Below are positions 1-64,000 of a stretch of 64,000 nucleotides of DNA, one piece after another; positions within the stretch are counted from its first letter, which is position 1; the number at the start of each line of letters is the position of its first letter. A program made the translations under genes and the position numbers. The stretch is from Pseudomonas sp. Irchel s3h14 (GTDB lineage: Bacteria; Pseudomonadota; Gammaproteobacteria; Pseudomonadales; Pseudomonadaceae). Location: assembly GCF_900187425.1 (NCBI RefSeq), contig NZ_FYDJ01000006.1, positions 186,001-250,000 of the forward strand, given 5' to 3'. The notes under the pieces were generated by a model. It was not told the DNA's origin. It was given only the letters and a program-made list of their open reading frames with translations, and searched no databases.

Positions 1-265
1 GATGACCCGCATGCTCGACCGTCTGGAACAGAAAGGCTTCCTCGCCCGCCAACGCTCCGAAGCGGATCGCCGTCAGGTTCAGCTGGTGCTGACCGAACAA
101 GGCCAGCGGTTGACTGACCGCCTGCCGGAGATCGGCGCCGACGCGATGAATGAACTGGCTGGCGCGATCACCCCAGAGGAGTTGCAGACCCTCGAACAGA
201 TCCTGAAGAAGATTTTGGTGGCAGCCGGTGACTCGATCACCCTGCTGCGGGTAGGTGGCAAATGA
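1..265 (+). CDS. MarR-family transcriptional regulator, C-terminal part (5' end outside window)
   Basis: Only the last 88 or so codons are present, and the reading frame is open to the window edge. The visible part has the end of the winged helix (MTRMLDRLEQKGFLARQRSEADRR) with the R-S-E-A-D-R-R wing typical of MarR/EmrR proteins, then the C-terminal dimerisation helices. MarR proteins usually repress a neighbouring efflux operon and let go on binding phenolic or drug ligands. The stop overlaps the start of the next gene by 4 bp (ATGA), so regulator and pump are probably co-transcribed and autoregulated. The same order (marR, outer-membrane protein, emrA, emrB) is known at an emrAB locus of P. 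aeruginosa. The ligand cannot be told from this fragment. Confidence 0.9.
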   Translation, partial: MTRMLDRLEQKGFLARQRSEADRRQVQLVLTEQGQRLTDRLPEIGADAMNELAGAITPEELQTLEQILKKILVAAGDSITLLRVGGK

Positions 266-1731
266 GCAGTAAAACCCTGCGTACCGGCTTGAGTCTGGTG
301 CTGGCGGCCATGACCCTGGCCGGTTGTGCCAGCTACAGCGGCCTGACCACTGAAGGCGTCAGCCTCGATGCGAAAAACCTCAAGGCCGGGCAATCCCTTA
401 GCGGCGTGACCCTGTCGCCCGCGGCCTGGCCGAAAAGCGACTGGTGGAAAAGCCTCGGCGACCCACAGCTCGATGGCCTGATCCGCGAGGCCCTGCACGA
501 CAGCCCCGACATGCAAATCGCAGACGCCCGCGCCCACCAGGCCAGCGCCGCCGCTTATGCAGCAGATGCCGCACGCATGCCCACCCTCGATGCCAGCGCT
601 GGCGTCAGCCGTTCGCGTCTGGCCCGGGATCAGGACCCGAGAGGCGAGGGCGATGCATACTCCACCGTGCGTAACATCAGTGCCAGTTTCAATTACAACT
701 TCGACCTCTGGGGCGGTCAGCGTGACGCCTGGGAAGCCGCATTGGGCCAGGCCCGCGCTGCCGAAGTCGATCAGCAAGCGGCGCAACTGACGTTATCCGC
801 CGACGTTGCCCGCGCTTATAGCGATCTGGGGCAGGCGCATATCGTTCACGACCTGGCGCAGGAAGACCTCAAACGCACCAAACAAATGCTCGATCTGAGC
901 CAGCGCCGCCTGAGTTCCGGGATCGACAGTCAATACCAGTTCCAGCAAACCGAGAGTCTGGAAGCCACGTCCGAAGCCAGCCTGATCGACGCCGAAAAAC
1001 GCCTGCAAAGCGCGAAAATCGCCTTGGCCGTCTTGCTCGGTAAAGGCCCGGATCGCGGCAACGAAATCGCCCGGCCGAAAATCCTTCAGGCCAGTGCCGT
1101 CGCGTTGCCAACGGTGCTGCCGGCCGAGTTGCTCGGTCGTCGTCCAGACCTGGTGGCCGCCCGTTGGCGGGTCGAGGCCGCGAGCAAGAACATCGACGCC
1201 GGAAAAACCCGCTTCTACCCCAACCTCAACCTGAGCGCCGCGGCCGGAGCCGAGTCGTTGCTGGGCGATGCGATGTTCGGTTCGGCCAGTCGTTTCTTCA
1301 ACATCGCGCCGACCATTTCTGTGCCGATTTTCGACGGTGGCCGCCTGCGCGCCGACCTCGATTCCCGCGACGCCGATTACGACCTCGCCGTGGCGCAGTA
1401 CAACAAAAGCCTGGTGAAAGCCCTGGGTGATGTCAGCGACACCCTCAACCAGTTGCGCGATATCGGCCGGCAGATCGGGGCTCAGCAGCACGCCACCGAC
1501 ATTGCCCAGGATTCTTACAACACCGTGGTCCAGCGGTACGGTTCCGGCATCGGGAATTACCTGGACGTGCTCAGCATCGAGCAGCAATTGCTCCAGGCCC
1601 AGCGTCAGCTGGCCAACCTGAATGCCGAGCAGATCGACCTGTCGATCCAACTGATGCAGGCGCTGGGCGGCGGCTTCCAGGGCGAAACCCTGACCGCAGC
1701 CAACGCAACCCCAGCCACGCAGCACAACTAA
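262..1731 (+). CDS. NodT/OprM-family outer-membrane efflux lipoprotein
   Basis: 489 residues, the usual length for the TolC-like outer-membrane factor of tripartite pumps. The N-terminus is a lipoprotein signal with a lipobox L-A-G-C, so the mature protein should start at acylated Cys22. Two outer-membrane efflux (OEP) repeats follow, with the long coiled-coil helices of the periplasmic tunnel. A motif near residue 290, ELLGRRPDLVAARW, is typical of the NodT subgroup. It should form the exit duct for the EmrA/EmrB proteins encoded immediately downstream (15 bp gap). The ATG overlaps the marR stop, which supports this start. The substrate is not evident from sequence. Confidence 0.93.
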   Translation: MSSKTLRTGLSLVLAAMTLAGCASYSGLTTEGVSLDAKNLKAGQSLSGVTLSPAAWPKSDWWKSLGDPQLDGLIREALHDSPDMQIADARAHQASAAAYAADAARMPTLDASAGVSRSRLARDQDPRGEGDAYSTVRNISASFNYNFDLWGGQRDAWEAALGQARAAEVDQQAAQLTLSADVARAYSDLGQAHIVHDLAQEDLKRTKQMLDLSQRRLSSGIDSQYQFQQTESLEATSEASLIDAEKRLQSAKIALAVLLGKGPDRGNEIARPKILQASAVALPTVLPAELLGRRPDLVAARWRVEAASKNIDAGKTRFYPNLNLSAAAGAESLLGDAMFGSASRFFNIAPTISVPIFDGGRLRADLDSRDADYDLAVAQYNKSLVKALGDVSDTLNQLRDIGRQIGAQQHATDIAQDSYNTVVQRYGSGIGNYLDVLSIEQQLLQAQRQLANLNAEQIDLSIQLMQALGGGFQGETLTAANATPATQHN

Positions 1732-1746
1732 TTCAAGGTACTTGTC

Positions 1747-2952
1747 ATGGCCACTGCCGATTCAACAACACAAACCCCTGACAACGCTCAAGACACGAGC
1801 AATCCGCGCAAACGCAAAGTCATGCTGGTCGTTCTGGCTATCGTGGTAGTCCTCGCGGGTGTCGGCGTCTGGGGTTATCACGAATTCTACGGGCGCTGGA
1901 ACGAAAGCACCGACGATGCCTATGTGAACGGCAACGTGGTGGAAATCACTCCGTTGGTCACCGGCACGGTGGTCAGCATCGGTGCCGACGACGGCGACCT
2001 GGTTCACGAAGGTCAGGTGCTGATCAACTTCGACCCGAACGACGCCGAAGTCGGTCTGCAAAGTGCCCAGGCCAATCTGGCCCGCACGGTGCGTCAGGTT
2101 CGCGGCTTGTACAGCAACGTCGACGGCATGAAAGCCCAGGTCAACGCCCAACAGGCTGAAGTGCAAAAGGCTCAGGACAACTTCAATCGCCGGAAAAACC
2201 TCGCCGCTGGCGGCGCGATTTCCCAGGAAGAACTGTCCCACGCTCGCGACGACCTGACCTCGGCGCAAAACGCCTTGGCCAACGCCAAACAGCAACTGAA
2301 AACCACCAGTGCGCTGGTCGATGACACCGTGGTGTCGTCGCACCCGGACGTGATGTCCGCTGCCGCGCAATTGCGTCAGGCTTACTTGAACAACTCCCGC
2401 AGCACCTTGATCGCGCCGGTGACCGGTTACGTGGCCAAGCGCTCGGTACAACTGGGCCAACGCGTCCAGCCGGGCACCGCATTGATGGCGGTCATTCCGC
2501 TGGATCAGCTGTGGATCGACGCCAACTTCAAGGAAACCCAGCTGCGTGACATGCGCATCGGGCAGCCAGTGGACATCGAAGCCGACCTGTACGGCAGCGA
2601 CGTGAAGTTCAGCGGCACCATCGACAGCCTCGGCGCTGGCACCGGCAGCGCGTTTGCCTTGCTGCCGGCACAGAACGCCACCGGCAACTGGATCAAGATC
2701 GTCCAGCGGGTGCCGGTGCGGATTCACATCAACGCCGAAGAACTGGCCAAGCACCCGTTGCGGGTCGGCCTGTCGACCCAGGTCGATGTGAACCTGCGTG
2801 ACCAGAGCGGCCCGGTGCTGGCGCAACAACCGCCGCAAAAGGCCTCGTTCAGCACCAACGTCTATGACCGTCAGTTGGCCGAGGCCGACGCGATGATCAC
2901 TCAGTTGATCCACGACAACAGCGCTGCGGTCAGCAAAACCGTTCAACGCTGA
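1747..2952 (+). CDS. emrA: EmrA-like membrane fusion protein (HlyD family)
   Basis: 401 residues. A short cytoplasmic tail is followed by one membrane anchor (about residues 25-43), then the STDDAYV motif that opens the biotinyl-lipoyl domain of EmrA/HlyD adaptors. A periplasmic coiled-coil hairpin (about 95-200) and a beta-barrel domain (about 235-350) follow. The protein should bridge the inner-membrane EmrB transporter and the outer-membrane channel. It is in operon with both; the gap to emrB is 65 bp. Length and domain order match EmrA. The call is firm for the family, while the exported compound is unknown. Confidence 0.93.
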   Translation: MATADSTTQTPDNAQDTSNPRKRKVMLVVLAIVVVLAGVGVWGYHEFYGRWNESTDDAYVNGNVVEITPLVTGTVVSIGADDGDLVHEGQVLINFDPNDAEVGLQSAQANLARTVRQVRGLYSNVDGMKAQVNAQQAEVQKAQDNFNRRKNLAAGGAISQEELSHARDDLTSAQNALANAKQQLKTTSALVDDTVVSSHPDVMSAAAQLRQAYLNNSRSTLIAPVTGYVAKRSVQLGQRVQPGTALMAVIPLDQLWIDANFKETQLRDMRIGQPVDIEADLYGSDVKFSGTIDSLGAGTGSAFALLPAQNATGNWIKIVQRVPVRIHINAEELAKHPLRVGLSTQVDVNLRDQSGPVLAQQPPQKASFSTNVYDRQLAEADAMITQLIHDNSAAVSKTVQR

Positions 2953-3017
2953 TTCGCCAATCCCTCAGCGACGCCCGTTAAAAGGTGTCGCGACAGCCCA
3001 GTTTCAAAGGATTCGCG

Positions 3018-4547
3018 ATGAGCAATAACGCGTCTTTTACGCCGCCCAGCCTGCTGCTCAGCACCATCGGCCTGTCGCTGGCGACCTTCATGCAAGTGCT
3101 CGACACCACCATCGCCAACGTGGCGCTGCCGACGATTTCCGGCAACCTGGGCGTGAGTTCGGAGCAGGGCACTTGGGTGATTACCTCGTTCGCCGTGAGC
3201 AACGCCATCGCGCTGCCGCTGACCGGTTGGCTCAGTCGGCGCTTCGGCGAGGTGAAGCTGTTTCTCTGGGCGACGATCCTGTTCGTGCTGGCCTCGTTTC
3301 TGTGCGGTATCTCGACCTCGATGCCGGAGCTGATTGGCTTTCGGGTGCTTCAAGGTCTGGTGGCAGGTCCGCTGTACCCTATGACTCAAACGCTGCTGAT
3401 TGCCGTCTATCCGCCCGCCAGGCGCGGCATGGCCCTGGCGTTGCTGGCGATGGTCACGGTGGTGGCGCCGATTGCCGGTCCCATCCTCGGCGGCTGGATT
3501 ACCGACAGCTATAGCTGGCCGTGGATCTTCTTCATCAACGTGCCGATCGGTGTTTTCGCGGTGATGGTGGTGCGCCAGCAACTCAAGGCGCGGCCGGTGG
3601 AAACCAGCTACCAGCCGATGGATTACGTCGGTTTGATCACGCTGATCATTGGCGTCGGCGCCTTGCAGGTGATCCTCGACAAGGGCAATGACCTGGACTG
3701 GTTCGAGTCGAACTTCATCCTCATCGGCGCGGCCATTTCAGTGATAGCGCTGGCGGTGTTCGTGATCTGGGAAATGACCGACAAACACCCGGTGGTCAAC
3801 CTGCGGCTGTTCGCTTACCGCAACTTCCGGATCGGCACGATTGTGCTGGTGTTGGGTTACGCCGGGTTCTTCGGGATCAACCTGATTCTGCCGCAATGGC
3901 TGCAAACCCAGATGGGCTATACCGCCACGTGGGCGGGTCTGGCGGTGGCGCCGATCGGGATTCTGCCGGTGTTGATGTCGCCGTTTGTCGGCAAGTACGC
4001 ACACAAGTTCGACCTGCGGCTGTTGGCCGGCCTGGCGTTCCTGGCGATTGGCCTGAGCTGCTTCATGCGTGCCGGGTTTACCAACGAAGTGGACTTCCAG
4101 CACATCGCTCTGGTGCAGCTGTTCATGGGGATTGGCGTGGCGCTGTTCTTCATGCCGACCTTGAGCATTCTGATGTCGGACCTGCCACCGAGCCAGATCG
4201 CCGACGGCGCGGGCCTGGCGACGTTCCTGCGGACGTTGGGCGGTAGTTTTGCGGCGTCGCTGACGACCTGGATCTGGATTCGCCGGGCCGATCAGCACCA
4301 CGCCTATATGAGCGAAAGCATCAGCACCTATGAGCCGGCGACCCGCGAGGCGCTGAACAGCCTGGGCGGGGCGAGCAATCCGGCGTATGCGCAACTGGAT
4401 CATGTGCTGACCAGTCAGGCGTACATGCTCTCCACCGTGGATTACTTCACATTGCTGGGCTGGGCATTCATGGGCTTGATTGTGCTGGTGTGGCTGGCGA
4501 AACCGCCGTTTGCGGCGAAGGCGGGGCCGGCTGCCTCCGGCCACTAG
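3018..4547 (+). CDS. emrB: EmrB-like DHA2-family MFS drug:H+ antiporter (14 membrane segments)
   Basis: 509 residues with about 14 hydrophobic segments, as expected for the DHA2 branch of the major facilitator superfamily. The first segment carries LDTTIANVALP, the DHA2 motif D1, and a loop motif GWLSRRFGE (motif A) follows. It should use the proton gradient to drive drugs through the EmrA/outer-membrane conduit. I place the start at ATG 3018 because a good ribosome binding site (AAAGGA) sits 6 nt upstream. An in-frame GTG at 2985 would add 11 residues but has no ribosome site. It is the last gene of the operon; a REPIN follows 18 bp after the stop. Confidence 0.94.
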   Translation: MSNNASFTPPSLLLSTIGLSLATFMQVLDTTIANVALPTISGNLGVSSEQGTWVITSFAVSNAIALPLTGWLSRRFGEVKLFLWATILFVLASFLCGISTSMPELIGFRVLQGLVAGPLYPMTQTLLIAVYPPARRGMALALLAMVTVVAPIAGPILGGWITDSYSWPWIFFINVPIGVFAVMVVRQQLKARPVETSYQPMDYVGLITLIIGVGALQVILDKGNDLDWFESNFILIGAAISVIALAVFVIWEMTDKHPVVNLRLFAYRNFRIGTIVLVLGYAGFFGINLILPQWLQTQMGYTATWAGLAVAPIGILPVLMSPFVGKYAHKFDLRLLAGLAFLAIGLSCFMRAGFTNEVDFQHIALVQLFMGIGVALFFMPTLSILMSDLPPSQIADGAGLATFLRTLGGSFAASLTTWIWIRRADQHHAYMSESISTYEPATREALNSLGGASNPAYAQLDHVLTSQAYMLSTVDYFTLLGWAFMGLIVLVWLAKPPFAAKAGPAASGH

Positions 4548-4565
4548 AGTCAGGTGAAGAACCAA

Positions 4566-4655
4566 TGTGGGAGCGGGCTTGCTCGCGAATGCGGTGTAAC
4601 AGTCAACTAAGATGTTGAATGCTAATCCGCCTTCGCGAGCAAGCCCGCTCCCACA
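4566..4655. repeat. REPIN (paired inverted REP palindromes)
   Basis: Left arm TGTGGGAGCGGGCTTGCTCG and its exact reverse complement at the right end flank a loop of about 40 bp. This is the standard two-REP doublet of fluorescent pseudomonads. It lies between the convergent ends of emrB and lpxH and may also act as a bidirectional transcription stop or mRNA stabiliser, since no T-run terminator is present. Confidence 0.92.
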
Positions 4656-4674
4656 AGGGTTTTGTGTTCGGTAG

Positions 4675-5427
4675 TCAGTTCGCAGGTGCTGCGAGCTGTG
4701 GCGGCGGGGCGAAGTCGAACGGTGCCAACGCAAACCCATTCTCATCCACCTGCAACGCCCACCCCTGACGATCCCAATCCCCCAACACAATCCGTTTGGC
4801 CGCCTGCTCGCCAATCTGCAATTTGTGAATGGCCGGGCGATGGGTATGCCCATGGATCAAGGTCTTCACGCCAAATGCCTGCATGATTCGCGGCACTTCT
4901 TCCGGCGTGACATCCACAATGTCATTGGCCTTCATCCGCGTCTGCGCACGGCTTTCACTGCGCAGCTTGCGCGCCAGCTTATGCCGGGTGCGCAAAGGCA
5001 AGTGCCGCAGGATGAACAGGGTGATCGGATTACGCAGATAGCGACGCAGCTTCATATAGGCTTCGTCGCGGGTGCAGAGGCTGTCGCCGTGCATCAATAG
5101 CACCGGCTCGCCGTAAAACTGCACGACACTCGGGTCTTTCAGCAATGTGCAGCCGGCCTGTTTGCAGAAGGCCTGGCCGAGCATGAAGTCGCGATTGCCG
5201 TGCATCAGAAAAATGGCCGTGCCGCTGTCGCTGAGTTCGCGCAGGGCCTGGCAGATGGAACGCTGAAAGGGCGTCATGGCATCGTCGCCAATCCACGCCT
5301 CGAAAAAGTCGCCCAGGATGTACAACGCACTCGCCGAGCGGGCGCGTCCGGCGAGCAAATCCAGAAACGCCCGGCTGATGTCCGGGCGCTCCTCTTCCAG
5401 ATGCAAGTCTGAAATCAGCAGTATCAC
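4675..5427 (-). CDS. lpxH: UDP-2,3-diacylglucosamine diphosphatase
   Basis: 250 residues. LpxH hydrolyses UDP-2,3-diacylglucosamine to lipid X and UMP in lipid A synthesis, at the cytoplasmic face of the inner membrane. The calcineurin-like metal ligands are visible in order: D7 and H9 (SDLHL), D40 (LGD), N78 in HGNRD, H113 (MHGD), and the HGHTHRP motif near residues 192-198. Length matches the family (about 240-250). It overlaps ppiB by 4 bp (ATGA), so the two are translationally coupled. lpxH is essential in most Gram-negative bacteria, and nothing here looks abnormal. Confidence 0.96.
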
Positions 5428-5927
5428 TCAATGATCTCGGCTTTCTCGATGATCACGTCTTCTGCTGGTACGTCCTGGTGGCCGGATTTCATGGTGGTGG
5501 AAACACCTTTGATCTTGTCCACTACGTCGGTGCCTTCAACGACTTTGGCGAATACGGCGTAGCCCCAGCCCTGAGTGGTCTTGGCGCTGTGGTTCAGGAA
5601 GCTGTTGTCAGCCACGTTGATGAAAAACTGGGCGGAAGCCGAATGCGGCTCCATGGTGCGGGCCATGGCAACGGTGTACTTCTCGTTCGGCAGGCCGTTG
5701 TCGGCTTCGTTCTGGATGCTTGAGCGCTTGTCTTTCTTTTCTTTCATGCCTGGCTCGAAACCGCCGCCCTGGATCATGAAGTTACCGATGACGCGGTGGA
5801 AAACGGTGTTTTCGTAGTGACCGGCTTTGACGTACTCGATGAAGTTGGCCACGGTGATCGGGGCTTTTTCAGCGTTCAGTTCCAGGACGATGTCGCCATG
5901 GTTGGTGGTCAGTTTGACTTGGGTCAT
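5424..5927 (-). CDS. ppiB: Cytoplasmic cyclophilin-type peptidyl-prolyl isomerase
   Basis: 167 residues with no signal peptide, so this is the cytoplasmic PpiB type rather than periplasmic PpiA. It catalyses cis-trans isomerisation of Xaa-Pro bonds. Cyclophilin motifs are present: FHRVI (catalytic Arg), NFMIQGG, and [11 protein letters not shown]. It is first in a two-gene unit with lpxH, the order usual in pseudomonads. Upstream on the minus strand, 277 bp separate it from divergent glnS. No clear operator was found there. Confidence 0.95.
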
Positions 5928-6204
5928 GATCGGGGACTCTTTTTAAAAAAAGCGTTTTCTGGGAATTCGTGGGTTTCGGGGCGTTGAAGCCCTCAACCGG
6001 TCCGGCCAATTTTGGCCAAGATGCGCAGTTTAGCGTGCCAAGCGCGAATTTCGAGGCTGTTTTTCATTTGCATCCGATTAAATGCAGCCGTTTTTTGCCC
6101 TGCGCTGTCAGCGACTTGACGGCATCGGCTATGATAAGCCCCTTTGTTTTAACCGCCGCTTTGATTTGGCCAACTGGCCGCGCACTTGTACGTTCAAGGA
6201 TCCT

Positions 6205-7902
6205 ATGAGCAAGCCCACTGTCGACCCTACCTCGAATTCCAAGACCGGCCCTGCCGTGCCGGTCAATTTCCTGCGCCCGATCATCCAGGCGGACCTGGAC
6301 TCGGGTAAGCACACGCAGATCGTCACCCGTTTCCCGCCTGAGCCCAACGGCTACCTGCACATCGGTCACGCCAAGTCGATTTGCGTGAACTTCGGTCTGG
6401 CCCAGGAATTTGGTGGCGTCACGCACCTGCGTTTCGACGACACCAACCCGGCCAAGGAAGACCAGGAATACATCGACGCGATCGAAAGCGACGTCAAATG
6501 GCTGGGCTTCGAATGGTCCGGTGAAGTGCGCTACGCCTCGCAGTATTTCGACCAGTTGCACGATTGGGCCGTTGAACTGATCAAGGCCGGCAAGGCCTAC
6601 GTCGATGACCTGAGCCCTGAACAGGCCAAGGAATACCGTGGCAGCCTGACCGAACCGGGCAAGAACAGCCCGTTCCGCGATCGTTCCGTGGAAGAAAACC
6701 TCGACTGGTTCGCCCGCATGAAGGCCGGTGAATTCAAGGATGGCGCACGCGTGTTGCGGGCCAAGATCGACATGGCCTCGCCGAACATGAACCTGCGCGA
6801 CCCGATCATGTATCGCATCCGTCACGCTCACCACCACCAGACTGGTGACAAGTGGTGCATCTACCCGAACTACGACTTCACCCACGGTCAGTCGGATGCC
6901 ATCGAAGGCATCACTCACTCGATCTGCACCCTGGAGTTCGAAAGCCATCGTCCGCTGTACGAGTGGTTCCTCGAGAACCTGCCCGTACCGGCGCAACCGC
7001 GTCAGTACGAATTCAGCCGTCTGAACCTGAACTACACGATCACCAGCAAGCGCAAGCTCAAGCAACTGGTCGATGAAAAGCACGTTCATGGCTGGGACGA
7101 CCCGCGCATGTCCACGCTGTCCGGCTTCCGCCGCCGTGGTTACACGCCGAAATCGATCCGCAACTTCTGCGAAATGATCGGCACCAACCGTTCCGACGGC
7201 GTGGTCGACTTCGGCATGCTCGAATTCAGCATCCGTGACGACCTCGACCACAGCGCCCCGCGTGCCATGTGCGTGCTGCGCCCGCTGAAAGTCGTGATCA
7301 CCAACTACCCGGAAGGCCAGGTCGAGAACCTCGAACTGGCGTGCCACCCGAAAGAAGACATGGGCGTGCGCGTTCTGCCGTTCGCCCGTGAGATCTACAT
7401 CGACCGTGAAGACTTCATGGAAGAGCCGCCAAAAGGCTACAAACGCCTGGAACCTGCTGGCGAAGTGCGTCTGCGCGGCAGCTATGTGATTCGCGCTGAC
7501 GAAGCGATCAAGGACGCCGATGGCAACATCGTCGAACTGCGTTGCTCGTATGACCCGGAAACCCTGGGCAAGAACCCTGAAGGCCGCAAGGTCAAAGGCG
7601 TGGTTCACTGGGTGCCGGCCGCTGCCAGCGTCGAGTGCGAAGTACGTCTGTACGACCGCCTGTTCCGTTCGGCCAACCCTGAGAAGGCTGAAGACAGCGC
7701 CAGTTTCCTGGACAACATCAACCCTGACTCGCTGCAAGTCCTCACCGGTTGTCGTGCCGAGCCTTCGCTGGGCAATGCACAGCCGGAAGACCGTTTCCAG
7801 TTCGAGCGCGAAGGTTACTTCTGCGCGGATATCAAGGACTCGAAACCCGGTCATCCGGTGTTCAACCGTACCGTGACCTTGCGTGATTCGTGGGGCCAGT
7901 GA
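6205..7902 (+). CDS. glnS: Glutaminyl-tRNA synthetase
   Basis: 565 residues; charges tRNA-Gln in the cytoplasm. Class I signatures are present: the HIGH-like site at about residue 50 (YLHIGHA, in [12 protein letters not shown]) and the KMSKS-like site TSKRK near residue 280. The C-terminal beta-barrels that read the anticodon follow. I chose ATG 6205 with AAGGAT upstream; an in-frame extension back to 6082 has no ribosome site and no family support. Having glnS implies direct glutaminylation, in addition to any Gat amidotransferase route. cysS follows 17 bp later, so the two probably share a transcript. Confidence 0.97.
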
Positions 7903-7919
7903 TTCAAGGAACCTCTAAC

Positions 7920-9302
7920 GTGCTTTCGATCTACAACACGCTCACCAAGAGCAAAGAAGTCTTCAAACCCTTGGATGGCAACAAGGTGCGCATGTACGTC
8001 TGCGGGATGACCGTGTACGACTACTGCCACCTGGGCCATGGCCGCAGCATGGTCGCGTTCGACCTGGTGACCCGCTGGTTGCGGTTCAGCGGCTACGACC
8101 TGACTTACGTGCGCAACATCACCGACATCGACGACAAGATCATCAATCGGGCCAAGGAGAACGGCGAGTCGTTCGAAGCCTTGACCGAGCGCATGATCGC
8201 GGCGATGCACGAAGACGAAGCGCGCCTGAACATCAAGAAGCCGGACATGGAACCGCGCGCTACCGGGCATATCCCCGGCATGCACGCGATGATCCAGACC
8301 TTGATTGACAAGGGCTACGCCTACGCCCCGGGCAATGGCGACGTGTATTACCGTGTCGCCAAGTTCATGGGCTACGGCAAGCTGTCGCGCAAGAAAATCG
8401 AAGACCTGCGCATCGGTGCGCGGATCGAAGTCGACGAGTCCAAGCAAGATCCGCTGGACTTCGTGCTGTGGAAAGGCGCCAAGCCGGGCGAGCCGAGCTG
8501 GCCTTCGCCTTGGGGCGATGGTCGTCCGGGCTGGCACATCGAGTGCTCGGTGATGTCCACCTGCTGCCTCGGCGAGACCTTCGACATTCATGGCGGCGGC
8601 AGCGACCTCGAGTTCCCGCACCACGAAAACGAAATCGCCCAGAGCGAAGCGGCCACCGGCAAGACCTACGCCAACGCGTGGATGCATTGCGGCATGATTC
8701 GCATCAATGGCGAGAAGATGTCCAAGTCCTTGAACAACTTCTTCACCATTCGCGACGTGCTGGAAAAGTACCACCCGGAAGTCGTGCGTTACCTGCTGGT
8801 GTCGAGCCACTACCGCAGTGCGATCAACTACTCGGAAGACAACCTCAAGGACGCCAAAGGCGCACTCGAGCGTTTCTACCATGCGTTGAAAGGCCTGCCG
8901 AGCGTGGCACCGGCCGGTGGCGAAGCCTTTGTCGAGCGTTTCACTCAGGTGATGAACGACGACTTTGGTACGCCGGAAGCCTGTGCTGTGCTGTTCGAGA
9001 TGGTTCGTGAGATCAACCGTCTGCGCGATAGTGATCTCGATGCGGCGGCGGGTCTGGCGGCGCGCTTGAAGGAGTTGGCGAGTGTGCTGGGTGTGTTGCA
9101 GCTCGAAGCGGATGACTTCCTGCAGGCCGGCGCCGAAGGGCGGGTTGATGCGGCTGAGGTTGATGCGCTGATTGCCGCGCGTCTGGCCGCTCGTGCTGGT
9201 AAAGACTGGGCCGAATCCGACCGCATCCGCGACCAGCTCACCGCCATGGGCGTGGTGCTGGAAGACGGGAAGGGTGGGACGACCTGGCGTCTGGCTGACT
9301 GA
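7920..9302 (+). CDS. cysS: Cysteinyl-tRNA synthetase
   Basis: 460 residues; charges tRNA-Cys and is class I. Visible features are the zinc-site cysteine in YVCGMTVYD, the HIGH-type HLGH at about residue 38, the second zinc cluster region (HIECS then HHENE), and KMSKS at about residue 265. The start is GTG 7920, giving the family-typical N-terminus [12 protein letters not shown], with AAGGA 9 nt upstream. The longer in-frame opening at 7890 overlaps the end of glnS and has no support. A hairpin terminator follows. The tRNA genes often found beside cysS in pseudomonads are not present here. Confidence 0.96.
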
Positions 9303-9323
9303 TTGCTTGATTGGCTACAAAAC

Positions 9324-9350
9324 AAAACCCGCCTTGTGCGGGTTTTTGTT
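9324..9350 (+). terminator. Rho-independent terminator after cysS
   Basis: Stem AAAACCCGC / GCGGGTTTT with a CTTGT loop and a following T-rich run, 22 bp after the cysS stop. Confidence 0.88.
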
Positions 9351-9363
9351 TGCCTCACTGATT

Positions 9364-9474
9364 GATCGTTCCCACGCTCTGCGTGGGAATGCAGCCCGGG
9401 ACGCTCCGCGTCCCTTCCAGAGCCGAACGCGGAGCGTCCGTTGAGGCATTCCCACGCGGAGCGTGGGAACGATC
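9364..9474. repeat. Palindromic repeat with GATCGTTCCCACGC ends
   Basis: A 111-bp imperfect inverted repeat. It begins GATCGTTCCCACGCTCTGCG and ends with the matching CGCGGAGCGTGGGAACGATC, with a nested GGACGCTCCGCGTCC hairpin inside. It differs from the REPINs elsewhere in the window, but this kind of element recurs in fluorescent pseudomonad genomes. Its last bases overlap the stop codon of the sigma-54 activator gene. Confidence 0.85.
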
Positions 9475-11308
9475 AGTCGCCTGTCTGGCGCAATCGTTTA
9501 TAAAGGGTATTTCGGCTAACCCCAAGCCTGCGGGCCAAATGGGAGATATTCCCCCCGGCCGCCTGCAACTGCCGATTCAAATCCTCGGCATCATTCAAAT
9601 CCACCGCCAACGGCTCCGCCACCCCCACCGGCTCCATCTCCAGATCAACAAAAAAATCATCCGGCAAATGCTCCGGCCGCACCGGTTGCTCCTCGGCCAT
9701 GGCCAACGCTACCTGCATCACGCTGCTGACCTGCCTTAAATTCCCCGGCCACGGATGACGCCCAAACAACTCCAATACCTCTCTGCTCAAGCCGGCCCAT
9801 TGGCTCGGCTCGCGGTGTTGCTCCCACAGGCGTTTGAACAGTGCTTCCTTGTCACTGCGTTCGCGCAGAGGAGGCAGTTCCAGGGTCAAACCACCAATCC
9901 GGTAATACAAATCCTCACGAAACCGCCCCAACTGAACCTGCTCGCGCAACGAGCGGTTGGTCGCCGAAATAATCCGTATATCCACCGGGAACAACTCGCT
10001 GCTGCCCACCGGTTGCACGCAGCGCTCCTGCAACACTCGCAGCAGTCGAGCCTGAGTCGGCAACGGCATATCACCGATTTCATCAAGGAACAGGGTGCCT
10101 TTGTCAGCCTTGCGGATCAGCCCGATGCTGCCTTTCTGGTTGGCACCGGTGAATGCGCCTTTCTCATAGCCAAATAATTCGGATTCCACCAATTCGGCGG
10201 GGATCGCTGCACAGTTGACCGCAATGAACGGTTGTTTGCTGCGTGAGCTGGCCTGATGCAGGGCTTTGACGAAGACTTCCTTGCCGACCCCGGTTTCGCC
10301 GTGGATCAACAACGGAATGTCTTTTTCCAGCAACCGCTCGGCCTGACGCACGGCTTTTTCCACGCGGCTGTCGCCAAAATGCAGGGTATTGAGGCTGATC
10401 GCTGTGGGCGCCGGCACCGTGGGTTCAGCAAACACTCGGGCTTGAATCGGCGCTTGTTTTGGCCGTTTCAGCAGGCATTGAAAGCGGTTACGCCCCGAGG
10501 CTTGCAGGGCAAACGGCAGGCCGTCCGGCTGGTTCAGCAACTCCAGCAGTGAGACTTTGAACAGACTTTCGACACTGACCCGCGACAGGCTGATGCCCAG
10601 CAGATTGTCGGCCCGGCGGTTGGCGGACAGCACCTGACCGGTTTCATCAAAGATCAGCAGCCCGGCCCATTGGCTGTCGAGGTTGTTCAGTCCGGTGTTG
10701 AAGGTCAACTGGAAATGCTGGCCATGGAACAGGTTGAGGATCAGCCGGTTTTCCACGGTCTGACTCATCATCTTGACCATGCCGAGGGTGTGGGACGGCG
10801 GCAGGTAACTGTCGCTGGACACATCCAGCACCGCGATGACCTTGCGCTCGGCATCGAAAATCGGTGCGGCAGAACCGGTCATGAATCGGTTGGCCTTGAG
10901 GAAATGTTCATCGTGCTCGATGTGCACCGCCTGCTCGCAGGCCAGGGCGGTGCCGATTGCATTGGTGCCGCTGCAGCGTTCCATCCAGCTGGCGCCGGCG
11001 CTGAAACCGCGGGTCAGGTTCGGCTCGATAAAACGCTGGGTGCCCCAGGACGTCAGCACCTGGCCCTGATTGTCGGCGAGCATGATCAGGCAGTTGGAGT
11101 TGCTGAGGATGTTCTCGTAATACGGCAGGACTTCCTGGTGAGTGGTTTGCACCAGTGAGTGCTGGCTCTCCAGCAATTGCGCAATGCCCTCTGCCGGCAG
11201 CTGGTCGAACGCCGGGGCGCTCTGATGATTGAGGCCGAACGCGCGGCAACGGGACCAGGAGTCCTGGATGATGGCGTCGTGGGAGAGCGGCAAGGCGGGT
11301 GCGGCCAT
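9473..11308 (-). CDS. Sigma-54-dependent GAF/AAA+/Fis activator (AcoR-like)
   Basis: 611 residues from the chosen ATG. An N-terminal GAF-type sensory region (about 60-210) and a short PAS-like segment (about 215-310) precede the AAA+ domain. This has Walker A GETGVGKE near residue 330 and the sigma-54 contact loop GAFTGA near residue 380. A Fis-type helix-turn-helix lies at the C-terminus (LARRLGVSRNTLYKR). It therefore remodels RNA polymerase-sigma54 at -24/-12 promoters. It is divergent from the ABC importer operon, which has such a promoter and a repeat array, so it is most likely that operon's activator. The effector is unknown; GAF domains of this class sense small organic molecules. An in-frame start at 11359 would add 17 residues, starting one base inside the large palindrome. 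Confidence 0.92.
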   Translation of the reverse strand: MAAPALPLSHDAIIQDSWSRCRAFGLNHQSAPAFDQLPAEGIAQLLESQHSLVQTTHQEVLPYYENILSNSNCLIMLADNQGQVLTSWGTQRFIEPNLTRGFSAGASWMERCSGTNAIGTALACEQAVHIEHDEHFLKANRFMTGSAAPIFDAERKVIAVLDVSSDSYLPPSHTLGMVKMMSQTVENRLILNLFHGQHFQLTFNTGLNNLDSQWAGLLIFDETGQVLSANRRADNLLGISLSRVSVESLFKVSLLELLNQPDGLPFALQASGRNRFQCLLKRPKQAPIQARVFAEPTVPAPTAISLNTLHFGDSRVEKAVRQAERLLEKDIPLLIHGETGVGKEVFVKALHQASSRSKQPFIAVNCAAIPAELVESELFGYEKGAFTGANQKGSIGLIRKADKGTLFLDEIGDMPLPTQARLLRVLQERCVQPVGSSELFPVDIRIISATNRSLREQVQLGRFREDLYYRIGGLTLELPPLRERSDKEALFKRLWEQHREPSQWAGLSREVLELFGRHPWPGNLRQVSSVMQVALAMAEEQPVRPEHLPDDFFVDLEMEPVGVAEPLAVDLNDAEDLNRQLQAAGGNISHLARRLGVSRNTLYKRLRQTGD

Positions 11309-11359
11309 GGCAATCGATCTCTGATCATTATTATTTTTGTTATGAGTAACGCGATTCAT

Positions 11360-11490
11360 GTAGCAGCTGGCGAAGCCTGCGTTCGGCGACGCAGTCGTCG
11401 TGAAACCTGTTTGCGCGGTCATCCTGATACACCGCGCCGCCTGATATCACGACGACTGCGTCGCCGAACGCAGGCTTCGCCAGCTGCTAC
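11360..11490. repeat. 131-bp inverted repeat with perfect 44-bp arms
   Basis: Arms 11360-11403 and 11447-11490 are exact reverse complements (ends GTAGCAGCTGGCGAAGCC and GGCTTCGCCAGCTGCTAC) around a 43-bp loop. No coding sequence, terminal duplication or transposase is present. It resembles the larger palindromic repeat families of Pseudomonas rather than a REPIN. It sits just upstream of the activator gene. Confidence 0.93.
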
Positions 11491-11540
11491 AAGGGCGTGC
11501 GCGATTCAGAATTTCCCGCAGTAAAAGCATCCGTAGAGTG

Positions 11541-11620
11541 TTGTTCACTATTGTTCATTGTCAACCGCCGGATTGTTCAATTGTTCAGTCGCGGTTGTTC
11601 ATTTCTGTTCAGCAATGAAC
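11541..11620 (+). promoter_or_regulatory. Array of TTGTTCA heptamers: probable activator-binding sites
   Basis: Exact TTGTTCA occurs at 11541, 11551, 11573, 11581 and 11595. CTGTTCA follows at 11605 and an inverted TGAAC at 11616. They fall in three pairs with 10, 8 and 10 bp between starts. The array lies about 60-160 bp upstream of the predicted -24/-12 promoter, the usual place for enhancer sites of sigma-54 activators. Assignment to the divergent AcoR-like protein is inferred. Confidence 0.65.
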
Positions 11621-11675
11621 GCGGTTTTTCTTCCATTTGCAAGATTCTCAAGCCGGATCAACGGCTTGCATTTTC

Positions 11676-11691
11676 TGGCACGAATGTCGCT
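11676..11691 (+). promoter_or_regulatory. Sigma-54 (-24/-12) promoter of the ABC importer operon
   Basis: The sequence TGGCACGAATGTCGCT matches the consensus TGGCACG-N4-TTGCW at all but one position, with the correct 10 bp between the GG and GC pairs. Transcription should start near 11702, giving a leader of about 34 nt before the ATG at 11736. The adjacent sigma-54 activator gene supports the call. Confidence 0.8.
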
Positions 11692-11735
11692 CTGTAGCTC
11701 CGGTCGCTTGACTCCAATAATAAAAAGGCCGAGCC

Positions 11736-12830
11736 ATGTCATTAACCCTGGAGCACGTCAGCCGCACCGTCGAGGGCCAGACCTGGATCGACGATGCGTG
11801 CCTTAGTTTCGAAGCCGGATCCTTCAACGTTTTGCTCGGGCGCACGCTGTCCGGCAAAACCAGTCTCATGCGCTTGATGGCCGGTCTGGACAAGCCCGAC
11901 AGCGGCCGCATCCTGATGAACGGCGTCGACGTCACCCAGCGCCCGGTGCGTTTGCGCAATGTGTCGATGGTCTATCAGCAGTTCATCAACTACCCGACCA
12001 TGACGGTGTTCGAGAACATCGCCTCGCCCTTGCGCCAGGGCGGTGTTTCCAATGAGCTGATCCAGAGCAAAGTGCTGGAAACCGCGAAGATGTTGCGCAT
12101 CGAGAAATTCCTCCAGCGCCATCCGCTTGAACTCTCCGGTGGTCAGCAACAACGCACGGCGATGGCCCGGGCGCTGGTCAAGGATGCCGAGCTGATCCTG
12201 TTCGACGAACCGCTGGTGAACCTCGACTACAAGCTGCGTGAAGAACTGCGTCAGGAAATGCGCGAGCTGTTCAAGGCTCACCACACCATCGCCATCTACG
12301 CCACCACCGAACCCAACGAAGCCCTGGCGCTGGGCGGCACCACCACCATTCTTCACGAAGGTCGGGTTATTCAGAGCGGCAAGTCTTCCGAGGTGTATCA
12401 CCAGCCGCAAACCGTGCTGGCCGCAGAGCTGTTCTCCGAGCCGCCGATCAATCTGATGCCGGGACGCATTGCCGGCAACGAAGTCAGCTTCGCCAATTTC
12501 GTGCACTTCCCGCTGAACGTCGATCTGCGGCCGGTGGGCGAGGGCGAGTTCCGCTTTGGCGTACGGCCCAGCCATATTTCGCTGGTGCCGAGCAACGACG
12601 ATGACCTGGAACTGGCGGTGACCGTCGAGGTGGCCGAGATCAGCGGTTCGGAAACCTTCCTGCACGTGCGCAACGAACATTTCCTGTTGGTGCTGCACTT
12701 GCCCGGCGTTCACGAATACGACGTCGATGCGCCGATTCGCATCTATATCCCGACCCATAAACTGTTTGTCTTCGATACGCAGGGGCGGCTGGTCCAGGCG
12801 CCCGGTCGCCGTATCGCGAGGGTTGCCTGA
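11736..12830 (+). CDS. ABC importer ATPase 1 (GlpS-like, MalK/UgpC family)
   Basis: 364 residues: nucleotide-binding domain followed by the OB-fold regulatory domain of the MalK group. Walker A is GRTLSGKT, the Q-loop lies in YQQFINYP, the signature is a canonical LSGGQQQR, and Walker B/catalytic Glu is LFDEP. The H-loop histidine is absent: the equivalent stretch reads YATTEPNEAL, where MalK-type proteins have THD. The second ATPase overlaps by 1 bp. The gene order of the operon (two ATPases, two permeases, small DUF2160 membrane protein, large binding protein) is that of the Rhizobium glycerol importer GlpSTPQUV, so a polyol such as glycerol is the best guess for substrate. Substrate identity is inferred. 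Confidence 0.88.
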   Translation: MSLTLEHVSRTVEGQTWIDDACLSFEAGSFNVLLGRTLSGKTSLMRLMAGLDKPDSGRILMNGVDVTQRPVRLRNVSMVYQQFINYPTMTVFENIASPLRQGGVSNELIQSKVLETAKMLRIEKFLQRHPLELSGGQQQRTAMARALVKDAELILFDEPLVNLDYKLREELRQEMRELFKAHHTIAIYATTEPNEALALGGTTTILHEGRVIQSGKSSEVYHQPQTVLAAELFSEPPINLMPGRIAGNEVSFANFVHFPLNVDLRPVGEGEFRFGVRPSHISLVPSNDDDLELAVTVEVAEISGSETFLHVRNEHFLLVLHLPGVHEYDVDAPIRIYIPTHKLFVFDTQGRLVQAPGRRIARVA

Positions 12831-13921
12831 TGGCCGAAATCCGTTTGCAGCACCTTGCCCACAGTTACACCCGCACGCCGACCGGCCCCGAGGATTACGC
12901 GATCCGCGAGATGGACCACGTCTGGGAGCAGGGCGGCGCCTATGCCTTGCTCGGGCCTTCAGGCTGCGGCAAGTCGACCTTGCTCAACATCATTTCCGGG
13001 CTGCTCAGTCCGTCCCAGGGTCAGGTGCTGTTCGACAGCAAAGTGGTCAACGACTTGACCCCGGAGAAGCGCAACATCGCCCAGGTTTTCCAGTTTCCGG
13101 TGGTCTACGACACCATGACGGTGTTCGACAACCTGGCCTTCCCGCTGCGCAATCAGGGCATGGCCGAGGCGAAAATTCACAGCAAGGTGCAGGAAATCGC
13201 CGAAGTCCTCGACCTCCAGACGCTGCTGAGCAAGAAGGCGCGCAACCTCACCGCCGATGAAAAGCAGAAAGTCTCCATGGGCCGTGGGCTGGTGCGCGAT
13301 GACGTGTCAGCGATCCTGTTCGATGAACCGCTGACCGTGATCGACCCGCACCTGAAGTGGAAATTGCGACGCAAGCTCAAGCAGATCCACGAGCAGTTCA
13401 ACATCACCATGGTCTACGTCACCCACGATCAGCTCGAAGCCTCGACCTTCGCCGACAAGATTGCGGTGATGTACGGCGGGCAGATTGTGCAATTCGGCAC
13501 GCCGCGAGAACTGTTCGAGCGGCCGAGCCACACCTTTGTCGGCTATTTCATCGGCAGTCCGGGGATGAACCTGATCGAGGTACAGCCACAACCGGGTGGT
13601 GTCGGTTTCGCCTCGACACATTTGCCGCTGTCCGATGCTCAGCAGAAACGCGTTGCCGAGTCCGAGTGGAAAACCCTGAAGGTCGGTATCCGTCCGGAGT
13701 TCGTGCATGTGTGGGACGAGCCGTTTGATGAGGCGATGCAGGCACAGGTCGTACATGTCGAAGACCTTGGCACCTACAAGATCATGACCCTGAACCTCGA
13801 CGGCGTTCCTTTGAAAGTGCGCCTGGCCGAAGACAAGCCAGTGCCTGAGGGAACCGCCCACATCAGCTTTCCGGCGCAATGGTTGATGGTGTATGCCGAC
13901 GAATATCTCTTGGAGACGTAG
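12830..13921 (+). CDS. ABC importer ATPase 2 (GlpT-like)
   Basis: 363 residues, same architecture as its partner. Walker A GPSGCGKS, Q-loop in FQFPVVYD, Walker B LFDEP and a normal H-loop (YVTHDQLEA) are present. The ABC signature is degenerate: LTADEKQKVSMGRG replaces LSGGQxQR. In a heterodimer with ATPase 1, one composite site would be complete (this protein's Walker A and H-loop with the partner's LSGGQ) and the other degenerate. It starts on the last base of the upstream stop (TGATG), so the two subunits are coupled translationally. The gene that follows starts 2 bp after its stop. Confidence 0.88.
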   Translation: MAEIRLQHLAHSYTRTPTGPEDYAIREMDHVWEQGGAYALLGPSGCGKSTLLNIISGLLSPSQGQVLFDSKVVNDLTPEKRNIAQVFQFPVVYDTMTVFDNLAFPLRNQGMAEAKIHSKVQEIAEVLDLQTLLSKKARNLTADEKQKVSMGRGLVRDDVSAILFDEPLTVIDPHLKWKLRRKLKQIHEQFNITMVYVTHDQLEASTFADKIAVMYGGQIVQFGTPRELFERPSHTFVGYFIGSPGMNLIEVQPQPGGVGFASTHLPLSDAQQKRVAESEWKTLKVGIRPEFVHVWDEPFDEAMQAQVVHVEDLGTYKIMTLNLDGVPLKVRLAEDKPVPEGTAHISFPAQWLMVYADEYLLET

Positions 13922-13923
13922 CC

Positions 13924-14790
13924 ATGAACAAGGTGCAGAACAACAAGGCCTGGTGGCTGGTGTTGCCAGTGTTTTTGCTGGTGGCGTTCAGTGCGGTGAT
14001 CCCGATGATGACGGTGGTCAACTACTCGGTGCAGGACATCTTCGACCAGTCCAGCCGCTACTTCGTCGGCGCCGACTGGTACAGACAAGTGCTGCTCGAT
14101 CCGCGCCTGCATGACTCATTACTGCGTCAGTTCATCTACTCCGGCTGTGTGCTGCTGATCGAAATCCCGCTGGGCATCGCCATCGCCCTGACCATGCCGA
14201 CCAAGGGCCGCTGGTCGTCGCTGGTGCTGATCATCCTGGCGATTCCGTTGCTGATTCCGTGGAACGTGGTCGGCACGATCTGGCAGATCTTCGGTCGGGC
14301 GGACATTGGTCTGCTCGGCGCCAGCCTCAAGGCCATGGGCATCAACTACAACTACGCGGCCAACACCATGGACGCCTGGGTCACGGTGCTGGTGATGGAC
14401 GTCTGGCACTGGACGTCGTTGGTGGCGCTGTTGTGTTTCTCGGGTCTGCGAGCGATTCCGGACGTGTACTACCAGGCGGCGCGGATTGATCGGGCCTCGG
14501 CCTGGGCGGTTTTCCGACACATCCAGTTGCCCAAGCTCAAGAGCGTGTTGTTGATCGCGGTGATGTTGCGGTTCATGGACAGTTTCATGATCTACACCGA
14601 GCCGTTTGTGCTAACCGGTGGCGGTCCGGGGAATGCCACGACGTTCTTGAGTCAGACCCTGACGCAAATGGCGATCGGGCAGTTCGACCTCGGCCCGGCG
14701 GCGGCTTTCTCGCTGGTGTACTTCCTGATCATCCTGTTGGTGTCCTGGCTGTTTTACACCGCCATGACTCACTCTGACGCCAACCGCTGA
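13924..14790 (+). CDS. ABC importer permease 1 (GlpP-like, MalF-type)
   Basis: 288 residues with about six membrane segments and a binding-protein-dependent transport (BPD_transp_1) domain. The EAA coupling-helix region is visible around YYQAARIDRASAWAVFRHIQLPKLK, which contacts the ATPases. The start is ATG 13924 immediately after the upstream stop; the longer frame from 13879 lies inside the previous gene. It forms the inner-membrane pore with permease 2. It is annotated from fold and operon position; no substrate residues can be read. Confidence 0.9.
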   Translation: MNKVQNNKAWWLVLPVFLLVAFSAVIPMMTVVNYSVQDIFDQSSRYFVGADWYRQVLLDPRLHDSLLRQFIYSGCVLLIEIPLGIAIALTMPTKGRWSSLVLIILAIPLLIPWNVVGTIWQIFGRADIGLLGASLKAMGINYNYAANTMDAWVTVLVMDVWHWTSLVALLCFSGLRAIPDVYYQAARIDRASAWAVFRHIQLPKLKSVLLIAVMLRFMDSFMIYTEPFVLTGGGPGNATTFLSQTLTQMAIGQFDLGPAAAFSLVYFLIILLVSWLFYTAMTHSDANR

Positions 14791-14798
14791 GGTCTGCC

Positions 14799-15599
14799 AT
14801 GAGCAAGAGAAAGCTGATTCCGTTGCTGATCTACATCCTGTTCCTGCTGGTGCCGATCTACTGGTTGCTGAACATGTCCTTCAAGAGCAACACCGAAATC
14901 CTCAGTGGCCTGACGTTGTTTCCGCAGGATTTCACCTTCGCCAACTACAAGGTGATCTTCACCGATCCGGCCTGGTACACCGGTTACCTCAACTCGCTGT
15001 ACTACGTGAGCCTGAACACGGTGATTTCGCTGAGCGTGGCATTGCCGGCCGCGTATGCGTTCTCGCGCTATCGGTTCCTCGGTGACAAGCACCTGTTCTT
15101 CTGGCTCCTGACCAACCGCATGGCACCACCGGCGGTGTTTTTGCTGCCGTTCTTCCAGTTGTATTCCTCGATTGGCTTGTTCGATACGCACATCGCTGTC
15201 GCGTTGGCTCATTGCCTGTTTAACGTGCCGTTGGCGGTGTGGATCCTTGAGGGCTTCATGTCCGGCGTACCGAAGGAAATCGACGAAACCGCCTACATCG
15301 ACGGCTACAGTTTCCCCAAGTTCTTCGTGAAGATTTTCGTTCCGCTAATTGGTTCCGGGATCGGTGTGACGGCGTTTTTCTGCTTTATGTTTTCCTGGGT
15401 CGAACTGCTGCTGGCGCGAACGCTGACGTCGGTCAACGCCAAACCGATTGCGGCGGTGATGACGCGCACGGTCTCGGCGTCCGGTATCGACTGGGGCGTG
15501 CTGGCGGCGGCGGGGGTGTTGACTATCCTGCCAGGCATGCTGGTGATCTGGTTTGTTCGCAACCACGTGGCCAAGGGCTTTGCCCTGGGCCGGGTCTGA
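14799..15599 (+). CDS. ABC importer permease 2 (GlpQ-like, MalG-type)
   Basis: 266 residues with about six membrane segments and a BPD_transp_1 domain. The EAA loop reads VPKEIDETAYIDGYSFPKFFVKIFVPL, the classic E-x-A-x-x-D-G pattern of MalG-type subunits. The start lies 8 bp after permease 1. It should pair with permease 1 in the inner membrane. The next gene follows within 8 bp, so the operon is tightly packed. Confidence 0.91.
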   Translation: MSKRKLIPLLIYILFLLVPIYWLLNMSFKSNTEILSGLTLFPQDFTFANYKVIFTDPAWYTGYLNSLYYVSLNTVISLSVALPAAYAFSRYRFLGDKHLFFWLLTNRMAPPAVFLLPFFQLYSSIGLFDTHIAVALAHCLFNVPLAVWILEGFMSGVPKEIDETAYIDGYSFPKFFVKIFVPLIGSGIGVTAFFCFMFSWVELLLARTLTSVNAKPIAAVMTRTVSASGIDWGVLAAAGVLTILPGMLVIWFVRNHVAKGFALGRV

Positions 15600-15606
15600 G
15601 GAACTG

Positions 15607-15882
15607 ATGATGGAATGGATGAGTTGGACCGGCCCTACGGCGGCATTCTTCAGCGTCATTGCCTTGATCCTGGTGGGCATGACGACCTGGGAACTGCGTT
15701 CGCCGAGCATCCTTCGGCGTGGTTTGTTGCCGATTGCCACCACCCGTGGCGATCGGTTGTTTATCGGTCTTCTCGGCAGCGCCTACCTGCATTTGCTGGT
15801 AATCGGCGTCACCGACTGGAGCATCTGGGTGGCGTTCGCGTTGTCCCTGGTGTGGCTGTTGGCTGTGATGCGTTGGGGCTAG
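15607..15882 (+). CDS. Small DUF2160-family membrane protein of the ABC operon (GlpU-like)
   Basis: 91 residues with three probable membrane segments (about 9-26, 48-66 and 68-88). A basic loop (RRGLLPIATTRGDR) separates the first two. No catalytic motif is seen. Proteins of this family occur almost only between the permease and binding-protein genes of this importer type, which suggests an accessory subunit; its role is not established. Two adjacent ATGs (15607 and 15610) could serve as the start; I give the first. Confidence 0.8.
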   Translation: MMEWMSWTGPTAAFFSVIALILVGMTTWELRSPSILRRGLLPIATTRGDRLFIGLLGSAYLHLLVIGVTDWSIWVAFALSLVWLLAVMRWG

Positions 15883-15929
15883 TCGAATCGCTCGGCAAAG
15901 TTGCTCCGAAACCTAAACAGGAGGTCTCT

Positions 15930-17672
15930 ATGTTCGACAAAAACAATAAGCTGCGACATAGCGTTTCATTGGCAGCCATGCTGGCACTCAGCGGGTTGAG
16001 CGCTGCAGCCTGGGCGGATGCCTATGAAGACGCCGCCAAGAAATGGATTGGCAGCGAATTCAAACCGTCCACCCTGACCGAAGCCCAGCAGCTCGAAGAG
16101 CTGAAGTGGTTCATCAAGGCGTCCGAGCCGTTTCGCGGAATGAGCATCAAAGTGGTCTCGGAAACCATCGCGACCCACGAATATGAATCCAAAGTGCTGG
16201 CCAAAGCCTTTACCGAGATCACCGGGATCAAGCTGACCCACGACTTGTTGCAAGAAGGCGACGTGGTGGAAAAGCTGCAGACCCAGATGCAATCGGACAA
16301 GAACATCTATGACGGCTGGGTCAATGACTCGGACCTGATTGGCACGCACTTTCGCTACGGCAAAACCGAATCGATCACCGACCTGATGGCCAACGAAGGT
16401 AAGGCTTATACCTCGCCGACCCTGGACATCAAAGACTTCATCGGCATCTCGTTCACCACCGCGCCGGACGGCAAGATCTATCAGCTGCCCGACCAGCAGT
16501 TCGCCAACCTTTACTGGTTTCGCGCCGACTGGTTCGAGCGGGCGGATCTGAAAGCAAAATTCAAAGAAAAATACGGCTATGAACTGGGCGTGCCGGTGAA
16601 CTGGTCGGCCTATGAAGACATCGCCAAATTCTTCAGTGAAGACATCAAGGAAATCGACGGCAAGCGCGTCTACGGTCACATGGACTACGGCAAGAAAGAT
16701 CCGTCCCTGGGCTGGCGCTTCACCGATGCCTGGTTCTCCATGGCGGGTGCTGGCGACAAGGGCATTCCCAACGGCTTGCCGGTGGACGAGTGGGGCATCC
16801 GCGTCGAGGACTGCCATCCGGTCGGCTCCAGCGTGACCCGAGGCGGCGACACCAACGGCCCGGCGGCGGTCTATGCAACCACCAAATACGTCGACTGGCT
16901 GAAGAAATATGCGCCACCGGAAGCGGCGGGCATGACCTTCTCCGAATCCGGTCCGGTGCCGTCCCAAGGCAACATCGCGCAGCAGATCTTCTGGTACACC
17001 GCGTTTACCGCCGACATGACCAAACCGGGCTTGCCGGTGATGAACGCCGACGGCACGCCGAAATGGCGCATGGCACCGTCGCCGAAAGGTCCGTATTGGG
17101 AAGAGGGCATGAAACTCGGTTATCAGGACGCCGGTTCCTGGACCTTCCTCAAGTCCACGCCAGAAAAGCAAAGGCTGGCGGCCTGGTTGTACGCGCAGTT
17201 CGTGACCTCGAAAACCATATCCCTGAAGAAAACCATCGTTGGCCTGACGCCGATCCGCGAGTCGGACATCAACTCGCAAGCCATGACCGACCTGGCACCG
17301 AAACTCGGTGGTCTGGTTGAGTTCTATCGCAGCCCGGCCCGTGTGCAATGGACCCCGACCGGGACCAACGTGCCGGACTATCCGCGTTTGGCGCAACTGT
17401 GGTGGAGCCACATCGCCGAAGCCGCCAGCGGCGAGAAAACCCCGCAACAGGCGCTGGATGGTTTGGCCAAGGATCAGGACGCGATCATGACCCGTCTGGA
17501 ACGCTCGAAGGCGCAAGCCACCTGCGCACCGAAAATGAACCCCGAGCGCGACGCGCAGTACTGGCTGGACCAACCGGGTGCACCGAAGCCGAAACTGGCG
17601 AACGAGAAGCCTAAAGGTGAAACCGTGAGCTATGCCGAACTGCTGAAATCGTGGGAGGCGGCGCGTAAATAA
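15930..17672 (+). CDS. Periplasmic substrate-binding protein of the ABC importer (GlpV-like)
   Basis: 580 residues. A Sec signal peptide ends at about A29 (SAAAWA, then DAYEDA). The mature protein is an extracellular solute-binding fold (COG1653-like) and is longer than the usual 400-440 residues, a feature shared with the glycerol-binding GlpV type. A perfect AGGAGG precedes the ATG, stronger than for the other operon genes. That fits the excess of binding protein these systems need. The gene is last in the operon and is followed by a hairpin terminator. Substrate assignment to glycerol or a related polyol rests on operon similarity only. Confidence 0.88.
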   Translation: MFDKNNKLRHSVSLAAMLALSGLSAAAWADAYEDAAKKWIGSEFKPSTLTEAQQLEELKWFIKASEPFRGMSIKVVSETIATHEYESKVLAKAFTEITGIKLTHDLLQEGDVVEKLQTQMQSDKNIYDGWVNDSDLIGTHFRYGKTESITDLMANEGKAYTSPTLDIKDFIGISFTTAPDGKIYQLPDQQFANLYWFRADWFERADLKAKFKEKYGYELGVPVNWSAYEDIAKFFSEDIKEIDGKRVYGHMDYGKKDPSLGWRFTDAWFSMAGAGDKGIPNGLPVDEWGIRVEDCHPVGSSVTRGGDTNGPAAVYATTKYVDWLKKYAPPEAAGMTFSESGPVPSQGNIAQQIFWYTAFTADMTKPGLPVMNADGTPKWRMAPSPKGPYWEEGMKLGYQDAGSWTFLKSTPEKQRLAAWLYAQFVTSKTISLKKTIVGLTPIRESDINSQAMTDLAPKLGGLVEFYRSPARVQWTPTGTNVPDYPRLAQLWWSHIAEAASGEKTPQQALDGLAKDQDAIMTRLERSKAQATCAPKMNPERDAQYWLDQPGAPKPKLANEKPKGETVSYAELLKSWEAARK

Positions 17673-17693
17673 GCGTCTGTAATGTGAAACGCA

Positions 17694-17720
17694 AACGGCA
17701 CCGTAAGGTGCCGTTCTCAT
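17694..17720 (+). terminator. Terminator of the ABC importer operon
   Basis: Stem AACGGCACC / GGTGCCGTT with a GTAA loop, then a weak T-rich tail (CTCATTT). It begins 22 bp after the last stop of the operon. Confidence 0.75.
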
Positions 17721-17734
17721 TTGTGTCTGCTCCG

Positions 17735-17840
17735 CCGCCTTCGTCGGATCGCCGCCCGGAGCAAGCTCGCTCCCACATTGAACCGCATTCTTTCTGACAG
17801 AACGTGGTCCCCTGTGGGAGCGAGCCTGCTCGCGATGGCG
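17735..17840. repeat. REPIN with an extended left arm
   Basis: The right arm is TGTGGGAGCGAGCCTGCTCG. The left arm is its counterpart in reverse orientation, but about 15 bp (TCGGATCGCCGCCCG) interrupts it between the outer CCGCCTTCG and the inner GAGCAAGCTCGCTCCCACA. Similar insertions occur in two other REPINs of this window. Confidence 0.85.
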
Positions 17841-17863
17841 TCATTGAAAACGCAGAGGGCACT

Positions 17864-18178
17864 TCAGGTCAGCGCCGCCAGTTGTTGAACCGTCTCCGGA
17901 AAGCGCTCAACCAGCCGGATCAACGTTGTCGCCTGAGCATTAGGTTTCGCTCGTCCTTGCTCCCAGTTTTCCAGCGTCCGGGTATTCGTACGCAAATACA
18001 TCGCGAATACCGAACGGGAAAGGTTGAGCTGTTGGCGTATGGCTACCACTTCCTCGGCAGTGATGGGTACCAGTTTTGGCAGTTTGACCTTGTGGCTCCG
18101 CAGCGTGACCTTACCTTGGCGCTCGTCGGCCAAGGCTTCGAGGCCCTCCATCAGTTCGGAAAAAATGTCACGTTTCAT
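17864..18178 (-). CDS. HigA-like antitoxin, XRE-type helix-turn-helix
   Basis: 104 residues. An N-terminal segment that probably contacts the toxin (MKRDIFSELMEGLEALADER) is followed by a Cro/C1-type helix-turn-helix at about 40-95 (IRQQLNLSRSVFAMYLRTNTRTLENWEQGRAKPN). The toxin gene lies upstream and overlaps it by 11 bp, the reversed order typical of HigBA and NadS-type pairs. It should neutralise the toxin and repress the promoter of the pair. A second, broken copy of this N-terminus exists at 30134-30262. The exact subfamily name is uncertain. Confidence 0.88.
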   Translation of the reverse strand: MKRDIFSELMEGLEALADERQGKVTLRSHKVKLPKLVPITAEEVVAIRQQLNLSRSVFAMYLRTNTRTLENWEQGRAKPNAQATTLIRLVERFPETVQQLAALT

Positions 18179-18518
18179 AGTGAGTTCTCGTATTGATTTC
18201 TCTATCCAGCGTTTGTCTGAAAAGTTTTTTCTGGGCTGGCGTCAGGTCGTCCTGCTCGTTTTTGCTGTACACCGTGAACAGCCAGAATTGATCGAAACCT
18301 GACCACCAGTAATAAATCACCCGTAATCCGCTGCGCTTGCCTTTGCCTCGTCGCTGGTCGGAGAAGCGGACTTTGCGCAAACCGCCCGTACCTTCCACGA
18401 GATCGCCCGCTTCCGGGTTTTTCAGCAGCTCCAGTTGAAAGCTGCGAAACAGTTCGTCGTCCAGGTAGTCATTTCTGTGCTTTTGAAATGCGGGTAATTC
18501 GATAAAAAGAGCGTCCAT
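18168..18518 (-). CDS. HigB/RelE-like toxin
   Basis: 116 residues. It matches the RelE/HigB2 group (COG4737-like) in length and in the pattern GTGGLRKVRFSDQRRGKGKRSGLRVIYYWW, a conserved basic core, followed by FTVYSKNEQDDLT. These toxins cleave mRNA on ribosomes. I chose ATG 18518 (MDALFIELPAF) since family members begin like this. The in-frame extension to 18569 is unsupported, and the ribosome site is weak in either case. The upstream 227 bp hold no gene. Function is inferred from family and from pairing with the antitoxin. Confidence 0.86.
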   Translation of the reverse strand: MDALFIELPAFQKHRNDYLDDELFRSFQLELLKNPEAGDLVEGTGGLRKVRFSDQRRGKGKRSGLRVIYYWWSGFDQFWLFTVYSKNEQDDLTPAQKKLFRQTLDREINTRTHYET

Positions 18519-18745
18519 GTTCTGTACGTTACCTGCGTATATTTCTATCACAAGAATCGAATAGGTCAAGGCTTCTGTTCTTGGCCAATTCGGTCAAGTC
18601 ATTACGTTAAAGTCGAAGGCAGGATCGGGATGTAGGACGAGGCTGATTCACCCGCGAGGCGATTCTGGATATCGGGGAGGAGGAATAAGCGGGCCAGCCT
18701 TATGACCCGAAACTTGCGCTTGCTCGGTGAGGTTCAAGACGGTAT

Positions 18746-20152
18746 CTACATTGCATTTTCGTTTTTGGGGAAAGCGAGTCTGAACACGGTCATCGCACCG
18801 GGCAGGCTTTCAACTTCGGCCACTCCCTGATGCAAGCTCATGATCGAGCGCACGATGGCCAGGCCCAGTCCGGTGCTGCCTTGTGAGCGGGAGCGGCTGC
18901 TGTCGACGCGGTAAAAGCGGTCGAATAGATGCGGCAGATGCTGTGCCTCGATGCCCGCGCCAGGGTTGCTGACCCGCAGCGAAACCTGAGTGGCCTCTTG
19001 CTCAATGTGTAGCGAAACCGTTTGCCCTGCCGGGCAGTGGCGCAGGGCGTTGGACAGCAGGTTCGATATTGCCCGTTGAATCATCAAGCGGTCGCCCAGC
19101 ACGCGTGCGCTGCCGGTCACGCTCAGGCTTATGCGCTTGTCTTGAGCCGACAAGGAAAACAGGTCGGCCACCTTTTCGGCTTCTTCTTCCAGGGCGACCG
19201 ACTCGTAGGACGTGAGCGCTGCCGGGTTACTGGCCTGCGCCAGAAACAGCATGTCCGAGACAATCCGCGCGACACGCTCCAGTTCTTCAGTGCAAGACAC
19301 CAAAACGTTTTTGTACGCCTCGGCCGTGCGTTCCCGGGACAGCGTCACCTGTGCCTTGCCCATCAAATTGTTGATCGGCGTGCGCAGTTCATGGGCCAGG
19401 TCATCGGAGAACTGCGACAACTGCTGCACACCATTATCGAGGCGATCCAGCATGAAGTTGATCCCCCGGGCCAGTTCACTGAGTTCCTGGGGCATGTCGA
19501 GCACCGACAGCCGATGGCCGAGGTCTTGCGTCGAGACCATCGCCGCCACTTTGCGAAACTCGCGCAGCGGCCTCAGCCCCCGCTGTACGGCGGCCCAGGC
19601 ACTGAGGCCGATGAAGATCAGCAGCAACGGCAAAGCAATCAGCGTCGAGCGCAGATAGGCGCTGAGCAACGCCTGGTTGTGGGCATCGTCCATCGACAGC
19701 AGCACCGGGACGCGGGTGCCGTCCTTGATGCGGATTAACCGAGAGGCGGTCAGGTAGCGTTTGTCTTGATCGTCGGTGCTGCCCGAGAACGCCAGTTGTT
19801 CGTTGGCGGCCAGCGCTGCCTTGCGCTCAATACGCGGGTCGACCATGCCAGAGCCGGATTTCAACAGCGGCGTACGCAAGTTGGCGCGGTCATAAATCGT
19901 CAGGGTGAGGTTGTCATGGCCCATGACCTGATCGAGCAGAATGTGCGGCGCCGAACGAATTTCTGCGGAATCGGCGTACAGCGACAGGCTGTGTTCCACC
20001 TGTTCCATCTTCTGGGTCAGGCTGTCCCTGGATAACACGTTCAGTTCATGGGTCAGGGCAAAGAACGCCAATACAGCCAGGAACACCACCAGCACCGCCC
20101 CCAGGATGCTGACGGTCAAGCCCAGGCGCAGCGACAGGCTGGCGGGCTTCAT
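18746..20152 (-). CDS. czcS: Heavy-metal sensor histidine kinase (CzcS/CopS type)
   Basis: 468 residues. TM1 lies at about 10-34, a periplasmic sensor domain at about 35-165, TM2 at about 166-188, then HAMP. The H-box SDDLAHELRTP has the phospho-acceptor His254, followed by the N-box (ISNLLSNALRH) and G-box (GSTGLGLAIV). This is the layout of the CusS/CopS/CzcS heavy-metal kinases. It overlaps the response regulator by 4 bp and lies divergent from czcCBA, so zinc, cadmium or cobalt sensing is the likely role. Copper cannot be excluded from sequence alone. The in-frame extension to 20290 lies inside the regulator gene and is rejected. Confidence 0.9.
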   Translation of the reverse strand: MKPASLSLRLGLTVSILGAVLVVFLAVLAFFALTHELNVLSRDSLTQKMEQVEHSLSLYADSAEIRSAPHILLDQVMGHDNLTLTIYDRANLRTPLLKSGSGMVDPRIERKAALAANEQLAFSGSTDDQDKRYLTASRLIRIKDGTRVPVLLSMDDAHNQALLSAYLRSTLIALPLLLIFIGLSAWAAVQRGLRPLREFRKVAAMVSTQDLGHRLSVLDMPQELSELARGINFMLDRLDNGVQQLSQFSDDLAHELRTPINNLMGKAQVTLSRERTAEAYKNVLVSCTEELERVARIVSDMLFLAQASNPAALTSYESVALEEEAEKVADLFSLSAQDKRISLSVTGSARVLGDRLMIQRAISNLLSNALRHCPAGQTVSLHIEQEATQVSLRVSNPGAGIEAQHLPHLFDRFYRVDSSRSRSQGSTGLGLAIVRSIMSLHQGVAEVESLPGAMTVFRLAFPKNENAM

Positions 20153-20823
20153 TCCCGCGCCTCCAGCACATAGCCGACACCACGCAGGGTATGGATCAGT
20201 TTGCTGTCGAACGGGTCGTCGATCTTGGCGCGCAAGCGGCGGATCGACACTTCGACCACGTTGGTGTCGCAGTCGAAATTCATGTCCCACACCAGCGAAA
20301 TGATCTGGGTGCGGGTGAGCACCTCCCCGGACTGACGCATCAGCAGATGCAGCAGGGCGAACTCCTTGGTGGTCAGGTCGATGCGCTGCTCGCCGCGAAA
20401 GGCGCGATGGCGCCCAGGATCGAGTTCCAGATCGGCGACCTTGAGTACCTGTGGCACCGGGATGTTTTCGCTGCGCCGCATCAGCGTGCGCACCCGCGCC
20501 AACAATTCGGGGAACTCGAACGGTTTGACCAGATAATCATCGGCGCCCAGATCCAGACCACGAATCTTGTCGGCCAGACGCCCGCGCGCAGTGAGCATCA
20601 TCACCCGGGTGGAGTGGGTGCGACGCAATTGTTCCAGCACGCCCCAGCCATCGAGTTCCGGCAGGTTTACATCCAGAATCACCAGGTCATACGCCTGCTG
20701 TTGCGCCAGATGCAGTCCATCGGCGCCGGTGGCCGCGTGGTCAACGATATAACCACTTTCCGTCAGTCCCTGATGCAAGTATTCGGCAGCTTTAAGCTCG
20801 TCCTCGACGACAAGGATTCGCAT
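20149..20823 (-). CDS. czcR: Heavy-metal response regulator (CzcR/CopR type, OmpR family)
   Basis: 224 residues. The receiver domain has acidic pocket E7/D8 and phosphorylated D51 (VILDVNLP), then a C-terminal winged helix of OmpR type (about 125-222) ending RGVGYVLEARE. Length and sequence style match CzcR, CopR and CusR. It is first gene of the czcRS unit and is transcribed away from czcCBA across a 467-bp control region. A candidate binding box for it lies at 21196-21213 and another at 27121-27138. Regulation of both targets is inferred. Confidence 0.92.
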   Translation of the reverse strand: MRILVVEDELKAAEYLHQGLTESGYIVDHAATGADGLHLAQQQAYDLVILDVNLPELDGWGVLEQLRRTHSTRVMMLTARGRLADKIRGLDLGADDYLVKPFEFPELLARVRTLMRRSENIPVPQVLKVADLELDPGRHRAFRGEQRIDLTTKEFALLHLLMRQSGEVLTRTQIISLVWDMNFDCDTNVVEVSIRRLRAKIDDPFDSKLIHTLRGVGYVLEARE

Positions 20824-21195
20824 GATCTTTCACCACTTTTATTTAATGGATATTTAATTAAGGTGGCCGGGAAAGTTGTTGTTTTTGTAGGGGCTTCCGG
20901 ACGGGTTTTAATAACGACTAGATGTTGTGAGTTTCTGGTTTCCGACAGAGATTTCCCTGTGTGATGGCGTGCAAGGTAAAGGCTGTAGTGGCTACAGAGT
21001 CAACTGAAATACTGGGTCTTGAGCCCTGAGAATGGCGATCTGCGACAGCCTGTCGCAGCAGGCAAGCCCGAGTTCCGAAGTGCCGCATTCAGGCAAGTGC
21101 TGTTTGGCAGATAACTGCCGTGTATTTGTTTCTGTGTATTGCTATGTCGCACTTCGCACTTCGCATCCTAGACCAAAACAACTTCCACAAACCGT

Positions 21196-21213
21196 GGATA
21201 ACGGATTTGTAAT
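21196..21213 (+). promoter_or_regulatory. Candidate CzcR/CopR-type box upstream of czcC
   Basis: GGATAACGGATTTGTAAT. The core T-A-A-C-N6-G-T-A-A-T has the same spacing as the reported pseudomonad CopR-type box (TGAC-N6-GTAAT). It ends 77 bp before the czcC start. The same core recurs upstream of the small PtrA-like gene at 27211. The surrounding 467-bp intergenic region (20824-21290) shows nothing else I can assign. Confidence 0.55.
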
Positions 21214-21290
21214 GTTCCAGTCACCTTGCCGATAAGTTCAAAACCCTACCGTGGCGGCATCAAAGATTCTTGAATAAAGGAAGTCTTCCA

Positions 21291-22550
21291 TTGCCCGGTT
21301 TAAAAGAACTGACGGCGCGATCACGCCTGAAAAAAACAGCGAGGACAGTGACGGCCAGCGTTGTGTTGCTGGCCGGCACGGGTCTTGTGCATGCATCGAC
21401 CCTGACCCTCGATCAAGCCCTGCAAACGGCATTCACCGGTAACCCCGATCTGGCGGCGGCTCAGTGGGAAATCGGTATCGCCGAAGGGGATCGGCAGCAG
21501 GCCAGTCTGATCCCCAACCCCGAAGTGTCGTGGGAGGCTGAGGACACCCGCCGCGATTCGCGAACCACCACCGTGATGCTCAGCCAACCGATCGAACTGG
21601 GTGGCAAACGTGGCGCACGAATCGATGTCGCCAGCCGCGCACAGGACGCCGCCGGGATCGAACTGGAGCGCAAGCGCAATGCCTTGCGCGCCGATGTGAT
21701 TCAGGCGTTCAACAGCGCCCAGACCGCGCAACAACGCTTGCAGTTGTCGCGCCAGTCGCTGCAACTCGCCGAACACGGTTTGCGCGTCGCCCAAGGACGC
21801 ATCGAGGCCGGTAAATCATCGCCAGTCGAAGGAACCCGTGCGCAAGTGCAACTCTCTGAAGTACGCCTGGAACTGAGCCGCGCCGAACGCGATCAGGCCA
21901 ACGCCTATCAGCAATTGGCGCAGGTCATGGGCTCACCGTTGCCAACCTCGACCACTGTGCAAGCGGCCACGCAAAGCATGCCCGCCGTGCCACCGCCGAC
22001 CCGATTGCTTGAGCGCCTGAACGAGACCGCCGAGCTGCGTCTGGCCAAATTGCAGATCGATCAGCGCGAAGCCTCATTGGGTCTGGAAAAGTCGCAACGC
22101 ATTCCCGACCTGACCGTGAGCATTGGCAGCCAATACAGTGAAACCGAGCGCGAGCGGGTCAACGTGGTCGGGCTGTCGATGCCGATTCCGCTGTTCAATC
22201 GCAATCAGGGCAATGTGTTGGCGGCGGCCCGGCGCAGCGATCAGGCGCGGGATCTGCGCAACGCCACCGAGCTGCGTTTGCGCACGGAAATCCAGACCAC
22301 CCTTGAGCAATGGCAGACCGCCAACGGCGAAGTCGAAGCGTTCAACCAGACCATCCTGCCCGCCGCGCAAAGTGCGGTCGACAGCGCCACGCGCGGCTTC
22401 GAAATGGGCAAGTTCGGATTCCTCGACGTGCTCGACGCCCAACGCACCCTGATCAGCGCGCGCAGCCAATACATCCAGGCCGTCAGCGAGGCGACGGACG
22501 CGCGAGTACGCATCGAACGCATCTTCGGCGACCTCTTCGTCAGCCCTTGA
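21291..22550 (+). CDS. czcC: CzcC-like outer-membrane factor of heavy-metal efflux pump
   Basis: 419 residues from TTG 21291. A signal peptide of about 35 residues ends at HA-S, and two OEP repeats of the TolC fold follow. It gives the CzcCBA pump its outer-membrane exit. I prefer TTG 21291 because AAAGGAA lies 8 nt upstream; TTG 21270 has no such site. Non-ATG initiation may limit expression. It is 49 bp upstream of czcB in one operon. Family assignment is from operon position, length and the HME-type partner genes. Confidence 0.88.
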   Translation: MPGLKELTARSRLKKTARTVTASVVLLAGTGLVHASTLTLDQALQTAFTGNPDLAAAQWEIGIAEGDRQQASLIPNPEVSWEAEDTRRDSRTTTVMLSQPIELGGKRGARIDVASRAQDAAGIELERKRNALRADVIQAFNSAQTAQQRLQLSRQSLQLAEHGLRVAQGRIEAGKSSPVEGTRAQVQLSEVRLELSRAERDQANAYQQLAQVMGSPLPTSTTVQAATQSMPAVPPPTRLLERLNETAELRLAKLQIDQREASLGLEKSQRIPDLTVSIGSQYSETERERVNVVGLSMPIPLFNRNQGNVLAAARRSDQARDLRNATELRLRTEIQTTLEQWQTANGEVEAFNQTILPAAQSAVDSATRGFEMGKFGFLDVLDAQRTLISARSQYIQAVSEATDARVRIERIFGDLFVSP

Positions 22551-22599
22551 ATTTCATCTTTCAGATCACTGCGCGATGGCATGGCGCAGAGGAGTTTCC

Positions 22600-23793
22600 A
22601 TGGAAAAAAAACTGATCGTGGTTGCTGCGGCGACGTTGGCGCTGGGCATTGGTATTGGCTCGATGTGGCCGGGCAATGCGTCCATCGACGCTCACGCCGA
22701 TGAAGCGGCGGAACACGCCGATCACGCTGAAGAAGGCGCTGCAGCCGACGGTGAACATACAGAAGAAGGGCACTTGGAGTTGAGCACCGAACAGATCACA
22801 GCGGCGGGCATTCAACTGGCCGAAGCGCGGGCGCAGAACATCAGCCTCGGTTTGCCGTTCCCCGGCGAAGTGCGCTTTGACGAAGACCGCACCGCGCACG
22901 TGGTGCCGCGCGTCCCCGGCGTGGTCGAGTCGGTGTCGGTCAATCTCGGGCAGTCGGTGAAGAAGGGCCAGTTGCTGGCGGTGATCGCCAGTCAGCAGAT
23001 TTCCGATCAGCGCAGCGAACAGGCTGCCGCACAGCGTCGCCTGACCTTGGCGCGCACCACCTACGAACGCGAGAAAAAACTGTGGCAGGACAAGATCTCC
23101 GCCGAGCAGGATTTCCTTCAGGCACGTCAAGCATTGGAAGAAGCCGAAATTTCCCTGACCAATGCCCGGCAAAAAATCAGCGTGCTCAGTGGCAGCGTGG
23201 TCGCCACCGGCGGCAATCGCTATGAACTGCGCGCGCCGTTCGACGGCGTGGTGGTGGAGAAACACCTGACGCCGGGGGAGGTGGTCGATGAATCCTCGGC
23301 GGCTTTTACGCTCTCCGACCTGTCGCGGGTGTGGGTGACGTTCGGCGTTTCGCCCAAGGATCTGAACAAGGTGCAAGTGGGCAAACCGGTCACCGTCAGC
23401 GCCCCGGAACTCAATGCCGAAGTCGCCGGCACCGTGGCCTACGTCGGCAGTTTGCTGGGTGAACAGACCCGCACTGCAACGGTTCGCGTGACCCTGGAAA
23501 ATCCGCAAGGCTCGTGGCGCCCCGGCCTGTTCGTCACCGCGCTGGTTGCTACCGACAGTCGCCAAGCCAAGGTCGCCGTGCCTGAAACCGCGATCCAGAC
23601 CGTCGAGGACAAACCCACGGTGTTCGTGCGCACCGACGACGGCTTCAAGGCGCAACCGGTGGAACTGGGCAGTCGCGCGGCCGGTTTGGTGGAAGTCACC
23701 CAAGGGCTGGAACCGGGCGTGCAAGTCGCCAGTGCCGGCAGCTTCGTCCTCAAATCGGAGTTGGGCAAAGCCTCAGCCGAGCACTCTCACTGA
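22600..23793 (+). CDS. czcB: CzcB-like periplasmic adaptor of heavy-metal efflux pump
   Basis: 397 residues from ATG 22600, which follows AGAGGAG. An N-terminal hydrophobic anchor/signal (about 3-20) precedes a His/Glu-rich stretch at about 28-60 (repeated A-D-H-A-E-E pattern). This resembles the metal-binding N-terminus of CzcB-type adaptors, and the C-terminus again ends H-S-H. Lipoyl, coiled-coil and barrel domains of the HlyD/RND adaptor fold follow. It joins CzcA to CzcC and may hand over metal ions. The shorter start is chosen over 22576 because of the ribosome site. Confidence 0.92.
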   Translation: MEKKLIVVAAATLALGIGIGSMWPGNASIDAHADEAAEHADHAEEGAAADGEHTEEGHLELSTEQITAAGIQLAEARAQNISLGLPFPGEVRFDEDRTAHVVPRVPGVVESVSVNLGQSVKKGQLLAVIASQQISDQRSEQAAAQRRLTLARTTYEREKKLWQDKISAEQDFLQARQALEEAEISLTNARQKISVLSGSVVATGGNRYELRAPFDGVVVEKHLTPGEVVDESSAAFTLSDLSRVWVTFGVSPKDLNKVQVGKPVTVSAPELNAEVAGTVAYVGSLLGEQTRTATVRVTLENPQGSWRPGLFVTALVATDSRQAKVAVPETAIQTVEDKPTVFVRTDDGFKAQPVELGSRAAGLVEVTQGLEPGVQVASAGSFVLKSELGKASAEHSH

Positions 23794-26985
<3,192 letters not shown>

Positions 26986-26995
26986 GTGATCCCCC

Positions 26996-27085
26996 TGTGG
27001 GAGCGGGCTTGCTCGCGAAGAGGCCGTGTCAGTCAACAAATGCTTTGAATGACACACCGCCTTCGCGAGCAAGCCCGCTCCCACA
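26996..27085. repeat. REPIN after czcA
   Basis: Left arm TGTGGGAGCGGGCTTGCTCG and exact inverse at the right end, with a loop of about 40 bp. It has the same size and arm sequence as the copy at 4566. Confidence 0.92.
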
Positions 27086-27120
27086 TTCGTTATTTACCCT
27101 GATTCAACAGAGTGGCAGCC

Positions 27121-27138
27121 ACATAACGGATATGTAAT
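27121..27138 (+). promoter_or_regulatory. Second CzcR/CopR-type box, upstream of the PtrA-like gene
   Basis: ACATAACGGATATGTAAT shares 15 of 16 bases of the core ATAACGGATTTGTAAT found before czcC, and its end lies 72 bp before the start codon, nearly the same distance (77 bp there). This points to co-control by the nearby two-component system. Confidence 0.55.
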
Positions 27139-27210
27139 CTCCACGCCACCGTCACGAAAGGTTCGGATTGTTACCTTGATCCCGTCAGTTAATTAAACGA
27201 GGAATCAAAC

Positions 27211-27411
27211 ATGAAACTTGCACAACTGAGTGCGTTTGCAGTGGCGTTGGTGATGTCTTCCATGGCATTGGCCGAAGGCGGCGGCGACCGAACTTTCGAA
27301 AAAATGATGACCGCCAACGACCGCTCCGTAGAGCTGTTCGTAGCCAAGGAACAGGCCCGCGACCCAGTCGTCGTCAATGAAAAGAAGGACGACAACACCA
27401 AAGACTTGTAA
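27211..27411 (+). CDS. Small periplasmic PtrA-like protein, copy 1
   Basis: 66 residues. The signal peptide ends at A21 (SSMALA, then EGGGDRTFE). The mature part is about 45 residues, charged, with no cysteine. The A-E-G-G-G-D-R-T-F-E block is the conserved N-terminal motif of small Pseudomonas proteins named after PtrA, a copper-inducible regulator of type III secretion in P. aeruginosa that is encoded next to copRS. Here the gene lies next to czcCBA with a shared box upstream, so metal induction is likely. A ribosome site (ACGAGG) precedes the ATG. Function is not known. Confidence 0.72.
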   Translation: MKLAQLSAFAVALVMSSMALAEGGGDRTFEKMMTANDRSVELFVAKEQARDPVVVNEKKDDNTKDL

Positions 27412-27428
27412 GCGTGTCGCACTTGAAC

Positions 27429-27466
27429 AAGCCCGTCGTCGAGTCCCGATGCCGGGCTTTTTTTAT
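27429..27466 (+). terminator. Terminator between the two PtrA-like genes
   Basis: Stem AAGCCCG / CGGGCTT with a 17-nt loop, followed by a run of T. It lies 17 bp after the first small gene and overlaps the leader of the second, so only part of the transcription may continue. Confidence 0.7.
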
Positions 27467-27479
27467 GAAGGTATTGAAC

Positions 27480-27812
27480 ATGAAACTTATCAAGTTGATG
27501 ACGTTCGCCGGTGTGATGGCGATGTCCCTGAATGTGCTGGCTGAAGGTGGGGGCGACCGGACGTTCGAGAGAGCGCTCAGTGCCAACACCAAAGCCATGG
27601 AGCAATACGCGGCCAACCAGGGCAAACCGGCGCCTGTGGTCAAGGATTATGAATACGGGATGAAGCTGGACGTGGTGAAAGTGGTGAGCGTTGTGCGGCC
27701 GCAAGTTGCCTGCGCTGTAGTTCCCACCGCAATGACCTACGAAGACTCGAAGGGCCAACTCAACACCATCAAATACACCGTGGCAGGCGATTGCCGCAAT
27801 CGCGGCGGCTGA
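27480..27812 (+). CDS. Small periplasmic PtrA-like protein, copy 2
   Basis: 110 residues. Signal peptide and first mature residues match copy 1: AEGGGDRTFE sits at residues 21-30 in both. The C-terminal half is different and has two cysteines (VACAVV and AGDCRN) that could form a disulfide in the periplasm. The start is ATG 27480; the open frame begins at 27414 but overlaps the terminator. It is a tandem paralogue of copy 1 with a new C-terminal extension. Role unknown; metal stress is suggested by context only. Confidence 0.68.
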   Translation: MKLIKLMTFAGVMAMSLNVLAEGGGDRTFERALSANTKAMEQYAANQGKPAPVVKDYEYGMKLDVVKVVSVVRPQVACAVVPTAMTYEDSKGQLNTIKYTVAGDCRNRGG

Positions 27813-27870
27813 CACCAATTCCCCTGTGGAGCTGCCGAAGGCTGCTCCTGCAGTGCTCAATCTACAGGCA

Positions 27871-27895
27871 TAAAAAAGGCGCCCCGAAGGGCGCC
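27871..27895 (-). terminator. Terminator of the OprD-like gene (minus strand)
   Basis: GGCGCC-CCGAAG-GGCGCC hairpin. On the minus strand it is followed by TTTTTT, as expected downstream of the porin gene that ends at 27961. Confidence 0.82.
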
Positions 27896-27960
27896 AAAAG
27901 ATTCACCTCTTACCAAAGGAGCAAGGAGCTTCTAAAGGTGAATTTGCATGAGCCGTGAAG

Positions 27961-29286
27961 TCAGAGAATCGCCAGCGGATACTCGATAATCACCCGCACT
28001 TCATCCAGATCCGATTCATACGCAGTGGCTCGGGTATTGGCCTGACGCAGGCGCAGCGACATATCTTTCAACGAACCACTCTGCACCACGTATTTGACTT
28101 CGATGTCGCGCTCCCAGCGCTTCTGGTCGGTCAGCGGGTTGCCGTCGGAATCACGGCGCATGTACACGGCGTTGGCACTGGAATAGTCGGCGTCGGTGCC
28201 GCGGGCGTAACGGGTCATGAACGACAAACCCGGCACGCCATAGCTGCTCATGTCGAGGTCGTAATGCACCATCCACGAACGTTCCTTGGGCGAGTTGAAG
28301 TCGCTGTACTGGATGGAGTTGTCGAGGAAGATCGAGTCGGACTGGCGCAGGTAGTCGAAGTCGTCGTTGCCGTTGTTGCGCTGGTGCGATAACGCAACGG
28401 AGTGGGCGCCGAGTTTCACCCCGACCCGGCCGCTCCAGATGTTGTTGTCGAACTTGCCGAGCAGTTGTTTGCCTTCGTCGACCGCCTTGTAATAGTTCAG
28501 GCCACCGAACAGCGACAGGTCATCCGACAGTGGGTAAGTCCACGCAGTGCCGGCGTAGTACTGATTCCAGGCATCCTTGAGGCGACTGGAATACAGGCTG
28601 AAACTGAGGTTCTTGTTCAGCGCGTAATCACCACCGAAGTAGCCGACCCACGGCGAGTTGACCGGGCCGGCATAGAAGGTCGCGAAGTTCTCGCGCATGT
28701 CGCTGGACACCGGTTGGCTCATCGCATGCAGGCGACCGCCCTGTACCGACAGACCTTCGATACTGGTGTTGGTGGCCGTGACACCCCGGAAGCTTTCCGG
28801 CAACAGTCGGGAGTCACCCGCCGCAACCACCGGGTTGGCGGGGAACACATCGCCGACCTTCACCACCGTATCGAAGGCGCGCACTTTGGCGGCGCCACCG
28901 ACCTTGGTGTATTCGTCCCGCGCCTGGCCATCACTGTCGACCGGCAGCACATCAAACGAACTACGGCCACCGTTGCGCCCGTCACCGGTATCAAGCTTCA
29001 AACCGATCATCGCAAACGCATCGACACCGACCCCGACGGTGCCCTGTGTAAACCCTGATTCGAACTTGCTGATGACCGCATGGGCCCAGGCCTCGGAATA
29101 ACCATTGCCAGTGGGGCTGGACTGGCCGTCACGGTGATCACGATTGAAGTAGAAGTTGCGGTTGAGCACCGTCAGGCTGCTGCCCTCGATAAACCCCTCG
29201 GCTTTATCTTCCGCAAACACCATGGACGGCCCGGAGCCGACAACCACAGCTAAAGCGGCTATCGACATTTTTGTATTGTTAACCAT
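27961..29286 (-). CDS. OprD-family outer-membrane porin
   Basis: 441 residues. The signal peptide ends at about A25 (SMVFA, then EDKAEGF). The mature start, GFIEGSSLTVLNRNFYFNRD, is the hallmark of the OprD/Occ family of 18-strand porins that admit basic amino acids or carboxylic acids. The C-terminus ends with a hydrophobic strand (VRVIIEYPLAIL). ATG 29286 follows AAGGAG with a spacing of 6 nt; TTG one codon earlier is less likely. It stands alone between the small metal-linked genes and the toxin-antitoxin module. No transporter or enzyme gene is beside it, so the substrate cannot be guessed. Confidence 0.93.
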   Translation of the reverse strand: MVNNTKMSIAALAVVVGSGPSMVFAEDKAEGFIEGSSLTVLNRNFYFNRDHRDGQSSPTGNGYSEAWAHAVISKFESGFTQGTVGVGVDAFAMIGLKLDTGDGRNGGRSSFDVLPVDSDGQARDEYTKVGGAAKVRAFDTVVKVGDVFPANPVVAAGDSRLLPESFRGVTATNTSIEGLSVQGGRLHAMSQPVSSDMRENFATFYAGPVNSPWVGYFGGDYALNKNLSFSLYSSRLKDAWNQYYAGTAWTYPLSDDLSLFGGLNYYKAVDEGKQLLGKFDNNIWSGRVGVKLGAHSVALSHQRNNGNDDFDYLRQSDSIFLDNSIQYSDFNSPKERSWMVHYDLDMSSYGVPGLSFMTRYARGTDADYSSANAVYMRRDSDGNPLTDQKRWERDIEVKYVVQSGSLKDMSLRLRQANTRATAYESDLDEVRVIIEYPLAIL

Positions 29287-29456
29287 CAATCACTCCTTGG
29301 GTTCGGCAGAACGGGAACGTGCTTCGGCGTAGGTTTTATTGTTCGGCGGGCAAGGGCCCGCCGGCATGGTCGCCGGGTGACATCGTCGCAAGCTGCGGAT
29401 AACGCCAAGGTGATGGGGGAATTACAATTTCGTCATGTGCATCTGATGTTGCCCGA

Positions 29457-29834
29457 TCAGACCAAAACAGCCAGATCCGTGTACCGGGCAACCAATGGAT
29501 CGGCGGTGAGGAGTTTCATGGGTTCTGTCATGGCCGTTGCAACAATGAGGCGGTCAAACGGGTCCCGATGGTGATGTTCGAGGTCCTTCACGGCAATGGC
29601 GTGTTCTGAGGTCACGGGCAGTTCGATGAACCCGCTGTCGAGGCAGTACTGCCGGATTTCCTCCAGGTCAACGTTCAGCTTTCCCAGCCCGACCTTGATC
29701 GCCATCTCCCAGAATGTCGCTGCGCTGATGTAAATGTCGGCAGCGTTCTGAATAAGCGTTCTGGCTTTGCCGGATAGCCTGGGGTCATCGCTGAGCGTCC
29801 AGAGCAATATATGCGTGTCGAGCAGAAGCCTCAT
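29457..29834 (-). CDS. PIN-domain toxin (VapC-type)
   Basis: 125 residues, the standard length for a PIN-domain ribonuclease toxin. The acidic metal-binding residues are visible: D6 in LLLDTHILLW, E in TFWEMAIK, D in DPFDRLIVATA and D in LLTADP. It should cleave RNA when freed from its antitoxin. The start overlaps the antitoxin stop by 4 bp (ATGA), typical of translational coupling. The 170 bp between this gene and oprD hold nothing else that I can support. The target RNA is unknown. Confidence 0.92.
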   Translation of the reverse strand: MRLLLDTHILLWTLSDDPRLSGKARTLIQNAADIYISAATFWEMAIKVGLGKLNVDLEEIRQYCLDSGFIELPVTSEHAIAVKDLEHHHRDPFDRLIVATAMTEPMKLLTADPLVARYTDLAVLV

Positions 29835-30073
29835 TCTTGAGTGCCTTCAAAAGCATCAAGCATGTCGTTCGGCAATGGAGCGTCGAACTCTTCGGGCAGT
29901 ACCAGTTTGCCTTTCATTGCTCCGATACGCTGTGCGCAGGGTTTTCCCACGGGAACGAGGCGGGCAAGTGCCCGACCATGTTTGGTAATCGTGATGACCT
30001 GTCCCGCGGCGGCGTCATCGACGAGTTTAGATAGATTGTTTTTTGCTTCTGCCAACGGAACAATGATCATCAT
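29831..30073 (-). CDS. Phd/YefM-type antitoxin
   Basis: 80 residues from the ATG at 30073 (a second ATG follows at 30070; GGGAG lies just upstream). The Phd/YefM fold is recognisable from VPLAEAKNNLSKLVDDAAAGQVITITKHGRALARLVPVG: a DNA-binding N-terminal half and a toxin-binding tail. It pairs with the PIN toxin that overlaps it. The reading frame remains open upstream through a relic of a HigA-like antitoxin to 30304, so a longer fusion product is possible in principle. Confidence 0.9.
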   Translation of the reverse strand: MMIIVPLAEAKNNLSKLVDDAAAGQVITITKHGRALARLVPVGKPCAQRIGAMKGKLVLPEEFDAPLPNDMLDAFEGTQE

Positions 30074-30133
30074 GTGTCTCCCGTATTCTGGACAAATATA
30101 GCCAGAATTTTTGGGGGCGGCAAAGTTGTGCGG

Positions 30134-30304
30134 TTCCTCATTGATGACGGAGGCTAGTTTGGCGGCTTTCGCTTTTGGGTGTAGCAGTGAGACTTTTCCT
30201 TGGCGCTCAGCGGCCAAAGCATCGAAGCCTTCTACCAATTCTAAAAAGATGTCACGTTTCATTATTCGTTCTCGCCTTGATTGCTCTATCCAGCAGTCAC
30301 TCAA
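30134..30304 (-). pseudogene. Remnant of a second HigB-HigA-like locus
   Basis: On the minus strand this region encodes MKRDIFLELVEGFDALAAERQGKV..., matching the first half of the intact antitoxin at 17864-18178 both in protein and in DNA. Directly before it, in the toxin frame, the last 13 or so codons of the toxin (LLDRAIKARTNNET, compared with TLDREINTRTHYET) persist, ending in the same overlapping stop. The rest of the toxin gene and the antitoxin helix-turn-helix are missing. A flank TGTAGGACGAGGC at 30332 also occurs near the intact locus at 18631. This looks like a deleted copy onto which the Phd/VapC pair was joined. Confidence 0.8.
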
Positions 30305-30415
30305 GATAGAGCCAAGTGCTCAATGCTGGCTGTAGGACGAGGCGGATAGTCCGGCGAGAGCTTTCGGGGATTGCGAGAGGAGGGGAGTGCAGCGGTAACA
30401 AATCGTACAAACGCA

Positions 30416-30440
30416 AAAACGGCACCCGAAGGTGCCGTTT
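30416..30440 (-). terminator. Terminator of the nuo operon
   Basis: Stem AAACGGCACC / GGTGCCGTTT with a CGAA loop. On the minus strand it is followed by TTTGCG. It lies 30 bp beyond the nuoN stop. Confidence 0.82.
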
Positions 30441-30469
30441 CTGTTTTCTACCAAGTACCGCTTAAGCGA

Positions 30470-31933
30470 TCAACCCGCCAACCCCGCCTGCTGAACCAGA
30501 ATCAGCAACGGCTGCGGATACAGACCAAGGAAGAACGCCAGTGCAGCGATCGCCAGCAGCATCACGCCGCCTGCACGTTGTTCCCAGTGCAGTTGCGCAT
30601 CGTGGCGACGCAGGTTTGGTTCGATCAGGAACAGGGTGACCATGACGCGCAGGTAGTAGAAGACGCCGATGGCGCTGCCCAGTACCAGGGAGCCGACCAG
30701 CCACCATTGGTGCGACTCGACACCGGTAGCGATGATGTAGAACTTGCCGATGAAGCCCGCGGTCAGCGGGATGCCGGCCAGGGACAGCATCATCACGGTC
30801 AGTACGGCGGTCAGGTACGGACGGCGCCAGAACAGGCCGCGGTATTCGTACAGGGCATCCGCGTCACGGCCGTTGTACGGCGAGGACATCAGGGTGATCA
30901 CGCCGAACGCGCCGAGGCTGGTGATCACGTAGGTGACCAGGTACACGCCGATGGCTTCCACGGCCAGACCCTTGCTCGCCACCAGGGCGATCAGCAGGTA
31001 ACCGAAGTGAGCGATGGACGAGTAACCCAGCAGACGCTTGAGGTTGCTCTGGGTCAGTGCCAGCAGGTTACCGAACAGGATCGACGCGATGGCGATGATG
31101 GTCAGCACGTCGCTCAGTACACCGCTGCTCGCCGCCGGCGAGATCTGGAACAGACGCACCATCACTGCGAACACAGCGACTTTCGAAGCGGTGGCCAGGA
31201 ACGCGGCCACCGGTGCCGGAGCACCTTCATAAACGTCCGGGGTCCAGAGGTGGAACGGTACCAGCGACAGCTTGAACGCCAGACCGATCAGCATCATGCC
31301 CAGGCCCAGTTGCGCCAGCGAGCTTGGCAGACCAGTAGCCGCCAGCGCCTGGCCGATACCGACGAAGCTCAGGCTGCCCGAATCGGCGTAGAGCAGTGCC
31401 ATACCGAACAACAGGAACGCAGAACCGGCGGCCGACAGCACCATGTACTTGATACCGGCTTCCAGCGAACGCTTGTTGAAGAAGGCATAAGCCACCAGAC
31501 CGTAGACCGGTACCGAGAGCAGTTCCAGACCGATGAACAACCCGGCCAGGTGCTGCGCGCTGACCAGTACCAGGCCACCGGCGGCGGCCATCAGGATCAG
31601 CAGGTAAAGTTCTTCACGGTTGCCCGGGTAACCCGAACCGCCATCGCCGAGGTAGGCGTGGGCGAGGGTCACACAAGCGAGGGTGGCGACCAGGATCAGC
31701 GCCATGTACAGGCAAGCGAAGGTGTCGATCTGCAGCAGTGGAGTCACGGCCAGAGGCGCGACTTTCAGGGCTGGCAGGATCGACAGCAACGCCAGGTTCA
31801 GACCCGCCACGGAAATCAGGAAGGTCTGCGAGTGGTTGCGGCGCCAGGCAATCGCCAGCATCACCACGATGATCGTGACGCTGGTGATCAACAACGGCGC
31901 AAGCGCGATAAAGTGTTGAGTCGTGAATTCCAT
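30470..31933 (-). CDS. nuoN: NADH-quinone oxidoreductase subunit N
   Basis: 487 residues with about 14 membrane helices of the Mrp-antiporter type. It is the last gene of the operon and one of the three large proton-pumping membrane subunits of complex I. The open frame extends to 31996, but ATG 31933 gives the family-standard start MEFTTQHF, 7 bp after the nuoM stop. The antiporter signature is visible around [23 protein letters not shown], with the conserved lysines of the transmembrane proton path expected. Sequence is ordinary for a pseudomonad. Confidence 0.96.
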
Positions 31934-31940
31934 AGCGCTC

Positions 31941-33473
31941 TTACCGGGCCGAAGCGAGTTGAGTGAAGGCGGTGCCGAGCCATTGCTGCACGCCATGCAT
32001 CGTCGCAGCAGAGGTATCGAGGAACGGTTGCGGGTACACGCCGATGTAAATCAGCAACGCTGCCAGACCGACCACCATGATCAGTTCGCGACCATCCATG
32101 CCACGCAGCACCACGTCCGATTTGGACGGGCCGAAGTAGGCACGGTGAATCATGATCAGCGAATAGACCGAACCGAACACCAGACCGGACGTCGCGATGA
32201 TAGTGATCCATGGGGCGGTAGGGAACGTGCCGATCAGGATCAGGAACTCGCCGACGAAGTTACCGGTCGCCGGCAAGCCCAGGGAGGCCGCCGCGAAGAA
32301 CAGGCTGACGCCTGGCAAGTAGGTGATCTTCGACCACAGGCCACCCATTTCACGCATGTCGCGAGTGTGAGTGCGCTCGTAGAGCTGGCCACACAGGATA
32401 AAGAGTGCCGCCGCCGACAGACCGTGCGCGAGCATCTGCATCACCGCGCCCTGCAGCGCCAGTTGGCTGCCGGAGTAGATGCCGATCAGCACGAAGCCCA
32501 TGTGCGAAACGCTGGAGTACGCGACCAGACGCTTGATGTCAGTTTGCGCGAACGCCAGGAACGCACCGTAGAAGATCCCGATCAGACCGAGGGTCATGGC
32601 GAACGGCGCGAACTCGGCCGAAGCATTCGGGAACAGCGGCAGGGCGAAACGCAGCAGACCGTAAGCAGCCGTTTTCAACAAGATACCGGCCAGGTCGACC
32701 GAACCCGCTGTCGGCGCCTGGGCGTGAGCGTCAGGCAACCAGGAGTGGAACGGCACCACTGGCAGCTTCACCGCAAAGGCGATGAAGAAGCCGAGCATCA
32801 GGATGTACTCGGTGGTCAGCGACATCTTGGTTTTCAACAGGTCGGCGTAGTTGAAGGTAATCACGCCGGTGTCGTCGAAGTTGACCAGGACCAGACCCAG
32901 GATCGCCACCAACATGATCAGGCCGGAAGCCTGAGTGAAGATGAAGAACTTGGTCGCCGCGTAGATCCGGGTTTTCTTGCCGTCCGAAGAACTGTGACCC
33001 CAGAGCGCGATGAGGAAGTACATCGGCACCAGCATCATTTCCCAGAAGAAGAAGAACATGAACAGGTCGAGGGCGAGGAACACGCCGACGACACCGCCCA
33101 GGATCCACATCAGGTTCAGGTGGAAGAAGCCAACATGACGTTGAATCTCTTTCCACGAACACAGTACCGAGAGAACACCCAGCAGACCGGTCAGCATGAT
33201 CATCAGCAGCGACAGGCCGTCGAGGGCCAGGTGCACGCTGATGCCGAAGCGCTGGATCCAGACATGCTTGAACTCAAGCACCCAGCTCGGGTCGGCGCCA
33301 GGCGCCGGGGCAAGTGAATAGTCACCGTTGGCCCACAGCCAGAGGCCGAGGGAGAGCAACAGGGACATGGTGATCAGCGCAATCCAGCGGGGGAGGGTAG
33401 CGCCGAAGCGCTCACCCATCCAGCACAGCAGGCCGCCGATGAAGGGGATCAGGATTAGCCAAGGCAGAATCAT
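31941..33473 (-). CDS. nuoM: NADH-quinone oxidoreductase subunit M
   Basis: 510 residues with about 14 membrane helices and the antiporter-like core. The signature [27 protein letters not shown] is clear. A glutamate in [15 protein letters not shown] (helix 5 region) corresponds to the proton-pumping Glu of the family. It works in the distal membrane arm of complex I. It is followed by nuoN after 7 bp and preceded by nuoL after 39 bp. Confidence 0.97.
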
Positions 33474-33512
33474 GACGGGCTCAATTCCTTTCGCAAGTTC
33501 GCAAGGTTCATA

Positions 33513-35366
33513 TCAGACCGCTACCAGCACGATGGCGCCGATGACCAGCACGGAGCCGGCTGCCATCGATGCCGCGTACCAACGCAGTTGACCGGTTTCG
33601 GTACGGCTCAGGGCGGTATGACCACCTTTGGCCATACGCGGGATCAGACCGATGGTCTGGTCGAGCGGGTCTCTGCGCAGTGCGTGGCTGATCGCAAGGT
33701 ATGGCTTGACGAACAGTTTGTCGTAAATCCAGTCGAAGCCCCAGGCAGCGAACCACCAGGCCGAAAGGAAGCGGCCGATGCCGCTGTTGGCGATTGCAGT
33801 GACGAAACGACGCTTGCCGAGGAACAGCAGCGCGGCCAGCAGGATACCGGCGAGGGCGATGGCGCCCGACGCGATTTCCAGACTGTGCTTGGCTTCGCCG
33901 CCGGCATGGCCGACGCTTTCCGGCAGCACGCCGTGCAGCGGTGGAACGATCATCGCGCCAATGGCGGTAGACAATACGATCAGCACCGACAGTGGCAGCC
34001 AGTGAGCGATGCCGTGACCGGCGTGCGCTTCGGTCTTCACTTCACCGTGGAACGCGATGAAGATCAGTCGGAAGGTGTACAGCGAAGTCATGAACGCACC
34101 GACCAGACCTGCATACAGCAGACCGTGGTTGCCGCTGGCGAATGCTTCCCAGAGGATTTCGTCCTTGGAGTAGAAACCTGCGGTCACCAGTGGCAGGGCT
34201 GCCAGAGCGGCACCACCGACGATGAAGCTGGCGTAGGCCAGCGGAAGTTTCTTCCACAGACCGCCCATCTTGAAGATGTTCTGCTCGTGGTGGCAGGCAA
34301 CGATCACCGAACCGGATGCAAGGAACAGCAGCGCCTTGAAGAAGGCGTGGGTCATCAGGTGGAAGATCGCGCCATCCCATGCGCCAACGCCCAGGGCCAG
34401 GAACATGTAGCCGATCTGGCTCATGGTCGAGTAGGCGAGGATACGTTTGATGTCGGTCTGAACCAGTGCGGCAAAACCGGCGAGTACCAGGGTCACACCG
34501 CCGACAACGCCAACCAGGTGCAGGATATCCGGTGCCAGGGAAAACAGGCCGTGAGTACGGGCGATCAGGTAGACACCGGCGGTCACCATGGTTGCGGCGT
34601 GGATCAGTGCCGAAACCGGAGTAGGACCGGCCATCGCGTCCGCCAGCCAGGTTTGCAGCGGCAGTTGCGCGGATTTACCGACAGCGCCGCCCAGCAGCAT
34701 CAGGGTGGCCATGACCATCCAGAAGTCGCCAGACTGGAATTTCTGTGGCGCCAGCACCAGCAGTTCCTGGATGTTCAGCGTGCCCAGTTGCGCGAACAGG
34801 ATGAACAGGCCGATGGCCATGAACACGTCGCCGATACGGGTGACGATGAAGGCTTTGAGTGCCGCGTTACCGTTGTTGCGGTTGCTGTAGTAGAAACCGA
34901 TCAACAGGTACGAGCACAAGCCCACGCCTTCCCAACCGAAGTACAGGAACAACAGGTTATCGCCCAGCACCAGGAACAGCATGCTGGCGATAAACAGGTT
35001 GGTGTAGGCGAAAAAGCGCGAGTAACCGGCTTCACCGCGCATGTACCAGGACGCGAACAGGTGGATCAGGAAGCCGACGCCGACCACCACACCGAGCATG
35101 GTCAGGGACAGACCATCCAGGTACAGCGCGAAGTTAGGCGTAAAGCCTTCCACCGCCATCCACTGCCACAACACCATGGTGTAGTGACCGCCTTCAGGTG
35201 GCGCGACGTTGAATTGCCAGATCACATAAGCCGTGACGATGGCAGACAAGCCGATGGAACCGACGCCAATCAGCGCCGACAGGTTTTCCGAGAGGCGGCC
35301 GCGTGAGAACGCCAGCAGCAGGAAACCTATGAGAGGGAATACGAAAGTCAGATAGAGAAGATTCAT
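33513..35366 (-). CDS. nuoL: NADH-quinone oxidoreductase subunit L
   Basis: 617 residues, the largest membrane subunit. The antiporter domain has [32 protein letters not shown], and the long C-terminal part contains the lateral amphipathic helix that runs along the membrane arm. It overlaps nuoK by 4 bp. Length and motifs match the family; no anomaly seen. Confidence 0.97.
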
Positions 35367-35671
35367 CCGCGCATCTCGCTGGCAGCGTCGATATCGAGAG
35401 TGTGGAAGCGGCGATACAGCTGCAACAGAATCGCCAGGCCAATACTGGCCTCGGCGGCTGCCAGGCTGATCACCAGGATGAACATGATTTGTCCATCCGG
35501 CTGCGCCCAGCGGCTACCGGCAACGATGAAGGCCAGTGCGGAGGCATTCATCATGACCTCCAGGCTCATCAGCACGAAGAGAATGTTGCGGCGGACCATC
35601 AGGCCGACCAGACCGAGGCAGAACAGGATGCCGGCGACCGCCAGACCATGCTCCATAGGGATAGCAGGCAT
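35363..35671 (-). CDS. nuoK: NADH-quinone oxidoreductase subunit K
   Basis: 102 residues, three membrane helices. The conserved glutamates of the MrpC-like fold lie in helices 2 and 3 ([10 protein letters not shown] and [13 protein letters not shown]). I use ATG 35671, with AAGGAG 8 nt upstream, instead of ATG 35677 which lies too close to it. The start follows the nuoJ stop by 2 bp, and the stop overlaps nuoL, so translation is coupled. Confidence 0.96.
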
Positions 35672-35673
35672 CG

Positions 35674-36177
35674 TCATTGCTCCTTGGCTTCGTTGCGGCC
35701 CAAGTGGAACGCCGTGACGGCTGCGGCGAGCAGCAACATCGAGGCGAGTTCGACCACCAGCAGGTAAGGACCGAACAGGCTGATGCCCACGGCCTTGGCG
35801 TCTACGGTGGTGTGGCCGATGGCCTGACCGCTGGCGTCGCTGAACAGCACGTACAGCAGTTCAACCAGCAGCAGGGTGCCGAGTGCGACCGGGCCGAGCC
35901 AGATGCCGGGCTTGAGCCAGACGCGCTCTTGCTGAACCGAGGCGGGGCCCAGGTTCAGCATCATCACCACGAACACGAACAGCACCATGATGGCGCCAGC
36001 GTAGGCGATCACTTCCAGCACACCGGCGAACGGCGCGCCGAGGGCGAAAAACGTCATCGCCACGGCAATCAGCGAAATGATCAGGTAGAGCAGGGCGTGC
36101 ACAGGGTTGGTGTTGGTGATCACGCGAAGCGTGGACACAACAGCGATACCCGATGCGAAATAGAAAGCGAATTCCAT
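35674..36177 (-). CDS. nuoJ: NADH-quinone oxidoreductase subunit J
   Basis: 167 residues with five membrane helices. It includes the conserved glycine-containing helix 3 region ([23 protein letters not shown]), which bends between pi- and alpha-helix in complex I structures. It sits between nuoI (9 bp gap) and nuoK. Ordinary length for the family. Confidence 0.96.
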
Positions 36178-36186
36178 CTTTCTTCC

Positions 36187-36732
36187 TTAAGGCAGCAAGC
36201 TCTTCACGTTGATCGGCTGGGCTTCATTCTGCGCGGCGCCTTTTGGCTTACCGGCAATCGCCATACCTGCAACACGATAGAAGTTGTAATCAGGGTTTTT
36301 GCCGGGGCCGGAGATCAACAGATCTTCTTTCTCGTACACCAGGTCCTGACGTTTGAACTCGGCCATCTCGAAATCCGGTGTCAGCTGGATCGCGGTGGTC
36401 GGGCAGGCTTCCTCGCAGAGGCCGCAGAAAATGCAGCGCGAGAAGTTGATACGGAAAAACTCCGGGTACCAGCGACCGTCATCGGTTTCAGCTTTCTGCA
36501 GCGAGATGCAACCGACCGGGCACGCTACAGCGCACAGGTTGCAGGCTACGCAACGCTCTTCGCCGTCGGGATCGCGGGTCAGCACGATACGGCCACGGAA
36601 GCGTGGCGGCAGGTACACCGCCTCTTCCGGATATTGCAGCGTGTCGCGCTTGCGGAAGGCGTGGCTGAAGATCATCACCAGGCTGCGAAGCTGGGTGAAG
36701 AAGCCATGCACGATGTCAAATATGTACTTCAT
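36187..36732 (-). CDS. nuoI: NADH-quinone oxidoreductase subunit I (2x[4Fe-4S])
   Basis: 181 residues. Two ferredoxin-type clusters are visible: [15 protein letters not shown] and [12 protein letters not shown]. They carry electrons from NuoG toward NuoB near the membrane. The N-terminal amphipathic region docks it to the membrane arm. Gap to nuoH is 12 bp. Nothing unusual. Confidence 0.97.
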
Positions 36733-36744
36733 GATTCTCTATCC

Positions 36745-37752
36745 TCACTGAGCCGCGACGGCGGGCGTGTTGAGCAACACGATCGCAGCGGTCACCAGCA
36801 TGTTGATGAGGGTCAGCGGCAGGCAGAACTTCCAGCTGAAATCCATCACTTGGTCATACCGTGGGCGCGGAATCGAGGCGCGCAGCAGGATGAAGAACAT
36901 GATGAAGAACGCGGTTTTCAGTGCGAACCAGATGAACGGGATCTGCGGCAGAATGCCGAACGGACCGTGCCAACCACCGAAGAACAGGGTCACCAGCAGC
37001 GCCGAAATCAACACGATGCCGATGTACTCGCCGACGAAGAACATGCCCCATTTCATGCCGGCGTATTCAATGTGGTAACCGTCGGCCAGTTCCTGCTCTG
37101 CTTCCGGCTGGTCGAACGGGTGACGGTGAGTCACGGCGACGCCGGCAATGAAGAAGGTCAGGAAACCAAAGATCTGCGGGATGACGAACCACAGGTTCTG
37201 CGCCTGGTATTCAACGATGTCGCGCATGTTGAACGAGCCAACCTGGATCACGATGCCCATCAGCGACAGGCCCATGAACACTTCGTACGACACGGTTTGT
37301 GCCGAGGCCCGCAAGCTGCCTAACAGGGCGAACTTGTTGTTACTCGACCAGCCGGCGAACAGCACCGCGTAGACCGACAGACCGGCCATGGCGAAGAAGA
37401 ACAGGATGCCGATGTTGATGTCCGCCACACCCCAGGTCGGGGTGATCGGGATGATCGCGAAGGCAATCAGCAAGGCGCTCATGGCCACGACCGGCGCCAA
37501 CGTGAAGATCACTTTGTCGGCGAACGGCGGGGTCCAGTCTTCCTTGAAGAACATCTTGATCATGTCGGCCGCAATCTGGAACGCGCCGAACGGGCCGACG
37601 CGGTTCGGACCGTAACGGTCCTGCCAGAGGGCGAGCAAACGACGCTCGACCCAGCTCAGCAACGCGCCGCACACCACGACGGCGAGCAGAATCACGATGG
37701 CCTTGAGGACCGAGATGATCACGTCAATCACTTCAGGCGTGAACCAGGTCAT
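36745..37752 (-). CDS. nuoH: NADH-quinone oxidoreductase subunit H
   Basis: 335 residues with about eight membrane helices. The quinone-binding region shows [21 protein letters not shown] and the acidic loop [14 protein letters not shown], both conserved. It forms the quinone chamber with NuoB and NuoCD. It overlaps nuoG by 4 bp. Confidence 0.97.
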
Positions 37753-40463
37753 TGAGCTGCCTCCTGCAGACCGTCAACGGATTTGCCAAAGATCGCTGGC
37801 GGAATGCCGGCGATACCGGCCGGCAATGCGACCAGACCGGCACCCAGCTCTTCGTTGATGCGCAGCGGCAGACGCAGGGTCTGGCCAGCAACGCTCAAGC
37901 TCAGCAAGGCGCCGTCATTGACACCCAGACGGTCAGCTTCGGATTTGGCCAGCGACACGTAAGCGGCCGGGATGCGTTCCTGAACCGGCGCGGCTTTGGA
38001 AGAGTTCTCTTCGCTGCCGAACAGGTGGAAGAACGGCACAACCTGCCAAGTGCCCGGAGCCGGGTTGAACGCACGCGGAACACTGGCGAACCAGTTCAGC
38101 GAGTCACCGGTGCTTTCGATCAGGCGGGTGCCCGGGTCGCCAGCGCGGATGTGACCACCGACTTCGTCCTGGAACTTGTTCCAGGCTTGCGGCGAGTTCC
38201 AGCCCGGAGACCAGGCGAATGGCACTTGCTGACGCGGTTCGACCGAGCCCGAGTAACCTTCCATGGAGAACGAGAACGCGGTGTCGTTGTCCTGGGAAGT
38301 ACGCGGTTCGTGCACGCTGATGTCGGCGCGCATGGCGGTACGACCAGAGTAACGCAGCGGTTCGCGAGCCAGTTTCAGGCCTTTGATGCGGAACGCGGCG
38401 GACGGCGCGGCGCTGACAATGCCGGCCAGTTGCGGAGTGCTGGCGGCACAGGCAGCGGTGACGTGGTCCAGTTGGGTCCAGTCGATCGGCTGGTTCAACA
38501 GGGTGGCGCGCAGGGCATGCAGCCAGCGCCAGCCTTCGTGAACCATGATGCTGGCGTCGAGGTAAGTCGGGTCGAAGACCTGGAAGAAGCGCTGGGCGCG
38601 GCCTTCCTGGCTGACCAGCGTACCGTCGCCTTCAGCGAAGCTGGCGGCTGGCAGAACCAGGTGCGCGCGATCGCTGGTGGCGGTCTTCTGATGGTCCGCC
38701 ACGATCACCACTTTCGCGGCGTTCAGGGCAGCATCGACCTTGGCTTTGTCGGTACGGGTGTACAGATCGTTTTCCAGCACGAGGATGGCGTCGGCCTTGC
38801 CGTCGATCACCGCTTGCAGGGCTGCGTCGACCGATTCACCACCGAGCATGGCCAGGCCGAGGCTGTTGGCCTCTGGCACGATCAGGCTGATGGAACCGTT
38901 CTTCTCGCGCAGCTTCAGGGCTTTGGCGATGTTTGCCGCGGCTTCGATCAGCGCCTTGGAACCCAACGAGGTACCGGCAATGATCAGCGGACGCTTGGCG
39001 GCGAGCAGGGCGTCGGCAATGCGCTTGGCCAGCTCAAGGGCTTCAGCGTCCAGGCCTTCAACGGCAGGCGCGCTGGCATCGAGGGCGTGAGCCACGGCGA
39101 AACCGATGCGGGCCAGGTCGTCTGGCGCAGCGTGTACGCATTCTTCAGCGATGTCGTCGAGCTTGGTTTCAGCCAGGCTGGCGATGAACAGCGGATTCAG
39201 AGCGTTCTGACCGATGTTCTTCACGGCGGCGTCGAGCCAAGGCTGAACGCGCATGGCGTCGGCCATGTCTTCGGCTTTGCCTTTGACCGATTGACGCAGG
39301 GACAGGGCCATACGCGCAGCGGTCTGGGTCAGGTCTTCACCGAGGACGAAGATCGCATCGTGGTCTTCGATGTCGCGCATGTTCGGGATCGGCAGCGGGC
39401 TGTCTTTCAGCACCTGCATGACCAGACGAATGCGTTCCAGCTCGGCGGCTTCGATACCGGAGTAGAAGTGCTCGGCGCCGACCAGTTCGCGCAACGCGTA
39501 GTTGCTTTCGAGGCTGGCACGCGGCGAACCGATACCGACGATGTTGCGACCGCGCAGCAGATCGGCGGCTTTATCCAGCGCTTCGTCGAGCGTCAGCTTG
39601 GCGCCGTTGGCCAGCAATGCCTGACGCGGGCGATCCTTGCGGTTGACGTAGCCATAGCCGAAACGGCCACGGTCGCACAGGAAGTACTGGTTTACCGAAC
39701 CGTTGAAACGGTTTTCGATACGACGCAGTTCACCGTAACGCTCGCCCGGGGAGATGTTGCAACCGCTGGAGCAGCCATGGCAGATGCTCGGCGAGAACTG
39801 CATGTCCCACTTACGGTTGTAGCGCTCGGAGTGAGTCTTGTCGGTGAACACACCGGTCGGGCAGACCTCAGTGAGGTTGCCGGAGAACTCGCTTTCCAGG
39901 GTGCCGTCTTCAACGCGACCGAAGTACACGTTGTCGTGGGCTCCGAACACACCGAGGTCGGTGCCGCCAGCGTAATCCTTATAGAAGCGCACGCAGCGGT
40001 AGCAAGCAATGCAGCGGTTCATTTCGTGGGAGATGAACGGGCCCAGTTGCTGGTTCTGGTGAGTACGCTTGGTGAAGCGATAACGGCGCTCGTTGTGGCC
40101 GGTCATCACCGTCATGTCTTGCAGGTGGCAGTGACCGCCTTCTTCACAGACCGGGCAGTCGTGAGGGTGGTTGGTCATCAGCCATTCAACGACGCTGGCG
40201 CGAAACACTTTCGCTTCTTCGTCGTCGATGGAGATCCAGCTGCCGTCGGTGGCGGGGGTCATGCAGGACATGACGATCCGACCACGCTTGTCGTTTTCGT
40301 CGGTGTACTGCTTGACCGCGCACTGGCGGCAAGCGCCAACGCTGCCTAGGGCTGGGTGCCAGCAGAAATAAGGGATATCGAGGCCTAGCGACAGACATGC
40401 CTGTAACAGGTTGTCTGCCCCATCGACTTCGAGCTCTTTGCCGTCTACGTGGATAGTGGCCAT
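37749..40463 (-). CDS. nuoG: NADH-quinone oxidoreductase subunit G
   Basis: 904 residues. An N-terminal [2Fe-2S] ferredoxin domain ([15 protein letters not shown], about 33-48) is followed by the His-Cys3 cluster region ([14 protein letters not shown]), further [4Fe-4S] ligands (CIACYRC and CHGCSSGC), and a molybdopterin-oxidoreductase-like domain that lost its cofactor. It is part of the hydrophilic NADH arm. A 136-bp gap separates its start from the nuoF stop, longer than other gaps in the operon, and the ribosome site is weak. The 865-codon open frame on the opposite strand is a GC-bias shadow. Confidence 0.97.
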
Positions 40464-40599
40464 GGTTCAAAGTTCTTCGTTGGCCCGGTGTCAGCGGGCG
40501 TGGCTAATGGAATCTTGTTATTCGCGTGAATCAACACAGCCGCTTGCGGCGTCATCACACGAAAAGCTGCGGGCACGGACCCTTCGCTTTTTTAAGCGT

Positions 40600-41955
40600 T
40601 TACGCGCCGACTACGATCGGCCTTGCCAGAGGCGGGACGACGGCGCTGGTAGGCGCGATGCCGGCTTCGAACTCATGGCGGAAGTATTTGATTGCGCTGC
40701 CCAACGGCTCCACGGCGCCCGGTGCGTGAGCACAGAAGGTCTTGCCCGGGCCGAGGAAACCGACCAGACCCAGCAGGGTCTCGATATCGCCGGCTTGCCC
40801 TTCACCGTTCTCAATCGCGCGCAGAAGCTTGACGCTCCACGGCAAACCGTCACGGCACGGGGTGCAGAAGCCGCAGGATTCGCGGGAGAAGAACTCTTCC
40901 ATGTTGCGCAGCAGGGAAACCATGTTGACGCTGTCGTCCACCGCCATGGCCAGGCCGGTACCCATACGGGTGCCCACTTTGGCGATGCCGCCGGCGTACA
41001 TTTGTGCGTCCAGGTGTTCCGGCAACAGGAAACCGGTACCGGCGCCGCCTGGCTGCCAGCACTTGAGCTTGTAACCGTCGCGCATGCCGCCGGCGTAGTC
41101 TTCGAACAACTCACGACCGGTGACGCCGAACGGCAATTCCCACAGGCCGGGGTTCTTGACCTTGCCGGAGAAGCCCATGAGCTTGGTGCCCATGTCTTCA
41201 CTGCCTTCGCGGGCCAACGATTTGTACCAGTCCACGCCGTCGGCAATGATCGCCGGCACGTTGCACAGGGTTTCAACGTTGTTCACGCAAGTCGGCTTGC
41301 CCCACACGCCAACGGCGGCAGGGAAGGGCGGCTTGGAGCGCGGGTTGGCGCGGCGGCCTTCGAGGGAGTTGATCAGTGCGGTTTCTTCACCGCAGATGTA
41401 ACGCCCGGCGCCGGTGTGGACGAACAGCTCGAAATCGAAGCCGCTGCCCAGGATGTTTTTACCCAAAAGGCCCGCTGCCTTGGCTTCTTCCACGGCACGG
41501 TTCAGGTGCTTGGCGGCGGTGGTGTATTCGCCACGCAGGAAGATGTAGCCACGGTAGGTTTTCAGCGCGCGAGCACTGATCAGCATGCCTTCGATCAGCA
41601 GATGGGGCAGTTGCTCCATCAGCATGCGGTCTTTCCAGGTGTTCGGTTCCATCTCATCCGCGTTGCACAGCAGGTAGCGGATGTTGATGGATTCGTCTTT
41701 GGGCATCAGGCCCCACTTAACACCCGTGGGGAAGCCTGCACCGCCGCGACCTTTAAGGCCCGAGTCTTTCACGGTCTGGACGATGTCGTCCTGAGCCATG
41801 TCGGCGAAAGCCTTGCGCGCAGCCGCGTAGCCGTTCTTGGCCTGGTACTCGTCGAGCCATACGGCTTCGCCGTCGTCACGCAGACGCCAGGTCAGCGGGT
41901 GAGTCTCGGCCGAACGCTTGATGCGGTTGGCGGGACCGAAGGAAGTCAGGGTCAT
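40600..41955 (-). CDS. nuoF: NADH-quinone oxidoreductase subunit F (NADH/FMN)
   Basis: 451 residues. It binds NADH and FMN and holds the first [4Fe-4S] cluster. The glycine-rich NADH site [13 protein letters not shown] (about 60-75), the FMN region ([17 protein letters not shown]) and the cluster ligands near the C-terminus ([12 protein letters not shown] and a later CAHAPGA) are visible. It overlaps nuoE by 4 bp. Confidence 0.97.
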
Positions 41956-42449
41956 ACGTAGCCCTCGAGCAATTTGGCAACGCCGGCAGGCTGCACATCA
42001 CCGAAAGTGTCGTCGTCGATCATCAACGCCGGCGCCTTGTCGCAGTTGCCGAGGCAGCAGACCGGCAGCAGGGTGAAACGACCGTCGGCGGTGGTCTGAC
42101 CCAGGCCGATGCCCAGATTGCTCTGGATTTCGCTGACTACCGATTCATGGCCGCCGATGTAGCAGACCATGCTGTCGCAGACGCGAATGATGTGACGGCC
42201 GACCGGCTGACGGAAGATCTGGCTATAGAACGTCGCCACGCCTTCAACGTCGCTCGCCGGGATGCCGAGGATTTCGCCGATGGCGTAGAGCGCGCCATCC
42301 GGCACCCAGCCACGTTCCTTCTGGACGATCTTCAGGGCTTCGATCGACGCCGCGCGCGGGTCTTCGTAGTGATGCAGCTCGTGCTCGATGGCCGAGCGCT
42401 CGGTTTCGCTCAAGGCGAAACGGTCTGTCTGGATAAGCGTGCTGTTCAT
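41952..42449 (-). CDS. nuoE: NADH-quinone oxidoreductase subunit E ([2Fe-2S])
   Basis: 165 residues with a thioredoxin-like fold. Its [2Fe-2S] cluster uses the cysteines in [13 protein letters not shown] and [16 protein letters not shown]. It is part of the NADH dehydrogenase module with NuoF and NuoG. Gap to nuoCD is 2 bp. Confidence 0.96.
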
Positions 42450-42451
42450 GC

Positions 42452-44236
42452 TTAGCGGTCCACGTCGGCCATAACGAAATCGATACTACCCAGGTACGCG
42501 ATCAAGTCCGCGACCATGCTGCCTTTGATCACCGAAGGGATCTGCTGCAGGTGCGGGAAGCTTGGGGTGCGAATCCGGGTGCGGTAGCTCATGGTGCCGC
42601 CATCGCTCGTCAGGTAATAACTATTGATGCCCTTGGTCGCTTCGATCATCTGGAAGGATTCGTTGGCCGGCATGACCGGGCCCCACGAAACTTGCAGGAA
42701 GTGCGTGATCAAGGTCTCGATGTGCTGCAGGGTGCGCTCTTTCGGTGGCGGCGTGGTCAGCGGGTGATCCGCCTTGTACGGGCCTTCCGGCATGTTGCGC
42801 ATGCACTGCTCGATGATCTTCAGGCTCTGGCGCATTTCTTCGACACGCACGATGCAACGGTCGTAGGCATCGCCATTGGCCGCCAGCGGCACTTCGAATT
42901 CGAAGTTCTCGTAACCGGAGTACGGGCGAGCTTTACGCAGGTCGAAATCGCAACCGGTCGAACGCAGGCCGGAACCGGTGACGCCCCATTCCAGGGCTTC
43001 TTTGGTGTTGTAGGCGGCGACGCCGATGGTCCGGCCACGCAGGATGCTGTTGTCCAGTGCGGCTTTCTGGTATTCGTCCAGACGCTTTGGCATCCACTCG
43101 ATGAAGTCTTTCACCAGTTTTTCCCAGCCGCGCGGCAGGTCGTGAGCGACGCCACCGATGCGGTACCAGGCCGGGTGCAGACGGAAGCCGGTAATGGCTT
43201 CGATCACCGTGTACGCCTTCTGACGGTCGGTGAACGTGAAGAACACCGGGGTCATGGCGCCGACGTCCTGGATGTAAGTCCCCAGGAACAGCAGGTGGCT
43301 GGTGATCCGGAAGAACTCGGCCATCATGATGCGGATGACGTCGACCTTCTCAGGTACCTTGATGCCGGCCAGCTTCTCGACCGAGAGCACGTACGGCAGG
43401 TTGTTCATCACGCCGCCGAGGTAGTCGATACGGTCGGTGTACGGAATGAAGCTGTGCCAGGACTGACGCTCGGCCATCTTCTCGGCACCACGGTGGTGGT
43501 AACCGACGTCCGGTACGCAATCGACGATCTCTTCACCGTCCAGCTGCAGAATGATGCGGAACGCACCGTGCGCGGAAGGGTGGTTAGGACCGAGGTTGAG
43601 GAACATGTAGTCCTCGTTCGCACCGGAACGCTTCATGCCCCAGTCTTCAGGCTTGAAGCGCGCGGCTTCTTCCTCAAGCTGCTGCTTGGCCAGGGTCAGG
43701 CTGAACGGGTCGAACTCGGTGGCACGGGCCGGGAAGTCCTTGCGCAGCGGGTGACCTTCCCAGGTCGGCGGCATCATGATGCGGGTCAGGTGCGGGTGAC
43801 CGGCAAAGTTGATGCCGTACATGTCCCACACTTCACGCTCGTACCAGTTGGCGTTCGGCCAGATGCCGGTCACGGTCGGCACGCTGAGGTCGCTCTCGGA
43901 CAAGGCGACCTTGATCATTACGTCACTATTACGTTCGATCGACATCAAGTGATAGAACACAGTGAAGTCGGCGCCGTTAGGCAGCCCTTGACGCTTGGTG
44001 CGCAGACGCTCGTCCACGCCGTGCAGGTCATAGAGCATGACGTACGGCTTGGGCAGGTTACGCAGGAAGGTCAGGACTTCGACGAGTTTGGCACGGGCAA
44101 CCCAAAGCACCGGCATGCCGGTGCGGGTAGGCTGGGCGGTGAACGCCTCAGGGCCAAAACGGTTGTTCAGTTCGACGACCACATCCTGGTCGTCTGCCTT
44201 ATAAGGCGGGATGTACAGAGCACTGCCTGTAGTCAT
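42452..44236 (-). CDS. nuoC: NADH-quinone oxidoreductase fused subunit C/D
   Basis: 594 residues. The N-terminal 30-kDa NuoC domain (about 1-190) is joined to the 49-kDa NuoD domain (about 205-594). The fusion is normal for gamma-proteobacteria. NuoD motifs include [12 protein letters not shown] near residue 215, which carries a quinone-site histidine, and the C-terminal [10 protein letters not shown]. It forms the quinone site together with NuoB and NuoH. The upstream gap to nuoB is 72 bp. Often named nuoCD. Confidence 0.97.
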
Positions 44237-44308
44237 GGTTATTTATCGCTTTCGGTCAACGTAAAGAATGAAGCCAGTTTCTCGTTCTATAAAAGAAGCA
44301 GATCTGGA

Positions 44309-44983
44309 TCAGACTTCGTCGGGGCTGCGCAGGTTGGTGACTGCGATTCGCTGTTCGCGGCGCTGTTCCTTTTGCGAAGGCATCTCGGCGCGGTACACGC
44401 CTTGATCGCCGACGACCCAGGAAAGTGGGCGACGCTCCTGTCCAATCGACTCTTGCAAGAGCATCAAGCCTTGCAGAAAAGCTTCAGGGCGGGGCGGGCA
44501 GCCAGGCACGTAGACGTCCACGGGCAGGAACTTGTCCACCCCTTGAACGACTGAGTAGATGTCGTACATGCCACCGGAGTTGGCGCACGAACCCATGGAG
44601 ATAACCCATTTAGGTTCGAGCATTTGCTCGTAGAGACGCTGAATGATCGGCGCCATCTTGATGAAGCAGGTACCGGCGATAACCATGAAATCCGCCTGAC
44701 GCGGCGATGCCCGGATAACCTCGGCGCCAAAGCGCGCGATGTCGTGGGGCGCCGTGAAGGCGGTGGTCATTTCCACGTAGCAGCACGAAAGACCGAAGTT
44801 GTACGGCCACAGGGAGTTCTTGCGCCCCCAGTTGATCGTGCCGTTAAGCACGTCTTCGAGCTTGCCCATGAAAATGTTTTTGTGGACTTGATCTTCTAAC
44901 GGATCGGAAACGGTTTCCCGTTCGCCAATCGGATACTGCTCGTTAGGAGCATCGGGGTCGATCCTGGTGAGATTGTATTGCAT
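44309..44983 (-). CDS. nuoB: NADH-quinone oxidoreductase subunit B (N2 cluster)
   Basis: 224 residues. It carries the N2 [4Fe-4S] cluster closest to quinone. The tandem cysteines in GLSCCYVEM, one in GTCFIK and one in [10 protein letters not shown] are the ligands. I start at ATG 44983 (GAGG 8 nt upstream); the open frame includes a TTG two codons earlier that sits too close to the ribosome site. Gap to nuoA is 10 bp. Confidence 0.97.
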
Positions 44984-44993
44984 TGCCAAAGCC

Positions 44994-45407
44994 TCATTGT
45001 TTCAGCTTCGCTTGCCGCTTAAGACGAGCTGCCGGAGCCCAGTCAAGGGCGCCCACTCGAAATAGGTAGACAAGGCCTGCCAACAGAATTGCTATGAAAA
45101 CGAGAGCTTCGACGAATCCGGTCCAGCCGCTTTCGCGGACGGACACAGACCAGGCAAAGAGAAAAAGGGCTTCGATGTCGAAGATCACGAAGAGCATCGC
45201 GACCAGATAGAATTTTGCAGAGAGCCGCAGACGGGCGCCACCTGTAGGCAGCATGCCGGATTCGAACGGTTCGTTTTTGCTGCGGCCCCAGGCTTTTGAC
45301 CCGAGGAGGCTGGAGACGCCGAGCATGAAGGCACAAAGGCCGACGACGCCCAGAAGGAAAATGGCAAAGCCCCAGTTGTGGGCCATGAGTCCTGTCGCTT
45401 CGGGCAT
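44994..45407 (-). CDS. nuoA: NADH-quinone oxidoreductase subunit A
   Basis: 137 residues, three membrane helices. The conserved loop motif [39 protein letters not shown] is typical. ATG 45407 has AAGGA 8 nt upstream and gives the usual length; a longer open frame to 45482 is not supported. It is the first gene of the 13-gene operon, so the promoter must lie in the AT-rich 640-bp region upstream (45408-46048). I could not fix a single promoter there. Confidence 0.96.
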
Positions 45408-45661
45408 GCTGGTAATCCTTAACAGAGAGCAAAGGTCTCTGAGCTTGAAAAGAAACAAAGCAGTGACGATATGTCGCAGCAATCAATCCCGCTGATTTTA
45501 TGGCACAACACCGTGCAAGTAAAATTCCTATAGCGAAATTATTTATAGGATTAAGGACATAGCGCACCTCCAAAACCCCGCAGCCCATGCGGTTCGGGCA
45601 TTAGCCGGGATTTCATCAATATTGTTTTGTTGGGAATGTAACGAACATAGTTTCAGCTAAA

Positions 45662-45676
45662 TGATAATCAATATTG
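45662..45676. promoter_or_regulatory. Possible Fur box upstream of nuoA
   Basis: TGATAATCAATATTG matches 11 of 14 informative positions of the 7-1-7 Fur palindrome TGATAAT-N-ATTATCA. It lies about 255 bp before nuoA in an AT-rich stretch (45480-45720). No iron gene is adjacent, so it could be a chance match. Confidence 0.35.
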
Positions 45677-45826
45677 TTTGCGGTGGTTTTTAAACTGTTT
45701 AATGGGATAAGAACCGGGAAGTTGTCTTATATGCGCATTACTGCAAGAAATTGGCGGGGTCGTTTTACCTTCTTTTCCTGATCGAGAAACTGCTCTGGAT
45801 CAATGATTTTTCCGTGATTTTGCCCC

Positions 45827-45931
45827 TGTAGGAGCGAGGCTTGCCCGCGAAGAACGATGACGCGGTATGCCTGGAAGGCCGTGGCGTATTCTTCGCGGGC
45901 AAGTCGGATCGCCGCACCGCTCGCTCCTACA
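45827..45931. repeat. REPIN variant (TGTAGGAGCGAGG type)
   Basis: Left arm TGTAGGAGCGAGGCTTGCCC. The right arm is the inverse, but it contains the extra segment TCGGATCGCCGCACCG between GCGGGCAAG and CTCGCTCCTACA. It lies in the gap between nuoA and aceA. Confidence 0.88.
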
Positions 45932-45952
45932 AGAGCCGATGAAATCGCAGGC

Positions 45953-45981
45953 AAAAAAACGCCCCGAACCAGTCGGGGCGT
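45953..45981 (-). terminator. Terminator of aceA
   Basis: Stem ACGCCCCGA / TCGGGGCGT, followed on the minus strand by a run of T (seven). It lies about 68 bp past the aceA stop. Confidence 0.88.
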
Positions 45982-46048
45982 CAGATGTGCGGCGTTGCGG
46001 TTAGCTTTCTACTCGGTCCGCAACGGCCGTTTGCTCAGGTGAAGCAGA

Positions 46049-47374
46049 TCAGTGGAACTGTTCTTCTTCAGTCGAACCGGTCAGTGCGGTTACCGAAGAC
46101 GAACCACCTTGAATCACGGTGGTCATGTCGTCGAAGTAGCCGGTGCCCACTTCCTGCTGGTGAGCCACGAAGGTGTAGCCCTTCGAAGCGTCAGCGAACT
46201 CTTGCTCTTGCAGCTTCACGTAGGCAGTCATGTCGTTGCGGGCGTAGTCGTGCGCCAGGTTGAACATGCTGTGCCACATGTTGTGAATGCCGGCCAGGGT
46301 GATGAACTGGTGCTTGTAACCCATGGCGGACAGTTCGCGCTGGAACTTGGCGATGGTCGCGTCGTCCAGGTTTTTCTTCCAGTTGAAGGAAGGCGAGCAG
46401 TTGTACGACAGCAGTTGGTCCGGGTATTCCTTTTTGATCGCTTCAGCGAAGCGACGAGCCTCGTCCAGATCCGGCTTGGCGGTTTCGCACCAGATCAGGT
46501 CGGCGTACGGAGCATAAGCCAGGCCGCGAGCGATCGCCTGGTCCAGGCCGGCGCGCACTTTGTAGAAGCCTTCCTGGGTGCGTTCGCCAGTCACGAACGG
46601 CTGGTCGTACGGGTCGCAATCGGAAGTCAGCAGGTCAGCCGCGTTAGCGTCGGTACGAGCCAGGATGATGGTCGGCGTACCGGCAACGTCAGCTGCCAGA
46701 CGAGCAGCGGTCAGCTTCTGTACAGCTTCCTGGGTAGGAACCAGTACCTTGCCGCCCATGTGGCCGCATTTTTTCACGGAAGCCAGTTGGTCTTCGAAGT
46801 GAACGCCGGCGGCGCCTGCTTCGATCATGCTTTTCATCAGCTCGTAAGCGTTCAGTACGCCGCCGAAACCGGCTTCGGCGTCCGCCACGATTGGCGCGAA
46901 GTAGTCGATGTAGCCTTCGTCGCCCGGGCCTTTGCCGGCTTTCCACTGGATCTGGTCAGCACGACGGAACGAGTTGTTGATGCGCTTGACCACGGTTGGA
47001 ACCGAATCCACCGGGTACAGCGACTGGTCCGGGTACATCGATTCGGCGGAGTTGTTGTCCGCAGCGACTTGCCAGCCCGACAGGTAGATCGCCTGGATAC
47101 CGGCTTTAACTTGTTGTACAGCCTGGCCGCCAGTCAGGGCGCCCATGCAGTTGACGAAATCTTTATCAGGACGGAAGGACGGCTTGGCGCCCTGGGTTAC
47201 CAGGTTCCAAAGCTTCTCGGCGCCCAATTTTGCAAAGGTGTGCTCAGGTTGAACCGAGCCACGCAGGCGGACGACGTCAGCAGCGGAGTAAGCGCGTGTC
47301 ACGCCTTTCCAGCGTGGGTTTTCAGCCCAATCTTTTTCGAGGGCTGCAATTTGCTGTTCGCGTGTCAGTGCCAT
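46049..47374 (-). CDS. aceA: Isocitrate lyase
   Basis: 441 residues; splits isocitrate into glyoxylate and succinate in the glyoxylate shunt. The catalytic loop KKCGHMGGK has Cys203, and the substrate-binding patterns [10 protein letters not shown] and NCSPSFNW are present. Length fits the prokaryotic subfamily of about 430-440. No malate synthase gene is in the window; in pseudomonads it lies elsewhere. The 512-bp region upstream (47375-47886) contains a probable promoter, a long leader and a RccR-like palindrome, described separately. The gene competes for isocitrate with the two dehydrogenases at 54519-58497. Confidence 0.97.
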
Positions 47375-47776
47375 GGGGATAAACCTCGTCGCGTCTTTAA
47401 TCGAAAGTGGTTCTGGGTGGACAATTCCTGCGTGCCAAGTACGCTTTTCAAAGGTGGGCGTAAAAGGCTGCTCGCTGACCAGAAGCTTAGGTGGTCAAGT
47501 TGGATTCGGCGGGGATGGCGACGGGATGAACGATGGGCTCGAGGGGAAGTGAGCAGGTAAAGGCGAACTGTCGAGCGCATTCGGGCGTCGTGGGCCTTGG
47601 TACGAACTTCAGTGTGGAGCCGGGTTACCTAATTACGCTTCCGTCCCTCGGGACAACTTCGTTCCAGTCGGCAACCTCGTCAAACACACCTTGTGGGCGG
47701 TACAGACACGAAGCGGCTCGCGGGGTAGGTGCGAACGGCGCCTCGAAGGCCCTTGCCAGGGCCCCTGATTAGCGGG

Positions 47777-47806
47777 AGCGAGGCCATCATGCCTTCGCTT
47801 TTTTGT
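47777..47806 (+). terminator. Terminator-like hairpin on the plus strand, upstream of aceA
   Basis: GCGAGGC, loop CATCAT, then GCCTTCGC with one bulge and a run of six T. No plus-strand gene ends here: aceA is on the other strand. It could end an unannotated plus-strand transcript from 47400-47770 or simply be part of the aceA promoter region. Confidence 0.5.
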
Positions 47807-47814
47807 ATCGTCAA
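47786..47814 (-). promoter_or_regulatory. Candidate aceA promoter with a leader of about 400 nt
   Basis: On the minus strand TTGACG (47814-47809) is followed after 17 bp by CATGAT (47791-47786), a fair sigma-70 match. Transcription would start near 47778, leaving about 404 nt before the aceA ATG. The leader region 47375-47778 holds no convincing gene but has several GC-rich hairpins. Confidence 0.5.
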
Positions 47815-47819
47815 ACGTT

Positions 47820-47847
47820 TTGTAGTGCTTTTTTTATGGCACTACAT
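47820..47847. promoter_or_regulatory. RccR-type operator upstream of aceA
   Basis: Palindrome TGTAGTGC (47821-47828) and GCACTACA (47839-47846), immediately upstream of the predicted -35. RccR, a KDPG-responsive RpiR-family regulator of P. fluorescens, is reported to bind a 28-bp pseudo-palindrome at aceA with such half-sites. The fit of gene, half-sites and span supports the call. Confidence 0.65.
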
Positions 47848-47886
47848 CTTTGGTCTAATACGACTAATCAGTCAGTTTTCGGTGGT

Positions 47887-48648
47887 TTAGTCCAAAGTAT
47901 CGACTTTCACCCGCAGGGTCATGTCATCGCGACCCTGAGTCGAGTAGCTGCGGGTCTGGCCCTGTTTGTCGGCCTGAGTCTGGCGGTTTACGCCGGCCAG
48001 GGTGATCCATTCACCCAGGCGTCCCGTGACAGTTGTGTCGGTACTTTGCACATTCACTACATCGGGACGTTCCTGGCTCATTCGGTCACGATTGGTACTG
48101 ATCGCCAGATGAACGATGTCGCCGGTGACGCTGGCGGTGACGTAGAAACCCTGGGTGACGTTGCGGTATTCGGTCTGGCTGCGCAGGTCGCCGTAGGAAT
48201 CGGTCTGAGAGCTGGTGAGCGGGACGCTCTGGCCGACCTGGATCAGTGCTGGCGTCCCTTCGCTGGCCTGGACCTGCTGAATCCCGCCGTCACGGCTGTC
48301 GGTGCTGCGATTGATGATGCGGGTCTGACTCGGTTTCGCGCCGTTTACCGAGTAGCCCTGATCGCCCTGGAAGTTGTTTTCGTTGGTGTCGACAGTGATC
48401 AGCAGACGTTTGGCGGCCACATCGAGTTGCGTGATCAAGGCTTTAAGTTCGTCGATCTTGCGCTGATCGGCATTAACGATCAGTTGGTTTCCGTAGGCGC
48501 TGACCTGGCCATCCTTGCCGATAAAATCCTGGGCCATCGGCAGCATGTCGGCACTGGTGCGGTAGTTCAGTGGCACGATCTCGGTGGCTGCCATGGCCGA
48601 AAAACTGCAGCTCAGCAGCAGCGTGGTGAGCAGGGTGCGTAGGGACAT
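47887..48648 (-). CDS. Secretin N-domain-like periplasmic protein
   Basis: 253 residues from ATG 48648 (GGAG upstream). A signal peptide of about 20 residues is followed by a segment like the N0/N1 repeats of type II/III secretins (EIVPLNYRTSADMLPMAQDFI ... KIDELKALITQLDVAAKRLLITV). The rest, with QASEGTPALIQVGQSVPL, resembles the start of a secretin core domain. The protein ends with TLRVKVDTLD, before a full membrane-spanning barrel would be complete. No type II secretion genes lie nearby. It could assist a secretin encoded elsewhere or act alone. Function unknown. Confidence 0.75.
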   Translation of the reverse strand: MSLRTLLTTLLLSCSFSAMAATEIVPLNYRTSADMLPMAQDFIGKDGQVSAYGNQLIVNADQRKIDELKALITQLDVAAKRLLITVDTNENNFQGDQGYSVNGAKPSQTRIINRSTDSRDGGIQQVQASEGTPALIQVGQSVPLTSSQTDSYGDLRSQTEYRNVTQGFYVTASVTGDIVHLAISTNRDRMSQERPDVVNVQSTDTTVTGRLGEWITLAGVNRQTQADKQGQTRSYSTQGRDDMTLRVKVDTLD

Positions 48649-48728
48649 ATCCGTTATCTCCGACATCTTGAAGTGTTGATATTGCCAGTTTGTCGGCCCG
48701 GCGTGGGGCAAGTTGAATCGTAGACAGC

Positions 48729-48764
48729 AAAACGCCCCGGCATCCGAAGACGGCAGGGCGTTTT
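48729..48764 (-). terminator. Hairpin terminator downstream of the roxA-GNAT unit
   Basis: Stem AAAACGCCC / GGGCGTTTT with an 18-nt loop containing its own small stem. T-runs occur on both strands, so it may serve in both directions. Confidence 0.65.
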
Positions 48765-48783
48765 GTGGTGTTCTTTCGGGCCT

Positions 48784-48851
48784 CTTCGCGAGCAAGCCCG
48801 CTCCCACAGGGAAATGCATTCCAATTGTGGGAGCGGGCTTGCTCGCGAAGG
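48784..48851. repeat. Short-loop REPIN
   Basis: Arms CTTCGCGAGCAAGCCCGCTC and the exact inverse flank a loop of only about 16 bp, much shorter than other copies here. Confidence 0.9.
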
Positions 48852-48864
48852 GGGCGACTCGGTA

Positions 48865-49290
48865 TTAAGCCGAATGCCGCACCATGTCCACATGCGGAAT
48901 GCCTGCTTCCAGGAATTCCTCACTGACCAGGCTGAAGCCCAGGCGCTCATAGAACGCAGTGGCTTGTACCTGTGCGCTCAACATCTGCTGCTTCAGTCCG
49001 CGCTTCTCGGCTTCACCGATCACCGCTTGCATCAGCGCATCGCCGACTTTCAAGCCGCGCCAGTCTTTCAGTACCGATACCCGGCCGACGTGGCCATCGG
49101 GCAGCAGGCGGGCGGTGCCAATCGGAAAGTCGCCTTCGAAGGCTAGAAAATGCACCGCCGTTGCGTCATCAGCATCCCATTCCAGCTCAGGCGGAACGGA
49201 TTGCTCGGCGATGAACACCGTCTCACGAATGCGCCGGATCTCGGCGTTGTCCTTTTGCCAGTCTGCGACACGTACGTGAATTTTATTCAT
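48865..49290 (-). CDS. GNAT-family acetyltransferase (ElaA/YjcF-like)
   Basis: 141 residues. The GNAT acetyl-CoA site is seen as VGRVSVLKDWRGLKVGDALM (motif A, R/Q-x-x-G-x-G/A variant), with the C-terminal ATAFYERLGF motif B. The N-terminal RETVFIAEQSVPPELEWD pattern fits the ElaA/YjcF group, whose substrates are mostly unknown. ATG 49290 overlaps the end of roxA by 8 bp, so the two are co-translated. An in-frame TTG at 49296 is less likely. Confidence 0.88.
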   Translation of the reverse strand: MNKIHVRVADWQKDNAEIRRIRETVFIAEQSVPPELEWDADDATAVHFLAFEGDFPIGTARLLPDGHVGRVSVLKDWRGLKVGDALMQAVIGEAEKRGLKQQMLSAQVQATAFYERLGFSLVSEEFLEAGIPHVDMVRHSA

Positions 49291-50452
49291 CAGCAAACCC
49301 CAGGCTTCCTTGCTTGACCAGCTCGCACAGCAGGCCGCGGCCGTCTTCGTCGTTCAGCCAGTCACCGAGGTTATCGGTGTGCAGGGCGTCGGCAGCGCAG
49401 ATCAATTTCAGCAGCTCGCGCAGTTTGCCCGGCAGGTAACGGCTCTGGCCGCTGGCGAACAGCAGCAGGTCGTCATCGACTTCGGACCAGGCCATGCGCG
49501 CGCTCGGGTTGCGGATCAGCACAGCGCCTTGTTCCAGGCTGGCGAGAAAGTCTTCTTCTTCGACTTCTTCCGGGCCGACGACCAGTTCCGGGTAGCGCGG
49601 CTCGGTCATGTACTGGCCGAACCAGGTCAGCAGCAGGCGCTCGTCGCTCATGTGCTCGGCCAGCAAAGCTTTCAGGCGATCAAGGGCGTCGTGCTGAATC
49701 TGGTGTGGATCGACCGCCGGCAGGGCGTCGGCGTCGGTGTAACGCTCTTCGTCAGTCAGGAACTGGCTGAGGAAGTCGGTGAAGTGAGTCAGCACTTCAG
49801 AGGCGCTCGGGGCGCGGAAGCCGACCGAGTAGGTCATGCAGTCATCCACCGCAACGCCGCAATGGGCCAGGCGTGGCGGCAGGTAGAGCATGTCGCCCGG
49901 CTCCAGAACCCACTCATCGGTGGCTTCGAAGTCGGCGAGGATGCGCAGGTCCGCGTGTGGCAGCAGCTTGCTCTCGGAGTCGCACATCTGGCCGATCTTC
50001 CAGTTGCGCTTGCCGTGACCTTGCAGCAGGAACACGTCGTAGTTATCGAAATGCGGACCGACGCTGCCACCCGGGGCGGCGAAGCTGATCATCACGTCGT
50101 CGACGCGCCAGCTCGGCAGGAAGCGAAAGTTTTCCAGCAACTCGCTGACTTCTGGCACGAATTGGTCGACCGCTTGCACCAGCAGGGTCCACTCGGTTTC
50201 CGGCAACTTGCTGAATTCGTCTTCGGCAAACGGGCCGCGACGCATTTCCCAAGGACGCTCGCCGTGTTCGATCACCAGGCGCGATTCAACTTCTTCTTCC
50301 AGCGCCAGGCCGGCCAGTTCGTCTGGGTCGATCGGGCTTTCGAAATCAGGGATCGCCTGGCGGATCAGCAGCGGTTTTTTCTGCCAGTAGTCACGCAGGA
50401 ATTCGCGCGCCGTGATGCCGCCCAGAAGTTGAAGAGGAATATCAGGATTCAT
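49283..50452 (-). CDS. roxA: Ribosomal oxygenase RoxA: 50S protein L16 arginine hydroxylase (YcfD-like)
   Basis: 389 residues. A JmjC/cupin 2-oxoglutarate, Fe(II) oxygenase. The metal triad is visible: H134 and D136 in GPHFDNYD, and H197 in LPPRLAHCG. The C-terminal winged-helix part follows. E. coli YcfD (RoxA) hydroxylates an arginine of ribosomal protein L16, and this protein has the same length and motif order. It sits between purB (with its own terminator) and the GNAT gene. The start is MNPDIPLQLL; a longer frame to 50476 is not needed. Confidence 0.9.
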   Translation of the reverse strand: MNPDIPLQLLGGITAREFLRDYWQKKPLLIRQAIPDFESPIDPDELAGLALEEEVESRLVIEHGERPWEMRRGPFAEDEFSKLPETEWTLLVQAVDQFVPEVSELLENFRFLPSWRVDDVMISFAAPGGSVGPHFDNYDVFLLQGHGKRNWKIGQMCDSESKLLPHADLRILADFEATDEWVLEPGDMLYLPPRLAHCGVAVDDCMTYSVGFRAPSASEVLTHFTDFLSQFLTDEERYTDADALPAVDPHQIQHDALDRLKALLAEHMSDERLLLTWFGQYMTEPRYPELVVGPEEVEEEDFLASLEQGAVLIRNPSARMAWSEVDDDLLLFASGQSRYLPGKLRELLKLICAADALHTDNLGDWLNDEDGRGLLCELVKQGSLGFADE

Positions 50453-50491
50453 GTGTAACCTATTGAAAAAATGCACTTTTCAGACGGGAAT

Positions 50492-50517
50492 AAAAACGCC
50501 CGGCGCTGCCGGGCGTC
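50492..50517 (-). terminator. Terminator of purB
   Basis: Stem ACGCCCGGC / GCCGGGCGT, followed on the minus strand by TTTTTA. It lies 22 bp past the purB stop and before roxA. Confidence 0.87.
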
Positions 50518-50538
50518 TCAAAAGGGTAAAGCGGTCGA

Positions 50539-51996
<1,458 letters not shown>

Positions 51997-52035
51997 TTAC
52001 GCGTTACAAACAACAAACGGTCTTGCGGGCGCGGT

Positions 52036-52659
52036 TCAGCTGCTGCGCATCAGCGGGTAAAGCTCTTTCAGCAGCTTGCGACGGCTGATCACCAGCTGCC
52101 AGCGATGTCCGCCCAACTGCCGCCACAGGCGTGCCGAACGAATTCCGGCCAGCAACAGGGCGCGGATCTTCGAAGCGTTGCTCGGTTGCTGCAGGTTGCG
52201 CATGTCGCCATGGACCTGAATTCGTTGGCGCAGGGTGCTCAGGGTGTCCTGGTACAGCGCACCGCAGGCGGCAATCACGTTTTCGTGCGCCGGGCCGAAG
52301 TGCTCGACCTGGGACTGAATCTGCGGCAGACGCTTGCCGATTACGTCCAGCATGTCGTTGCGCTTGGCCAATTGACGCTCCAGACCGAGCATCGCCAGCG
52401 CATAGCGAAGCGGTTCGCGCTGAAGGGTGCTCGGGTCGCGCTCCAGGGCGCCGATCAATGCGCGGTAACCTTCACGCAGATTGATGTCGTCGCCGCCGTA
52501 GACTTCCAGGGTGTCCTTTGGGTCGCGAATCAGCAGGCTGCCGAGCATGCACGTCAGGCCGGCTTCGGTGGTCTGGCCGGTCTTGGCGATCTTGTCGACC
52601 AGCACGGCGGCGAGAAACACACCGCCCAGGGCCGTCAGTTGCTCCTGAGTCGGGTTCAT
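52036..52659 (-). CDS. hflD: HflD homologue (high frequency lysogenization protein)
   Basis: 207 residues. Mostly helical, membrane-peripheral protein of the HflD family, found beside mnmA and purB in many gamma-proteobacteria as here. In E. coli it affects phage lambda CII; its general role is unclear. The start [18 protein letters not shown] overlaps mnmA by 4 bp (ATGA). Assignment rests on order and length. Confidence 0.92.
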
Positions 52660-53801
52660 TGCTGCTCGCCTTGAGCCGTGCCTTTGCTGGTCCACGGCTC
52701 CGCGACTTCAATCACGCCGCCGCCGAGGCAGATTTCACCGTCGTAGAACACCACGGACTGGCCCGGGGTGACCGCGCGTTGCGGGTCATCGAAGGTCGCG
52801 CGGTAGCCGGTGGCGGTTTTTTCCAGCGTGCACGGCTGGTCGCTTTGGCGATAGCGGACTTTGGCGGTCAGCCGGCGTGGTTCGCTCAGATCGATCGGGT
52901 TGACCCAATAGATGTCTGAAGCGAGCAGGGCGCGGGAGAACAGATACGGGTGGTCATTGCCCTGGCCAACGATCAGCTCGTTGTGTTCCAGGTCCTTGAT
53001 CAGCACGTACCAAGGCTCGTCGCTAGCGTCTTTCAAGCCGCCGATGCCCAGGCCCTGACGCTGGCCAATGGTGTGATACATCAAGCCGTGGTGACGGCCG
53101 ATGACTTCACCTTCGGTGGTCTTGATCTCGCCTGGCTGGGCCGGGAGGTATTGCTTGAGGAAGTCGCTGAAGCGGCGTTCGCCGATAAAGCAGATCCCGG
53201 TGGAATCCTTTTTCTTCGCGGTGGCGAGTTCGTGTTTCTCGGCAATCGCGCGCACTTCGGGTTTTTCCAGCTCGCCGACCGGGAACAGGGTCTTGGCGAT
53301 CTGTTCACCGCCGACGGCGTGCAGGAAGTAGCTCTGGTCCTTGTTCGGGTCCAGGCCCTTGAGCAGTTCGGTGCGGCCATCGATGTCGCGGCGGCGCACG
53401 TAGTGACCGGTGGCGATCAGGTCGGCGCCGAGCATCATGGCGTAGTCGAGGAACGCCTTGAACTTGATCTCGCGGTTGCAGAGGATGTCCGGGTTCGGCG
53501 TGCGACCGGCCTTGTATTCGGCCAGGAAGTGCTCGAACACGTTGTCCCAGTACTCGGCGGCGAAGTTGGCGGTGTGCAGCTTGATGCCAATCCTGTCGCA
53601 CACGGCCTGGGCGTCCGCCAGGTCATCCATGGCGGTGCAGTATTCCGTTCCATCGTCTTCTTCCCAGTTCTTCATGAACAGGCCTTCCACTTCATAACCC
53701 TGCTCGATCAGCAGGAGAGCGGAAACGGAAGAGTCCACGCCGCCGGACATGCCGACAATGACGCGCTTCTTTTGTGTGTCAGAAGGGGCTGGATCACGCA
53801 T
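52656..53801 (-). CDS. mnmA: tRNA-specific 2-thiouridylase
   Basis: 381 residues; thiolates U34 of tRNA for Lys, Glu and Gln in the cytoplasm. ATP pyrophosphatase P-loop [10 protein letters not shown] (about 18-27) is visible, as are the two catalytic cysteines C108 (PDILCNR) and C204 ([10 protein letters not shown]). The ribosome site upstream of ATG 53801 is weak, but the N-terminus is family-like. The Nudix gene ends only 1 bp after this start region of 59 bp, and all genes from 53861 to 54307 run in the same direction, so co-transcription is possible. Confidence 0.96.
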
Positions 53802-53860
53802 AGGGATTCAATGAGTGTCTTGAAAAAGGACGCGATTCTAACAGGCCGAAGCCCGCAAGG

Positions 53861-54307
53861 CTAAAGAGAAGGGCGGATCAGTTCGAGACCGAAGTGTTGA
53901 CCGTCCAGATAATCATCGATACAGCGGATGATCAGCTCACTGCGCCAGTTTGCGCGCTGTGCCAGCAGTTCGTCACGCGTCAGCCATTTTGCGCCGACGA
54001 TGCCGTCGTCCAGCTGATAGTCGGGGTGATGTTTGAGCGGTTTTGCGGTGAAGCAGACCCGCTGGTAAGTCACGCCGTTACTCGGGGCGGTGTAGAGGTA
54101 AATGCCCACCACGCCAGTCGGCTCGACATCCCAGCCGGTTTCTTCGAGGGTTTCACGCACGGCGGCCTCGATCAGGGTTTCGTCCGGGTCCAGATGGCCG
54201 GCGGGTTGGTTGAGCACCGTCCGCCCGCCCTTGGACTCTTCGACCATCAGGAAACGGCCGTTGTCTTCGACGATGGTCGCGACGGTGATGTGGGGTTTCC
54301 AGTCCAT
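53861..54307 (-). CDS. nudJ: NudJ-like Nudix hydrolase
   Basis: 148 residues with a complete Nudix box, G-H-L-D-P-D-E ... REtlEEtGW (about 37-59). E. coli NudJ hydrolyses thiamine pyrophosphates and nucleoside di/triphosphates, and the gene is beside mnmA there too. The start is MDWKPHITVATIVE. Gap to mnmA is 59 bp. Confidence 0.9.
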   Translation of the reverse strand: MDWKPHITVATIVEDNGRFLMVEESKGGRTVLNQPAGHLDPDETLIEAAVRETLEETGWDVEPTGVVGIYLYTAPSNGVTYQRVCFTAKPLKHHPDYQLDDGIVGAKWLTRDELLAQRANWRSELIIRCIDDYLDGQHFGLELIRPSL

Positions 54308-54343
54308 AGGACTTCCTCGATTTCAGGTGTTGCGAAATTTTAA

Positions 54344-54448
54344 TGTGGGAGCGGCGGTGCGACGATTCGACTTGCTCGCGAATGCGGTGGGTCAGTCAAT
54401 AGAGATGTTGAATGATAAACCGCATTCGCGAGCAAGCCCGCTCCCACA
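54344..54448. repeat. REPIN variant with an insertion in its left arm
   Basis: The right arm is regular (CATTCGCGAGCAAGCCCGCT). The left arm has TGTGGGAGCGG then CGGTGCGACGATTCGA then CTTGCTCGCGAATGCGG, so a 16-bp segment splits the arm. Confidence 0.9.
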
Positions 54449-54475
54449 TTGGATCTGTGGTGAGTCCGGAAACAG

Positions 54476-54500
54476 AAACCCCGGCACGGGGCCGGGGCTT
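54476..54500 (-). terminator. Terminator of the monomeric isocitrate dehydrogenase gene
   Basis: Stem CCCCGGC / GCCGGGG, followed on the minus strand by TTTCTGTTT. It begins 19 bp past the stop. Confidence 0.85.
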
Positions 54501-54518
54501 CTTTGCATCCTTACAACC

Positions 54519-56873
<2,355 letters not shown>

Positions 56874-56980
56874 TCAGTCGAGCGTCAAGCGGGTGGGCTG
56901 CGGTAACAGCCCGGCTTTTTCGGGCCAAAAGCCTCGTAATAGAGAGGTCGGCCGTCGTGACTCTGTGGTCAGCGGGCGGC

Positions 56981-56986
56981 ATTATA
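56981..56986 (-). promoter_or_regulatory. Candidate -10 element for idh
   Basis: A perfect TATAAT on the minus strand, but no good -35 at normal distance. It would start a leader of about 230 nt. The rest of the region 56745-57240 between the two IDH genes shows no gene I can support. Confidence 0.4.
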
Positions 56987-57240
56987 CATAGGTAGCTGGC
57001 AATCTGCCGATGGTTCATATGCAACGATTGTCGTCCATTGGTCTAAAGGTCGCAGGGGCGAGTGGGGCGTAGAGTCTTGCACCGTGCTTGAGTTTGGCGC
57101 TTTTCCCTTTGCTTTCAGGCTTGTACGTCGCGAACTGTGCAGCTTTGCGGCAGATGGATGGAACATAGGGTTTGCGTGCCGATTTAACTGGGGTACGCTC
57201 GAACGAAGCCAGATGTTCAATCCAAACAATGGAGTTCAGC

Positions 57241-58497
57241 ATGGGATACAAGAAGATTCAGGTTCCAGCAGTCGGCGACAAAATCACCGTCAACGCGGAC
57301 CATTCTCTCAATGTTCCTAACAACCCGATCATCCCCTTCATCGAAGGTGATGGTATTGGCGTTGATATCAGCCCGGTCATGATCAAGGTTGTCGATGCTG
57401 CTGTTAAGAAGGCTTACGGCGGCGAGCGCAAAATTTCCTGGATGGAAGTCTACGCCGGGGAGAAAGCGACTCAGGTTTACGATCAGGACACCTGGCTACC
57501 CCAGGAAACCCTGGACGCAGTTAAAGATTACGTGGTTTCCATCAAGGGCCCTCTGACCACTCCGGTCGGTGGCGGCATCCGTTCCCTGAACGTGGCCCTG
57601 CGTCAGCAACTCGACCTTTATGTCTGCCTGCGCCCTGTGCGTTGGTTCGAAGGCGTGCCTAGCCCGGTCAAGAAGCCAGGCGACGTCGACATGACGATCT
57701 TCCGTGAGAACTCGGAAGACATCTACGCCGGTATCGAGTGGAAAGCCGGTTCGCCGGAAGCGACCAAGGTCATCAAGTTTCTTAAAGATGAAATGGGCGT
57801 CACCAAGATCCGTTTCGACGAAAACTGCGGTATCGGCATCAAGCCGGTTTCGCTGCAAGGCACCAAGCGTCTGGCGCGAAAAGCGCTGCAGTATGTGGTC
57901 GACAACGACCGTGACTCGCTGACCATCGTGCACAAAGGCAACATCATGAAGTTCACCGAAGGTGCCTTCAAGGAATGGGCCTACGAAGTGGCAGCTGAAG
58001 AGTTCGGCGCGACCCTGCTTGATGGCGGTCCGTGGATGCAGTTCAAAAACCCGAAAACCGGCAAGAACGTTATCGTCAAAGATGCCATCGCCGACGCCAT
58101 GCTCCAGCAGATCCTGCTGCGCCCGGCCGAATACGATGTGATCGCGACCTTGAACCTGAATGGCGACTACCTCTCCGACGCCCTGGCGGCGGAAGTGGGC
58201 GGTATCGGTATCGCGCCGGGTGCCAACCTGTCTGACACCATTGCGATGTTCGAAGCGACCCACGGTACTGCGCCGAAGTACGCTGGCAAGGATCAGGTCA
58301 ACCCGGGTTCCCTGATTCTGTCCGCAGAGATGATGCTGCGCCACATGGGCTGGACCGAAGCGGCTGATCTGATCATCAAGGGCACCAACGGCGCGATTTC
58401 CGCCAAGACCGTGACCTATGACTTCCACCGTTTGATGGAAGGCGCGAAACTGCTGTCTTCGTCTGCGTTTGGTGATGCGCTGATTTCGCATATGTAA
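57241..58497 (+). CDS. icd: Dimeric NADP-dependent isocitrate dehydrogenase
   Basis: 418 residues, the E. coli Icd type of the TCA cycle. The serine that AceK phosphorylates is present as S115 in [12 protein letters not shown]. Substrate residues lie in [13 protein letters not shown], and the NADP-binding region HGTAPKYAG is visible. ATG 57241 follows AATGGAG with a spacing of 6 nt; an in-frame extension from 57172 is not supported. A strong terminator follows. It is one of two isocitrate dehydrogenases encoded side by side. Confidence 0.97.
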
Positions 58498-58509
58498 GCG
58501 AATAGGCAT

Positions 58510-58539
58510 TAAAAAAACCGCCTTCGGGCGGTTTTTTTA
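58510..58539. terminator. Bidirectional terminator between icd and cspD
   Basis: Stem AAAACCGCC / GGCGGTTTT with a TTCG loop. It has an A-run before and a T-run after, so it can end both the plus-strand icd and the minus-strand cspD transcripts. Confidence 0.9.
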
Positions 58540-58559
58540 TGACTGGATGACGGGTTGCG

Positions 58560-58841
58560 TCAACTCGACGCTGTTTCCTGTTGGGTGGTAGGTGTGGCCT
58601 GTTCGTTCTCGGTCGTGGCAGTCCCAATCTTGACTGCGTGCAGCCCTTTGGGTCCCTGGACGATCTCGAAGCTTACGAGTTGCCCGGCCTTGAGAGTCTT
58701 GTATCCTTCCATTTCAATGGCCGAATAGTGTGCAAAGAAATCAATAAGATGACCGTCTTCGTCACGGCCTTCTCTGGCGTCGGTGTTAATGAAACCGAAT
58801 CCCTTGGCATTGTTGAACCATTTCACCTTACCGACTGACAT
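58560..58841 (-). CDS. cspD: CspD-like cold-shock-domain protein
   Basis: 93 residues. One cold-shock domain with RNP-1 (KGFGFI) and RNP-2-like (DFFAHYS, in place of the VFVHFS of CspA), the pattern of CspD, an inhibitor of DNA replication in E. coli. A low-complexity tail rich in Thr/Gln/Glu follows the domain (after residue 68). I use ATG 58841 with GAGGG 8 nt upstream; two more in-frame ATGs lie 2 and 6 codons upstream. It is divergent from clpS, the usual arrangement. Confidence 0.92.
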
Positions 58842-59066
58842 ACCCATATCCCTCTGCAACAGACTCCATCACTGGAGTATCATCCAGTTCATCCGCAGTC
58901 ATTTCCTGGAAATAAGATTGACTCCGCGGACCTTTTTTACCCACTGTGGGCTCTATTGGTTGTAACACCGTTTTCCCGATAGTCAAGGTGACCGGGCAGT
59001 CGGAGTTGAAATCGTCCATAGCCGCCCCCACCACTGTATTTGCACAACTGACGAACCTTTCTTTCC

Positions 59067-59429
59067 ATGCATGCAATCAGCCAGATTCGACTAACATTCA
59101 ATCAGGACCACCCTGATTCACACGACGACGATTCCGCAGGCATTGCTGTTCAGGAGGCAAAGCCTGCTTTACAGGCGCCGCCGATGTACAAGGTGGTTTT
59201 GTTCAATGATGACTACACACCGATGGATTTCGTCGTCGAAGTGCTCGAGGTGTTTTTTAACCTGAATCGCGAGCTGGCGACCAAGGTCATGTTGGCCGTC
59301 CATACAGAAGGACGGGCAGTATGTGGAGTGTTTACCCGCGACATCGCCGAGACTAAGGCCATGCAGGTCAACCAGTACGCCAGGGAAAGCCAGCATCCGC
59401 TACTCTGTGAAATCGAGAAGGACGGTTAA
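59067..59429 (+). CDS. clpS: ClpS, adaptor of the ClpAP protease
   Basis: 120 residues. The N-terminal extension (about 1-38) is flexible and needed for delivery; the core binds N-degrons. Conserved residues for the N-terminal side-chain pocket are seen in [18 protein letters not shown] and [13 protein letters not shown]. It hands Leu-, Phe-, Tyr- or Trp-starting proteins to ClpA, encoded 30 bp downstream. The enzymes that add Leu/Phe (Aat) and Leu to acidic N-termini (Bpt) are encoded nearby. Confidence 0.96.
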
Positions 59430-59459
59430 TCGCCGACCACTTGGGTATGAGGTGAAGCT

Positions 59460-61730
59460 ATGTTAAACCGCGAGCTCGAAGTCACCCTCAATCTTGCCTT
59501 CAAGGAGGCCCGTTCGAAGCGTCATGAATTCATGACCGTCGAGCACCTCCTGCTGGCCCTATTGGACAATGAGGCTGCCGCCACCGTTTTGCGTGCCTGC
59601 GGCGCAAACCTCGACAAACTCAAGCACGATCTGCAGGAGTTCATCGACTCCACCACGCCATTGATCCCCGTTCATGACGAGGATCGTGAGACCCAGCCAA
59701 CCCTGGGCTTCCAGCGTGTTCTGCAACGTGCTGTCTTTCACGTACAGAGCTCGGGCAAACGCGAAGTGACTGGCGCCAACGTACTGGTCGCGATCTTCAG
59801 TGAGCAAGAGAGTCAGGCAGTGTTCCTGCTGAAACAGCAGAGCGTTGCGCGCATCGATGTCGTCAACTACATCGCACACGGCATTTCCAAAGTGCCGGGG
59901 CATGGCGATCACTCTGAAGGTGAACAAGATATGCAGGACGACGAGGGCGGTGAGTCTTCTTCTTCAGGCAATCCTCTGGATGCTTATGCCAGCAACCTCA
60001 ACGAACTCGCGCGCCAGGGTCGAATCGATCCATTGGTAGGCCGTGAGCTGGAAGTCGAGCGCGTTGCGCAGATCCTTGCGCGACGTCGCAAAAATAATCC
60101 GTTGCTGGTGGGCGAGGCGGGCGTGGGTAAAACCGCGATTGCCGAAGGCCTGGCCAAACGCATTGTCGACAACCAGGTGCCGGACCTGCTGGCCAACAGC
60201 GTGGTGTATTCCCTCGATCTGGGGGCCTTGCTGGCCGGGACCAAATACCGCGGCGATTTCGAGAAGCGCTTCAAGGCGTTGCTCAATGAGCTGAAAAAAC
60301 GTCCGCAAGCGATCCTGTTCATCGACGAAATCCACACCATCATAGGTGCGGGTGCCGCGTCCGGTGGGGTCATGGACGCCTCGAACCTGCTCAAGCCGCT
60401 GCTGTCGTCGGGTGATATCCGTTGCATCGGTTCGACCACGTTCCAGGAATTCCGCGGGATCTTCGAGAAGGACCGTGCATTGGCCCGGCGCTTCCAGAAG
60501 GTCGACGTGTCGGAGCCTTCGGTGGAAGACACCATTGGCATCCTGCGCGGCCTGAAAGGTCGTTTCGAAGCGCACCACAACATCGAATACAGCGATGAAG
60601 CGTTGCGTGCGGCGGCTGAACTGGCCTCGCGCTACATCAATGACCGGCACATGCCGGACAAAGCCATCGACGTCATCGACGAGGCGGGCGCCTATCAGCG
60701 TCTGCAGCCAATCGAGAAGCGCGTGAAACGCATCGAAGTGCCTCAAGTCGAGGACATCGTCGCGAAAATCGCGCGGATTCCGCCTAAGCATGTCACCAGC
60801 TCCGACAAAGAGCTGCTGCGTAACCTTGAGCGTGACCTGAAGCTGACGGTATTTGGCCAGGATGCCGCGATCGACTCACTGTCGACTGCGATCAAACTGT
60901 CCCGTGCCGGCCTCAAGTCGCCTGACAAGCCAGTCGGTTCGTTCCTGTTCGCGGGGCCTACCGGTGTCGGTAAAACCGAAGCGGCGCGTCAGCTGGCCAA
61001 GGCGTTGGGCATCGAACTGGTTCGCTTCGACATGTCCGAGTACATGGAGCGCCACACCGTATCGCGTCTGATCGGTGCGCCTCCAGGCTATGTCGGGTTC
61101 GACCAGGGCGGTCTGCTGACCGAAGCCATCACCAAGCAGCCTCACTGCGTGCTGTTGCTCGATGAGATCGAGAAGGCGCATCCGGAAGTCTTCAACCTGC
61201 TGCTGCAGGTGATGGACCACGGTACGCTGACCGATAACAACGGGCGCAAGGCGGATTTCCGTAACGTGATCGTCATCATGACGACCAACGCCGGTGCCGA
61301 AACGGCAGCTCGCGCTTCGATCGGTTTCACCCATCAGGACCACTCGTCCGATGCGATGGAAGTGATCAAGAAGAGCTTCACGCCAGAGTTCCGCAACCGT
61401 CTGGACACCATTATCCAGTTTGGTCGCCTCAGCCATGAGGTCATCAAAAGCGTGGTGGACAAATTCCTTACCGAGCTTCAGGCGCAGCTGGAAGACAAGC
61501 GCGTGCAGCTGGAAGTGACGGACGCGGCGCGCAGCTGGCTGGCAGCGGGTGGCTACGATACGGCAATGGGTGCTCGACCAATGGCGCGTTTGATTCAGGA
61601 CAAGATCAAGCGTCCGCTGGCGGAAGAGATCCTCTTTGGCGAACTGGCCGACCATGGCGGTGTGGTTCACATCGATCTCAAGGACGGCGAGCTGACCTTC
61701 GACTTCGAGACCACGGCTGAAATGGCCTGA
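59460..61730 (+). CDS. clpA: ClpA, ATPase of the ClpAP protease
   Basis: 756 residues. A double Clp N-domain (about 1-150) is followed by two AAA+ modules: Walker A GEAGVGKT and GPTGVGKT. The acidic stretch between the N-domain and AAA1 is usual. The IGF loop region (RASIGF, about residue 620) contacts ClpP. It unfolds substrates and feeds them to ClpP, whose gene is not in the window. A hairpin terminator follows. Confidence 0.97.
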   Translation: MLNRELEVTLNLAFKEARSKRHEFMTVEHLLLALLDNEAAATVLRACGANLDKLKHDLQEFIDSTTPLIPVHDEDRETQPTLGFQRVLQRAVFHVQSSGKREVTGANVLVAIFSEQESQAVFLLKQQSVARIDVVNYIAHGISKVPGHGDHSEGEQDMQDDEGGESSSSGNPLDAYASNLNELARQGRIDPLVGRELEVERVAQILARRRKNNPLLVGEAGVGKTAIAEGLAKRIVDNQVPDLLANSVVYSLDLGALLAGTKYRGDFEKRFKALLNELKKRPQAILFIDEIHTIIGAGAASGGVMDASNLLKPLLSSGDIRCIGSTTFQEFRGIFEKDRALARRFQKVDVSEPSVEDTIGILRGLKGRFEAHHNIEYSDEALRAAAELASRYINDRHMPDKAIDVIDEAGAYQRLQPIEKRVKRIEVPQVEDIVAKIARIPPKHVTSSDKELLRNLERDLKLTVFGQDAAIDSLSTAIKLSRAGLKSPDKPVGSFLFAGPTGVGKTEAARQLAKALGIELVRFDMSEYMERHTVSRLIGAPPGYVGFDQGGLLTEAITKQPHCVLLLDEIEKAHPEVFNLLLQVMDHGTLTDNNGRKADFRNVIVIMTTNAGAETAARASIGFTHQDHSSDAMEVIKKSFTPEFRNRLDTIIQFGRLSHEVIKSVVDKFLTELQAQLEDKRVQLEVTDAARSWLAAGGYDTAMGARPMARLIQDKIKRPLAEEILFGELADHGGVVHIDLKDGELTFDFETTAEMA

Positions 61731-61748
61731 CGGTTGATGCTGTAAAGC

Positions 61749-61773
61749 AAAAGGCGCCGAAAGGCGCCTTTTT
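61749..61773 (+). terminator. Terminator of clpA
   Basis: Stem AAGGCGCC / GGCGCCTT with a GAAA loop and a T-run, 19 bp after the clpA stop. Confidence 0.9.
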
Positions 61774-61800
61774 GCTGTCCGCCGGATCTACACCGATCCC

Positions 61801-61892
61801 CTGTGGGAGCGAGCTTGCTCGCGATGACGGCAGCACATTCGACATCGATGGAAGCTGATCCACCGCTATCGCGAGCAAGCTCGCTCCCACAG
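61801..61892. repeat. REPIN between clpA and infA
   Basis: Arm CTGTGGGAGCGAGCTTGCTC and exact inverse at the right end, with a loop of about 40 bp; GAGCGAGC subtype. Confidence 0.92.
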
Positions 61893-61928
61893 GTGATCAT
61901 TGTTGCGGCTGGTAAATCCCGCGCACAC

Positions 61929-61958
61929 AAAAACGCCCGGCATAAACCGGGCGTTTTG
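61929..61958 (-). terminator. Terminator of infA
   Basis: Stem AAAACGCCCGG / CCGGGCGTTTT with a CATAAA loop. It is 12 bp past the infA stop on the minus strand, and symmetric enough to act in both directions. Confidence 0.87.
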
Positions 61959-61969
61959 TATTGACTTGA

Positions 61970-62188
61970 TTAGCGAGCGCGGTAAGTGATGCGCCCTTTG
62001 CTCAAGTCATAGGGCGTCAGCTCGACGCGCACTTTGTCGCCGGTAAGAATACGAATGTAGTTCTTGCGCATCTTGCCGGAGATATGCGCGGTTACGACGT
62101 GCCCATTTTCCAACTCCACACGAAACATGGTGTTGGGCAGGGTGTCGACGACAGTGCCTTCCATTTCGAAGCTGTCTTCTTTCGACAT
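61970..62188 (-). CDS. infA: Translation initiation factor IF-1
   Basis: 72 residues, standard length. It is a single S1/OB-fold domain: [30 protein letters not shown] with [30 protein letters not shown]. It binds the A site of the 30S subunit during initiation. The longer open frame to 62254 is not used. Confidence 0.98.
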
Positions 62189-62299
62189 GCAGTAAAGCCC
62201 TCGGTGTCCAATGAATGGCCCGGTGCAACTGCGCCAGGCAAAAGCGGCGTGCATTGTGCCCGAAAAATGGGGTTTAAGCCAAGGGGTTTACGGCTTGCT

Positions 62300-63007
62300 C
62301 TAGTTCAGGATGACCCAGCGCTGATTAATCAGCAGTTCGATAGGGCGATATTGAGTCTTGTAGCTCATCTTTTTGCAGTTTTTGATCCAATAGCCCAGAT
62401 AGACGGCTTCCAGCCCCAGACGCTGCGCCTCGGCGATTTGCCAGAGAATCGCATAACGCCCCAGGCTGCGGCGTTCTTCAGCGGGCTCGTAGAAGGTGTA
62501 AACGGCCGACAGACCGTTCGGCAGCAAGTCGGTGACGGCCACCGCTACCAGTCGTCCTTCGAGGCGGAATTCGTAGAATCGGGAAAACGGCAGGTCACGT
62601 ACCAGGAACGTCGCAAACTGATCGCGACTCGGCGGGTACATATCACCATCGGCGTGACGCTGTTCGATATACCGCTGATAAAGGTCGAAATACTCTTCGC
62701 TGAATTGCGGCCTGGAAGGGCGCACCTGCAGGTCGACGTTGCGTTTGAAAATGCGTTTCTGCTGGCGGTTGGGCGAAAATTGCGCCACAGGGATGCGCGC
62801 CGGTACGCACGCATTGCAATTCTGGCAATGAGGCCGGTAAAGATGATCGCCGCTACGACGGAAACCCATTTCAGACAGGTCTGCATAGACATGCACATCC
62901 ATGGGCTGACTAGGGTCGAGGAACAAGGTCGTGGCCTGCTCCTCGGGCAGATAACTGCAAGAGTGGGGCTGAGTGGCATAAAACTTCAAACGCGCCAACT
63001 CGGTCAT
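62300..63007 (-). CDS. bpt: Aspartate/glutamate leucyltransferase (Bpt)
   Basis: 235 residues; the bacterial homologue of eukaryotic arginyl-tRNA-protein transferase (Ate). It moves Leu from tRNA to N-terminal Asp or Glu. The N-domain cysteine cluster is visible: SCSYL and CQNCNACVP. The C-domain carries [12 protein letters not shown] and [23 protein letters not shown] precedes ATG 63007. It makes proteins into ClpS substrates and lies 57 bp after aat. Confidence 0.95.
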
Positions 63008-63064
63008 GATCAACCCTCGGGATAAGCTTTTGAATTAAGTGTAAGCCACGCGCGCAAAAGTCGC

Positions 63065-63745
63065 TCAGCAAACCCAGGTCGCGCGGCTGGGTTGGTCCAG
63101 ATGCTGCGCAAGGTAGTCGGCAAACTCGCGGCGAGGAATTGCTCGGGCGCCGAGGCTGTGCAGATGGTCGGTAGGCATCTGGCAGTCGATCAGCACAAAG
63201 CCTGAGTCTTTCAGATGTCGGACCAGTGTGGCAAAACCATATTTCGAGGCGTTGTCGGCGCGGCTGAACATGGATTCGCCGAAAAACAGCTGACCCATCG
63301 CCAGGCCATAGAGCCCGCCGACCAGCTCTCCCTGGTCCCAGACTTCCACCGAATGGGCGTAGCCACGCCTGTGCAGCTCGAGATAGGCGTTCTGCATGGC
63401 TTCTGTAATCCAGGTGCCGTCGGCGTAATCCCGAGGCGCGGCGCAAGCGCGGATGACCGCGGCAAAATCCTGATCAAAGGTCACTTGATAACGTTGTTGG
63501 CGCAGCAATTTGTTCAGGCTGCGCGAGACATGCAGTTCGTCGGGAAACAGTACGGTGCGCGGATTCGGCGACCACCAGAGAATCGGTTGGCCTTCCGAGA
63601 ACCACGGAAAACAGCCGTGGCGATAGGCCTGAATCAGACGATCGGCGGACAGATCCCCGCCCGCGGCCAACAGCCCGTTGGGATCGCGCATGGCTTTTTC
63701 CAGGGGCGGGAAGGTCAGGGTGTTGCGTTGTAACCAAGTCAGCAT
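63065..63745 (-). CDS. aat: Leucyl/phenylalanyl-tRNA-protein transferase
   Basis: 226 residues; adds Leu or Phe to proteins with N-terminal Arg or Lys, making them ClpAPS substrates. Typical motifs: [38 protein letters not shown], and the [17 protein letters not shown] region of the active site. Start [14 protein letters not shown] at ATG 63745; a longer frame to 63814 is not supported. Next to bpt, so both branches of the bacterial N-degron tagging are encoded together. Confidence 0.96.
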
Positions 63746-63810
63746 GGCATCCGGGCTTGCAGAAGGGGGAGGGCGGTGGCGGGCGGGTGGGCCCACCGTG
63801 AAGTGTGCCG

Positions 63811-64000
<190 letters not shown>

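Follow-up and report, generated by a model that had tools for sequence, protein, structure and literature searches.

The locus examined here lies on contig 31 of a 6.7-Mb Pseudomonas genome (G000), and the window is the whole 64,000-nucleotide stretch of DNA that was analysed. An activator gene starts with an ATG at position 11308 on the minus strand, glpS, the first gene of an ABC importer operon, starts with an ATG at 11736 on the plus strand, and an array of TGTTCA hexamers and a -24/-12 promoter element are situated between them. The features are listed below, and the 79 distinct Pseudomonas loci used for comparison are those examined with enough flank.

9473–11308, minus strand: activator gene, GAF-PAS-AAA+(GAFTGA)-Fis enhancer-binding protein, 611 aa (domains; divergent to glpS in 79 of 79 distinct Pseudomonas loci)
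11328–11335, minus strand: CA motif AATAATAA 5' of the activator start, candidate Crc/Hfq site (71 of 79 loci)
11537–11541, minus strand: AGTGT, which reads ACACT on the minus strand; candidate -10 element of the sigma-70 promoter of the activator (fixed distance to the -35 in 74 of 79 loci; weak consensus match)
11542–11547, plus strand: TGTTCA site 1 (sites 1 to 6: sequence and conservation)
11552–11557, plus strand: TGTTCA site 2
11559–11564, minus strand: TGTCAA, which reads TTGACA on the minus strand; candidate -35 element of the same promoter as the -10 at 11537–11541 ([AT]GTCAA in 79 of 79 loci)
11574–11579, plus strand: TGTTCA site 3
11582–11587, plus strand: TGTTCA site 4
11596–11601, plus strand: TGTTCA site 5
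11606–11611, plus strand: TGTTCA site 6
11616–11620, minus strand: inverted half-site TGAAC, 10 bp past site 6 ([TC]GAA at +10 in 62 of 78 loci)
11656–11668, plus strand: IHF-like site GATCAACGGCTTG, 7 bp 5' of the -24 (at most one mismatch in 43 of 78 loci)
11676–11691, plus strand: -24/-12 element TGGCACGAATGTCGCT (one mismatch; conserved)
11716–11726, plus strand: CA motif AATAATAAAAA 5' of the glpS ribosome site, candidate Crc/Hfq site (72 of 79 loci)
11736–12830, plus strand: glpS, ABC ATPase (domain and homology searches)
12830–13921, plus strand: glpT, ABC ATPase (domain and homology searches)
13924–14790, plus strand: glpP, permease, start inferred (domain and homology searches)
14799–15599, plus strand: glpQ, permease (domain and homology searches)
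15607–15882, plus strand: glpU, DUF2160 small membrane protein, start inferred (domain search)
15930–17672, plus strand: glpV, solute-binding protein (domain and homology searches)

The seventh, inverted half-site, the IHF-like site at 11656–11668, the minus-strand TTGACA at 11559–11564 and the CA motifs at both starts are additions to a preliminary description of this DNA.

The operon has the make-up of a GlpSTPQUV importer, with two ATPases, two permeases, a DUF2160 protein and GlpV in the known order. Plasmid-borne glpR/glpD/glpK clusters of Paracoccus and Rhizobium have the importer genes in the same order. GlpV shares 67% identity with its homolog in a Rhizobium plasmid locus (L192), which is encoded beside glpK, and glpK, glpD or glpR adjoin the activator-positive loci L095, L096, L174, L181, L184 and L185. 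From the gene order, the GlpV identity and these neighbours in relatives, glycerol is our best guess for the substrate, and it is probably what the system imports; the preliminary description had proposed a carbohydrate or polyol importer, a reading that can be narrowed to glycerol by homology and neighbouring genes. The glpK-glpR-glpD genes of this genome are located elsewhere, in a region with ATGTTCG and without TGTTCA pairs. Directly past glpV, two overlapping small genes on the minus strand (17864–18569) encode a HigA-type HTH antitoxin-like protein (17864–18178) and a RelE/HigB-type toxin-like protein (18168–18569).

Pfam found the sigma-54 AAA+ and Fis HTH domains in the activator, and the GAFTGA motif of enhancer-binding proteins is present. 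The GAF-AAA+-Fis architecture first assigned to it holds for AAA+, Fis and GAFTGA; no GAF domain was found by Pfam in the window protein itself, but among 31 members of the activator family Pfam identified GAF in 18 and PAS_4 in 24, and both the structure model and the match to DhaR agree with a GAF domain. The model (mean pLDDT 76.8, pTM 0.46) contains GAF-like, PAS-like, AAA+ and HTH parts, and Foldseek placed sigma-54 AAA+ domains at the top of its matches. Among solved sensors the nearest is that of DhaR (4lrx), to which the family profile matched over residues 7–254 with an E-value of 5e-15.

In its GAF-PAS-AAA+-Fis architecture and in the match of its sensor region to 4lrx, the protein resembles the AcoR/DhaR-type enhancer-binding proteins. 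Orthology to DhaR was ruled out by a score of 260.6 bits against a cut-off of 551 for the DhaR model, together with the missing DhaK (no PF02733 match in the genome). The name 'AcoR-like', given earlier, is adequate at the family level and not beyond it, since another paralog adjoins an aldehyde dehydrogenase gene and the nearest solved sensor is DhaR; beside the activator itself there are no acetoin or aldehyde dehydrogenase genes, its neighbour being the glp importer. The AcoR-like paralog of the same genome (G000:C39, 42%; L081 3986–5914) is divergent to the aldehyde dehydrogenase gene (6338 onward); it has a sigma-54-like element of its own, and the repeats upstream differ. A repeat, GTTCCCACGC...GCGTGGGAAC, is located at 9366–9476, after cysS, and a similar copy lies beside this paralog (L081, about 3877–3985).

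In the intergenic region, exact TTGTTCA copies start at 11541, 11551, 11573, 11581 and 11595, and a sixth heptamer, CTGTTCA at 11605, differs by one mismatch (leading T to C); all are on the plus strand, and the three pairs with spacings of 10, 8 and 10 reported originally were correct in both position and spacing. A segment of 61 bp contains five of the 20 exact TTGTTCA copies in the 64 kb. TGTTCA or TGAACA was counted six times in the 450 bp 5' of glpS against 0.30 expected from shuffles, and TGTTCA-N2-4-TGTTCA occurs at only seven places in the genome, three of them the array's own pairs. A wider regulon is not indicated, as the other four matches in the genome are single pairs and none forms an array; the surroundings were read for some of these four, which lie in or beside unrelated genes. 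A perfect dyad, TGTTCA-N4-TGAACA, is present in L040, L044 to L047, L174, L180 and L185, so the underlying site may be an ordinary dyad, with one of its arms making up most of what is seen in the array. An Rfam search for an RNA element at the locus gave zero matches. On the leader side of the activator, at 11380–11470, there is a hairpin with 40-nt arms (85% complementary) that looks like a REP/MITE-like repeat; in many relatives the sequence at this place is different or much shorter.

The -24/-12 element (TGGCACG-N4-TCGCT) that had been proposed ends 44 bp 5' of the glpS ATG, with the -24 GG and the -12 GC at the fixed spacing and a single mismatch. The match by itself was dropped as evidence because 1.28 such matches are expected per window, and it is the conservation that is significant. 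With at most two mismatches, the element is found in 79 of 79 Pseudomonas loci and 17 of 17 other loci, against 2 of 19 activator-negative loci. One mismatch is the usual state in Pseudomonas (75 of 79 loci), most of which have TCGC and not TTGC at the -12. The genome has an rpoN gene.

The distances between hexamers fit a 10.5-bp repeat, with a mean cosine of 0.546 against 0.10 ± 0.065 for random placement (maximum 0.329 in 2000); these register values, like the conservation counts, come from related genomes and are not independent events. The start of the last hexamer lies 59/60, 70/71, 80–83 or 90–93 bp 5' of the -24, and AGTGT lies 117/118, 128/129, 139/140, 148–152 or 159–161 bp 5' of it (coherence of the distinct values, 0.81). 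The register is weak between the -24 and the glpS ATG (0.22) and between the activator ATG and the array (0.18). The array–promoter distances step by approximately whole turns, so insertions and deletions there seem to be accepted only when they amount to about a whole number of helical turns. An IHF-type site with at most one mismatch was recognised in 43 of 78 Pseudomonas spacers (3.8 in shuffles) and was unrecognisable in the other 35; it is placed mostly 7 bp, otherwise about 17 or 28 bp, 5' of the -24, again in steps near whole turns. In L181 and L184 (110 and 59 bp 5' of glpS, respectively) a TGTTCA overlaps the -24/-12 itself (TGGTATGTTCATTGCG), and a protein bound there could block the promoter.

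We searched 119 genomes of the genus Pseudomonas for the activator, and an ortholog (55–100% identity) was present in most of them. The activator gene is divergent to glpS at every one of the 79 distinct loci, and each contains 4–7 TGTTCA hexamers, the commonest spacings being 10, 22, 8, 14, 10 (34 loci) and 10, 22, 10 (11 loci); the conservation of heptamers and -24/-12 in orthologous regions, set beforehand as a test, was therefore borne out. Outside Pseudomonas, the activator (46–63% identical) is divergent to glpS in 16 loci from other genera and families, including Psychromonas, Natronospirillum and a Photobacterium plasmid, and these have 2–9 copies of TGTTCA or TGAACA in either orientation and a -24/-12. 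Among 19 glpS loci lacking the activator, 18 had no hexamer and one had a single hexamer. The absence of the activator was checked genome-wide for 16 of these 19 loci, the remaining three being plasmid loci, and in those 16 genomes the search found no ortholog, only more distant paralogs. At L173, where five hexamers are present, the activator is not adjacent but is encoded on another contig (59%); within genus g22, genome G137 has the activator and six hexamers, and G210 has neither. The TGTTCA array follows the activator, not the importer.

The minus strand of the same region carries TTGAC[AT] in 79 of 79 loci, with ACACT or AAACT 17 bp further in 74 of them, and AGTGT is retained even where hexamer 1 has decayed (L051, L059, L062). 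Hexamers 1 and 2 are located between the candidate -35 and -10 of this predicted activator promoter, so the activator should repress itself. Our confidence that these elements form a sigma-70 promoter blocked by the bound activator is only moderate, the chances being about even, because ACACT matches a -10 poorly.

In 72 of the 79 loci the motif AANAANAA is found no more than 42 nt from the glpS start (9.3 expected from shuffles), and in 71 of them it is equally close to the activator start. When the same rule was applied to the window, one of its 39 genes, glpS, had a CA motif. A CA motif has been reported for P. putida PP_2264, which we took as the ortholog by gene order only, and its protein was increased 7–9 fold on CrcY/CrcZ overexpression in octanoate medium (PMC12533007). 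The CA motifs at both start codons place the circuit under predicted Crc/Hfq catabolite control.

Taken together, these comparisons suggest, with a probability of about 0.83, that the glycerol ABC importer GlpSTPQUV is controlled from this region by a sigma-54 switch of its own, run by the divergent activator on the TGTTCA array, with predicted autorepression and Crc/Hfq control. What the sequence comparison itself shows is the gene pairing, the array with its -24/-12 and register, an IHF-type site in many species, and the conserved TTGACA and CA motifs. In the proposed mechanism, the GAF-PAS-AAA+-Fis activator, with glycerol or a derivative as the likely inducer, would bind the array as its upstream activating sequence. 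Most of the array would be kept on the same side of the helix and in phase with the promoter, so that, with bending by IHF aiding the contact in many species, the bound activator could reach the sigma-54 RNA polymerase at the -24/-12 and open the promoter. On the first two sites it would repress its own predicted sigma-70 promoter, and the CA motifs would bring the circuit under Crc/Hfq catabolite control. The complete sigma-54 control circuit put forward in the preliminary description is supported as an interpretation by the conservation of the array and the -24/-12, which track the activator.

Two other readings concern the control of the operon. The GlpR operator is built on TGTTCG, which is one base off TGTTCA, glpR adjoins several related importers, and it is present in this genome; the array might accordingly be an operator array of this DeoR-family repressor, with the -24/-12 being minor or accidental. 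We consider this very improbable and reject it, because the TGTTCA arrays vanish without the activator although GlpR is present: activator-less loci with an adjoining glpR (L186, L190, L192, L194) have no TGTTCA, and in three of them (L186, L190 and L192) TGTTCG/CGAACA occurs once or twice instead. Moreover, the region of the genome's own glpK-glpR-glpD has ATGTTCG and not TGTTCA pairs, and a pure operator needs no register with a -24/-12 that occurs only with the activator. It is also improbable that the operon is expressed mainly from an unrecognised sigma-70 promoter or by nitrogen-stress control, the sigma-54 element being secondary. Under nitrogen limitation P. putida PP_2260–2263, which like the rest of PP_2259–2264 were matched to our locus by gene order and annotation and not by sequence, were up 17, 40, 11 and 10 fold in the wild type and still 6.7, 8.0, 6.3 and 7.6 fold in the rpoN strain, and PP_2259 was named a putative regulator (PMC7801951). 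However, urtA and urtB, listed as NtrB/NtrC targets, also remained induced in the rpoN strain (wild type against rpoN strain: urtA, 12.7 and 11.1 fold; urtB, 9.9 and 6.9 fold; PMC7801951, Table 2), so this dataset is no clean sigma-54 test and is unfit for assigning sigma-54 independence. In addition, no conserved plus-strand -35/-10 was seen, a promoter scan gave only one weak plus-strand site, far upstream at the activator start, and every activator-positive locus retains the -24/-12.

The circuit may also be real and the substrate another polyol or glycerol-phosphate, to which we give a small but appreciable chance. The P. putida subunits are annotated as sn-glycerol-3-phosphate-type (PMC9358898, PMC7801951), UgpC is the top NCBIfam model for the ATPases, although below the cut-off, and glpK sits elsewhere in Pseudomonas. 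Against these points stand the resemblance of GlpV to the Rhizobium protein encoded beside glpK, the glpK, glpD and glpR genes adjoining the activator in several relatives, and the Cupriavidus homolog, which has been linked to glycerol (PMC7912956).

For the sigma-54 switch itself, the parts are of known kinds and the circuit as a whole seems undescribed; our literature search found no paper describing a TGTTCA binding site or a sigma-54 circuit for a glycerol importer. IHF-assisted sigma-54 promoters with divergent, self-repressing activators are known from the XylR/DmpR type. As in those systems (a comparison from general knowledge), the activating sites here lie about 60–140 bp 5' of the -24, a candidate IHF-type site lies between, and the predicted activator promoter overlaps the activating sites; in contrast to their palindromic dimer sites, there are six same-strand half-sites in phase. 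One speculative picture, which we think rather unlikely, is that the activator reads a directional, one-sided array of about six same-strand half-sites (4 to 7 by species) on one DNA face, which would seat separate subunits and help to build the active AAA+ ring in place of the usual palindromic dimer sites, the first sites doubling as the off-switch of the activator's own promoter.

The unusual points are the one-sided phased array and the swap of regulator relative to the rhizobial system. The importer operons of Rhizobium leguminosarum VF39 and Cupriavidus metallidurans (Rmet_2229–2234) share the gene order, including DUF2160, with the operon studied here, but they are controlled by the DeoR-type repressor GlpR (PMC7912956), in agreement with the earlier remark that the rhizobial glycerol importer is not described with sigma-54 control. 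In Rhizobium the importer operon is clustered with glpD/glpK; the present operon has an activator, a TGTTCA array and a sigma-54 promoter instead. One importer would thus be run by two opposite logics, with a GlpR repressor in rhizobia and Cupriavidus and, in Pseudomonas and relatives, a sigma-54 activator. Spacing that changes in whole turns would offer a clean natural experiment on the dependence of sigma-54 activation on the DNA face. For an uncharacterised activator present in most sampled Pseudomonas genomes, a target and a candidate binding site can now be named, with glycerol as the likely signal, and the same activator class would include P. putida PP_2259, judging by gene order.

Follow-up and report, generated by a model that had tools for sequence, protein, structure and literature searches.

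The locus lies on the minus strand of a 64,000-nucleotide window from Pseudomonas sp. Irchel s3h14 (the whole stretch of DNA analysed) and ends with vapC (29457..29834), which encodes a PIN-domain toxin (Pfam PIN, PF01850, E 2e-17) and overlaps by 4 bp the end of a phd antitoxin gene. The short form of phd (29831..30073) encodes 80 residues, matches PhdYeFM_antitox (PF02604, E 5e-12) and TIGR01552, both beyond their cut-offs, and has a pN/pS of 0.13–0.24 in the fused frames described below. These profile matches confirm the Phd antitoxin and PIN toxin that the initial annotation had proposed from the letters alone. Upstream of the short form are a ribosome site, GGGAG (30078–30082), a palindrome found by direct reading, ATTCTGG-N10-CCAGAAT (30085..30108), which is the probable Phd operator, and a predicted sigma-70 promoter of phd–vapC, TTGCCG-17-TATATT (30095..30123), whose −10 box the palindrome overlaps.

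The phd frame is also open further upstream, giving a long form of 143 residues (29831..30262) composed of a HigA-type N-terminus, a linker and the complete Phd antitoxin, with the predicted promoter lying inside it. The N-terminus is made up of a HigA-derived helix (codons 1–21, MKRDIFLELVEGFDALAAERQ, 30200..30262; 79% DNA identity to intact higA), and the linker (codons 22–45, 30128..30199) is drifting and derives at least partly from the DNA-contacting part of higA. Overlapping the long start, the last 14 codons of a higB gene, including its stop codon, are retained as LDRAIKARTNNET (30252..30293) and align in frame with LDREINTRTHYET of an intact higB, so that the overlapping higB stop and higA start are both preserved, as had been noted earlier.

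These remnants can be compared with an intact toxin–antitoxin locus in the same window, with higA (17864..18178) and higB (18168..18518) also on the minus strand. It is of the HigB2/HigA2 type, both proteins matching the solved Vibrio cholerae pair at E about 1e-27 (HigA with PDB 5J9I/5JAA, E 1e-27; HigB with PDB 5JA9 and related HigB2 chains, E 2e-28). BLASTN of 29830–30420 against 17850–18720 aligned 88 of 111 bases (79%) without gaps (97.8 bits, E 3e-24), pairing 30184–30294 of the minus strand with the higB/higA junction of the intact locus; under 2/−3 scoring the same alignment scored 107, against a maximum of 32 in 500 dinucleotide shuffles. Homology is firm over the last 11–14 codons of higB and codons 1–26 of higA, and faint up to about codon 43. 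The initial annotation, which had set 30134–30304 against 17864–18518 and counted about 44 antitoxin codons, was right about the homology and slightly generous about its extent.

The bulk of higB and the HigA helix-turn-helix are missing from the fused locus, again as first described; Phd and VapC come instead, and no HigB2-type RelE-fold toxin gene is adjacent. Across 27.9–30.5 kb, including the region downstream of vapC, no match to the HigA helix-turn-helix or a C-terminal remnant was found. A search for an insertion that left the HigA C-terminus 3′ of vapC found no such remnant in the window, and a search of the strain's own genome returned no third HigA N-terminal copy of this kind. The two loci also share a 13-base flanking string on the plus strand, TGTAGGACGAGGC, located upstream of the intact HigBA locus (18631..18643) and near the fused one (30331..30343; earlier placed one base off, at 30332). 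The 6.7 Mb genome contains it exactly twice, which rules it out as a common repeat. An element resembling TGTAGGACGA...GAGAGCTTTCGGG occupies 30331–30395 and 18631–18690, and in many Pseudomonas a looser form of it lies ahead of HigBA and of the fused phd genes.

Both loci belong to a variable slot of the genus, downstream of nuoN and toward a sugar-ABC substrate-binding gene. In many genomes this slot holds an intact HigBA in the same orientation, in others VapC–Phd with the HigA N-terminal fusion, and in several there is in addition a czc metal-efflux/oprD cassette, which is present or absent by genome. The order in the window is HigBA on the ABC side, the czc–oprD cassette, then VapC–Phd with its fused end on the nuoN side; genome G083 has the same parts spread over two contigs. 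Between the two toxin–antitoxin loci, 18746–29289 contains a metal-efflux cluster (a sensor kinase and czcCBA-type RND genes) and an OprD-family porin, with the gene names in this cluster read from the sequence and no family search.

The same HigA-N::Phd frame was found in about 30 other Pseudomonas genomes at roughly 62–79% protein identity, the carriers being recovered by a search of 399 genomes of the genus and a separate scan for Phd patterns. In the VapC–Phd tree nearly all carriers of the HigA-type leader fall in one clade (97/85, 42 rows) and a small neighbouring group, apart from loci with other leaders elsewhere in the chromosome. Synonymous differences among carriers are near saturation (pS about 0.65). 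Judged from the tree and from this divergence, the fusion is ancient and probably arose once, a single origin being the simplest reading. The replacement of one toxin–antitoxin type by another, as originally proposed, is upheld in that phd is joined to the higB 3′ end and the higA start, that intact HigBA occupies the same slot in many Pseudomonas and that the HigBA upstream element is shared. It was neither an event of this strain, the fusion being common to about 30 genomes and dating to the ancestor of the VapC–Phd clade, nor a clean swap in this genome, where HigBA is still present 12 kb away. HigBA alone and VapC–Phd with a different leader both occur in relatives; this independence of the parts, which the initial annotation had listed as contrary evidence, is to be expected if two parts that already existed were fused.

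Smaller joins of the same two antitoxins occur in other species. In 12 genomes a frame of 61 residues runs straight from the HigA helix into the Phd C-terminus behind its own SD-like motif, with weak constraint (pN/pS 0.52) and with neither VapC nor HigB beside it in the loci examined, and two further genomes have a 65-residue hybrid with a different junction. Small frames of this HigA helix–Phd C-terminus kind, with at least two different junctions, lie at loci L126–L137, L206:5164–5334 and L207. Genome G029 carries, besides the fusion, a stand-alone 56-residue HigA N-terminal frame near the fused locus (L120, flipped coordinates about 7646–7816), with no helix-turn-helix or HigB. The two or more junctions imply that joining or trimming has recurred, and they are what would favour several recent, independent fusions, each with constraint inherited from a functional higA. 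For the full-length frames we consider such an origin very improbable: these carriers group together in the VapC–Phd tree, have similar linkers and a shared spacing (about 63 codons), and are almost saturated with synonymous differences.

If the higA fragment were inert, untranslated debris upstream of a normal phd–vapC operon and not yet deleted, neither protein-level constraint nor a stable frame would be expected. Across 16 fused frames, pN/pS was 0.28 over codons 1–12, where third positions diverge freely, 0.69 over codons 13–30 and 0.82 over codons 31–45 (0.7–0.9 over the linker, codons 22–45). Ten roughly independent sister pairs, hand-picked from the tree, gave a dN/dS of 0.52 for codons 2–21 (P = 2e-4 against neutrality, kappa 2) and a neutral-looking 0.88 for codons 22–45 (P = 0.2). 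Constraint on the helix codons at the protein level is moderate, and the linker alone fits neutrality.

The reading frame tells in the same direction. HigA helices upstream of phd were sought in all frames and counted at a score of at least 30, the maximum in 300 shuffles being 21. A helix was found in 39 loci, in frame with phd in 37 and frameshifted in two. The effective number is smaller, because 11 of the 39 are short variants that are nearly identical. One of the 37 in-frame copies carries a stop. The in-frame helix lies 32, 60, 62, 63, 64 or 74 codons from phd, and in 32 of the 39 loci the long start has an SD-like motif ahead of it. G355 has an internal deletion after which phd can be read only from the start codon of HigA; this frame is shifted in two relatives. 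The helix has been lost or altered in several lineages; in the common short variant, MNRDIVCEW, the Phe and Leu of the hot spots discussed below are missing.

An inert scar, as the initial annotation had it, would draw on the neutral linker, on the loss of the fragment in some relatives together with the one stop and two frameshifts, and on the promoter, operator and ribosome site that phd owns downstream of the fragment. Against it stand the purifying selection on codons 2–21, the free third-position divergence in the helix codons, and a frame kept in nearly all loci, where lengths differ by multiples of three. We regard it as unlikely. A join that is old, in reading frame and under selection looks like a two-part antitoxin rather than dead debris.

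Conservation of a different kind marks the block between linker and phd. Codons 46–61 of the fused frames are equally conserved at the three codon positions (.81/.81/.82), the sign of a DNA element, and this block holds the predicted promoter and the palindrome. In a scan of 29800–30480 the promoter was the sole promoter-like site; no promoter for a long transcript was found in that interval, the helix being upstream of the only one predicted. The palindrome, the putative Phd operator, is kept in the fused loci and is changed in both arms alike (TTTTGGC-GCCAAAA) in other VapC–Phd loci. Loci L174–L203, Pseudomonas VapC–Phd loci away from nuoN, have TTTTGGC-N8-GCCAAAA ahead of the Phd start and an unrelated Phd leader that is in frame and about 39 codons long (MDVxYxKxSRxERAAxASGxAVFDS...FGYIWPK). 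This leader follows an SD-like motif and shows weak protein-level constraint.

The fused helix aligns with the HigB2-binding segment of V. cholerae HigA2, residues 3–23. A peptide of these residues alone binds HigB2 with a KD of 3 pM, through hot spots at R4, L6, F7, L10, A13 and L14; a triple substitution by alanine abolishes the interaction (PMC8438204). The corresponding positions in the window's fused helix are R3, I5, F6, L9, G12 and F13. HigA2 residues 24–32 take part in fuzzy binding to the operator, and neutralisation does not require them (PMC11006873). Both segments are under constraint in the intact HigA of Pseudomonas, with a pN/pS of 0.33 for codons 1–12 and 0.23 for codons 22–32, whereas in the fusion the values are 0.28 and 0.80, the second segment being unconstrained. 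The retention of constraint on the helix and its release over codons 22–32 suggest that selection has tracked the toxin-binding function and freed the DNA-binding one. This pattern is the main argument, and an indirect one, that the fused helix may have a HigB-binding role. An AlphaFold model of the fused protein with 11 homologues had a pLDDT of 40 and a pTM of 0.30 and was set aside.

The distribution of HigB does not parallel that of the helix. Among 16 fused carriers, a close HigB is present in the window genome and G083 and broken in G151, and is absent from the other 13; it is no commoner than in the genus at large (85 of 399 genomes). This comparison does not support retention of the helix on account of a cognate HigB in the carriers. 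In G151 (L159, C102:19631–19978) a higB with an internal TGA lies close to the fused phd–vapC, and the toxin there appears to have been lost beside the chimeric antitoxin. HigB2-family toxins were found on 770 plasmid records, of which 18 are from Pseudomonas and nearly all below 60% identity; toxins of this type are common on plasmids, which makes an anti-addiction use possible and proves nothing. Plasmid matches to the fused frame cover the Phd part only.

The absence of cognate HigB from most carriers favours a different role, in which the long form would tune the stability or autoregulation of Phd or couple translation, and the HigA helix would serve as a generic helix or protease tag that binds no HigB. 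Other loci of the same VapC–Phd family point the same way: their leader is unrelated, in frame and some 39 codons long, with its own SD-like motif, so that an extended start is habitual in the family. Less readily explained by such a role are the match between the constrained residues and the HigB2 hot-spot pattern, with the remaining HigA part drifting, and the short hybrids, in which the helix persists although neither a complete Phd nor VapC is present. We hold this regulatory role to be a serious, if not the favoured, possibility. It agrees with the chimeric-antitoxin reading that the fusion is translated and differs from it only on what the helix does, and the confidences placed in the two overlap.

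We favour the interpretation, with a probability of roughly 0.6, that the locus encodes an old, translated chimeric antitoxin rather than a scar. Its basis at the level of sequence is the homology to higBA, the fusion shared among genomes, the kept frame, the protein-level constraint on the helix and the DNA-level constraint on the promoter block. In an ancestor of the VapC–Phd clade, which is mostly found in the nuoN-proximal slot, a phd–vapC module would have entered a resident higBA by recombination, with the loss of most of higB and of the DNA-binding domain of HigA, leaving the toxin-binding helix of HigA in frame before phd. Two products are most likely: an ordinary 80-residue Phd, made from its own promoter, operator and ribosome site as the self-regulated partner of VapC, and a 143-residue long form initiated at the HigA start codon, whose N-terminal helix could still grip HigB2-type toxins. 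We infer that the long form is translated, that its helix binds HigB and that it protects against HigB arriving from elsewhere, for example on plasmids. Counting against the chimeric-antitoxin reading are the scarcity of close HigB, the lack of a long-form promoter, the moderate constraint and the loss or alteration of the helix in several lineages. More tentatively, and as less likely than not, the long form may be a bivalent antitoxin, one polypeptide in which the captured HigA helix neutralises a RelE-type HigB and Phd neutralises a PIN-type VapC, and the short hybrids may be stripped-down solitary antidotes against incoming toxin–antitoxin modules.

The locus combines features of known systems. 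Its helix aligns with the toxin-binding segment of HigA2 from V. cholerae HigBA2, but unlike that system it has no neighbouring HigB and no helix-turn-helix, and the disordered part that contacts DNA has drifted. It resembles Phd/YefM–VapC modules in its complete Phd, its upstream promoter and palindrome and its overlapping PIN-domain toxin gene, and differs from them in having the toxin-binding part of a second antitoxin in frame ahead of phd and in the position of the promoter, inside the long frame. Antitoxin parts without their own toxin recall the solitary, anti-addiction antitoxins of chromosomes (PMC7354431), which the short HigA helix–Phd C-terminus hybrids resemble. No precedent for natural fused or chimeric antitoxins was found in the open-access literature searched. 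To our knowledge, the known solitary antitoxins are single antitoxins, not joined neutralising segments for two toxin folds.

Antitoxins are usually viewed as one antitoxin to one toxin. A conserved join of the neutralising segments of two families would show a route to multi-toxin immunity in one protein, and would also show how one module can succeed another at a slot with protection retained. The locus would further represent a natural separation of function, in which selection has preserved the half of HigA's disordered region that binds toxin and allowed the half that binds DNA to drift.
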